Origin: a virus
Length of the DNA stretch: 29,670 bases
Virus record (IMG/VR): IMGVR_UViG_3300043466_000253
Coordinates: 1 to 29,670 of that record
Direction: 5' to 3' (one strand)
How positions within the stretch are numbered: the first letter of the stretch is position 1; each line of letters begins with the position of its first letter. A program made the position numbers and the translations under genes. Shown here piece after piece: positions 1 through 29,670 of the stretch. Below the pieces are notes generated by a model. The model was given only the letters and a program-made list of their open reading frames with translations, was not told the origin of the DNA and did no database searches.

Positions 1-2
1 AG

Positions 3-113
3 AAGGCTGGATTCACCGTTGAGTATGCGTTGACACAGGCTAGATGTGCTAGAATTCTTCGATCTGGCGAGTACCGCTGGGACACTAAGGAGATCAAACT
101 ATGGACCCCATGA
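3..113 (+). CDS. 3' end of an unidentified upstream gene (partial)
   Basis: This frame is open from the window edge to a TGA at 111-113 and encodes about 36 residues, including ARILRSGEYRWDTKEIKLW. It overlaps the start of the next gene by 13 bases, a packing style seen throughout this genome. The other two + frames are closed by stops at 20-22 and 31-33. I do not recognise the protein, and with only the C-terminus visible no function can be given. It could also be chance open sequence, but the overlap with a good downstream start and the coding-like codons favour a real gene. Confidence 0.45.
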   Translation, partial: KAGFTVEYALTQARCARILRSGEYRWDTKEIKLWTP

Positions 114-439
114 ACCGTTCACGACTGCTGACCACCCACAAGGAACTGACTGACGAGGCCCGTGCCCTGTCTGAGCGTAAGAACCACGATTACTCCGGGG
201 GCAAGGACGATACCCACCCCTTCCTCAACTTCACCCGCTGTGAGGCCATGGGGATCTGTAAGACAGAGGCTGGGATCATGGTACGCCTGACGGACAAGAT
301 GAGCCGCCTGAGTACCTTCATTACGACTGGGGAGTTCAAGGTCAAGGACGAGGCTCTGCGTGATACGGTGCTGGACATCATCAACTATGTGGTGATCCTG
401 TACGCCTATGTCCAGTCTCAGAAGGAATCTGGGAAGTGA
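101..439 (+). CDS. DUF1599 / Nmad1-type protein (nucleotide-modification-associated domain 1)
   Basis: This 112-residue protein has the two hallmarks I associate with the DUF1599/Nmad1 family: an N-terminal K-N-H-D-Y-S segment (about 27-32), followed by F-L-N-F, and a C-terminal helix pair with GIMVRLTDKMSRL (58-70) and a D-T-V-L-D-I-I-N-Y segment (88-96). Family members are small phage helical proteins that co-occur with enzymes modifying DNA bases or nucleotides. Their biochemical role is not settled. The start is supported by AAGGAG at 87-92, eight bases before the ATG. The gene ends in GTGA, shared with the start of the next gene. The name is from remembered family patterns, so the family is fairly sure and the function is not. 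Confidence 0.7.
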   Translation: MDPMNRSRLLTTHKELTDEARALSERKNHDYSGGKDDTHPFLNFTRCEAMGICKTEAGIMVRLTDKMSRLSTFITTGEFKVKDEALRDTVLDIINYVVILYAYVQSQKESGK

Positions 440-648
440 ATAACGACATTTCTAAGGAGGCAAATACCCCAGTTCCAATAATTAAGTTGGAAATGCTGGG
501 GTATCTCGACAAGGTCTTCCCGGAAAAGTGTGCAATTCTGGGCGAGACTCAGGACTCCATCTTCTATGCGGCTGGTCAACGATCTGTTGTTCGTTACCTG
601 TTCCGGTTGTATGAAGAGCAGCAAGAACAACAATTCAAGAACTTCTAG
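436..648 (+). CDS. Small conserved phage protein of unknown function
   Basis: This 70-residue protein starts at a GTG whose last two bases form the TGA stop of the preceding gene (GTGA), so translation is probably coupled. Its centre (LEMLGYLDKVFPEKCAILG, then F-Y-A-A-G-Q-R-S-V-V-R-Y-L) reads as a short helical domain, and the C-terminus is a charged Gln/Glu helix. Proteins of this kind sit just ahead of the portal gene in several marine T7-like phages as I remember them, but I know of no assigned role. It lies between the Nmad1-type gene and the virion module. Confidence 0.6.
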   Translation: MNNDISKEANTPVPIIKLEMLGYLDKVFPEKCAILGETQDSIFYAAGQRSVVRYLFRLYEEQQEQQFKNF

Positions 649-656
649 GAGAAACT

Positions 657-869
657 ATGTGTTTTATGCGAAGTCCCAGCGTTCAGGCCCCGCCACCGCC
701 CGCTGAAATTAAGTTGCCTGCGCCTCCGCCTCCGGCGGTTGTTTCGGAGCCTATGACTCAGGCCCGACCCAAGACTGCTACTGAGGGTAACCCTCTTTTC
801 CGCCGTCGCGGTAAGAAGGGGCTTACGATCCAGATGGGTAACACCACCGCAAACCTCCCGGGAACCTAA
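657..869 (+). CDS. Small proline-rich protein upstream of portal
   Basis: This 70-residue protein begins MCFMRSPS. It has two proline-rich tracts (around 12-16 and 22-27), then a basic segment RRRGKKGLTIQM (49-60). Small proteins with an N-terminal MC, a proline-rich middle and a basic R-R-G-x-x-G-L-x-I end are common immediately before the portal in podoviruses. Their function is unknown. AGGAGA (647-652) precedes the ATG, and the stop TAA (867-869) directly abuts the portal ATG at 870. The cysteine at position 2 is shared with the gp14-type protein at 8993. No signal peptide or membrane segment is visible. Confidence 0.65.
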   Translation: MCFMRSPSVQAPPPPAEIKLPAPPPPAVVSEPMTQARPKTATEGNPLFRRRGKKGLTIQMGNTTANLPGT

Positions 870-2402
870 ATGCCCGAAACTGGCAAGGCTCTGTACCTCC
901 ACTTGGAGAATCAGCGATACTCGTACCTTGAACGAGCCCGCGATTGCTCCCGTCTTACGCTTCCGCACCTGATGCCCGACGATGGGGATCAGCGGTCGCA
1001 GAAGTTCGTGACCCCGTACCAATCTATTGGTGCCCGTGGGGTGAACAACCTTGCTAGTGCCCTGCTCCTGTCCCTGCTGCCGCCCAATGCTCCGTTCTTC
1101 CGGTTTGTGATCGATCCGCAGGCCGCGAAGAACCTAGAGGCCCTGAATCCACGGGCCAAGGGTGAGGCTGAAAAGTCTCTGGCAGATATGGAGCGGATGA
1201 TTGCCAAGGAAATCGAAGTACTGAACATCCGGGTTTCGCTGTTTGAAGCCCTGAAGCAGTTGATCGTCTGTGGCAATGTCCTGCTGTACTTCCCCGATGA
1301 CGGACCCATGCGGGTCATCCGTCTGGACCGTTATGTGGTCAAGCGGGATCCCATGGGCCATGTCCGGAAGATCGTGATCAAGGAGACTGTGGCTCCTGCT
1401 GTACTGCCTCCTGAAGCAGCGGAGATTGCCAAGTCTTGTATGTGCAGCCACGAAGACACCGTGGATCTGTACACCTGTTGCCATGTGCTTCCGGATGGTA
1501 AGGTCGAGGTCTACCAAGAGATTGGTGGGACCGTCCTTCCAGACAGCACCATTACCTACCCCGCAGAGCGGAACCCGTTCCTTGCCTTGCGTATGAACCG
1601 GGTGGATGGTGAGGACTATGGCCGCTCATATGTCGAGCAGTACTACGGGGACCTAGTTTCCCTAGATAGCCTGCGTAAGAGCATCGTGGAGGGCTCTGCG
1701 GCTGCGGCCAAGGTCCTGTTCCTGATCAACCCTGTCGGCACTACCCGCCCCAAGAAGGTCGCCCAGAGCCCCAACGGGGCCATCATTGAGGGCAACGCGG
1801 CGGATGTGACGGTTCTTCAGGTCAACAAGGCTGCTGACTTCAGCGTGGCCTTGCAGACCATGAATTCCATTAACGAGAGCCTGAGTTACGCCTTCCTGCT
1901 GACTGAGGCTTCAATTCGCAATGCAGAGCGTGTTACGGCTGAAGAGATCCGGTTGGTGACCCAGAGTATCGAACGACAACTTGGTGGCATCTACAGCCTT
2001 CTGTCGCAGGAATTTCAGTTGCCTCTGGTCCAGCGCATCATGGATCGCATGATCAAGGCCAAGAAGATGCCTAAGATCGACAAGAAGTTCGTGACTCCGG
2101 CCATTGTGACTGGTGTCGATGCTCTGGGCCGTGGCAACGATCTGAACCGCCTTGATGTTTATCTTCAGGGAATTGGACAAATCTTGGGCCCACAGGGACT
2201 TCAGCAGTATATTGATCTGCGAGAGTACATGAACCGTCGTGCCGCTTCGCTTGGCATCGACACGGCGGGACTGGTCAAGACTGAAGAGCAAATTCAGCAG
2301 GAGCAGCAGATGGCTATGCAGCAACAGATGCTCCAGCAGAATACTCCGACGATGGTCCAGAGTGCTAGTCGAGTTGCCGAGCAGAGAGCCCTTGAACAGT
2401 AA
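870..2402 (+). CDS. Portal (head-to-tail connector) protein, T7 gp8-like
   Basis: This 510-residue protein has the length and order of T7 gp8-family portals. The N-terminus includes R-A-R-D-C-S-R-L-T-L-P-H-L and the segment VTPYQSIGARGVNNLASAL. This is followed by LLSLLPPNAPFFRF, and then a long alpha/beta body. The C-terminus (about 480 onward) is a Gln/Met-rich helix, as usual for this family. The portal forms the dodecameric ring at one capsid vertex through which terminase pumps DNA and to which the tail attaches. It is directly followed by the scaffold gene with a one-base TAATG overlap, so the portal-scaffold-capsid order of T7 is kept. No truncation is seen. Confidence 0.95.
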   Translation: MPETGKALYLHLENQRYSYLERARDCSRLTLPHLMPDDGDQRSQKFVTPYQSIGARGVNNLASALLLSLLPPNAPFFRFVIDPQAAKNLEALNPRAKGEAEKSLADMERMIAKEIEVLNIRVSLFEALKQLIVCGNVLLYFPDDGPMRVIRLDRYVVKRDPMGHVRKIVIKETVAPAVLPPEAAEIAKSCMCSHEDTVDLYTCCHVLPDGKVEVYQEIGGTVLPDSTITYPAERNPFLALRMNRVDGEDYGRSYVEQYYGDLVSLDSLRKSIVEGSAAAAKVLFLINPVGTTRPKKVAQSPNGAIIEGNAADVTVLQVNKAADFSVALQTMNSINESLSYAFLLTEASIRNAERVTAEEIRLVTQSIERQLGGIYSLLSQEFQLPLVQRIMDRMIKAKKMPKIDKKFVTPAIVTGVDALGRGNDLNRLDVYLQGIGQILGPQGLQQYIDLREYMNRRAASLGIDTAGLVKTEEQIQQEQQMAMQQQMLQQNTPTMVQSASRVAEQRALEQ

Positions 2403-3145
2403 TGAGTAATCACCAGCAAGTTACGATTGTCCGAGACACCGCAGAAAGCAACAACGAAGTGGACGCTTTGGCTCAGGCCGCGGCGGAGGCACAGGGTACG
2501 GCTCCGGCCCAGCCTGTGACCCAGCAGCAGGCTCGTCCTGAGTGGCTTCCCCAGAAGTTCCAGAGTGCTGAGGACCTTGCTAAGGCTTACGGCGAACTGG
2601 AAAAGAAGGTTGGAACCAAGGAGACTCCCAAGACTGGCTTTGACGGTCTTGAGCAGTACTCGACTGAGTTCTACCAGAACGGCGACCTGAGCGACGAATC
2701 GATTCAGGCCATCACCGCCAACATGGGCATCCCGGAGCAGATCGTTCGGGCCTATGTGGAGGGTCAGAAGGCCGTCATGGATCAGCAGTTCAGTTCTGTG
2801 ATGGGTCTTGTTGGGGGCGAATCCCAGTACGAGTCCATGACTTCGTGGGCTGCTGAGAACCTGCCGGAGGACGAGGTTGATGCTTTCAACCAGATCATGG
2901 ACAGCGGTAATCTCAGCACGATCAAGGTTGCCGTGCAGGGTCTGTGGGCCCGATACGGACAAGTCAATGGTAACCCCGGAGCCAAGTTGATTCAGGGTGA
3001 AACCGTGGGACCTTCGGGTGGGGCCTTCCGCAGCGTTGCTGAGATCGTGCAGGCCATGAAGGATCCCCGGTACGCCAAGGACCCCGCGTATCGTTCGGAT
3101 GTCGAGAAGCGGGTCGCCCTGTCTAACGCTATGGGAGTCCGCTAA
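2402..3145 (+). CDS. Capsid assembly scaffolding protein, T7 gp9-like
   Basis: This 247-residue acidic, Gln/Ala-rich protein has the diagnostic R-P-E-W-L-P-Q-K-F-Q-S-A-E-D-L-A-K-A-Y segment (45-63). This matches the PEWLPEKF...EDLAKAY motif of podovirus scaffolds. The C-terminus has DPRYAKDPAYRSDVEKRV, also typical, and is probably the capsid-binding end. It acts inside the procapsid to direct assembly of the major capsid protein and then leaves. It overlaps the portal stop by one base and the next gene by one base (TAATG at both joints). The capsid gene lies after three intervening small genes. Confidence 0.9.
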   Translation: MSNHQQVTIVRDTAESNNEVDALAQAAAEAQGTAPAQPVTQQQARPEWLPQKFQSAEDLAKAYGELEKKVGTKETPKTGFDGLEQYSTEFYQNGDLSDESIQAITANMGIPEQIVRAYVEGQKAVMDQQFSSVMGLVGGESQYESMTSWAAENLPEDEVDAFNQIMDSGNLSTIKVAVQGLWARYGQVNGNPGAKLIQGETVGPSGGAFRSVAEIVQAMKDPRYAKDPAYRSDVEKRVALSNAMGVR

Positions 3146-3327
3146 TGAAGAAGAACCCTAAGACTACCGTCCTTGGCATTGCCACGATCCTGACCGCTGT
3201 TTCGTCGGCTGTGATCGCCCTGCTGGATAACGACCCGGCTACCGTGTTTGATGTTGCTTCGGTGGTCGCTGCCGTTACCGCTGGTCTTGGCCTGATCCTT
3301 GCCAAGGATGCCTCCACGGCGGCGTAA
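3145..3327 (+). CDS. Small two-helix membrane protein, holin candidate
   Basis: This 60-residue protein starts with a basic MKKNPKTT. It then has two hydrophobic segments (about 8-26 and 36-53) separated by an acidic L-D-N-D-P-A-T-V-F turn. Small phage proteins of this pattern, with a D-x-D-P-A-T linker, are widespread and sometimes annotated as holins. Two membrane segments and a basic start fit a small class II-like holin, but nothing proves lysis function. It overlaps the scaffold stop and the following start by one base each. A second holin candidate is at 18422, so which (if either) is the holin is open. Confidence 0.6.
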   Translation: MKKNPKTTVLGIATILTAVSSAVIALLDNDPATVFDVASVVAAVTAGLGLILAKDASTAA

Positions 3328-3551
3328 TGGGTTGGATCTACCAACTGGTTACTTCGATCCTGCACTTCATTGAACGGTTTGCATCTAAGGAAGTCAAAGG
3401 TGAAAACGCTGATCCTAATGCTGGGGGCGTTCGTGACCGCTTCCGTAGGCGGGTGCAACAGCACCGTGATTCTGGTCCCTCCGGGAACTCCTGTTCAACT
3501 GGCGGAACCTGTCAAGGCGCGTGTGTTCGTTGTGCAGAAAGACGGGACTAA
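3327..3551 (+). CDS. Small protein with N-terminal amphipathic/membrane helix, overlapping a lipoprotein gene
   Basis: This 74-residue frame begins at a TAATG overlap. It has a hydrophobic start (MGWIYQLVTSILHFIERF), then K-G-E-N-A-D-P-N and a basic R-D-R-F-R-R-R-V-Q-Q-H stretch up to about residue 47. The first half resembles small phage proteins that have a hydrophobic N-terminus, a D-A-D-P linker and an R-D-R-x-R-x-R tail. The last 25 residues are low-complexity and Cys/Gly-rich, and are the out-of-frame reading of the lipoprotein gene that starts at 3400. The overlap is 152 bases. I judge the first half real. The tail may be carried along by the constraint of the other frame. Confidence 0.5.
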   Translation: MGWIYQLVTSILHFIERFASKEVKGENADPNAGGVRDRFRRRVQQHRDSGPSGNSCSTGGTCQGACVRCAERRD

Positions 3552-3645
3552 GGTGATGTCTTCCAACCGGGTGGAAATTCCTGCTGGTTGGTGGGCTGCT
3601 GATGTTCCAGAAGACACCGGGGAAATCCCGGCGGGAAGTCCATAA
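3400..3645 (+). CDS. Small lipoprotein (outer-spanin-like candidate)
   Basis: This frame could start earlier (ATG at 3370), but the GTG at 3400 is preferred because AAGGA lies 9 nt upstream (3387-3391). It also gives a perfect signal: a basic start (VKT), a hydrophobic core LILMLGAFVTAS and the lipobox-like V-G-G-C. The mature 81-residue product would begin at that Cys and continues NSTVILVPPGTPVQLAEPVK, ending in an acidic Asp/Glu/Pro tail. Small phage lipoproteins with a V-P-P-G-T-P-V-x-L-A-E-P-V segment are familiar near lysis genes. An outer-membrane role such as an o-spanin is possible but unproven. It overlaps the preceding frame by 152 bases, and a strong terminator follows it. Confidence 0.6.
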   Translation: MKTLILMLGAFVTASVGGCNSTVILVPPGTPVQLAEPVKARVFVVQKDGTKVMSSNRVEIPAGWWAADVPEDTGEIPAGSP

Positions 3646-3673
3646 CATCCCCTTTAACTCCGGACTTCCCCTT

Positions 3674-3706
3674 GAGCCCATACGGTTTATTCCGGTGGGC
3701 TCTTTT
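3674..3706 (+). terminator. Rho-independent terminator before the capsid gene
   Basis: GAGCCCA (3674-3680) pairs with TGGGCTC (3696-3702), with an inner CGG/CCG, and four T residues follow. It separates the portal-scaffold-lipoprotein group from the capsid gene. Partial termination or a processed end here would let capsid mRNA be made separately at higher level. Confidence 0.75.
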
Positions 3707-3826
3707 CATTTCGTGGCTTTGGATGGGCCATGAAAAGGCTAAGGAATCTCGGCCCCTTGCGAGGGACAACCTTGAGGACTGGCTATTACAACCATCTATC
3801 GTGTCTCATACATAGGATTTTTTCTC
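3707..3826 (+). promoter_or_regulatory. Capsid leader region, candidate phage promoter
   Basis: This is a 120-base gap between the terminator and the capsid ATG, far longer than other gaps in the late region. The most abundant virion protein follows a terminator, so a promoter is expected here. I see no good TTGACA/TATAAT pair. A stretch at about 3780-3803 (ending C-T-A-T-C-G-T-G) is loosely similar to the repeated 22-mer at 25352 and 25435, which could mean a phage-polymerase promoter. That match is weak. Upstream of the ATG there is only AGGA followed by a T-run. Confidence 0.3.
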
Positions 3827-4897
3827 ATGGCACTTTTTAATTCGCAGCCGTCGCGTATCGGCCAGTCGAACCTTGCGGGCGATGTCGATGCTCTTTTCCT
3901 GAAGGTCTTCAGCGGTGAAATCATCACCACCTTTGAAGAAAACAATGTGATGATGCCGCTGCACCGTGTTCGCACGATCTCCAGCGGTAAGTCGGCCCAG
4001 TTCCCCCTCACGGGTACGGCTGGTGCTGGTTACCACACCCCGGGTGAGAGCCTGCTCTCGACCCCCGCAACGCTGATTACGGCTGGCGGTGGTTCGTATC
4101 CGGCGACTGGTTCTGATTCCAAGTACCTCAAGAAGATCCGTCACGCTGAAAAGCAGATCTTTATTGACGATGTCCTTGTTTCCTCGGTGTTCGTTGCGGA
4201 CATCGATGAGATGAAGAACCACTACGATGTCCGTTCGATCTATTCGACGGAAATTGGTCGTGCGCTTGCTTACGCCGCCGACAAGGCCCTGCTCCGCACG
4301 GCCATCATCGGTGCCCGTAAGGGTACGGATCGCTTCGGCAACTCTGAGGCTCGTTACCTTGGTTCGACTAGCAATGCGGTTGGCACCACGGCTAATGACC
4401 TGACTGACACGCTTGTGGATATTGCTCAGAAGATGGACGAGAAGAATGTTCCGGCTAATGACCGTTACGCTATTCTCCCGCCTTCGGAGTACTACAAGTT
4501 GATCAGCGGCGATAGCGATGCCATCAACCGCGATTACGGCAACGACGGCAACGGTAGCCTTGCTAGCGGTGTTGTCATGTCGGTGTCGGGCATCCGCATC
4601 CTGAAGAGCAACCACCTGCCGACTGCCAACGAGTCTTCGTCGCAGGACGATCTCTTTGGTAACTCTGGTGTCAAGAACGACATCAGCGGCACTTCTGGTC
4701 ATGGCTACTCGGGTGCTAACTTCACCAACACCCGTGGCATCGTCTTCCAGCGCGAAGGTCTTGGCACGGTCAAGTTGATGGACCTGAGCGTCGAGAGCGA
4801 GTATGTCATGGAGCGCATGGGCACCCTCATGGTTGCCAAGTACGCTATGGGTCACAACACCCTGCGTGAAGAATGCCTCCACGAACTGACCACCTGA
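3827..4897 (+). CDS. Major capsid protein, T7 gp10-like
   Basis: This 356-residue protein has the form of T7-type HK97-fold major capsid proteins. It begins MALFNSQPSRIGQSNLAGD and has L-F-L-K-V-F-S-G-E (24-32). The segment RTISSGKSAQFPLTGTAGAG (49-68) follows, then I-D-D-V-L-V-S-S and a C-terminal Y-V-M-E-R-M-G-T-L-M-V-A-K-Y-A-M-G-H. The protein forms the icosahedral shell. It is isolated by a terminator on each side (3674 and 4925), which fits independent high expression, and its codon use is strongly biased, as expected. No frameshift site for a gp10B-type extension is evident, because the gene is followed directly by the terminator. Confidence 0.95.
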   Translation: MALFNSQPSRIGQSNLAGDVDALFLKVFSGEIITTFEENNVMMPLHRVRTISSGKSAQFPLTGTAGAGYHTPGESLLSTPATLITAGGGSYPATGSDSKYLKKIRHAEKQIFIDDVLVSSVFVADIDEMKNHYDVRSIYSTEIGRALAYAADKALLRTAIIGARKGTDRFGNSEARYLGSTSNAVGTTANDLTDTLVDIAQKMDEKNVPANDRYAILPPSEYYKLISGDSDAINRDYGNDGNGSLASGVVMSVSGIRILKSNHLPTANESSSQDDLFGNSGVKNDISGTSGHGYSGANFTNTRGIVFQREGLGTVKLMDLSVESEYVMERMGTLMVAKYAMGHNTLREECLHELTT

Positions 4898-4924
4898 TAG
4901 GTCAGTAGGTCTGTGATTCAAAGG

Positions 4925-4962
4925 GGGGATGGTTCCCTTAGTTGGGTTCCATCCCCTCTTTT
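4925..4962 (+). terminator. Rho-independent terminator after the capsid gene
   Basis: GGGGATGG (4925-4932) pairs with CCATCCCC (4949-4956), with an additional inner CCC/GGG pair, and TCTTTTG follows. This is the same position as the T7 terminator after gene 10. Confidence 0.85.
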
Positions 4963-4976
4963 GTTTGAGGAACACT

Positions 4977-5588
4977 ATGCCACTTACCAAGACAACCCGC
5001 CTTCAGGCCATCAACACGATGCTGAGTGTGATCGGGGAAACCCCGGTTTCCAGCACCACGGCCCCTAGGGCTGATGCTCAGATTGCCAACAATGTCCTTG
5101 ACGAGGTCACCCGCGAGGTCCTGTCTTATGGGTGGCATTTCAATACTGAACGGAATGTCGAGTGGACCCCGGATACCAGCGGTTACATCTATGTGGCCGA
5201 TGCAATCACTCGGGTGGACATGGATGTAAACGAAACCGAATACGACATTACGGTTCGCTACAACACCTCAACCAGTCAGTATATGCTATATAACCTCAAG
5301 GACAATTCCTTTGTCTTTGGCGGTCCAGTCAAGGTGACCTATATCACCCTGATTGACTTTGATCAACTTCCTGAAGAGGCCCGTCGATACATCTGCATCC
5401 GGGCTTCTAGGATGTTTCAGGATCGTGTCGTAGGGTCAGAGAAGTTGCATATGTTCACCCAGTCGGACGAGATTCAAGCCCTCGCCAAGTTGCAGGAGTT
5501 TGAGAGCGATACGGGTGACTACAGCATCTTCGACAACTATGATGTGTCCCGCACCTTCATTCGTCGTGGGTCTTACTGGGTTAACTGA
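4977..5588 (+). CDS. Tail tubular protein A (adaptor), T7 gp11-like
   Basis: I start this 203-residue protein at ATG 4977. The upstream in-frame ATG at 4929 lies inside the terminator hairpin, while GAGGA sits just before 4977. The N-terminus MPLTKTTRLQAINTMLSVIG with G-E-T-P-V-S-S, and the segment E-V-T-R-E-V-L-S-Y-G-W-H-F-N-T-E, are characteristic of gp11-type adaptors. The C-terminal half has the usual helical R-R-Y-I-C-I-R-A-S-R-M-F-Q-D-R. The protein forms the ring between portal and nozzle. Its stop overlaps the next ATG (TGATG), so the two tail genes are coupled. Confidence 0.93.
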   Translation: MPLTKTTRLQAINTMLSVIGETPVSSTTAPRADAQIANNVLDEVTREVLSYGWHFNTERNVEWTPDTSGYIYVADAITRVDMDVNETEYDITVRYNTSTSQYMLYNLKDNSFVFGGPVKVTYITLIDFDQLPEEARRYICIRASRMFQDRVVGSEKLHMFTQSDEIQALAKLQEFESDTGDYSIFDNYDVSRTFIRRGSYWVN

Positions 5589-8533
5589 TGCCTCTGATCA
5601 ACACATCTATTCCGAATTTCATTGGTGGAGTCAGCCAGCAGCCTGCGGCTATTCGACGCAACAACGAAGCGGAAGAAGTTGTTAATGCCATCCCCTCGCC
5701 TGTTGAGGGCTTGATCAAGCGTCCACCTGCTGAGTTCATCAGCACCCTGTTTACAGCCTCTGGACAGCCGAACCGCTTCTACAATGTGGACCAACTGTTC
5801 TTCCACCTGATTGAGCGGGACGAGAATGAAAAGTACTTGCTGTACATTGCCAACAACGGCGCATACGGCATTTACGACCTAGTCAACAATGTCCCCAAAG
5901 CCGTCAGTCTGAACACGGTAACTCCTCCGTTCAAGGGCGTGAACAACCCTTCTGAGCGTTCGGCGGTGACTATCGGGGATGTGACATTTGTTGCCAATGC
6001 CACCACCGTTCCAGCCCTAACGACCACCAAGTCTCCAAAGAATCCCGCAGATTACGACCGGGAATGTCTGGTGTGGATTCGTCAGGCTAACTTTGGACGC
6101 GAACACATTGTTACGCTGAAGAGTGAGGCGGTTGGTGCAGATCAGCGTACATATACCTACAAGCACACGACGAGGTCTTTAATTGTAACGACTAACGGAA
6201 CTGGGACAGCGAACAACAGTACGACAATACTCAGCACATTGACCTATTCAAAGGGAATCAAGGCCGATGTCTATCCGCAGGCGTATGTGACTTATGTCGC
6301 GGGTAGCAGCGGCGTAGTCGATGTTCGCCTTGTAACAGACTTCACGGGACTAGAGGGCCCACTATCTACCCAAGGCCCGGGAGATACTGGTAGTGATGTC
6401 GGCGTGGAACTTACAATCCCTACTCAAAACGGAGTCGCTAACGCTAAAGTTAGAATTAAAGCCGACTCTAGTGGAGAAGTGGGTACTAACCATATTGCAG
6501 AGAGTTTGGCATTTGGTCGAGCATCTGGTTATATCGGACCGCTTGACGGTATTGGTGGGAACAACGCAGATCCAGCCCTCGGATCCGCAGGCAAACTGTT
6601 TGAAACTAATCGGTTCAATAACACCAGAGTCAAGGACGGGGTGATCTGGATTAAGTCAAGGACTTCAACCCCACTCGACTTTGATCCCACGGTTGAAGAT
6701 GACTTTGCTGGCGAAGGAATCAGCCTCATCCGGGATACGGTTGAACGCTTTGAAGACCTTCCTCCAACGGCTCCACATGGCTATACCGTCAAGGTCTTGG
6801 GAGTTCCGGAGTCGAGTTACGACGATTACTGGGTGAAGTTTGAGGCCGAAGACGGGGACTTTTCGCGTGGAGTCTGGGTAGAAACCGTAGCACCTGACCT
6901 CTTCTACGAGGTGGATGTGTCTACGATGCCGATCCTTGTCATTCGTAATTCAGTCGGTGACTTTGTGGTTACTGCGGCCAATGGCGGGGCTATGACTGGC
7001 ATCCCGGCGGCACAGTCGGCTACCTACAAGTGGACCAACAGGCTTGTTGGGGATGACGATACGAATCCTGTTCCGTCATTTATGAATCAAGGGTTTCAGC
7101 CCGGACCTCTTCGGATCAACGGACTGACCTACTACCAAGGCCGTTTGGGAATTCTGTCTGGTGAGAATATGATCTTCTCAGAGACAGGGCAGTTCTTCAA
7201 CTTCTTCCGTACCACGGTACTGGATCTGCTGGATACGGACACTATTGATGTTGCCTCATCCTCACAGAAGTCCGGAATCATCCACTCGGCTGTCCCATTC
7301 AACCGGGATCTGATCCTCTGGACTCCTACGAATCAGTCGGTCCTGCGTACTGGAGATGTCTTTACCCCCAAAACGGTCGCCATTTCCACCGCAGCGGATT
7401 ACGAAAACCAGTCGTACATCTGCCGCCCAGTTCCTTCCGCAAACTCAATCTTCTTCACCTACAACAACGGTGGTTATGTTGGGCTGCGTGAACTGGTGCC
7501 CCAGCCAGCCCTTGATGGCTCGTACCTTGCAAACGACCTGACCACGAATGTGTCTAGGTTTATTAGCGGTACTCCCACCTCTCTGGCCGCTTCTACGCAC
7601 GACAACATTGTATCGTTGATCGCAAACAAGAAGTTGTACCTGTATCGGTACTTGGCGGTTAACGGGGAACGGGCTCAGTCTGCGTGGGTTGAATGCGAAC
7701 TGGCTGACTCTTCGAAGATCTTTGTCGATGCGGATGCCCACGGTTCAGAGTTCTGTGAACCACTATGGGCTGGCTTTGTAGAGTCAGATTTGTTTGTGGT
7801 TGCTTTGATGCGCCGTAAGATCGGAAATCCAACCCCAACGACCAATGCCTATATCCCGGCTCTATTCAAGATCCGAATGGGATCTGGGTTGACCGATAGT
7901 CCGATCAATGACTGGCTGACCCACCTTGATTGCCGCGCACGGCTTTCTGGGACTTATAGCAGCATTACTGAAAAGACCACGATTACCCTACCCTACGGAC
8001 TGGATTATGCTGCTGGGATCACCAAGGTAGTGAACGATCTCGGCAACTCCTTGATCATTGAGTCGGGAACTCCGGCTGTCTTTAAGGTCAACGACAACAC
8101 CGGAAGTGTGAACCAACCCGGAACCATTGTTATTGACGGAGATGTTTCTGGTTCTCAATACTGGGTTGGCTCCGTGTATGAAATGAAGTACACCTTCTCG
8201 ACCCAGTACATCAAGCGTGGGCCGAATATGCCTGCTGTGCTTGGAGGTCGCTACCAGATCCACAACATGATTCTCCAGTTTGCTGAGACTGGGTACTTCA
8301 AGGTGACTACTCAGACTCCTGATGGCACCCCCTATGAGTACGAGTTTGCCGGAGACATTCTTGGGTCTACCGTTGTTGGGGCTCCTTACCTGAAGACGGG
8401 TCAGTTCCGGGTGCCTATCTTCAGCAAGAACGACAACATCACCATCTCAATCATCAACAACTCGTTCTTGCCTTGTAAGATCTTGTCTGGTGAAATTGAG
8501 GCTGAGTACACCACACGATCCAGTAATATGTGA
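5588..8533 (+). CDS. Tail tubular protein B (nozzle), T7 gp12-like, enlarged
   Basis: At 981 residues this is clearly longer than T7 gp12 (about 794). The N-terminus (MPLINTSIPNFIGGVSQQPA) and the P-S-P-V-E-G-L-I-K-R-P-P segment are standard for the nozzle. So are T-Y-Y-Q-G-R-L-G-I-L-S-G-E-N-M-I-F-S-E-T-G around 515-535 and the C-terminal I-L-S-G-E-I-E-A-E-Y. It forms the tail nozzle through which DNA leaves. Residues about 185-350 look inserted: Thr/Asn/Gly/Ser-rich, beta-like, with more A/T-ending codons (aca, tta, aat) than the flanks. This insertion probably accounts for the extra length and may be a variable surface domain. Confidence 0.93.
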   Translation: MPLINTSIPNFIGGVSQQPAAIRRNNEAEEVVNAIPSPVEGLIKRPPAEFISTLFTASGQPNRFYNVDQLFFHLIERDENEKYLLYIANNGAYGIYDLVNNVPKAVSLNTVTPPFKGVNNPSERSAVTIGDVTFVANATTVPALTTTKSPKNPADYDRECLVWIRQANFGREHIVTLKSEAVGADQRTYTYKHTTRSLIVTTNGTGTANNSTTILSTLTYSKGIKADVYPQAYVTYVAGSSGVVDVRLVTDFTGLEGPLSTQGPGDTGSDVGVELTIPTQNGVANAKVRIKADSSGEVGTNHIAESLAFGRASGYIGPLDGIGGNNADPALGSAGKLFETNRFNNTRVKDGVIWIKSRTSTPLDFDPTVEDDFAGEGISLIRDTVERFEDLPPTAPHGYTVKVLGVPESSYDDYWVKFEAEDGDFSRGVWVETVAPDLFYEVDVSTMPILVIRNSVGDFVVTAANGGAMTGIPAAQSATYKWTNRLVGDDDTNPVPSFMNQGFQPGPLRINGLTYYQGRLGILSGENMIFSETGQFFNFFRTTVLDLLDTDTIDVASSSQKSGIIHSAVPFNRDLILWTPTNQSVLRTGDVFTPKTVAISTAADYENQSYICRPVPSANSIFFTYNNGGYVGLRELVPQPALDGSYLANDLTTNVSRFISGTPTSLAASTHDNIVSLIANKKLYLYRYLAVNGERAQSAWVECELADSSKIFVDADAHGSEFCEPLWAGFVESDLFVVALMRRKIGNPTPTTNAYIPALFKIRMGSGLTDSPINDWLTHLDCRARLSGTYSSITEKTTITLPYGLDYAAGITKVVNDLGNSLIIESGTPAVFKVNDNTGSVNQPGTIVIDGDVSGSQYWVGSVYEMKYTFSTQYIKRGPNMPAVLGGRYQIHNMILQFAETGYFKVTTQTPDGTPYEYEFAGDILGSTVVGAPYLKTGQFRVPIFSKNDNITISIINNSFLPCKILSGEIEAEYTTRSSNM

Positions 8534-9000
8534 TCATGCTTGTTGATGTCCGGTATACCAGACCAACCGATCCGGCCATAGTGGCCCTTGATATGCGTCA
8601 GGCTGACCGGGACGAAGTGGTGGCTTGTAGTGGCCTTGGGCCCCAAGAGGCTTTGGAGGTCGGCTACAGGCTGTCTACGGAGTGCTTTACGGTTGAGGCC
8701 CAGAGCAACGGGCTACCCTTGGCTATGTTTGGGTATCTTCTGGAGCCCATTGGGGCCCGGGTCTGGATGCTGGGATCTGATCACCTGTTTGATTACAAGT
8801 GGGACTTCCTAAAAAAGTCTCGTAAGTGGGTGGACTATTTGCAGCAGCAAAGCCCCCTACTGTACAACCTAATTGACCAGCGCAACACCGTGCATATCAG
8901 GTGGCTGCAATGGCTTGATTTCAAATTTGTCCGAACTGTTCCCCACTATGGGGTGCAGGGACTTCCATTCATCGAGTTTGTGAGGTACCGAAATGTGTGA
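8530..9000 (+). CDS. Internal virion / GNAT-fold-like protein, T7 gp13-like (DUF2833 type)
   Basis: This 156-residue protein occupies the T7 gp13 position between the nozzle and gp14 genes. It has an acetyltransferase-like layout: a central L-P-L-A-M-F-G-Y strand (62-69), then a W-M-L-G-S-D-H-L-F segment and a C-terminal W-L-D-F-K-F-V-R strand. Phage gp13/DUF2833 proteins share this form and are needed for correct virion morphogenesis. Acetyltransferase activity is not established. The start is either GTG 8530, giving a GTGA overlap with the nozzle stop as used elsewhere in this genome, or ATG 8536. There is no clear Shine-Dalgarno sequence, so coupling is likely. It overlaps the next gene by eight bases. 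Confidence 0.8.
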   Translation: MIMLVDVRYTRPTDPAIVALDMRQADRDEVVACSGLGPQEALEVGYRLSTECFTVEAQSNGLPLAMFGYLLEPIGARVWMLGSDHLFDYKWDFLKKSRKWVDYLQQQSPLLYNLIDQRNTVHIRWLQWLDFKFVRTVPHYGVQGLPFIEFVRYRNV

Positions 9001-9694
9001 TGTAACGGGTGGCATTGTTACTTCTGTTCTGATTGGGGCAGCGTCTGCTGCGGCTCAGGCTGATGCCCAGAACAAAGCCGCAAAGGAACAGAACGCCTAT
9101 AGGGCCCGTCTGGGGGTCGCAGGCAATAAGCAGTATCTCCAGAACGCTGAGGCGGTCATCCGGGATGTCGGCTCTCAGATTGATCAACTAGGCCGTCAGA
9201 ACATCGAACGGTCCCTTGCTGTTCGTCAGGAACTTGAAGGCGTTTCTCGGAATGCCCGTGAAGCCAAGGCTACCTACACGACTGTGGCCGCATCTGCTGG
9301 TGTCGAAGGGCGAAGCGTCGATCTTCTTCATGCCCAGTTTGATCGGGAGGTCATGGAGTTTGAGTCCGCTGCGGCTAGGAACCTTAGTAATATGCGGACA
9401 CAAATGGGTGTGGAAATTGAAGCCATTTACGCCCGTGGTCAGAGTGCCATCAATGGTGGTTACCCGGCCCCGCTTCCGCCTGCTGCTAACCCCAGTCCGT
9501 GGCTTCCGATCATCAATGGCATCACTACTGGTATCAGTACTTATGGTGCCCTCAGTTCGTTCCGCGCTCCGACTGGGGTGGGTTCAGCGGCTACTCCGGG
9601 TACTGGGGCACCGGGCCCGTGGGCCAGCGGATATGTTGCTCCTTCAGGAACTTCAGCACCTCCGCCAATGCCGTTCTCTCAGAGGCTTGGATAA
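8993..9694 (+). CDS. Internal virion protein B, T7 gp14-like
   Basis: This 233-residue protein starts with the family-typical MCD. It then has an Ala-rich hydrophobic helix (G-I-V-T-S-V-L-I-G-A-A-S-A-A-A-Q-A), a long coiled-coil-like central region (about 30-150), and a Pro/Gly/Ala-rich C-terminal tail. T7 gp14 sits in the internal core, is ejected first and forms the outer-membrane part of the DNA-translocation channel. The G-V-E-G-R-S-V-D-L-L motif (100-109) is a commonly conserved element in this family. The gene order with the genes at 9700 and 12499 copies T7 14-15-16. Confidence 0.85.
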   Translation: MCDVTGGIVTSVLIGAASAAAQADAQNKAAKEQNAYRARLGVAGNKQYLQNAEAVIRDVGSQIDQLGRQNIERSLAVRQELEGVSRNAREAKATYTTVAASAGVEGRSVDLLHAQFDREVMEFESAAARNLSNMRTQMGVEIEAIYARGQSAINGGYPAPLPPAANPSPWLPIINGITTGISTYGALSSFRAPTGVGSAATPGTGAPGPWASGYVAPSGTSAPPPMPFSQRLG

Positions 9695-9699
9695 CAACA

Positions 9700-12480
9700 A
9701 TGGCTAAAGCACGACCTAATCTTGGCGTAACTGCCCAACCAGTCAGCACCTTTATCCAGCCCAACCAGAATGCGGTGGCTGCGGAGTTGTATGACCAGCA
9801 AACCGTCAACAACGCCCTACAGTTTGCCGAAGCCTTTAGCAATCTGTCGGTGAGCGCGGCTCGTCTTGCTGGGGGCCTGAAGCAGGAATGGAACGAAGAA
9901 CAGGTCCAGCAGGGTATGGATCTGGTCAACAAGAGCCGGAAGTCTTACCAGCAATTGGTTCAGTCTGGTGAGATCAAGCCCACGGAGAACCCGTGGTTTG
10001 CCGTTGGTGCCCAGAAGGCCAGCGGATCCATTGAGGCCATGAAGGCCCGGGTTCACTTTGAGAGCCTGCTGGAGCAGAAGGTTGCTGAAGACCCGTCGTT
10101 CCTTGATGACCCCCGGGGCTTCGATGCCTTCGCCTACCAGTACACGCAGAATGTCAACCAGTTCATGGGCGATGCGTCGTACATGAGCAGGTCCTTCTAC
10201 GAGTCGTTCAATCCCTTCATGGGGACGATGCAGGCCAAGCATGAAGGCCGCGTCATTGAACACAACACCCAGAAGATCCTGACGGGGGTGGCTTCAGAGG
10301 TCCAGCGGGCGGCTCAAGATTGGACCAGTCCAAACCCAACGGTCAGCCAGCAGGCTCTAGGAACGCTTCAGACCCGTCTGGATGAGATGGTCAATCAGGG
10401 TGTCGCTTCTAACCGCGTCAATAATGCTGCTGTGGATGCGTTGGTTGAACTGATGGCGACCTCGGATGACCCCCGGGCTGCTCGGGAGATGTTCAATGCC
10501 ATTAAGTCTGGTACTGGTTCGCTGTCCAGCACTCAGTACGCCAAGACTCAGATGGCGATGAACGCCTCTAAGATCCAAGCCAACGACCTCCGGATGTCTG
10601 CCGAAGAATCAAAAGTTTTGGCAGCGCGGATTGAAAAGGATCTGACTCCACAAATCGTGTCTGGTGCAATAACTGTGGAGCAGGCCGAAGAAGCCCTTCG
10701 GGAAGACTTTGCTCAGGGCAAGGTGCGGATCAACGCAAACGAGCAAGAGTCCAAGATTGGCTACTTGCGTTCTTTCAGCGCGGCTGCTATTCGTGAGCGT
10801 GAGGCCCAAGTAAAGACAGAACAGAACAACGCTTTCTGGGAACTGGTTACTCTTGCAGCGGATACCGATGGTGTTGAGAACCTTGATACACGGCTTGCAG
10901 AACTCAAGCAGCGTGTTGGGGCTATCGGTCTAGACCCTGAGCAGTTGTATAGGGGCCGGGAATTGCTGGATCGGATTACCGAACAAGCAAAGAAAGATCG
11001 TGTACTGGTTACGGCAGACGCTCAAACCAACGAACTTTATCAGTTGGCCCTAGATGCCAAGAATGCACAAAGTGACGAAGAGGCTTCTGCGGCCCTTAAG
11101 AAGTATAAGAATCGTATTGAGACTCTCGGATTGGCTCCTGAGCAGCGGTTTAGGGCTGAGGAGATGTTTGCAAAGGTTCAAGATGATACCTTTGAAGCCC
11201 AGTCTATTAGGAACATCAATAACGCCACCACGATTCTCTGGAACGGTACTGGAAATGGCGACGGGATCCTGCCCACTCTGGACCGTGAAGTTCGTGAGTC
11301 CTTTAAGCCAAACAGCAACTTTGTTCCCGGATTCGCAGAAGCCCGCCAGCAGTACGATACCTACCTGACTCAGACCCTCGGCCTTACTGATCCTAACGAC
11401 ACTAAGTACAAGAAGGGCCTTACTCAAGCATATACGAAGATGCGGGATGCTCTGAAGCAGTACGAAACTGTGTACCTTCAGAAGGCCGCTACCCGCGAAG
11501 AAGCCGCATCAGTTAGGCAGCGATTCCTCGCTATGCGTATGAATCTTGCGACTGAGTTTGAGGATGCTCGGGATGTCGCTCCGGCCTTTAGAGGGCTCCT
11601 GAGCGAAATGAATCCACAGGTTGTGGAACGGGCTGGATCGGGTGAGGTTGGAGCGTTGCCATACACCGAAGACATGGTGATGGCTTATATGTTGGCTAAG
11701 GACAACAACCAAAATCTGTCCACGATTCTACCCGGCGGGGAAAACGGTAAGGCTCTGATTGCTCAACTGGACTATGCTGTGGACCGTATTCGGGCTGGAG
11801 AAAAGATCGGAGATGTGGCTCGGGATGTCTCTAGGTTGATGTCTTTCGGCGGCGTGTCCAAGATCGACTACTTCGATAAGATCAATCCTGTCAAGTGGAT
11901 GGATACTGATGGATCTGATCAACAGACTAGGGAAAACATTCGGGTATCATACGCAGAACTTAGGGAGGCCGTTGCGTCTACTTCTCGTTCTGGAGCCTTT
12001 GAGCCCGATGCTGGTACCTATCTCGACTACGAATACCGGAGACACTACGCAACGGAAGTAAGCAACAACCCCATGGCGGCTCGTAGTGCCCACAAGGTCG
12101 CTATGGACAAGGTCATGGAAGAGAATGTGTTCATCCGTGGCTCTCTGCTTCCGAAGCGAAACCTTGGTCCTAATCAGGATGAAATGTATCTTGAAGCGTG
12201 GCTCCGGGCCAACTATCCCAACAACCCCAATGCAACCTTGGTTGTCGTGTCGCCTCCGGGGGCAGATCAGGTCTTGATGGCTGTGCGTGAGAACGGAAAC
12301 GCCGTCACTAGCGGTCTTATCAGGGCTCAAGACATCAAGATGGATAATGCCCTGTTTGCTCAGACTGTTGATGAGATGCTGAGGGGAAAGACACCGCGTC
12401 TGCCTCCTTTGCTAATTAAAACTAAAGGACAGAGATCGTCGCTTCCGCTGTGGCTGGATGAGTGGCTATACGCTAACTAA
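9700..12480 (+). CDS. Internal virion protein C, T7 gp15-like
   Basis: I place the start at ATG 9700 (926 residues), six bases after the gp14 stop. The frame is open further upstream, to 9499, but that would overlap gp14 by about 200 bases. The protein starts MAKARPNLGVTAQPVSTF and is almost entirely alpha-helical and Gln/Ala/Glu-rich. It ends with a compact basic/proline segment (K-T-P-R-L-P-P-L-L-I-K-T-K-G-Q-R). Length, helix content and position fit T7 gp15 (747 residues), which forms the periplasmic tunnel of the ejectosome with gp14 and gp16. Sequence identity to gp15 is too low for me to name motifs, so the call rests on synteny and form. Confidence 0.8.
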   Translation: MAKARPNLGVTAQPVSTFIQPNQNAVAAELYDQQTVNNALQFAEAFSNLSVSAARLAGGLKQEWNEEQVQQGMDLVNKSRKSYQQLVQSGEIKPTENPWFAVGAQKASGSIEAMKARVHFESLLEQKVAEDPSFLDDPRGFDAFAYQYTQNVNQFMGDASYMSRSFYESFNPFMGTMQAKHEGRVIEHNTQKILTGVASEVQRAAQDWTSPNPTVSQQALGTLQTRLDEMVNQGVASNRVNNAAVDALVELMATSDDPRAAREMFNAIKSGTGSLSSTQYAKTQMAMNASKIQANDLRMSAEESKVLAARIEKDLTPQIVSGAITVEQAEEALREDFAQGKVRINANEQESKIGYLRSFSAAAIREREAQVKTEQNNAFWELVTLAADTDGVENLDTRLAELKQRVGAIGLDPEQLYRGRELLDRITEQAKKDRVLVTADAQTNELYQLALDAKNAQSDEEASAALKKYKNRIETLGLAPEQRFRAEEMFAKVQDDTFEAQSIRNINNATTILWNGTGNGDGILPTLDREVRESFKPNSNFVPGFAEARQQYDTYLTQTLGLTDPNDTKYKKGLTQAYTKMRDALKQYETVYLQKAATREEAASVRQRFLAMRMNLATEFEDARDVAPAFRGLLSEMNPQVVERAGSGEVGALPYTEDMVMAYMLAKDNNQNLSTILPGGENGKALIAQLDYAVDRIRAGEKIGDVARDVSRLMSFGGVSKIDYFDKINPVKWMDTDGSDQQTRENIRVSYAELREAVASTSRSGAFEPDAGTYLDYEYRRHYATEVSNNPMAARSAHKVAMDKVMEENVFIRGSLLPKRNLGPNQDEMYLEAWLRANYPNNPNATLVVVSPPGADQVLMAVRENGNAVTSGLIRAQDIKMDNALFAQTVDEMLRGKTPRLPPLLIKTKGQRSSLPLWLDEWLYAN

Positions 12481-12498
12481 AGCAAACAACTATAAACC

Positions 12499-15400
12499 AT
12501 GGCTGAACTAACTTTCTCAAGTCCAATCTTCACTCAGAGTGCCGAAGAGATGGCGGCTGAACGAGCCATTCTCAACCGCGATGGGATCTATGACCCCAAC
12601 TTTGAGATGCTGACTTCAGATGCCCGTGAACGGTTCTTGTCAGGGGCTGTTCAATCGGGTATGGGTAGTGTAATCTATCAGACGGTAGAGGGAATCTATG
12701 ACCGGTTTTCGGACGAGATAAAGGACCCGCTGAACTTCTCAAGTATCAACGAAGTCGGCCCCGGCTCCCCTGTTACCTATTCGATGGGCAACAACAAGGA
12801 GGGGCTGCAAAGGGATCTGGATACCATTCCGGCAAAGCATTGGCAGTATGTCCTGTCGGCTTCCAGTTACAACGAGTATCAGGACCGCCTTGAGTTTGTC
12901 CGTCGTGGTATGCCGCAGGCTCAAGCGTCCACTATTGGCCTCGCTACGGGCCTTGTGGCCGACATTGGAGTCATGGCATTGGGTGGGTACCTTGCAGAGC
13001 CTATTGCCTTGGCTGGCCTTGGTACCCGCACTACGATGGCTGGCAAGGTGGCTTCACGGTCGTTTGGATCGTATGGTGCCCAACCTGTTGCTACCGCTGC
13101 CGCAGAAGCAGCCAATGCTGTATCCCGCCTGAGCCTTGGAGCAAGGTATACGGCTGTGGGTGTCGGTGAAGAAGTCGTTTACCAGTTTGCCCGACAGGGA
13201 CTTGATCCGCTGTACGACCCCTCCTTTGGCGAGGTTGTCCAGAACATGGTTATATCGGGGTCGGCTGCTGGCTTGATTGGTGGAGTAGCCTTTGGTCGCC
13301 GCTTTGTGGCAGACCAGATTGAGGAGGCGGCGCAGGGCTTCTACCGTCAAGGGCAGGCGATTCTCCCGGGTGGCTTTGAGATCAACTATACGCCCTTTGC
13401 TTTCCAATCTGCCGCCTATGCGGATCAGGTTCTCGCTAGTGCTACAGGCCGTACTGCTGACGAAGCCTTGCAAGAAGGTGCTGAAGCGGGCTTCAAAGAA
13501 TGGAGTGGACTTCCACAAGAACTTCCTCGTCTTGATGGAGCGCAAGCAGCAGCCTTTGAAGTGGCCTTGGCTACCGGAGCCCAACCGACCGTAGACACTT
13601 TTAAGGCGATTGGTCGCGCCATGGTCACAGCGGCTCGTACTAGTCGAGGAGGTGGCTTTGCGTTCAACAAGCGATTCTGGGAAGCCCTGAGTGATGAACT
13701 TGGTGAGGAGGTCGCTTCTAAGTTCCGTCCTCTTCAACAGCGGTCGGTGATCAACGGAGCAGACCGACGCTTCGATGCCGTGTATGAACGGGAGTTCCTT
13801 GTTGACGATGTGTGGTCCCTGTTTAACACGGGTCGGTGGCGTTCGGTTCAAGACGCACCTAACTCTCTGGTCTTCCGTGTTCTGGACGAGATTCGATCCC
13901 GTGGTGGTACGGTAACTCGTCAGGTTGTCAATGAGGTGGTGAACGACCTTCGTGAACTGGCTAAGAATCCCCCTACCCGGACTAACGCCAAGGGTCGAGT
14001 AGTTGTCGATACCTATGGCCGTAAGGCTGCGGTAATCGAAATCATCAACAAGCGAACTGGGGCTGTTGAGGTCGGTAGCGCAAGTACCGTGGCCCGCCGT
14101 AAGGGCCGTACTACAAAGCCTATTGATCTTCCGGAAAGCGTCCTGAAGCGTCTGTCAGCCACCGCCACCAGTAAGACGGTCAGGGCGGCTGCTGTGGCTG
14201 GAGGTCCCGACACCGGAGGTTCGCCTCCGACGATTACCAGCACCCCGGGAACCTTTGACGGGGTGCCTAAGCAGTTGTCAACTTGGTTTACCGAGCGCAT
14301 TCCTCTGATTTCTCCCCTGCTGAATCAAGCGGCTAGGGCCATGGAGTCGGAGAACGGTGCCGTTCGGTTGATTGCTTCGCTGGCTTTCAATGCCCGTCGA
14401 GCCACCGGAGCGGCTACCAAGTACACCATCTTTGAGGCTGGCAGTCAGATCCTGCATTCCACCATGTTCACCTTCATGCGTGGATACCGCAACTCGTTTG
14501 TGCGGTTTGCCATGGGTCGTGGAACTGAGGACATTGCTGAAAACGCTGGTACGCTGCTGGACAACTGGAAGTACGCCTTTGGCAACAAGGATCTTCGGCT
14601 TCAATTCAACCGTCGGATAATGAAGCAGATGCGTTCTGGTAACTTTGATGACACGGTGTCGGCTGTGAATGATGCTGCCCGGGGCTTCAAGGAGATCTTT
14701 GAAAAGGTCCACAACATCGCCTTTGAGGCTGGGGTGGCTGGGTTCACCAAGTCTGCCGTTGTAAATTATGTCCCTCGCCTGTGGCGGTTCGACATGATTC
14801 GACGCTTGGCTACCACTAGTGAAGGTACGGAAGCCTTGACTGGTCTGATTGAGCAGGCTATTGCCAAAAACGGACGCAAGGTTGTTATTGATGGGGTCGA
14901 AGAAACCTTTACTGGCGATGTCAAGGCTGCTGCTAAGGTCTTCACGGAGCGTCTGATCAGCATTGCCAAGTCCACCGAGAATGCTCCTATGACCGAGCAG
15001 GATCAGGAACTGGTGGAGGCCCTTGGGGATCTTCTTGGCCCCCTGAAGGCTAAGACTGGCAGTAGGACCCCCTTTGGTCGTTCTCGCATTCTGCTGGACG
15101 AGTCGGCTGAGATTTCCACTACTGGTGACTTGTTGGGTAACGGGCGGAACAACCTGTCTCTGGCGGACCTGTTTGATGACGATCTGCCCAAGGTCTTCCG
15201 GAAGTACATCACTTCAGTCATGGGGGCCGTCAACGAGCGTCGGTTGATCAACGGATTTAACGACTACTTGGCTGCAAACGGCTTCAAGGGACCCAAGAAG
15301 GTAGTTGATGGGGTCGAGGTTCAAGAGCCGCTGAAGGTCAGCACCATCAACGAGATGCTCGATACGGCTCGTAAACTTGGTGGTGCAGTCGAAGAGGGAC

Positions 15401-16758
15401 ATCTTGAGGGCCTGAAGGAAGTCATTGCCGCCCTGCGGTATGAACCTATCTACTCAGGAGCCCCCAAGTTTGGTGACAAGGCCATGTCCTTGTTCATGCA
15501 GTATGGGTACCTGACTACTGGTGGTCAGTTCGGCCTTGCAGCCATCAGCGAAGTTGCCCGTATTGTCGGTACCTTGGGAGTCCGCAGGACCTTCACGCAG
15601 TTGCCTGTGTTGGCTGAAATGATTGCCAACTACAAGAACCTTGATCGCCCTGCCCAGAACTTTGCATCCTTCTTGGACGCTTGGTTCTCACCCTCCACCG
15701 ACCGTCTGCGGCGAACCTTTATGGACCCGTTGGGCTCTACTGAGTACACCGGACCCTTCCAGAATGCCGTGCGTGGGGCCACGAACCTGATGTCGGACAT
15801 CTCTGGTCTGGCCCCGATCACCAGTTTTACCCAGCAGTTGACGGCGGCTACGGCCCTTCAGCATCTGTTTGAGTTGGGTTCTGGAGCCCTGAAGAAGGGT
15901 CTGGATGTTGGGGCCATCCGTAGCCTAGGTCTTGAGCCCGATGAATACAAGAAGTTGGCTGAGTGGGTGGCCTCTAACGCCGAACTTAAGGACGGATTCT
16001 TGGGCAAGCGGGTCGTTGGCCTGAAGAACATGGATGCTGTCGAGATGGATCAACTGAAGAAGTTTGTGGATCGCATGGTCCGCACCCGCATTCAGGATGT
16101 TCCAACCCGGGGTGACTTCCATAAGATGGCTTTCACTTGGTGGGGCCGTCTGTTCACTCAGTTCTCCACCTTCAATCTGAAGGGCATCGACAACTTCCTG
16201 ATCCAGAATGCTGGACGAGTCAAGCAGGGCGGTGGGCTTCAGGTAGCCAAGGAAATCACGGCTACCGCCATGCTTGCGGGCCTGATTGGCTACGGGCGCA
16301 ACTACGCTGACTGGTGGTCCTTCAAGCAGTCTAGGAACTACGAGGAAGCCAAGAAGCGCGAAGAACTGTTGACCCTTGAGGGAGTTGTTCGCGGATCGTT
16401 CTCTGGACCTTCGGAAATGTTCCTGTTGACCAAGGGGGCCGATGCTATGTGGGGGCTGGTCGATAAGGACCCGCTGTTTGCTCCTTATCGATATTCGGGC
16501 CTGAGTGCCTTTGGCTTCCCCGGCGAAACCACCATCAAGAACGCTGTGGGGGTTATCAATGATGCCAAGGGTGCCTTGATTGGCAAGCCGCTTGGACTGG
16601 ATGTCGAACGCCAGATCACCAGCAAGACGGTCCACATGGGCCGAATGCTGTTGCCGCTCCAGAATATGCCGGGTATCAAACAGTACCTGAACATTCTGGA
16701 AGAGGAAATCTCGGATGAGTACAACCTGAACCGCCGTCAACCCCGGTCTTCAGACTGA
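12499..16758 (+). CDS. Internal virion protein D, T7 gp16-like, without visible transglycosylase domain
   Basis: This 1419-residue protein, the largest in the window, has the size and position of T7 gp16 (1318 residues). T7 gp16 is the inner-membrane ejectosome component that pulls in the first part of the genome. Hydrophobic Gly/Ala segments occur at about 144-176 and 245-268. I do not see the N-terminal lytic transglycosylase signature of T7 gp16 (an E-S catalytic motif followed by G-x-M-Q). The N-terminus here is instead a short helical region (MAELTFSSPIFTQSAEEMAA). Wall hydrolysis must therefore lie elsewhere or be unnecessary. The C-terminus ends ahead of the tail fibre gene with a 17-base gap. 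Confidence 0.8.
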   Translation: MAELTFSSPIFTQSAEEMAAERAILNRDGIYDPNFEMLTSDARERFLSGAVQSGMGSVIYQTVEGIYDRFSDEIKDPLNFSSINEVGPGSPVTYSMGNNKEGLQRDLDTIPAKHWQYVLSASSYNEYQDRLEFVRRGMPQAQASTIGLATGLVADIGVMALGGYLAEPIALAGLGTRTTMAGKVASRSFGSYGAQPVATAAAEAANAVSRLSLGARYTAVGVGEEVVYQFARQGLDPLYDPSFGEVVQNMVISGSAAGLIGGVAFGRRFVADQIEEAAQGFYRQGQAILPGGFEINYTPFAFQSAAYADQVLASATGRTADEALQEGAEAGFKEWSGLPQELPRLDGAQAAAFEVALATGAQPTVDTFKAIGRAMVTAARTSRGGGFAFNKRFWEALSDELGEEVASKFRPLQQRSVINGADRRFDAVYEREFLVDDVWSLFNTGRWRSVQDAPNSLVFRVLDEIRSRGGTVTRQVVNEVVNDLRELAKNPPTRTNAKGRVVVDTYGRKAAVIEIINKRTGAVEVGSASTVARRKGRTTKPIDLPESVLKRLSATATSKTVRAAAVAGGPDTGGSPPTITSTPGTFDGVPKQLSTWFTERIPLISPLLNQAARAMESENGAVRLIASLAFNARRATGAATKYTIFEAGSQILHSTMFTFMRGYRNSFVRFAMGRGTEDIAENAGTLLDNWKYAFGNKDLRLQFNRRIMKQMRSGNFDDTVSAVNDAARGFKEIFEKVHNIAFEAGVAGFTKSAVVNYVPRLWRFDMIRRLATTSEGTEALTGLIEQAIAKNGRKVVIDGVEETFTGDVKAAAKVFTERLISIAKSTENAPMTEQDQELVEALGDLLGPLKAKTGSRTPFGRSRILLDESAEISTTGDLLGNGRNNLSLADLFDDDLPKVFRKYITSVMGAVNERRLINGFNDYLAANGFKGPKKVVDGVEVQEPLKVSTINEMLDTARKLGGAVEEGHLEGLKEVIAALRYEPIYSGAPKFGDKAMSLFMQYGYLTTGGQFGLAAISEVARIVGTLGVRRTFTQLPVLAEMIANYKNLDRPAQNFASFLDAWFSPSTDRLRRTFMDPLGSTEYTGPFQNAVRGATNLMSDISGLAPITSFTQQLTAATALQHLFELGSGALKKGLDVGAIRSLGLEPDEYKKLAEWVASNAELKDGFLGKRVVGLKNMDAVEMDQLKKFVDRMVRTRIQDVPTRGDFHKMAFTWWGRLFTQFSTFNLKGIDNFLIQNAGRVKQGGGLQVAKEITATAMLAGLIGYGRNYADWWSFKQSRNYEEAKKREELLTLEGVVRGSFSGPSEMFLLTKGADAMWGLVDKDPLFAPYRYSGLSAFGFPGETTIKNAVGVINDAKGALIGKPLGLDVERQITSKTVHMGRMLLPLQNMPGIKQYLNILEEEISDEYNLNRRQPRSSD

Positions 16759-16775
16759 ATCTAAGGACTCCTTAA

Positions 16776-18422
16776 ATGCCAAATAGTTATGTAGAATACA
16801 CCTACCCAAACACAGACGGCGGGTCTTCAAATGCTTTTAAGGTTTACACCCCCTCTGGCGGCATCGATGGATACATTGACCCCGACTTCCTAGAAGTCTA
16901 TGTCAACAATGTAAAAATTGACTACGACAGTCCGTCTAAGTTTGGAGAGCCTTATTGGACGCTTGGGGCTCCGAGTCCGTCTTTGGGCCTCCAGTTCTTT
17001 TTTATCAACAATCCGCAGAACATTGCACCGGGTTCCAGTATTCGGATGCAACGAGTCACGCCAAGTAAACTGGCTACCTTCAGGGACAATGTTCTTGAGT
17101 TTTTCAATACTGAAATTCTCAATGCTGACCAATTGAACTTGGCTCTAAAGGCCATGATTCACTTGGTTCAAGAGGCCAAAGAACAGGCTGCTTTGCCTAC
17201 TAGTGGTGGGCAGTACCTCCCCAAAGACACCACGAATCCGACTACTCCGTTCTGGACGGCTCAAGGGACGGATCTTCGCAATCTTCCGGCTACCCCTCCG
17301 ACGGCAACTTCAGCCGCTTCTAAGGGATGGGTTGAAACGGCTATTGCCGCCGCTGGAGGTGGTGGAGGAGGCGGTGGAGGCGGCGGCGGGCCTTGGGGTA
17401 CCAACGACCTTATTAACGATGCCGTTACTACGGCAAAGATTGCTCCAGAAGCCGTTGAAACAAGCCGTCTAGCAGATAACGCAGTAACCACCCAGAAACT
17501 TCTGGATGATGCGGTAACGACGGCTAAGATTGAAGACGATGCAATTACGGACGATAAAGTTCGTGAGGTAAATGTCGTACTGTTTCCGGGGTATAACGGA
17601 ATCGACGGCTCAAAGATTGCCAGCGGGACTCTGCCAGCAAGTCGTATTCAATCGGCACCCGCGCTCAATCCTCCGGCTGGATCATTGATTCCAACTTCTG
17701 TTTTGCCTAGGCCCGCCACGGCTAATGTGCAAAACATGATTTATTCGACATCAACAGGCTCGGCTCTATTTCAAGTAACAACCTACGGTCGTGGCCTGTT
17801 GAATGCTGCGGATGCTTCTGGACTGCGCACGGCTCTCGACCTCGGGGATCTTTCAGGTCTAGACAGTATCACCAACTCCAACATTGTTAGCGACGCTGCT
17901 GTTTCTTTGAGCAAGTTGCAGACAATTCCAGCCTCAACTTTGGTTGGTAACACGGGAACAAGTTCAGCAACTCCTAGCACAATCGCTCTTAACAGTTTCA
18001 CGCTGAACTCTTGGTCATTGCCTACCGCGTCACTTAATCTAAATAGTCAACGGATTATTAGTGTCGCAAATCCAATCGACCCCCAAGATGCCGTTACTAA
18101 GGGATGGGCTGAAAGTCTAGTTGCTACTGCCCAAGTCAATACGGCTACAGGCGATGCCACGGCGGATCTTGTGTATCCAATCGGTAGTAACTTGTTGATC
18201 ACTACTGGTGAAGGATCTGGAACAACTGTTGCACTTAATGCCGCTGTAACTGTGTATTACAACACGACCACAAATGTTCTAAGTACAAGTGTCGGTTCTG
18301 GATTCACGCAACTGACCGGAACATGGAGGTGCCGTGGATCTAATACAGTTCAAGTCGGGCTTCCTAATGGTGGTCTTGGTACTCTTTATATCAAGAGTGT
18401 TCTTGTTCAGAGGGTCGCCTAA
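16776..18422 (+). CDS. Tail fibre protein with T7 gp17 N-terminal domain
   Basis: Residues 1-130 match the T7 tail-fibre attachment domain (PF03906 type): Y-V-E-Y-T-Y-P, then F-L-E-V-Y-V-N-N, and later N-I-A-P-G-S-S-I-R-M-Q-R and L-A-T-F-R-D, followed by helix residues ending in V-Q-E-A-K-E-Q-A. A run of 12 glycines (194-205) acts as a hinge. Next come short D-A-V-T-T-x-K-I type repeats (about 213-265), typical of fibre shafts, and a Ser/Thr/Asn-rich beta domain to the C-terminus. The fibre binds the host surface. At 548 residues it is about the same length as T7 gp17 (553), but the distal part is unrelated. The stop overlaps the next ATG (TAATG). Confidence 0.92.
   Translation: MPNSYVEYTYPNTDGGSSNAFKVYTPSGGIDGYIDPDFLEVYVNNVKIDYDSPSKFGEPYWTLGAPSPSLGLQFFFINNPQNIAPGSSIRMQRVTPSKLATFRDNVLEFFNTEILNADQLNLALKAMIHLVQEAKEQAALPTSGGQYLPKDTTNPTTPFWTAQGTDLRNLPATPPTATSAASKGWVETAIAAAGGGGGGGGGGGGPWGTNDLINDAVTTAKIAPEAVETSRLADNAVTTQKLLDDAVTTAKIEDDAITDDKVREVNVVLFPGYNGIDGSKIASGTLPASRIQSAPALNPPAGSLIPTSVLPRPATANVQNMIYSTSTGSALFQVTTYGRGLLNAADASGLRTALDLGDLSGLDSITNSNIVSDAAVSLSKLQTIPASTLVGNTGTSSATPSTIALNSFTLNSWSLPTASLNLNSQRIISVANPIDPQDAVTKGWAESLVATAQVNTATGDATADLVYPIGSNLLITTGEGSGTTVALNAAVTVYYNTTTNVLSTSVGSGFTQLTGTWRCRGSNTVQVGLPNGGLGTLYIKSVLVQRVA
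17355..17390 (+). repeat. Poly-glycine codon run in tail fibre
   Basis: Twelve consecutive GGN codons encode Gly 194-205 of the tail fibre. Third bases vary (A, T, C, G), so this is not a pure microsatellite and appears selected at protein level. It links the attachment domain to the shaft. Confidence 0.95.
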
Positions 18423-18652
18423 TGCACTCCCATGACACTCCGGAAATTATGCTGGCGATTGGCCGTCTTGAGGGCAAAGTGGATGCGCTACTACAGATGC
18501 AGCGTATTCAAGAAGATCAAATCAAACTTCACGAAGAGCGTATTCGGGATCTAGAGCATTCCAAATCGTTCACAATGGGTATTGCTGCCACGGTGGGAGC
18601 AATAGTGTCTTTCTCTGTTCACCTTCTTTTCAAACTCGTTTCACAAGGATAA
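18422..18652 (+). CDS. Small coiled-coil protein with C-terminal membrane anchor (holin or XhlA-like candidate)
   Basis: This 76-residue protein has an N-terminal helix with heptad character (I-G-R-L-E-G-K-V-D-A-L-L-Q-M-Q, later I-R-D-L-E-H). A single hydrophobic C-terminal segment (about 52-72) precedes a short basic/polar end. The arrangement recalls XhlA-type haemolysis/holin-associated proteins. It sits exactly where T7 has its holin gene 17.5 (between fibre and terminase), which makes a lysis role attractive. Against this, many unrelated small anchored coiled coils look alike. Its ATG overlaps the fibre stop (TAATG). Confidence 0.6.
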   Translation: MHSHDTPEIMLAIGRLEGKVDALLQMQRIQEDQIKLHEERIRDLEHSKSFTMGIAATVGAIVSFSVHLLFKLVSQG

Positions 18653-18656
18653 GTAA

Positions 18657-18995
18657 ATGCGTTACACTCAGGTTCTCACTAATACCGCTGTTGGTGCTAC
18701 GGCTGTGACCTCCTCGGTCTACATCACCCGTGAGCGTCCCGATCAGTTCGGTCTGGCCGTTGTCAAGCACGCTGGTAGCAAGTTCTCCAGCAGCACCGCC
18801 TGCGCCACCATCGAAGGTTCGTTTGATAACACGACTTGGTTCGTGATTGAGTCGTGCAAGGACACCGATACCGAATACGCTAACGACCTGAACGGCAACA
18901 ACAACTGGTGCAAGGTTGTCGCTCTGGCTCCGTATATGCGCGTTCGCGTCATTAACGGTGGCAACAACAACTTCAATGTGTGGCTTGCTGAGTAA
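18657..18995 (+). CDS. Small beta-rich probable virion protein
   Basis: This 112-residue protein has segments resembling phage beta-sandwich accessory proteins. C-A-T-I-E-G-S-F-D-N-T-T-W-F (48-61) corresponds to the common I-x-G-S-x-D-G-x-x-W motif. A-P-Y-M-R-V-R-V-I-N (91-100) matches the usual P-Y-x-R-V-R strand. Codon use is strongly biased towards the same set as the capsid gene, suggesting high expression and a structural role such as decoration or a fibre accessory. It contains three cysteines. The start is preceded by AAGGATAA. No function can be assigned with certainty. Confidence 0.6.
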   Translation: MRYTQVLTNTAVGATAVTSSVYITRERPDQFGLAVVKHAGSKFSSSTACATIEGSFDNTTWFVIESCKDTDTEYANDLNGNNNWCKVVALAPYMRVRVINGGNNNFNVWLAE

Positions 18996-19025
18996 TTGAC
19001 ACCCGCTAACTAGGAGGCTGAAGAC

Positions 19026-20642
19026 ATGGCTGATCGTCGCGCTTCGACAATTATTATCAAGAAGACCGGATCTTCCGTGTCTTCAGCCCCGGTTGCGGGT
19101 GTTTACGGCAGTTCTCGGGCTGGTACCTTCCTGAAGGAAGCCCAAAGCAATACGCAGTATTTGGACATCGTCACCATTGGCGACTCTAACTCTGGATCTC
19201 CGGGAAACTTTGGTTACACCGTTGGACTGACTCATACTTGCGCCAACCTTGGGATGGGCATCTATGCTACCCCAATGCAGTTCACTTCGGACACGGCTCC
19301 ATTTACCGGAAACGACAGCGGAAACACTAGATACAACGGTCTTGTAGGCCCTTATGTTGAAGCAGGGTGGCGTGGAAATACCCGTACCGATTCGGGCACT
19401 AGTCCGATTACAAATCTTGAAAGTGCTGTGGCTGCAAGTAATGCTATTGCTATTGCTTTGAAGGATGCTATTGGAGTGTATAAGCAGCCGCCTCAACTAC
19501 CGACAACCGAAACAGACACTTTTGTTGGTGGAGTCTTGCGTCCAGCCGGATTTGCGTATGGTGCGGCTTTTATTGCAAGTGGAACCTACACTTCAGCGGC
19601 TCAAGGAACTCGCATTCGTATTGCTCCGCGTCATCCATTGATCATGGGAAACGGCGGGGCTGATCAAGACATCCAATACCGACTGGTTTACGGTACTTTC
19701 AATGAAGGTGCTGGCAATTTCAGGATGAAGATTACAACCAACATTGCAGATGTTCTGGCGCAAAAAACCGTGAACACCAATGCAGGTTCTTACGGCTATG
19801 CGACCGAAACGCTGGACTACACCACGACTCTTAGGGCATCGGCTCCGATTGAGCCAAATATGCTGGCGATGTCGTATGACGGTTTTGGCTCAAACCCCAT
19901 CACAGGTCCAGCAGCATTCTTCTGGCACTCTGTAATCCGTAAGACCATTCCGGGAATTTCGGTGTCCAGCCTTACCTACAACGGCGGACATACTACGGCT
20001 CAGGTGTATCAGATCCTCAATGAGCGTACTGGGCTTGTCAAGATGTACCTCAAGGAGGTCCGTCAGCGACAGATTGCGGCTGGGGGTACTGGGCGTGTTC
20101 TGATCTTTATGAACACGGGAATCAATGGATCTGAAGGTGGAGCCAGTTGGACAACGCAAGCGAACAATATTCGCGTCATGTTCAGTACTTTGTGGAGTGA
20201 ACTGAGTTTCCCGGCGGCAGATCTTGCATTTGTCTTCTCGGTTAGTCATCCTGTTCCGACTTCGGCTCAAGTTCCAGATATTTCAGATATTGGCAACTGG
20301 GCAGCGGCTCGTCCAGCAACGGCAGCAGCGGCTAATGTTTGGGGAGCCGAAGCGGCTCAGGTTGCTGCTGGTGTTACCGTCTATGACATTGCTGCTTCGT
20401 ACCCGGCTACTAGAATCGCTGCATTGAACCTGTACGACCCATTCCAAGCCACTAACGCAACTGCTCCTGTTCCATATGCAGCGCATCTTCGGGCTGTTCT
20501 TGCGAAGTCTGTAACAGTTAGTCCCGATACCGCAGAAAACGAGTATCTGTACACTAGTTTCATGGACTTTATGCAGGCCGATAATGGCTACATTAAGATT
20601 ACTCAAGCCATTGTTGACTCACTCATTAAGGCAGCACCGTGA
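19026..20642 (+). CDS. Putative SGNH/GDSL-type hydrolase, probably virion-associated
   Basis: After a low-complexity N-terminus (1-44), this 538-residue protein has Y-L-D-I-V-T-I-G-D-S-N (45-55). This matches block I of SGNH hydrolases, with Ser54 as the expected nucleophile. Later candidates for catalytic blocks are I-F-M-N-T-G-I-N-G (about 360) and an A-A-H-L-R-A segment near residue 485 for the histidine. The usual D-x-x-H spacing is not clear there. Such domains in phages often deacetylate or de-esterify surface glycans. The gene lies among tail genes and has an exact AGGAGG (19012-19017) before its ATG. The family is likely, but catalysis is uncertain. It overlaps TerS by a GTGA junction. 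Confidence 0.6.
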   Translation: MADRRASTIIIKKTGSSVSSAPVAGVYGSSRAGTFLKEAQSNTQYLDIVTIGDSNSGSPGNFGYTVGLTHTCANLGMGIYATPMQFTSDTAPFTGNDSGNTRYNGLVGPYVEAGWRGNTRTDSGTSPITNLESAVAASNAIAIALKDAIGVYKQPPQLPTTETDTFVGGVLRPAGFAYGAAFIASGTYTSAAQGTRIRIAPRHPLIMGNGGADQDIQYRLVYGTFNEGAGNFRMKITTNIADVLAQKTVNTNAGSYGYATETLDYTTTLRASAPIEPNMLAMSYDGFGSNPITGPAAFFWHSVIRKTIPGISVSSLTYNGGHTTAQVYQILNERTGLVKMYLKEVRQRQIAAGGTGRVLIFMNTGINGSEGGASWTTQANNIRVMFSTLWSELSFPAADLAFVFSVSHPVPTSAQVPDISDIGNWAAARPATAAAANVWGAEAAQVAAGVTVYDIAASYPATRIAALNLYDPFQATNATAPVPYAAHLRAVLAKSVTVSPDTAENEYLYTSFMDFMQADNGYIKITQAIVDSLIKAAP

Positions 20643-20845
20643 ACAAAGACATCCTTGAAGCAATCCACTCGGCTCTTGCTCAAGAGTTGCTGCGAAAGAT
20701 CCAGAACGGGGATGCGACCCCCTCGGATCTTAGCGTTGCCCGTCAGTTCCTCAAGGACAACGGCATTGATGCGGCTCCTGATGCCTCGCAGCCCATGCTG
20801 AATCTCGCCAAGATCATGCCCTTTGACGAAGAAGAAGCCGCTTGA
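20639..20845 (+). CDS. terS: Terminase small subunit, T7 gp18-like
   Basis: This 68-residue protein directly precedes TerL. The pattern I-L-E-A-I-H-S-A-L-A-Q-E-L-L-R-K-I-Q-N-G then A-T-P-S-D-L-S-V-A-R-Q-F-L-K-D-N-G-I (26-43) is the DNA-packaging small subunit pattern of T7-like and marine podoviruses. The C-terminus (P-F-D-E-E-E-A-A) is acidic. It would bind the concatemeric DNA and regulate TerL. Translation starts at GTG in a GTGA overlap with the preceding stop. It is a little shorter than T7 gp18 (89 residues). Confidence 0.85.
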   Translation: MNKDILEAIHSALAQELLRKIQNGDATPSDLSVARQFLKDNGIDAAPDASQPMLNLAKIMPFDEEEAA

Positions 20846-22497
20846 GTGAACTAGAACGCAAACTGAAGGACTTCAGGAACTTCGTCTATCTGGCGTGGGA
20901 CCATCTTGGGCTACCAGAGCCCACCCCTATCCAGTTGGACATCTCCAAGTACCTACATAAGGGCCCCCGTAGGCGTGTCGTACAGGCATTCCGTGGGGTA
21001 GGCAAGAGTTGGCTTACTAGTGCCTATGTGGTCTTCAGGTTGCTGCATGATCCCAAGTTGAATGTGCTGGTGGTGTCTGCCTCAAAGCAACGAGCAGATG
21101 ACTTCAGTACCTTTACCCTGAGACTGATCAACGAAATTCCCATTTGCCAGCATCTCCGGCCTAGGGATGATCAGCGTAACTCCAAGATTGCCTTCGATGT
21201 GGGCCCCGCCCCAGCCTCTCAGGCCCCTAGTGTTGTTTCTAAGGGAATCACAAGCCAGATCACGGGCAGTCGTGCTGACCTGATCATTGCTGACGATGTC
21301 GAATCGCTGAATAACTCTGCAACCTTCCTGATGAGGGACAAGTTGCAGGGTGCCATTGCTGAGTTTGAAGCAGTTCTCAAACCCGGAGGGGAGGTGATCT
21401 ATCTAGGTACGCCGCAGACCGAACAGTCGATCTACCACGGTCTGCACGAAAAGGGCTATGACACCCGTGTCTGGCCCGCTAGGTACCCCGATTCCCGCCT
21501 CAAGACGGCCTTTGGGGACAAACTGGCTCCCATGCTCAGGGAAGGCGTAGAAGGCGACCCAACGGATCCTAGGCGGTTTAACGCCATGGACCTAATGGAG
21601 CGCGAAGCGTCCTATGGCCGCACCGGGTTTGCCCTCCAGTTCATGCTGGATTCGACCCTGAGTGACGCAGACAGGTACCCGCTCAAGTTGAGCGACCTGA
21701 TCGTCTTCGGTCTGAACCCAGAGAACGCCCCTGAGAAGCCTGTCTGGGCCATGAACCCCAGCAACATCGTCAAGGACATCCCTTGCGTGGGCTTCAATGG
21801 AGATCGGTACTACAGCCCAATGGATATGCAGGGCAAGTGGGTGCCGTATTCTGGCAGCATCATGGCTATTGACCCCTCGGGTCGTGGCGATAACGAGACT
21901 GCTTATGCGGTTGTCAAGATGCTGAATGGGTTCTTGTATGTCACCGATGCTGGTGGCTTGACTGGAGGGTACGACCAGACAACCATGGAGCGTCTGGTTG
22001 GCATTGCCAAGACCCAAGCGGTGAACAAGATCATCGTGGAATCGAACTTTGGCGACGGTATGTTTACCGAACTGCTGAAGCCGTACCTGATGAAGTCTTA
22101 CCCCTGTACGGTCGAAGAGGTCCGTCACAACACCCAGAAGGAACGCCGGATCGTTGACACCTTGGAACCCGTTATGTGCCAGCACAGGCTGGTCATTGAC
22201 ACCAATGTGATCCGGTCTGACTACGAGTCAACCAAGAAATACGCCTCGGAGAAGGCACTTCAGTACAGCCTGCTGTGGCAGATGTCACGAATTACCCGGG
22301 TCCGCAAGGCGTTGGCCTACGATGACCGACTGGATGTTCTGGCAATGGCCGTGGGGTTCTGGACTGAAATGATGGCTCAGGATGCCCAGAGTAAGATTAC
22401 TCAGCGTCGTGAGGAAGAACTGGATCGTGAACTGGAACGGTTTATGGAACACGCTGTCGGGCGTAAGCCCAGAGGTGACACATGGATGAGCCTGTGA
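20842..22497 (+). CDS. terL: Terminase large subunit, T7 gp19-like
   Basis: This 551-residue packaging motor has all expected motifs. Walker A is A-F-R-G-V-G-K-S (49-56) and Walker B is L-I-I-A-D-D-V-E (147-154). The coupling motif region is Y-L-G-T-P-Q-T-E (187-194). The RNase H-like nuclease motifs are A-I-D-P-S-G-R-G-D (342-350), V-E-S-N-F-G-D-G-M-F and D-D-R-L-D-V-L-A-M-A-V near the end. It pumps DNA through the portal and cuts the concatemer. The start is TTG in a TTGA overlap with TerS. No ATG or GTG in this frame gives an intact N-terminus, so a rare start with translational coupling is likely. Confidence 0.96.
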   Translation: MSELERKLKDFRNFVYLAWDHLGLPEPTPIQLDISKYLHKGPRRRVVQAFRGVGKSWLTSAYVVFRLLHDPKLNVLVVSASKQRADDFSTFTLRLINEIPICQHLRPRDDQRNSKIAFDVGPAPASQAPSVVSKGITSQITGSRADLIIADDVESLNNSATFLMRDKLQGAIAEFEAVLKPGGEVIYLGTPQTEQSIYHGLHEKGYDTRVWPARYPDSRLKTAFGDKLAPMLREGVEGDPTDPRRFNAMDLMEREASYGRTGFALQFMLDSTLSDADRYPLKLSDLIVFGLNPENAPEKPVWAMNPSNIVKDIPCVGFNGDRYYSPMDMQGKWVPYSGSIMAIDPSGRGDNETAYAVVKMLNGFLYVTDAGGLTGGYDQTTMERLVGIAKTQAVNKIIVESNFGDGMFTELLKPYLMKSYPCTVEEVRHNTQKERRIVDTLEPVMCQHRLVIDTNVIRSDYESTKKYASEKALQYSLLWQMSRITRVRKALAYDDRLDVLAMAVGFWTEMMAQDAQSKITQRREEELDRELERFMEHAVGRKPRGDTWMSL

Positions 22498-22673
22498 CTG
22501 AGTGGTCTTTGAACCTAACCCATAAGGCTTGCAGAGTTCTGCTTTCTTACGAGGATCACCTAAGAAGCGAACGCTCCCTAAAGGCATCAACCAAGTTGGC
22601 TAAGGCTATGCGTGAGTTGCGCGAAGCCCTGCCCAAGGAACTGCTGGAGATGGCAAATGGCAAACCCCTGTAA
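22482..22673 (+). CDS. Small helical protein of unknown function
   Basis: This 63-residue protein overlaps the TerL end by 16 bases and the next gene by 17. AGAGGTG precedes the ATG. The sequence is mostly helical (residues 10-60), with alternating charged and aliphatic residues such as LAKAMRELREALPKELLEM. I do not recognise it. The tight overlaps at both ends and continuing coding-like composition support a real gene. Confidence 0.55.
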   Translation: MDEPVTEWSLNLTHKACRVLLSYEDHLRSERSLKASTKLAKAMRELREALPKELLEMANGKPL

Positions 22674-22896
22674 AGGCAAGAAACTGAATACTCCGTGGCG
22701 TACCCCGGGTGGAAACAAGAAGTCCGCCGTGTGCGTCAAGGATGGCGAAAAGACCAAGGTGGTTCGCTTTGGCGACCCCAAGATGAAGATCAAGAAGCAC
22801 ATCCCGGGTCGTAGGGCCAACTTCCGGGCTCGACATAACTGCGACAACCCGGGGCCTAAGACCAAGGCTCGGTACTGGTCCTGTAGGGCGTGGTGA
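22657..22896 (+). CDS. Small basic protein with conserved FRARHNC...YWSCRxW motif
   Basis: I choose ATG 22657 (79 residues) because homology-like sequence begins there. The frame also extends upstream to 22612, inside the preceding gene. The C-terminal part, R-R-A-N-F-R-A-R-H-N-C (52-62) followed by P-G-P-K-T-K-A-R-Y-W-S-C-R-A-W (65-79), is a strongly conserved phage motif. I remember it both as stand-alone small proteins and at the C-terminus of some prohead proteases. Together with the front part (R-T-P-G-G-N-K-K-S-A-V-C-V-K-D-G), it looks like a small cysteine-containing, possibly metal-binding domain (Cys 5, 26, 62, 76). Its role is unknown, and virion association is plausible. Confidence 0.7.
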   Translation: MANPCKGKKLNTPWRTPGGNKKSAVCVKDGEKTKVVRFGDPKMKIKKHIPGRRANFRARHNCDNPGPKTKARYWSCRAW

Positions 22897-22899
22897 TTT

Positions 22900-23253
22900 A
22901 TGCCCAAAGATGCGTGTTATCGTAAGGTCATGCGGTCGTATGGCAAGTGGTCCGCAAGGGCTGCTCAGGCTACCGCCAAGTGCCGGAAGGCCAAGGGAGA
23001 TGTCCGTAAGGGCGAAGCAGGAGCCAACCTGAAGCGTTGGACAGACGAGAAGTGGGTTGATACCCGTACTGGTAAGCCCTGTGGCGGTGGTGGTAAGAAC
23101 GAGTATTGTCGCCCTAGCCGCAAGATCAGTAAGAAGACTCCCAAGACTGTGGGCGAAATGTCCAAGTCTGAACTGGCCGCTAAGAAGCGTGAAAAGATGA
23201 AGATCGGGATGCGTGGTGCATCTGGTCCCAAAGTGTCCCCTGCAAAGAGGTAA
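22900..23253 (+). CDS. DUF5872-like small basic protein
   Basis: This is a 117-residue, very basic protein. K-D-A-C-Y-R-K-V-M-R-S-Y (3-14) and A-A-Q-A-T-A-K-C-R-K (21-30) are followed by the core W-x-x-E-K-W-V-D (47-54), G-K-P-C-G (58-62) and E-Y-C-R-P (68-72), ending T-P-K-T-V. This Trp/Cys pattern is what I know as DUF5872, found in several aquatic viruses. The tail (90-117) is disordered and Lys-rich. Four cysteines (6, 28, 61, 70) could hold a metal. The charge suggests DNA or capsid-interior binding. Function is unknown. The ATG follows the previous stop by three bases. Confidence 0.65.
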   Translation: MPKDACYRKVMRSYGKWSARAAQATAKCRKAKGDVRKGEAGANLKRWTDEKWVDTRTGKPCGGGGKNEYCRPSRKISKKTPKTVGEMSKSELAAKKREKMKIGMRGASGPKVSPAKR

Positions 23254-23255
23254 TC

Positions 23256-23474
23256 ATGTCGATGTTTAACAAGTTTATTGCTTCGGAACTCAAGATTGGT
23301 ATGAAGAAGAACCACAATGGTGGTGCCTCCGCAAACGGTCGTTCCAAGTCGAAGCCTTCGGCTCGTCCTTCAGTTACCCCGGCCCAGAAGACTGGAATGC
23401 GCCTGAGTGGCCGTCCCGGAGTTCTGCAAGCAGGCGGGGCTTCGCAGGGTGCTACTGGTGGAGGTAAGAAGTAA
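23256..23474 (+). CDS. Small basic low-complexity protein
   Basis: This 72-residue protein starts MSMFNKFIASELKIGMKK and then becomes a disordered Ser/Pro/Gly/Lys-rich chain ending G-G-G-K-K. It starts three bases after the previous stop and its own stop overlaps the next ATG (TAATG). No known domain. Its place in a run of small basic proteins downstream of terminase suggests a shared virion or DNA-binding role, which is only inference. Confidence 0.55.
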   Translation: MSMFNKFIASELKIGMKKNHNGGASANGRSKSKPSARPSVTPAQKTGMRLSGRPGVLQAGGASQGATGGGKK

Positions 23475-23590
23475 TGCCAAAGAAAGTTGTCGAAGCCCTA
23501 GTGCGTAAGGGGATGTCCAAGGACAAGGCTTATGCCGTTGCCTATGGACAGGTCAAGAACCGACTCAAGGTCAAGAAGAAGGCCAAGTGA
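23474..23590 (+). CDS. 38-residue basic protein
   Basis: A very small frame, ATG 23474 to TGA 23588-23590, encodes MPKKVVEALVRKGMSKDKAY followed by A-V-A-Y-G-Q-V-K-N-R-L and a Lys-rich tail. It overlaps both neighbours by stop/start fusion (TAATG before, TGATG after). The segment V-x-x-L-V-x-K-G-M-S-K-x-K-A-Y-A resembles short helix-turn-helix-like phage peptides that I recall from marine viruses. The perfect fit between neighbours, with no other use for these 116 bases, is the main support. Confidence 0.65.
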   Translation: MPKKVVEALVRKGMSKDKAYAVAYGQVKNRLKVKKKAK

Positions 23591-23814
23591 TGTCTGATCG
23601 TGACTACAAAGAAGAATATCAAAAGTACCACGGTACTGAACGATACAAGAAAGACCGGGCTCATCGAAACAAGGTCCGCCGGATGATGATCCGGGAAGGC
23701 AAGGTCCGTAAGGGCGACGGTAAGGATATTGACCACAAGAACGGGAATCCCCGGGATAACCGTAGGTCAAATCTAAGGATCGTCCACCGATCAGTTAACC
23801 GCGCCAAGCACTAG
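23590..23814 (+). CDS. HNH endonuclease-like protein
   Basis: This 74-residue protein has a basic helical front (R-Y-K-K-D-R-A-H-R-N-K-V-R-R) and an HNH-type core: K-G-D-G-K-D-I-D-H-K-N-G-N (41-53), then D-N-R-R-S-N-L-R-I-V-H-R-S (56-68). His49, Asn57/61 and His66 are the expected active-site positions. Small HNH nucleases next to terminase genes often assist packaging or cleavage at genome ends. ATG 23590 overlaps the preceding stop (TGATG); a GTG one codon earlier is an alternative. The short length is normal for minimal phage HNH proteins. Confidence 0.75.
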   Translation: MSDRDYKEEYQKYHGTERYKKDRAHRNKVRRMMIREGKVRKGDGKDIDHKNGNPRDNRRSNLRIVHRSVNRAKH

Positions 23815-23827
23815 AAAGGACCCATCC

Positions 23828-24157
23828 ATGGACATCAAGTGGTCACCCTATGTTATCAAAGTGAGCCCTGTTGAGATGCCCAAGGATGAATTTGGTCAGT
23901 TCTTCTACTACCCTACTCCTGAGATACACATCTCTAAGGACCTTAGAGGTATACCCTACTACAGTACACTAGTACATGAACTACTAGAGATGGTGAATGG
24001 GGTCTATGAACTAGGTCTATCAGAGACTAAGATCAGGATCCTAGAGACATCCCTGATGCAACTGATGTGTCAGAACCCGGATGTCGTGACCAGTCTGGGA
24101 ATGGCATTACAAGGCCCGGGTAGGGCAGAGGCCCCAGAGGTACCCCCCAAGGCTTAA
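23828..24157 (+). CDS. Degenerate metallopeptidase-like small protein (HELLE motif)
   Basis: This 109-residue protein contains Y-S-T-L-V-H-E-L-L-E-M-V-N (45-57), followed by L-S-E-T-K-I-R-I-L-E-T-S-L-M-Q-L. This layout recalls small phage proteins with an HExx(H/E) helix and a second helix supplying a further ligand. The second His of a classical HExxH is Glu54 here, so activity is doubtful. AGAAAGGACCC precedes the ATG. Six of nine leucines between about 23938 and 24065 use CTA, unlike its neighbours, and the DNA is CTAG-rich, suggesting a different history. It is the last gene before the long gene-free region. Confidence 0.6.
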   Translation: MDIKWSPYVIKVSPVEMPKDEFGQFFYYPTPEIHISKDLRGIPYYSTLVHELLEMVNGVYELGLSETKIRILETSLMQLMCQNPDVVTSLGMALQGPGRAEAPEVPPKA

Positions 24158-24167
24158 AAGGTCACAG

Positions 24168-24203
24168 ACGGGCTCCTAGGGGCTGCAAACGGGTGCCTAG
24201 GGG
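24168..24203 (+). repeat. Near-perfect 15-base tandem repeat, 21-base period
   Basis: ACGGGCTCCTAGGGG (24168-24182) and ACGGGTGCCTAGGGG (24189-24203) differ at two positions. It lies just after the last late gene and could belong to a packaging or junction signal. Confidence 0.6.
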
Positions 24204-24436
24204 GTGATGGGGGTAGACGATAGGTGGCTGAAGTGGGGTAGGGCTGATTTTGGGAAAAAAATGTGAAAGGCTTTAATTGATATTTAGTCCGCCCGCTACC
24301 CCCCGTGGGTACCCGTGGCCGCTCGACGATATCCCCACGCTTTGACTAGGTCGGAAACGGGCGCGAGACTTGAACGGATCCAAGGGTGGGCCCATGGTTG
24401 AACCGATGGAATCACGGCGGGATTGTGGAGCGGGTC

Positions 24437-24451
24437 GTCTAGGGTCTAGAC
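24437..24451. repeat. GTCTAG-N3-CTAGAC palindrome, copy 1 (centre GGT)
   Basis: A 15-base interrupted palindrome with 6-base arms. It lies upstream of the first early promoter, about 100 bases before its -35 box. Confidence 0.9.
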
Positions 24452-24500
24452 GCCTGTCCCTCACTCGCCGTTTTCTTATCGGACTCACCCCTAGCACTCT

Positions 24501-24515
24501 GTCTAGACTCTAGAC
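24501..24515. repeat. GTCTAG-N3-CTAGAC palindrome, copy 2 (centre ACT)
   Basis: Same element, 64 bases after copy 1 and 37 bases before the -35 box at 24553, a typical position for an upstream regulatory site. Confidence 0.9.
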
Positions 24516-24552
24516 GCCGGACTCACTCGTGGAAAAAAACTTGCCAATGCGC

Positions 24553-24581
24553 TTGACTTGAGCCGAAGGGTAGGCTATTCT
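24553..24581 (+). promoter_or_regulatory. Sigma70-like early promoter P1
   Basis: TTGACT (24553-24558), 17 bases, TATTCT (24576-24581). It is the first promoter after the presumed genome end and reads into the alanine-rich early gene at 24651. The leader (about 24588-24650) contains TTGTGTC twice (24584 and 24609). Confidence 0.75.
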
Positions 24582-24650
24582 CCTTGTGTCGGGCCACTTC
24601 CGCGTTGGTTGTGTCCCGGCACTCTCAAGGTTCAACGAAAGGAACCAACC

Positions 24651-25268
24651 ATGTCAGGAATCGCTACCACTCTCACCCCCGACGCAACCAAGGCCGACGC
24701 TATGACTGACGCGCAACGGACCGCGCATGAGGCCTTCACCAAGGCGGCTACCAAGGCATCCAAGGGCCTCGCCGCAGTGGGGACCGCCATGGTGTCCGCC
24801 TTGAAGGCGGGGTGTCATGTCGCTCTGTCGCTGGCCCCGCGCACCTACCTTACGCAGGTCCTGACCGCTGCAGGCATGGCCCGTTCATCCGCGGACAGCG
24901 CCGCAGCCATGGCCTTCACGCTCTGGCACGCTCCTGAGGCTGAGGGAATCCCGGCTGAAGGACTCCGGCTGCTGGCCCGTGCTGCCAAGGGCAAGGATCC
25001 GTCGGAAGTGTCGACTGCCATCCGCAACGCCGTCCGTGCGGCTCGTGCCAAGGCACCCATGCGCGCCGATGGCGGTGCGGGCGAGGCATCGGTGGCGGAC
25101 ATTCGCGCCATCGTGGCGGGACCGTCGACCGCCAAGGCACCAGCGCAGGAACTCGCTGATCTGGCCTATCGTCTCGCCAAGCGGGACGCGACCGTGGCCA
25201 AGGCCATGCTCCGGGATGCCGTGGCCATCATGGGAGACCGCGAAACGGAAGACTGCGCCGACGAATGA
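24651..25268 (+). CDS. First early gene: alanine-rich helical protein of unknown function
   Basis: This 205-residue protein starts at ATG 24651, with the early-type site CGAAAGGAA just upstream. The frame extends further 5' to 24558, but that part lies in the promoter and leader. It is very rich in Ala, with amphipathic helices (for example A-H-E-A-F-T-K-A-A-T-K-A-S-K-G-L-A-A-V) and a basic stretch R-N-A-V-R-A-A-R-A-K around 123-132. Codons are almost all G/C-ending, more so than neighbours. No family is recognised. Being first from the genome end, it holds the position of T7 gene 0.3 (anti-restriction), so host takeover or anti-defence is a reasonable guess only. It is closed by a palindrome and a strong terminator. 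Confidence 0.75.
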   Translation: MSGIATTLTPDATKADAMTDAQRTAHEAFTKAATKASKGLAAVGTAMVSALKAGCHVALSLAPRTYLTQVLTAAGMARSSADSAAAMAFTLWHAPEAEGIPAEGLRLLARAAKGKDPSEVSTAIRNAVRAARAKAPMRADGGAGEASVADIRAIVAGPSTAKAPAQELADLAYRLAKRDATVAKAMLRDAVAIMGDRETEDCADE

Positions 25269-25269
25269 T

Positions 25270-25284
25270 GTCTAGACTCTAGAC
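25270..25284. repeat. GTCTAG-N3-CTAGAC palindrome, copy 3 (centre ACT)
   Basis: Same element, starting two bases after the stop codon of the first early gene and about 11 bases before its terminator hairpin. Confidence 0.9.
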
Positions 25285-25295
25285 ACGGGATCGAC

Positions 25296-25330
25296 CCTCG
25301 GCCACCTTCGGGTGGTCGGGGGTTTTTTTA
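25296..25330 (+). terminator. Strong Rho-independent terminator with TTCG loop
   Basis: An 11-bp stem, left arm 25296-25306 (CCTCGGCCACC), loop TTCG (25307-25310), right arm 25311-25321 with G-U pairs, then seven T residues. A further T-rich stretch follows (25331-25347). It isolates the first early gene as its own transcription unit. Confidence 0.9.
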
Positions 25331-25351
25331 TTTTTGCGATTTTTTTTGGGC

Positions 25352-25373
25352 CGCTGTCATCACTACTATCATC
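25352..25373 (+). repeat. 22-base direct repeat, copy A
   Basis: An exact 22-base match to 25435-25456; its core reads TCATCACTACTATCATC. The two copies start 83 bases apart on the same strand. Size and CACTA-CTAT-like core are reminiscent of single-subunit RNA polymerase promoters, but this is only a resemblance. Confidence 0.85.
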
Positions 25374-25434
25374 AGGCCCGGTCGATTCCGGTCGATTCCA
25401 GACCGTCCCGACCCCAGTTCAATCCGGGTTCGTT

Positions 25435-25456
25435 CGCTGTCATCACTACTATCATC
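25435..25456 (+). repeat. 22-base direct repeat, copy B
   Basis: Identical to copy A at 25352-25373 over all 22 bases. Flanking bases differ apart from a G/C-rich segment that follows each copy (AGGCCC after A, GCGGGCC after B). Confidence 0.85.
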
Positions 25457-25514
25457 GCGGGCCGTCCCCATTTAGACACGCCAAGGACCGACCACAGTTG
25501 CTTTGGGTTGCCTG

Positions 25515-25534
25515 TAGTTATACCAGTCGTATCC
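25515..25534. repeat. TAGTTATACC...GTATCC dyad, copy 1
   Basis: Contains ATAC-N5-GTAT inside a conserved frame TAGTTATACC-N4-GTATCC. Two related copies follow at 25580 and 25674. Operator-like. Confidence 0.6.
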
Positions 25535-25557
25535 GTTTCTGTAATCAGAAACAACCT

Positions 25558-25572
25558 GTCTAGGGTCTAGAC
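25558..25572. repeat. GTCTAG-N3-CTAGAC palindrome, copy 4 (centre GGT)
   Basis: Same element, lying between two of the ATAC/GTAT dyads in the gene-free control region, not directly ahead of a gene. Confidence 0.9.
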
Positions 25573-25579
25573 ATCCCTT

Positions 25580-25599
25580 TAGTTATACCCTAGGTATCC
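25580..25599. repeat. TAGTTATACC...GTATCC dyad, copy 2
   Basis: Same frame as copy 1 with centre CTAG, giving ATACC-CTA-GGTAT, the most symmetric of the three. Confidence 0.6.
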
Positions 25600-25621
25600 T
25601 TATAAAGACCTCTATAAGGAT
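25596..25621. repeat. 9-base inverted repeat ATCCTTATA / TATAAGGAT
   Basis: Perfect arms at 25596-25604 and 25613-25621 with an 8-base spacer in AT-rich DNA. There is no T-run after it, so it is not a clear terminator. It could be an operator or an easily opened origin element. Confidence 0.7.
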
Positions 25622-25673
25622 CTATACAGGATTAGAGATAAGACTAGTAGAAGTACTACTGAAGTCAACTCTT

Positions 25674-25692
25674 TAGTTACTCTATGGTATCC
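25674..25692. repeat. TAGTTA...GTATCC dyad, copy 3 (diverged)
   Basis: TAGTTAC then GGTATCC, one base shorter than copies 1 and 2 and less symmetric. Confidence 0.45.
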
Positions 25693-25744
25693 AACCTGTA
25701 GACCCATAGGTAATCCAAAGTTTACCCTCACTATTCTTGGGGTC

Positions 25745-25773
25745 TTGACATGGTCATTCCTTTCTGATACCAT
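25745..25773 (+). promoter_or_regulatory. Sigma70-like early promoter P2 (extended -10)
   Basis: TTGACA (25745-25750), 17 bases, TACCAT (25768-25773), preceded by TGA, which gives the TGn extended -10 motif. It reads into the gene at 25861 after an 80-base leader. Confidence 0.8.
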
Positions 25774-25791
25774 TCCGTTGTTGGAGATTGT

Positions 25792-25804
25792 GTTCATTGT
25801 GAAC
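25792..25804. promoter_or_regulatory. Dyad GTTCA-TTG-TGAAC in the P2 leader
   Basis: A perfect 5-base inverted repeat 18 bases downstream of the -10 box, so near +12 to +24. Operator-like. It is unrelated in sequence to the dyads at the other promoters. Confidence 0.5.
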
Positions 25805-25823
25805 CCACTCTTCAGCACCCTCT

Positions 25824-25838
25824 GTCTAGGGTCTAGAC
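25824..25838. repeat. GTCTAG-N3-CTAGAC palindrome, copy 5 (centre GGT)
   Basis: Same element within the transcribed leader, ending 22 bases before the ATG at 25861 and just ahead of the CGAAAGGAAA ribosome binding site. Confidence 0.92.
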
Positions 25839-25860
25839 AGTTTCCACCGAAAGGAAAGCC

Positions 25861-26220
25861 ATGAAGACTTGGATGAACCTGATTGCCCGTGACCTGTGGG
25901 TTGCCGCTCTGCGCTCCGGGAAGTACAAGCAGGGAACCCGGAAACTGGTCCGGGACACGATTGAGCCGGGTACCTGCGAGTTCTGTGCCCTTGGTGTTCT
26001 CTGCGAGGTGTACTGCGACGAAGTCGAAGACATCAGGAACCGCAACAACCCATTCCGGCGGTCATACGGTGCGATTGAGGCCACGACGATCCCGCCCGCG
26101 GAAGTGCTTGAGTGGGCAGGCATGACTAACGGCTTTACAGATTATGTTGCCCGTGTGAACGATGGCTACGGCTGCAAGTTTGACGAAATCGCTCTGATTG
26201 TCGAACACGCCACCAAGTGA
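25861..26220 (+). CDS. Small conserved phage protein with W-x-x-A-L-R-S-G-x-Y-x-Q-G and C-x-x-C-x-L-G-V-L-C motifs
   Basis: This 119-residue early protein has D-L-W-V-A-A-L-R-S-G-K-Y-K-Q-G (11-25), then C-E-F-C-A-L-G-V-L-C-E-V-Y (39-51). It ends with an N-D-G-Y-G-C-K-F-D-E-I-A segment (100-111). Phage and bacterial proteins with W-x-x-A-L-R-S-G-x-Y-x-Q-G and C-C-L-G-V-L-C have this layout, but no function is established that I know of. The Cys cluster here is C-x2-C-x5-C. The start is set by CGAAAGGAAA before the ATG, downstream of promoter P2 and palindrome copy 5. It probably is a host-takeover or anti-defence protein by position only. Confidence 0.7.
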   Translation: MKTWMNLIARDLWVAALRSGKYKQGTRKLVRDTIEPGTCEFCALGVLCEVYCDEVEDIRNRNNPFRRSYGAIEATTIPPAEVLEWAGMTNGFTDYVARVNDGYGCKFDEIALIVEHATK

Positions 26221-26232
26221 TCTCTGGTCGGT

Positions 26233-26247
26233 GTCTAGGGTCTAGAC
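26233..26247. repeat. GTCTAG-N3-CTAGAC palindrome, copy 6 (centre GGT)
   Basis: Same element between the genes at 25861 and 26295. A degenerate copy follows one base later, forming a tandem pair. Confidence 0.92.
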
Positions 26248-26248
26248 G

Positions 26249-26263
26249 GTCTAGGCCCTAGGC
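26249..26263. repeat. Degenerate GTCTAG-N3-CTAGgC copy (centre GCC)
   Basis: GTCTAGGCCCTAGGC matches the element except for one arm base (A to G). Its centre is 16 bases from that of copy 6, about 1.5 helical turns. Confidence 0.6.
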
Positions 26264-26294
26264 ACCACCAAACTCAACCCGAAAGGAAAGCACC

Positions 26295-26927
26295 ATGAAG
26301 CACTATGTGATCGCCACCGCAATCGTCCTGTCCGTCTTCTTCTTCACCCTGATGGACGCTAGCCCATGGATCACCGTGGGATTCGTCGGGATCTTCACCA
26401 CCATGCTGGTGTTCCATTGTGACCGCCAACAGGAGCGGCAGAACGCCTTGGAGGAGCGCATAGATGAAATGGGGTGGGCTGAAGAGCAGATTGCCCGTCT
26501 GAACAAGGGCGGGCTCATCGGGTCAGGCCCGGGGGAAGAGAATGCGGAGGACCTGATGTCGGCATGGGACACCATGAGCAACGAACTCAAGGCCCTGACC
26601 GCCCCAAGGCGAACCGGATGGGTGGTTGCGTGGATCGACTCGTCGGGACGGGAGTTCAGCCAAACCGTATATGCCACGACGCAACACGAGGCATATGAAG
26701 TCGCCCTCGACTGTTACGCCGAGAGGCGGAATGTTTCACCGTTCCGATACGATGGGGTCTATGTGTTCAGGCTGTACCGCGAAGAGACTGTTCTTCCCTC
26801 AATCCATCAGAGCATCCGGGCCCACAATCCGCCCGAGGCGGACGGAATGCCCGCGCTTGCCGACTTCGCCGCGCAGATGGAATACCTGACCGCCTATCAG
26901 GGAGGCAAGAAGTTCAAGCAACCCTGA
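26295..26927 (+). CDS. Early membrane protein of unknown function
   Basis: This 210-residue protein has two N-terminal hydrophobic segments (about 4-20 and 26-42: YVIATAIVLSVFFFTLM and ITVGFVGIFTTMLVF). A charged coiled-coil-like stretch follows (D-R-Q-Q-E-R-Q-N-A-L-E-E-R-I-D-E-M). Next is a soluble domain with a W-V-V-A-W-I-D-S-S-G-R-E-F-S strand and a Y-E-V-A-L-D-C-Y-A-E helix (about 110-150). The second domain resembles a small alpha/beta fold, but I cannot name it. The likely topology is N-in, hairpin in the inner membrane, soluble domain in the cytoplasm. CGAAAGGAAAG precedes the ATG. No own promoter is seen, so it is co-transcribed from P2. Confidence 0.65.
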   Translation: MKHYVIATAIVLSVFFFTLMDASPWITVGFVGIFTTMLVFHCDRQQERQNALEERIDEMGWAEEQIARLNKGGLIGSGPGEENAEDLMSAWDTMSNELKALTAPRRTGWVVAWIDSSGREFSQTVYATTQHEAYEVALDCYAERRNVSPFRYDGVYVFRLYREETVLPSIHQSIRAHNPPEADGMPALADFAAQMEYLTAYQGGKKFKQP

Positions 26928-26932
26928 GGCCC

Positions 26933-26961
26933 TTGACACGGTCCCCACTTGCTGATATTAT
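26933..26961 (+). promoter_or_regulatory. Sigma70-like early promoter P3
   Basis: TTGACA (26933-26938), 17 bases, TATTAT (26956-26961): the best consensus match in the window. It drives the gene at 27032. Confidence 0.88.
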
Positions 26962-26974
26962 TCCGTAAGTGGGG
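26943..26974. promoter_or_regulatory. Operator-like dyad CCCCACTT / AAGTGGGG across P3
   Basis: Perfect 8-base arms at 26943-26950 and 26967-26974 flank the -10 box. A dimer bound here would block polymerase, so repression is likely. The transcript would start inside the right arm, so an RNA hairpin is not possible. Confidence 0.75.
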
Positions 26975-26998
26975 ATCGTTTCTCCATCAACCCGACCT

Positions 26999-27013
26999 GT
27001 CTAGAGTCTAGAC
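26999..27013. repeat. GTCTAG-N3-CTAGAC palindrome, copy 7 (centre AGT)
   Basis: Same element in the P3 leader, about 30 bases after the predicted start and 18 bases before the ATG at 27032. AGT is the complement of the ACT centre of copies 2 and 3. Confidence 0.92.
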
Positions 27014-27031
27014 ACAACCGAAAGGAAACCC

Positions 27032-27820
27032 ATGCTTACTGTTCTGCCTGTTCTGCAACCAGTTGCCCCCAAGTGGGCAGAAATCTCCGCCGCAGCCAAC
27101 CGCGCCTACGACTATATCGTCGAGTCAGGCAACAACCCGCTGCGTGTCAACTACCACAGCGGTCTACTGACCAAGCCCGGAGCAAACACCAAACTCTCCA
27201 AGGCATCGCCCCTGCCCATTTGGGGGCTGACCTTGGCCCCTGCGGGGGCATCGGGGTACCAGTTGTGCCCGTGGCGTAGCCCGGAATGCGAAGCCGCTTG
27301 CCTTGGCATCACCGCAGGTCGCTCCAAGTTCTCCAATGTGCAGCAAGCCCGGATCAACAAGACGAGATATCTCATGGAGGACCCACTCAACTTCTACTGT
27401 GAACTTTTCCATGAGTTGCAGACACGGGCCCGCCGTGGAGGTCCCTTCGCAATGCGGTGGAATGTCCTATCGGATATCCCCATCGAATCCGTGTGTGCCC
27501 GTGCCCTGAACCTGCCCACGGTCAACTACGACTACACCAAATCGTATCTACGGGCATTGGCCTCGTTGTCCCGGAAGAACTACAGGCTGACCCTGTCTTA
27601 CTCCGGCCACAACTTGGAGGAATGCCTCGACTACTTGGATCGTGGGGGCAATGTCGCCATGGTCTTCAGGGATGTCCCATCGTCGTGGGATCGGTTCCGT
27701 GTGATCAACGGTGACGAATCCGACGCTCGTTGGACCGACCCGCAGGGTTGCATCGTCGGTCTTCGGGCCAAGGGCAACATCAAGGACTCCGTGTTCGTTA
27801 TGAATCGTTCTCGCGTCTAA
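27032..27820 (+). CDS. GP88/DUF7227-like phage protein with Cys cluster, probable barrel fold
   Basis: This 262-residue protein has features I associate with phage GP88/DUF7227-type proteins. G-L-T-L-A-P-A-G-A-S-G (65-75) is followed by a cluster C79-x6-C86-x3-C90 (L-C-P-W-R-S-P-E-C-E-A-A-C-L). Then come regularly spaced strand motifs: M-R-W-N-V-L-S-D-I (141-149), V-N-Y-D-Y-T-K (164-170), Y-R-L-T-L-S-Y-S (184-191) and G-N-V-A-M-V-F (206-212). Strand-helix units of 20-25 residues suggest a TIM-barrel-like enzyme, and the cysteines could bind Fe-S or Zn. Function is unknown. It has its own strong promoter (P3), operator dyad and palindrome copy, so it is individually controlled. Confidence 0.7.
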   Translation: MLTVLPVLQPVAPKWAEISAAANRAYDYIVESGNNPLRVNYHSGLLTKPGANTKLSKASPLPIWGLTLAPAGASGYQLCPWRSPECEAACLGITAGRSKFSNVQQARINKTRYLMEDPLNFYCELFHELQTRARRGGPFAMRWNVLSDIPIESVCARALNLPTVNYDYTKSYLRALASLSRKNYRLTLSYSGHNLEECLDYLDRGGNVAMVFRDVPSSWDRFRVINGDESDARWTDPQGCIVGLRAKGNIKDSVFVMNRSRV

Positions 27821-27855
27821 GACATCTCTCTTCTCTTTTCTGAAAGGAACCCACA

Positions 27856-28161
27856 ATGGGAATGGATCAGACACTAACTGCGTACACCCCGTCCGGAAAC
27901 TTCCAGATGCACTTGAGGAAAGCCTACTGGCTCGACTCATGGCTCCGGGAACGGTGTCCCACGGGCTACAGCAGCGACGGCTGTTGGGCCAACTGCGAGA
28001 TCACCCCGGGACTCGTCATTGAGTTGCGCCGGGCGGTGTGGGATGACTACTACAACGGTGAGTTCAGGGATGGCCCATGCTTGCAAACCATTCAGGCTAT
28101 GGGATGGTTGGAGGCACACGATGCCATGGGCCACACCATCAAGTATCACATGGACTGCTGA
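27856..28161 (+). CDS. Small conserved phage protein (MGMDQTL...YWLDSW type)
   Basis: This 101-residue protein starts MGMDQTLTAYTPSG and has R-K-A-Y-W-L-D-S-W-L (21-30). It looks related to the broad phage family beginning M-G-L-D-M-Y-L with Y-W-R-K-A-N-x-I-H-x-W-F, whose function is unknown. Five cysteines are spread along the chain. TGAAAGGAACCC precedes the ATG. There is no palindrome or promoter in the 35-base gap before it, so it is presumably expressed with the gene at 27032. Confidence 0.62.
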   Translation: MGMDQTLTAYTPSGNFQMHLRKAYWLDSWLRERCPTGYSSDGCWANCEITPGLVIELRRAVWDDYYNGEFRDGPCLQTIQAMGWLEAHDAMGHTIKYHMDC

Positions 28162-28164
28162 ACC

Positions 28165-28179
28165 GTCTAGACCCTAGAC
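28165..28179. repeat. GTCTAG-N3-CTAGAC palindrome, copy 8 (centre ACC, inverted)
   Basis: Same element in the opposite orientation to the GGT copies, four bases after the preceding stop and 21 bases before the ATG at 28201. Confidence 0.92.
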
Positions 28180-28200
28180 ACAACCACGAAAGGAAACGAC

Positions 28201-28467
28201 ATGAACTACATCCCCTCATCAAACGACAAGGTGCATTGGTATCGCCACGCTGAAGGTCATCGGATTTACTTCAAGAACGGATGGGCAGTTTCCATAATCC
28301 CCGGCTGCAATGGGGACACCATGGAGTGTGCCGTGATCCCGCCATACGATGGTGAAATGGATATCCAACTGCGGACACCCGATGAACTGCCCGTGTTCCT
28401 TGCCGGAATCCAGTCCCGCACCATCGAACCAATGACTCTGTCGGCCAACAACACCTTCACGGACTGA
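28201..28467 (+). CDS. Small early protein of unknown function
   Basis: This 88-residue protein has H-R-I-Y-F-K-N-G-W-A-V-S-I-I-P (20-34), followed by an acidic E-C-A-V-I-P segment and a C-terminal L-R-T-P-D-E-L-P-V-F-L-A-G-I-Q. Small phage proteins with a F-x-N-G-W-x-V-S-V strand and a following turn with G-x-x-x-x-E-x-A-V are common in early regions, with no known role. CGAAAGGAAACG precedes the ATG. The next gene starts three bases after its stop. Confidence 0.62.
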   Translation: MNYIPSSNDKVHWYRHAEGHRIYFKNGWAVSIIPGCNGDTMECAVIPPYDGEMDIQLRTPDELPVFLAGIQSRTIEPMTLSANNTFTD

Positions 28468-28470
28468 CCA

Positions 28471-28656
28471 ATGACCAACGACAGCAACAACATTGAAACC
28501 ATCAACATCACCCCCAAGTGGGAAGCCGTGATCGACCTGTTCCTCATCGTCCTGAAGCCGCAATGCGACTTCGATACCCTGCAATATGTCCGCAGGGAAC
28601 TGAAGCGAATCGCGGTGGTCATCGATGAAACCAACGACACCATCAAGGGGGCTTGA
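28471..28656 (+). CDS. Small early protein (N-I-T-P-x-W-E type)
   Basis: This 61-residue protein has I-N-I-T-P-K-W-E-A-V-I-D-L-F-L (11-25), then Y-V-R-R-E-L-K-R-I-A-V-V-I-D (39-52). This matches a small phage helical family with I-x-P-x-W-E near the start and E-L-x-R-M-A near the end. Function is unknown. It starts three bases after the previous stop, without a clear separate binding site or palindrome, so translation is probably coupled. The -35 box of promoter P4 begins inside its last codons. Confidence 0.6.
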   Translation: MTNDSNNIETINITPKWEAVIDLFLIVLKPQCDFDTLQYVRRELKRIAVVIDETNDTIKGA

Positions 28657-28681
28657 CACAAGCAATCGTTTCGGTTAGCAT
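28653..28681 (+). promoter_or_regulatory. Sigma70-like early promoter P4
   Basis: TTGACA (28653-28658), 17 bases, TAGCAT (28676-28681). The -35 is embedded in the dyad GCTTG-ACA-CAAGC (28651-28663), and the 12-mer TTGACACAAGCA is shared with P5. It reads into the gene at 28756. Confidence 0.8.
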
Positions 28682-28688
28682 TGTCCTA

Positions 28689-28703
28689 GGTGGAAGTTCC
28701 ACC
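28689..28703. promoter_or_regulatory. Dyad GGTGGAA-G-TTCCACC at the P4 start
   Basis: A perfect 7-base inverted repeat beginning at about the predicted transcription start of P4. It is an operator, or a 5' hairpin that could stabilise the transcript. Confidence 0.65.
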
Positions 28704-28712
28704 AACCCTCCT

Positions 28713-28727
28713 GTCTAGGGTCTAGAC
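28713..28727. repeat. GTCTAG-N3-CTAGAC palindrome, copy 9 (centre GGT)
   Basis: Same element in the P4 leader, about 25 bases after the predicted start and 28 bases before the ATG at 28756. Confidence 0.92.
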
Positions 28728-28755
28728 AGATCCCAGTTCTCGAAAGGAAAGTGAA

Positions 28756-29235
28756 ATGGAAATCCCAGTCAGCATCGTTCTCTCCCCCGAAGCACTCGCT
28801 AGCCTCCGGGGATCCACGGGTCCGACCCTGTTCGACAAGTCCGAAAGCATCAACAACCTGACCGACAATCAGTACTTCATCAACGAAGTCGCCAGTCGGA
28901 TCCACCCCCGGGAAATCGCGGAACAAATCGACACCGATGACCTCGCGGAAGAGATGACCCGCAAGGTCGAACTGGACGCTGGTGAAATCGCGGGCTACAT
29001 CGATGTCGAGTCCGTTGCGGGCTACATCGACCCCGAAGAGATCGCAAACCACTTCGATGCAGACGACATCGCCTCACGCATCGACATGGAAGATATTGTC
29101 GAGTCCCTGCCCATGGGCCGTCTGGCTAACGCCTTGGCGAAGCAGATCGTGGAGAACCCATCGCTTCGGGAAGCCTTGGTCGAGTCGTTCATCAACCGCC
29201 TGACCCACAGCCTGCTCCCCAAGAGCAGCACCTAA
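28756..29235 (+). CDS. Acidic nonapeptide-repeat early protein
   Basis: This 159-residue acidic protein contains seven 9-residue repeats of consensus I-D-x-E-D-I-A-x-x. They are IHPREIAEQ (49-57), IDTDDLAEE (58-66), a six-residue break, LDAGEIAGY (73-81), IDVESVAGY (82-90), IDPEEIANH (91-99), FDADDIASR (100-108) and IDMEDIVES (109-117). The repeats would form short amphipathic turns or helices giving an elongated acidic rod. The C-terminus (118-159) is helical and less acidic. No catalytic motif is seen. The acidity would suit nucleic-acid mimicry or binding to a basic host protein, but this is speculation. It is driven by P4 with a palindrome and CGAAAGGAAAG before the ATG. Confidence 0.7.
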   Translation: MEIPVSIVLSPEALASLRGSTGPTLFDKSESINNLTDNQYFINEVASRIHPREIAEQIDTDDLAEEMTRKVELDAGEIAGYIDVESVAGYIDPEEIANHFDADDIASRIDMEDIVESLPMGRLANALAKQIVENPSLREALVESFINRLTHSLLPKSST

Positions 29236-29288
29236 ACCTTTCGGTGGCTGGGCCGCGCATAGCCGAAGCAACGCGGTTTCTCATCGAC

Positions 29289-29317
29289 TTGACACAAGCA
29301 AAGGAATCCACTAGTAT
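29289..29317 (+). promoter_or_regulatory. Sigma70-like early promoter P5 (leaderless output)
   Basis: TTGACA (29289-29294), 17 bases, TAGTAT (29312-29317). The next gene's ATG is at 29324, six bases after the -10, so transcription should start at or within a base or two of the start codon. CTTGACACAAG is shared with P4. Confidence 0.85.
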
Positions 29318-29323
29318 ACCACT

Positions 29324-29524
29324 ATGGAATCAGAAAGCCCATGTACCGTTTCCGATGCCCTGAACACCGCGTGGGTGGGATGGGCAAAGGAAGATCTCGC
29401 CGTGTCCTACTACTGGGGCCTAGTAGCCCTCCATACATCCGAGTCGTTTGGCCTGTACCTGACCGATTCGGAAGCCGTGTTTCTCTCTGTCGCAACTTCT
29501 AACCCGCCCGAAGCAACCGTCTAG
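29324..29524 (+). CDS. Small early protein, probably translated from a leaderless mRNA
   Basis: This 66-residue protein (MESESPCTVSDALNTAWVGW, then K-E-D-L-A-V-S-Y-Y-W-G-L) is not recognised. Bases before the ATG (C-T-A-G-T-A-T-A-C-C-A-C-T) lack any Shine-Dalgarno sequence and contain the -10 box of P5, so the mRNA would have essentially no leader. All other early genes have a GAAAGGAA-type site, except the coupled gene at 28471. The TAG stop codon lies inside palindrome copy 10 (GTC-TAG-ACC...). The next possible in-frame start is well downstream. Alternative: it is not a gene and P5 drives the next one, but the good frame and position favour a gene. Confidence 0.6.
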   Translation: MESESPCTVSDALNTAWVGWAKEDLAVSYYWGLVALHTSESFGLYLTDSEAVFLSVATSNPPEATV

Positions 29525-29533
29525 ACCCTAGAC
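29519..29533. repeat. GTCTAG-N3-CTAGAC palindrome, copy 10 (centre ACC, inverted)
   Basis: Same element. It contains the stop codon of the preceding gene and ends 21 bases before the ATG at 29555. Confidence 0.92.
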
Positions 29534-29554
29534 ACAAACCTTCAAGGAACTGCA

Positions 29555-29670
29555 ATGTCCAAGACCTTCACCACCGTGTCCGACCTCTCCCGCATCCAGA
29601 TGCCCGCTGCTACCCGCACTTGGCAACCCGTGTCTCAAGTCCAGTTGTTCAACTCCATGTGTGATGCGAT
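29555..29670 (+). CDS. Start of an early gene running out of the window (DUF932-like N-terminus?)
   Basis: ATG 29555 is preceded by TTCAAGGAACT and palindrome copy 10. The frame stays open to the window edge, 38 residues: MSKTFTTVSDLSRIQMPAAT, then R-T-W-Q-P-V-S-Q-V-Q-L-F-N-S. The A-T-R-T-W-Q-P-V segment followed by a helix recalls the N-terminus of phage DUF932-type proteins (A-T-x-T-x-x-P-V-P-H), but only the beginning is visible, so the family is a guess. Confidence 0.6.
   Translation, partial: MSKTFTTVSDLSRIQMPAATRTWQPVSQVQLFNSMCDA

Follow-up and report, generated by a model that had tools for sequence, protein, structure and literature searches.

The early region of an uncultured metagenomic virus carries an array of palindromes that we regard, on balance, as operators bound by a rapidly diversifying regulator. 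Gene 1, the first early gene, most likely encodes this regulator, which would act as a roadblock to, or repressor of, early transcription driven by the host, up to the phage polymerase. The stretch of 29,670 nt analyzed here, hereafter called the window, comes from an Autographiviridae-like (T7-like) phage: T7-type head-tail, capsid, tail and terminase genes are all present, and the single-subunit phage RNA polymerase that characterizes T7-like phages was seen in relatives of the window phage. INPHARED contained no relative of the window DNA.

Palindromic sites in the early region of the window

Exact matches to GTCTAG-N3-CTAGAC, the window-type palindrome (also written as GTCTAGRSYCTAGAC), occur ten times, from position 24437 to 29519, and nowhere else in the window. 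An earlier note on this DNA had described ten copies and no full copy in the preceding 24 kb; all ten were found at the coordinates it gave, and no site precedes 24437. The isolated GTCTAGAC cores that it had mentioned are likewise present, at 10928 and 17857. Allowing up to two mismatches added a single site, at 26249 (one mismatch), and this total of ten exact sites plus one compares with a mean of 0.83 sites (maximum, 3) expected from dinucleotide shuffles of the window. That all ten exact sites should fall within the last 5.47 kb has a chance probability of ~5e-8.

Four of the ten sites, at 24437, 24501, 25270 and 25558, are located outside gene leaders. Site 1 (GTCTAGGGTCTAGAC, 24437..24451) and site 2 (GTCTAGACTCTAGAC, 24501..24515) are both upstream of the first early promoter, the former by ~100 bp; site 1 is conserved in G007 (27148), a complete relative of the window phage, and in G006 (24553), while site 2 is found in G006 (24617) and is absent from G007. 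This first promoter is a sigma-70-like consensus match (TTGACT-17-TATTCT, 24553..24581) and precedes gene 1 (24651..25268), which encodes a candidate operator-binding regulator of 205 aa. Site 3 (25270..25284) lies one base past the gene 1 stop codon, between that codon and an intrinsic terminator with a 14-bp stem and a T run (25293..25324). Site 4 (25558..25572), whose G007 counterpart is at 28276, occupies the non-coding stretch from the terminator to the next promoter.

Each of the other six sites precedes a gene and is separate from the GAAAGGAA ribosome site, with the 18-47 bp between site end and ATG that the earlier note had measured. Site 5 (25824..25838) is flanked by a promoter (TTGACA-17-TACCAT, 25745..25773) and a GAAAGGAA ribosome site, and is followed 22 bp downstream by the ATG of a small early gene of unassigned function (119 aa, 25861..26220; phrog_18067). 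Site 6 (26233..26247), an exact match, is adjoined by the degenerate one-mismatch site GTCTAGGCCCTAGGC (26249..26263), at whose equivalent position relatives carry an exact GTCTAGGCCCTAGAC; an early gene of 210 aa follows (26295..26927). Downstream of the promoter at 26933..26961 (TTGACA-17-TATTAT), site 7 (26999..27013) lies in the leader, 18 bp ahead of the ATG of a GP88-like gene (27032..27820; phrog_1617), the G007 orthologue of which matches Pfam GP88. The junction upstream of the next early gene (101 aa, 27856..28161) has a site in G007 (30940) and none in the window. Site 8 (28165..28179) is 21 bp ahead of the ATG of an 88-aa early gene (28201..28467), and site 9 (28713..28727), in a leader downstream of the promoter at 28653..28681 (TTGACA-17-TAGCAT), is 28 bp ahead of that of a 159-aa repetitive helical protein (28756..29235), which 34 of 48 early regions from related phages encode. 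The last promoter (TTGACA-17-TAGTAT, 29289..29317) precedes a small early gene (66 aa, 29324..29524) whose 3′ end overlaps site 10 (29519..29533), itself ahead of a DUF932-type gene (ATG at 29555) with a DUF932 orthologue. All of these genes, the terminator and the promoters, which are sigma-70-like consensus matches, are on the plus strand. As the earlier note had observed, sites both follow promoters (by ~25-50 bp at 25745, 26933 and 28653) and lie ahead of one (24553).

Site specificity and gene 1 in related phages

Palindromes were sought de novo among relatives identified by their RNA polymerase. The association with early genes extends to these phages, and late genes do not have an equal density of sites: in the complete relative G007, all 14 sites are early and lie on either side of the gene for the phage RNA polymerase, the remaining 30 kb having no site, and in G009, G012 and G016 sites are mostly or wholly early. 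Syntenic junctions in relatives retain sites. Across the clade, equivalent junctions are occupied by about twenty types of palindrome, and each lineage has a single type. Sites recur immediately ahead of the RNA polymerase gene, directly past the stop codon of that gene and ahead of the DUF932 gene, and operators inside the polymerase gene fall at identical codons in three specificities. An extra gene in G007 (29747-30133) is accompanied by its own site, and in phages of the GTTTAC type the ribosome site (Shine-Dalgarno sequence) is inside the palindrome center. At the thresholds used, no array was detected at four related loci (L072, L118, L136 and L146) despite more than 4 kb of upstream sequence, which counts against the operator reading. 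The scanned pelagiphages and Rhizobium phage Pasto had no comparable array either.

Operators can switch in concert between close relatives. The polymerases of L044 and L045 share 779 of 787 residues (99% identity), and the two loci have a 6.1-kb block that is 96.2% identical; all sites have changed from GTCTAAGNCTTAGAC in L044 to TATAGANTCTATA in L045, and gene 1 has been replaced, with no blastp similarity between the two versions. Early genes other than gene 1 also differ between this pair, which counts against gene 1 as the binder. Among G012, G016 and L094, gene 1 and the operators differ, and the remaining early genes are 58-92% identical; L046 and L048 have an operator in common and gene 1 products that are 84% identical. 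The window and G007 also have a common operator, yet their gene 1 products are just 39% identical, which again counts against gene 1. Two other candidates for the specificity protein were rejected: a ribbon-helix-helix-like gene (G012 3591-3926, cluster 31), whose N-terminal strand is identical in G012 and L095 although their operators differ, and the 159-aa repetitive protein (cluster 1), which is 89% identical between L044 and L045 although, again, the operators differ.

Gene 1 (24651-25268) is the best candidate for the operator-binding regulator. Its product is predicted to be all-helical, with an HTH-like helix pair (residues 63-73/78-93) in a structure model of pLDDT 85. It had no match in Pfam, PDB or INPHARED, and sequence and fold searches of Pfam, PHROGs and PDB gave no useful match and none that indicates a DNA-binding protein; one viral fold match is an uncharacterized phage protein. 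In hhalign comparisons, the gene 1 proteins of distant lineages were not detectably homologous to the A2 family, and the AlphaFold model of the G012 gene 1 product was of poor quality.

In the mechanism that we propose, the operators would be sites on double-stranded DNA to which a phage regulator binds as a two-fold symmetric homodimer. Host RNA polymerase would express gene 1 at once, and the gene 1 product would then occupy every site and block transcription by that enzyme: close to promoters, bound sites would stop transcription there, and they would act as roadblocks where they lie in leaders, between genes or on either side of the gene for the phage polymerase. The early region would be silenced and the phage polymerase withheld, and gene 1 would be autoregulated, because sites flank it. 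Regulator-operator specificity would differ from lineage to lineage, as it does among groups of heteroimmune phages. The sites themselves, their confinement to the early region, the single type per lineage, the concerted switching and the signs of duplex-DNA recognition are observed; that gene 1 is the binder and that binding represses are inferences from them, and the purpose may be lysogeny and immunity, given the integrase of some relatives, or early shut-off in the lytic cycle. We propose more tentatively that heteroimmunity-type control operates across the clade, with a hypervariable first-gene repressor, 10-18 operators gating every early gene and the polymerase, and about twenty co-switching specificities.

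Alternative explanations for the sites

Recognition of the sites probably takes place on double-stranded DNA, because their centers keep a base pair without regard to strand (C6/G6 in L152, G5/C5 in L098 and G6/C4 in L045; 84 of 84 window-type sites are R-S-Y), near-misses lose RNA pairing (pairing is broken in 22 of 25 one-mismatch sites, and G-U wobble is not enriched), and the L045 type, TATAGANTCTATA, forms no RNA hairpin. The same features make it unlikely that a leader hairpin bound by a protein or sRNA governs translation or the processing of mRNA, in the manner of start-associated sequences. Such control would suit the location of most sites 18-47 bp ahead of a start codon, the 6-8-bp hairpins that most types can form and the Shine-Dalgarno sequence in GTTTAC-type centers, but not the sites upstream of the first promoter or between stop codon and terminator. 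It is conceivable, though we doubt it, that the system is only a lytic timer, in which gene 1 shuts off early transcription by the host polymerase when the phage polymerase takes over, with no role in lysogeny or immunity. In keeping with a timer, G007, G009, G012 and G016 yielded no integrase either in the early region or in the vicinity of the polymerase gene, none was found close to that gene in the window lineage, and one pattern scan of limited sensitivity across ~85,000 genomes detected no prophages and one MAG contig only. However, an integrase lies directly ahead of the polymerase gene in L098 and others, a tyrosine integrase being present in sister lineages with the same architecture; shut-off at sites directly before the polymerase gene would limit the polymerase too; and the rapid diversification of specificity recalls heteroimmunity groups.

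Given that positions alone cannot separate activation from repression and that sites lie downstream of promoters, we considered roles in activation, antitermination or DNA partition, which we judge improbable: leader sites just past promoters and sites inside the polymerase gene suit roadblocks better than activation, and partition sites are normally clustered rather than placed one per gene junction. The earlier note had named recombination as one possible role. A reading in which palindrome and ribosome site form a recombination linker, by means of which small early genes spread as cassettes, accords with the extra G007 gene that brings its own site, but it fits poorly and is very improbable, because the whole set of site sequences switches jointly in near-identical genomes and sites also occur within the polymerase gene. 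Even less credible is that the single-subunit RNA polymerase of the phage uses the palindromes as its promoters. They do flank the gene for this enzyme, a location at which LUZ100 carries phage-specific promoters, but just 8 of 787 residues distinguish the polymerase of L044 from that of L045 and yet the palindromes of the two are unrelated, late genes are without sites, and T7-class promoters are not palindromic. A search for repeated 18-mer promoters in G007, G009 and G012 recovered the palindrome and no convincing phage promoter.

Comparison with known arrays and implications for T7-like phages

The repressor of phiC31, an actinobacterium phage that differs from the window phage in class and in site sequence, binds conserved inverted repeats, mostly in the early region. 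The earlier note had likened the window sites to mycobacteriophage stoperators. The anatomy of a many-site repressor fits, with sites after promoters, in leaders, in the gap from a stop codon to a terminator, and before as well as after the polymerase gene; the repression itself we infer. Like the stoperators of cluster A phages (L5, Bxb1), the sites are multiple, mostly intergenic and downstream of promoters, and in cluster A the repressor sites block elongation and a lineage-specific site spectrum tracks repressor divergence, as proposed here (PMC6550527; PMC9283540). The note had also called the sequence different and symmetric, and the window sites are indeed symmetric and orientation-neutral, whereas cluster A stoperators are asymmetric and oriented (PMC6550527; PMC9283540). 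Unlike the early-only window sites, stoperators are distributed genome-wide; each is a 13-mer that follows the direction of transcription and binds a repressor monomer. The cluster A repressor combines an HTH with a stoperator domain. No homologue of it was found here, and gene 1 has an HTH-like helix pair in its model but matches no fold or family.

Other phages carry comparable repeats. Corndog (cluster O) has a 17-bp repeat, TGTTCGG-N3-CCGAACA, which shares with the window sites its perfect arms, a 3-bp center in either orientation, many copies per genome and an unassigned function (PMC4351075). The window sites differ in their GTCTAG arms and restriction to the early region; the 34 Corndog copies are genome-wide, about a third of them within genes, with one specificity and no linked regulator proposed, in a phage with a long flexible tail that is not T7-like (PMC4351075). 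In Hyperion, of Microbacterium phage cluster EG, two short inverted motifs occur in ten copies, placed 14-21 bp ahead of start codons, but in contrast confined to one cluster of another phage type and with no assigned function or binding protein (PMC7302621). The SAS/ESAS of cluster K phages are repeated before many small genes, and their extended inverted repeats vary by subcluster; SAS is nevertheless an asymmetric motif that at nearly every copy overlaps the ribosome site, and a role in translation has been proposed for it (PMC3203893), whereas the window sites lie 18-47 bp upstream of starts, some of them away from genes. In the temperate-like T7-like phages HTVC109P and LUZ100, a MarR regulator ahead of the polymerase gene accompanies an integrase and is proposed to control lysogeny (PMC10134795), but no MarR gene was recognized in the clade studied here. 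In the open-access literature, we found no description of such arrays in T7-like phages. Similar unexplained arrays in actinobacteriophages were already known; the T7-like setting, the concerted switching and the linkage to gene 1 are new.

T7-like phages are textbook lytic phages. Some carry integrases, yet no repressor has been identified (PMC8776855), and lysogeny control in these phages is still hypothetical (PMC10134795). If true, the heteroimmunity-type system would supply temperate T7-like phages with the repressor switch that they have so far lacked. A diversified operator array with a linked first gene yields concrete, testable protein-DNA pairs, from which many orthogonal pairs of repressor and operator might be drawn, and the clade offers a natural experiment in how a regulator and ten or more dispersed sites change specificity jointly. 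These findings may also help to explain the arrays of repeats seen in Corndog, in Hyperion and in phages of cluster K.

The palindrome array in the window and in a complete relative

The window contains ten exact copies of GTCTAG-N3-CTAGAC, all within 24437-29519, so that the motif count bore out the confinement to this interval claimed in an earlier note. Allowing up to two mismatches added a single site, at 26249, with 0.83 expected from dinucleotide shuffles. The isolated cores that the same note had placed at about 10929 and 17857 were located at 10928 and 17857, and its description of sites 18-47 bp from an ATG, accompanied by a GAAAGGAA ribosome site, also holds. Six of the ten sites are leader sites preceding a gene. 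The other four comprise two ahead of the first early promoter, one that lies one base past the stop codon of gene 1 (the first early gene, 24651-25268, 205 aa) and ahead of its terminator, and one within a non-coding stretch. Ahead of the early region lies a small HNH-endonuclease-like gene (23587-23814), whose likely counterpart, of 74 aa, shows 100% identity between two loci collected by polymerase similarity, L044 and L045. The helical, repetitive protein encoded at 28756-29235 (cluster 1, 34 genomes) has numerous DIA-x-ID-like repeats and is kept before a DUF932 gene.

Genes for head-tail adaptor, capsid, tail-tube, internal virion proteins and terminase, together with their order, identify the window as a T7-like phage. 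The window's relatives encode a phage RNA polymerase, SSB, primase/helicase and DNA polymerase; the window itself stops short of the RNA polymerase gene. INPHARED contained no cultured relative of the window (the polymerases nearest to those of its relatives are ~35% identical) and no match to gene 1 or to the window's first 25 kb. The related genome G007 (39.1 kb, with an overlap of 127 bases between its ends) carries 14 exact sites, all within 27148-35918 (chance ~1e-9), an interval that opens shortly before gene 1 and closes shortly after the polymerase gene; the remaining 30 kb has none. One starts 45 bp ahead of the annotated polymerase start and another 4 bp past the polymerase stop codon. 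A 13-kb contig from a Proteobacteria MAG (L112, JAIXOQ010000009.1) has both GTCTAGA-N-TCTAGAC sites and a related polymerase, possibly a weak hint at the host.

Palindrome types across the clade and known systems

Loci were collected by polymerase similarity and searched de novo for repeated gapped palindromes, a search that yields essentially nothing in Markov-shuffled genomes. About twenty types with at least five copies were found, one type per lineage, including TTCTAGA-N2-TCTAGAA, GTCTAAG-N-CTTAGAC, TATAGA-N-TCTATA, TGAAAC-N3-GTTTCA, GTCCAA-N3-TTGGAC, CTTGTCATGACAAG, CTGGGACGTCCCAG, GTTTAC-N4-GTAAAC, TCGGAGA-N-TCTCCGA and GTTGGGA-N-TCCCAAC. Among the types, several have CTAG at their core and may merge gradually into one another; about a dozen look clearly unrelated. 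The pattern is clade-wide, but the palindrome sequence is not conserved. Positions recurring across types are ~45-70 bp ahead of the polymerase gene, directly past its stop and before the DUF932 gene. In the related genome G012, a low-complexity, GTTGTTGC-rich stretch (1-1000) lies upstream of gene 1, with seven putative operators in 700 bp. Arrays were absent, at the thresholds used, from the related loci L072, L118, L136 and L146. Among T7-like phages in culture, pelagiphages, CRP-171, Pasto and HTVC019P were scanned and had none. LUZ100 (L159), a T7-like phage reported with temperate features, carries GCGCA-N5-TGCGC three times (386, 587 and 6699): at its host promoters, P1 and P2, and immediately past the polymerase stop codon. 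These are possibly operators of its MarR-like regulator; a MarR-based switch has only been proposed (PMC10134795).

Such arrays are of a kind already known, given several precedents. Cluster A stoperators act by the mechanism suggested for these sites, yet they have an asymmetric sequence and a fixed orientation (PMC6550527, PMC9283540). Corndog palindromes (PMC4351075) and Hyperion inverted motifs (PMC7302621), both without known function, are closest in appearance, and cluster K SAS/ESAS are linked to start codons (PMC3203893). Among T7-like phages, cyanophages were screened for homologues of known repressors, and none turned up (PMC8776855). In the open-access literature searched, we found no account of such arrays running through a T7-like clade, in many specificities and changing in step with a linked gene.

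Concerted change of putative operators and gene 1

Of 787 polymerase residues, 779 are the same in L044 and L045, and a 6.1-kb block common to both loci is 96.2% identical. Every operator nevertheless differs, and neither locus has cross-type sites at one or two mismatches. At several junctions both flanks are near-identical and the palindrome alone has changed. Their gene 1 products lack blastp similarity, but hhalign places that of L045 in the same family as that of L044 (95% probability). Also differing are a 65-aa gene (cluster 3), which was not found in several array-bearing lineages, and a few lineage-specific small genes. G012, G016 and L094 differ in gene 1 and in the operators but are 58-92% identical in their other early genes. 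L046 and L048 share an operator and have gene 1 proteins 84% identical; the window and G007 also share an operator, with gene 1 proteins 39% identical (15/31 in the HTH-like stretch versus 54/174 in the rest). This co-variation makes gene 1 the best candidate regulator, although it is not the sole early gene differing between L044 and L045. Sites lie upstream and directly downstream of it. Its confident structure model is all-helical with an HTH-type helix pair (63-73 and 78-93), a predicted fold that found no confirmation in the databases searched.

Probable DNA recognition and proposed role

Where the centre of a type is a single base, the base pair is fixed and the strand free (L152, C6/G6; L098, G5/C5; L045, G6/C4; L085, G3/C6). 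For the window type, R-S-Y describes 84 of 84 sites in ten contigs, which are close relatives so that the sites are not independent; GGT is commonest, together with the complementary ACC. Both patterns are as expected of a symmetric DNA binder. Pairing is broken in 22 of 25 one-mismatch sites, so wobble pairs are not enriched, and the L045 type forms no stable RNA hairpin. A reading of the palindromes as DNA rather than RNA is favoured. The palindrome may nevertheless contribute to translation in the GTTTAC-type phages, where the Shine-Dalgarno sequence sits in its centre; in L108, L110, L139 and L157, GTTTACAGGAGTAAAC palindromes have AGGAG at the centre and end ~2 bp before start codons.

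Operators occur within the polymerase gene, at ~nt 1311, over the same codons in three specificities (L098, L151, L152 and L123), and residue changes at those codons match the operator sequence; L126, L099 and L102 have none at that place. Together with the leader sites, these intragenic operators favour a roadblock or repressor. The regulator would block or repress transcription of the early region by the host polymerase, and would act likewise on transcription of the phage polymerase gene.

In several sister lineages (L097, L098, L102, L105 and L106, and also L116, L118-L121, L123, L151 and L152), the polymerase gene is immediately preceded by a tyrosine integrase or by the active-site motif of one, which keeps lysogeny or immunity in play. 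No integrase was found before the polymerase gene in the window's lineage, and one pattern scan of ~85,000 genomes, of limited sensitivity, found no prophage. Lysogeny or immunity and lytic-phase shut-off carry similar weight as the purpose the arrays may serve in this clade.

Follow-up and report, generated by a model that had tools for sequence, protein, structure and literature searches.

The DNA analyzed here (the window) is the entire 29,670-nt record IMGVR_UViG_3300043466_000253 of an uncultured virus in IMG/VR. By its gene content, it is a T7-like podovirus (Autographivirales): it carries T7-type portal, capsid, and tail genes and genes for the small and large terminase subunits, together with those for a scaffold protein and a T7 gp14-type internal virion protein. 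The nearest cultured relatives are pelagiphages, roseophages, LUZ100, and others, with portal and terminase identities of about 50 to 60%. The early region spans approximately 24.4 to 29.67 kb, and the window stops before the RNA polymerase (RNAP) gene. The order that follows the gene under study is visible in relatives extending beyond this end, among them G001, a record of 39 kb (loci L056/L057): a DUF932-family gene, a T7-like RNAP, a gp2.5-like single-stranded DNA-binding protein (SSB), a RusA-like nuclease, and a primase/helicase. The single-subunit RNAP gene was found after the early region in G001 (PF00940, E = 2e-65; phrog_414). The T7-like phages HTVC019P, LUZ100, and the CRP phages resemble the window in gene order, RNAP, terminase, portal, SSB, and primase/helicase but differ in that neither the 66-amino-acid (66-aa) family described below nor the DUF932 cistron was detected in them; a tblastn search for both among 50,697 phage records gave no match. 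A gp88-family gene (PF17338; 27032-27820) also occurs in mycobacteriophages, to which 95 bp are 79% identical at the DNA level, and in pelagiphages; its likeness to mycobacteriophages was dropped as a clue to the host, since the same likeness occurs in pelagiphages.

At the end of the window, the plus strand carries the promoter P5, which consists of a -35 box TTGACA (29289-29294) and a -10 box TAGTAT (29312-29317) separated by a 17-nt spacer. As an earlier note on this DNA had claimed, the -10 box ends six bases before an ATG. The gap (ACCACT, 29318-29323) is followed by an open reading frame of 66 codons (ATG at 29324, TAG at 29522-29524), a candidate leaderless early gene of an orphan family. 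Because six bases usually separate a -10 hexamer from the transcription start, the A of this ATG is the predicted +1. The -10 box itself carries an in-frame stop codon (TAG TAT ACC ACT ATG), and the frame therefore cannot begin farther upstream. The absence of a Shine-Dalgarno (SD) sequence, also asserted in that note, was borne out: none lies 4 to 15 nt upstream of the ATG. The sequence AAAGGA (29300-29305) ends 18 nt before the start codon, within the promoter spacer, and is absent from diverged alleles. The combination of promoter, six bases, and ATG occurred once in the window and in none of 300 first-order random sequences, confirming that the geometry is not due to chance.

Upstream of P5, RNA folding predicted a plus-strand hairpin with a weak T tail (GGCCGCG...CGCGGTT, 29251..29278), and similar structures were found in G001, G004, and G005. 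Located between a 159-aa gene and P5, it is a possible weak terminator that isolates the P5 transcript. Downstream, the SD sequence AAGGAA (29544..29549, plus strand) precedes the DUF932-family second cistron of the P5 operon, whose 5' part (29555..29670, plus strand) is cut by the window end; the whole gene is present in a relative (L057:12692-13414; PF06067, E = 5e-7). As the earlier note had stated, a strong SD precedes almost every other early gene, but not universally: the gene at 28471 lacks one, as does the RNAP gene in most lineages. The other four promoters of the window each have leaders, and the three strong early ones among them (25745, 26933, and 28653) are followed by a palindrome-bearing leader, a GAAAGG motif 58 to 75 nt after the -10 box, and SD-led starts. 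At promoter 26933 (26933-27021), an inverted repeat, TCCCCACTT...AAGTGGGGA, flanks the -10 box and could be an operator or a leader hairpin, and the leader of promoter 28653 (28653-28727) contains GGTGGAAGTTCCACC.

The 3' end of the P5 gene coincides with copy 10 of this palindrome, GTCTAGACCCTAGAC (29519-29533), which forms part of the next gene's leader. The TAG of its first arm (GTC TAG) is the stop codon, in agreement with the earlier note. Ten perfect copies are present in the window and 14 in G001, and the window holds 11 near-copies compared to 0.19 expected in shuffled sequences. In G001, every copy falls within the segment that runs from where the early region starts to where the RNAP gene ends; the palindrome (GTCTAGnnnCTAGAC) is likewise confined to the early region in the window (24437-29533) and in G004 (21205-29473). 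Copies are often found at gene ends, ahead of the next SD, and several genes besides the P5 gene stop inside them. Genes running into the palindrome usually stop there because the CTAG arms hold TAG in two of three frames. The P5 gene homologues of L191, L193, L197, L198, and L205 stop outside a palindrome; in several lineages, the gene terminates immediately ahead of it, or no palindrome occupies this position. Having the stop within the palindrome is thus common but inessential and results incidentally from CTAG arms located where cassettes meet. Cassettes have been exchanged or inserted with junctions at palindromes (window 29281-29518 compared to L020; 26998-27028 compared to L022), as if the palindrome-SD unit acted as a recombination boundary.

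In G004, all 11 copies read GTCTAAnnnTTAGAC (GTCTAA...TTAGAC), with both arms changed together, as would be expected for the site of one trans-acting dimeric protein. Palindrome centers occur in both orientations, which favors recognition of DNA rather than RNA. The palindrome (GTCTAGGGTCTAGAC DNA) is a candidate operator, and a role as an RNA hairpin only is less likely, given the two center orientations and the concerted arm change in G004. No cognate repressor was identified among the early genes scanned. The stoperators of cluster A mycobacteriophages are similar in having many short early intergenic copies whose sequence differs concertedly between lineages. They are, however, asymmetric and mostly in one orientation (PMC6550527), whereas the palindrome studied here has symmetric arms and centers of both orientations, and we rejected its assignment as a classical stoperator on these grounds.

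To follow P5 in relatives, we used 36 loci obtained by an RNAP profile search and permitted 4 to 9 nt between the -10 box and the ATG. Of the related loci, 28 had sufficient DNA upstream, and 26 of these contained a homologue with a distance of exactly 6 nt, in each case 1.06 to 1.23 kb upstream of the RNAP start. The 15 distinct proteins compared represent lineages that are related and hence not 15 independent events. Among them, the gap showed 14 different 6-mers but always the same length, so that its sequence is free and its length fixed. The -35 box is TTGACA or TTGACG and the -10 box TA[AGT]NAT in all relatives that kept the promoter, with a spacer of 16 or 17 nt. The homologues are 13 to 97% identical overall, and the other 14 of the 15 proteins share 13 to 40% identity with that of the window. 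The N termini ahead of the shared core vary in length, so that promoter and start codon have moved together. The relatives that were compared first (G001, L014, L008, L015, G003, G005, and G004) already displayed the same -35 box, -10 box, and 6-nt gap with differing gap bases. In G005, 99% identity to the window persists up to 29280 and gives way to a diverged allele (approximately 40% protein identity) before the DNA becomes 97% identical again from 29519, which indicates that the cassette was swapped together with its promoter while the geometry remained unchanged.

The leadered early genes of the same genomes vary in leader length (GAAAGG 56 to 76 nt after the -10 box), whereas the P5 spacing is constant. 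At the sequence level, the predicted +1 at the start codon and the lack of an SD were found in the window and in all promoter-keeping relatives. In the two exceptions (L210 and L216), the P5 promoter is replaced by another, leadered gene; here, the homologue has a GTG start that overlaps the upstream stop codon and is shortly preceded by an SD-like AAAGGAGGG or CAGGGGGG. The fixed distance could in principle reflect some other constraint on the junction of promoter and gene. We also scanned other viral contigs with the pattern TTGACA-17-TAGTAT-N2-16-ATGG. Among the matches listed, the spacing peaked at 6 nt (17 of 81 sites), and 24 of the 32 SD-less open reading frames of at least 40 aa had 5 to 7 nt. 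This peak indicates that the architecture is a widespread phage habit and the mode an already known one. A second leaderless candidate (TTGACA-17-TACTCT or TACTAT-6-ATG/GTG; L015, L029, L035, and L042) was discarded, as its frame is not conserved and a hairpin leader is likelier.

The comparison strongly supports leaderless initiation, as the earlier note had suggested: the 6-nt distance is fixed across the 15 lineages, and an SD-like stretch and gene overlap appear only where the promoter was lost. We consider it very probable, from these sequence comparisons, that the P5 gene is read from a leaderless mRNA with its +1 at the A of ATG 29324. P5 would be a host sigma-70-type promoter, and its operon would be the last host-promoted one before the phage RNAP gene, with the leaderless mRNA carrying the first cistron. 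The 5' AUG would presumably be bound directly by 70S ribosomes, bypassing the SD step, and by analogy to the T7 gene order the gene should be expressed early. Against this reading, leaderless translation is weak in some bacteria. Alternatively, the gene could mostly be translated from a longer read-through transcript of P4 (28653), with P5 mainly serving the DUF932 gene. P4 is oriented like P5, and the T tail of the hairpin at 29251-29278 is only weak; however, no lineage that keeps P5 offers a usable SD, the homologue overlaps the upstream gene behind an SD-like stretch where P5 is lost, and the exact 6-nt spacing would be left unexplained. We therefore regard read-through as improbable.

The encoded protein is under purifying selection: two alleles gave a dN of 0.074 and a dS of 0.38 (dN/dS of approximately 0.19). 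AlphaFold predicted a three-helix bundle with a pLDDT of 88 (from 5 or 16 sequences). The weakest alternative, in which the frame stays untranslated behind an incidental ATG and P5 drives the DUF932 gene alone, could draw on the lack of a database family match but is highly improbable for a family that is conserved down to 13% identity, with this dN/dS ratio and a confident fold, and that keeps an ATG or GTG start in every member. Searches of Pfam, PHROGs, PADLOC, and PDB profiles returned no significant match for the family, and pattern scans revealed no homologues in cellular genomes. Foldseek also gave no significant match (best PDB E value of 0.28; best viral E value of 0.019, to an uncharacterized phage protein). 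Against TPR-like and 14-3-3 helical proteins, VIA-align Z scores reached 8.0; such values lie within the range of a common arrangement and were not used to assign a function. The acidic protein of the window (pI of approximately 4) brought up an Ocr-like DNA mimic, which was rejected for the family, as other members have basic C termini. Our guess is that the P5 protein is a small helical protein-binding factor that acts on the host early in infection.

Leaderless genes are already known from phages. Lambda and P2 have been named as sources of such genes (PMC4633059). Like lambda cI and the P2 leaderless genes in E. coli, the P5 gene is expected to have an mRNA that begins at the AUG and lacks an SD; lambda and P2 are temperate, however, whereas the P5 gene is an early gene conserved within a T7-like group and the first in the operon before the RNAP gene. 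The Thermus phage phiYS40 has been reported to shift IF2/IF3 in favor of leaderless mRNAs and thus shares the idea that leaderless genes may be tied to changes in host translation, but there most middle and late genes are leaderless, while here a single early gene stands among mostly SD-led ones (PMC3594737). T7 gp0.7 has been reported to modify initiation factors, with effects on leaderless mRNA unstudied (PMC9031893). A possible part for the P5 gene in host takeover, as raised in the earlier note, accordingly has some background by analogy, with a precedent in phiYS40. In Deinococcus, -10 motifs (TANNNT) 6 to 7 bp before open reading frames yield leaderless mRNAs, an arrangement that P5 shares (PMC12340547). 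Those Deinococcus-Thermus cases are cellular genes, and P5 differs further by its conserved -35 box. Judged by these features, the P5 gene would work like lambda cI, the phiYS40 genes, and the Deinococcus -10-adjacent genes. That one leaderless gene is kept to the base across a T7-like group, among SD-led neighbors, suggests that SD-free initiation itself was selected.

The far end of the P5 operon may offer a reason. We read the junction between the DUF932 and RNAP genes in 35 loci (L208 is cut there) and found, in this order, a hairpin carrying TTCTCC in one arm, a run of pyrimidines, a strong hairpin resembling a terminator, usually the palindrome, and the start codon of the T7-like RNAP gene. 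In G001, the hairpin, anti-SD stretch, and terminator-like hairpin occupy L057:13415-13524 (G001 33415-33524), and they recur in L059, L060, L185, and other RNAP loci. The early SD region has its reverse complement in the pyrimidine stretch (CCGAAAGGAAAG in G001 and G004), and this stretch and the SD motif used by early genes co-vary across lineages: L185 combines AGAAAGAGAG leaders with the stretch CTCTCTTTCT, leaders and element of L197 share GGAGAACACC, and the counterpart in G008 is CTCGAAAGGAAA. Early genes mostly have GAAAGGA-type SDs and later genes mostly AAGGAG or GGAG. The match to the element was 8.3 nt for early leaders, 6.3 nt for downstream genes, 5.5 nt for the start of the leaderless gene, and 4.0 nt upstream of the RNAP gene, the latter two being the lowest. 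A search of L057 against Rfam yielded no known structured RNA, and the idea that the element serves a gene on the minus strand as its SD was rejected, as no conserved start codon was seen on that strand.

The P5 gene and, usually, the RNAP gene lack an SD target, which suggests an RNA shut-off that both escape. We tentatively propose, from this complementarity, that the P5 operon could be a translational switch, a possibility that we rate as rather doubtful. The 3' RNA of its transcript (hairpin, UUCUCCUUUCCUUUCGG-type seed, and intrinsic terminator) would pair with the SDs of the remaining early genes and dampen translation from them; exempt would be the leaderless first gene and, in most lineages, the RNAP gene, which follows the terminator and has no SD. 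There is about an even chance that the complementarity has no trans function and that the stretch acts only in cis on the DUF932 cistron, whose SD belongs to the same transcript, or mirrors a common base composition. The excess in G008 is weak and fits such a lack of trans function (3 sites of at least 10 nt, a number reached by 4% of random windows). In G001, by contrast, sites of at least 10 nt lie mainly at ribosome binding sites, namely, those of six early genes, one DNA polymerase gene, and one primase/helicase gene, and the other strand has only the element itself. Also against cis action or composition, the elements fitted their own lineage better than permuted elements of other lineages (mean match of 7.7 compared to 6.8 nt; duplex energy of -15.3 compared to -13.5 kcal/mol), with a permutation P value of at most 5e-5 that held with nine representatives, for lineages that are related and starts chosen by purine content. 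If the element acts in trans, a single transcript would switch off early genes that are SD led but leave SD-free ones active, and it would become directly testable why leaderless genes exist in phages, a long-standing question. The co-varying stretch is thus a concrete but only possible reason for the P5 gene to avoid an SD.

The RNAP start itself (e.g., L194:7001, L218:7001, and L205:4528) usually follows soon after the palindrome and has no SD in most lineages. Some RNAP loci carry an extended -10-like TGCTATAAT or TGCTATACT directly upstream of the palindrome, and in L205 a TATAAT-6-ATG arrangement makes the RNAP gene itself look leaderless. A promoter-like TTGAC[AG]-17-TATAGT or TAGTCT sequence is conserved in the 3' end of the RNAP coding sequence (G001 35816; G004 29360; G008 36631, reverse strand).
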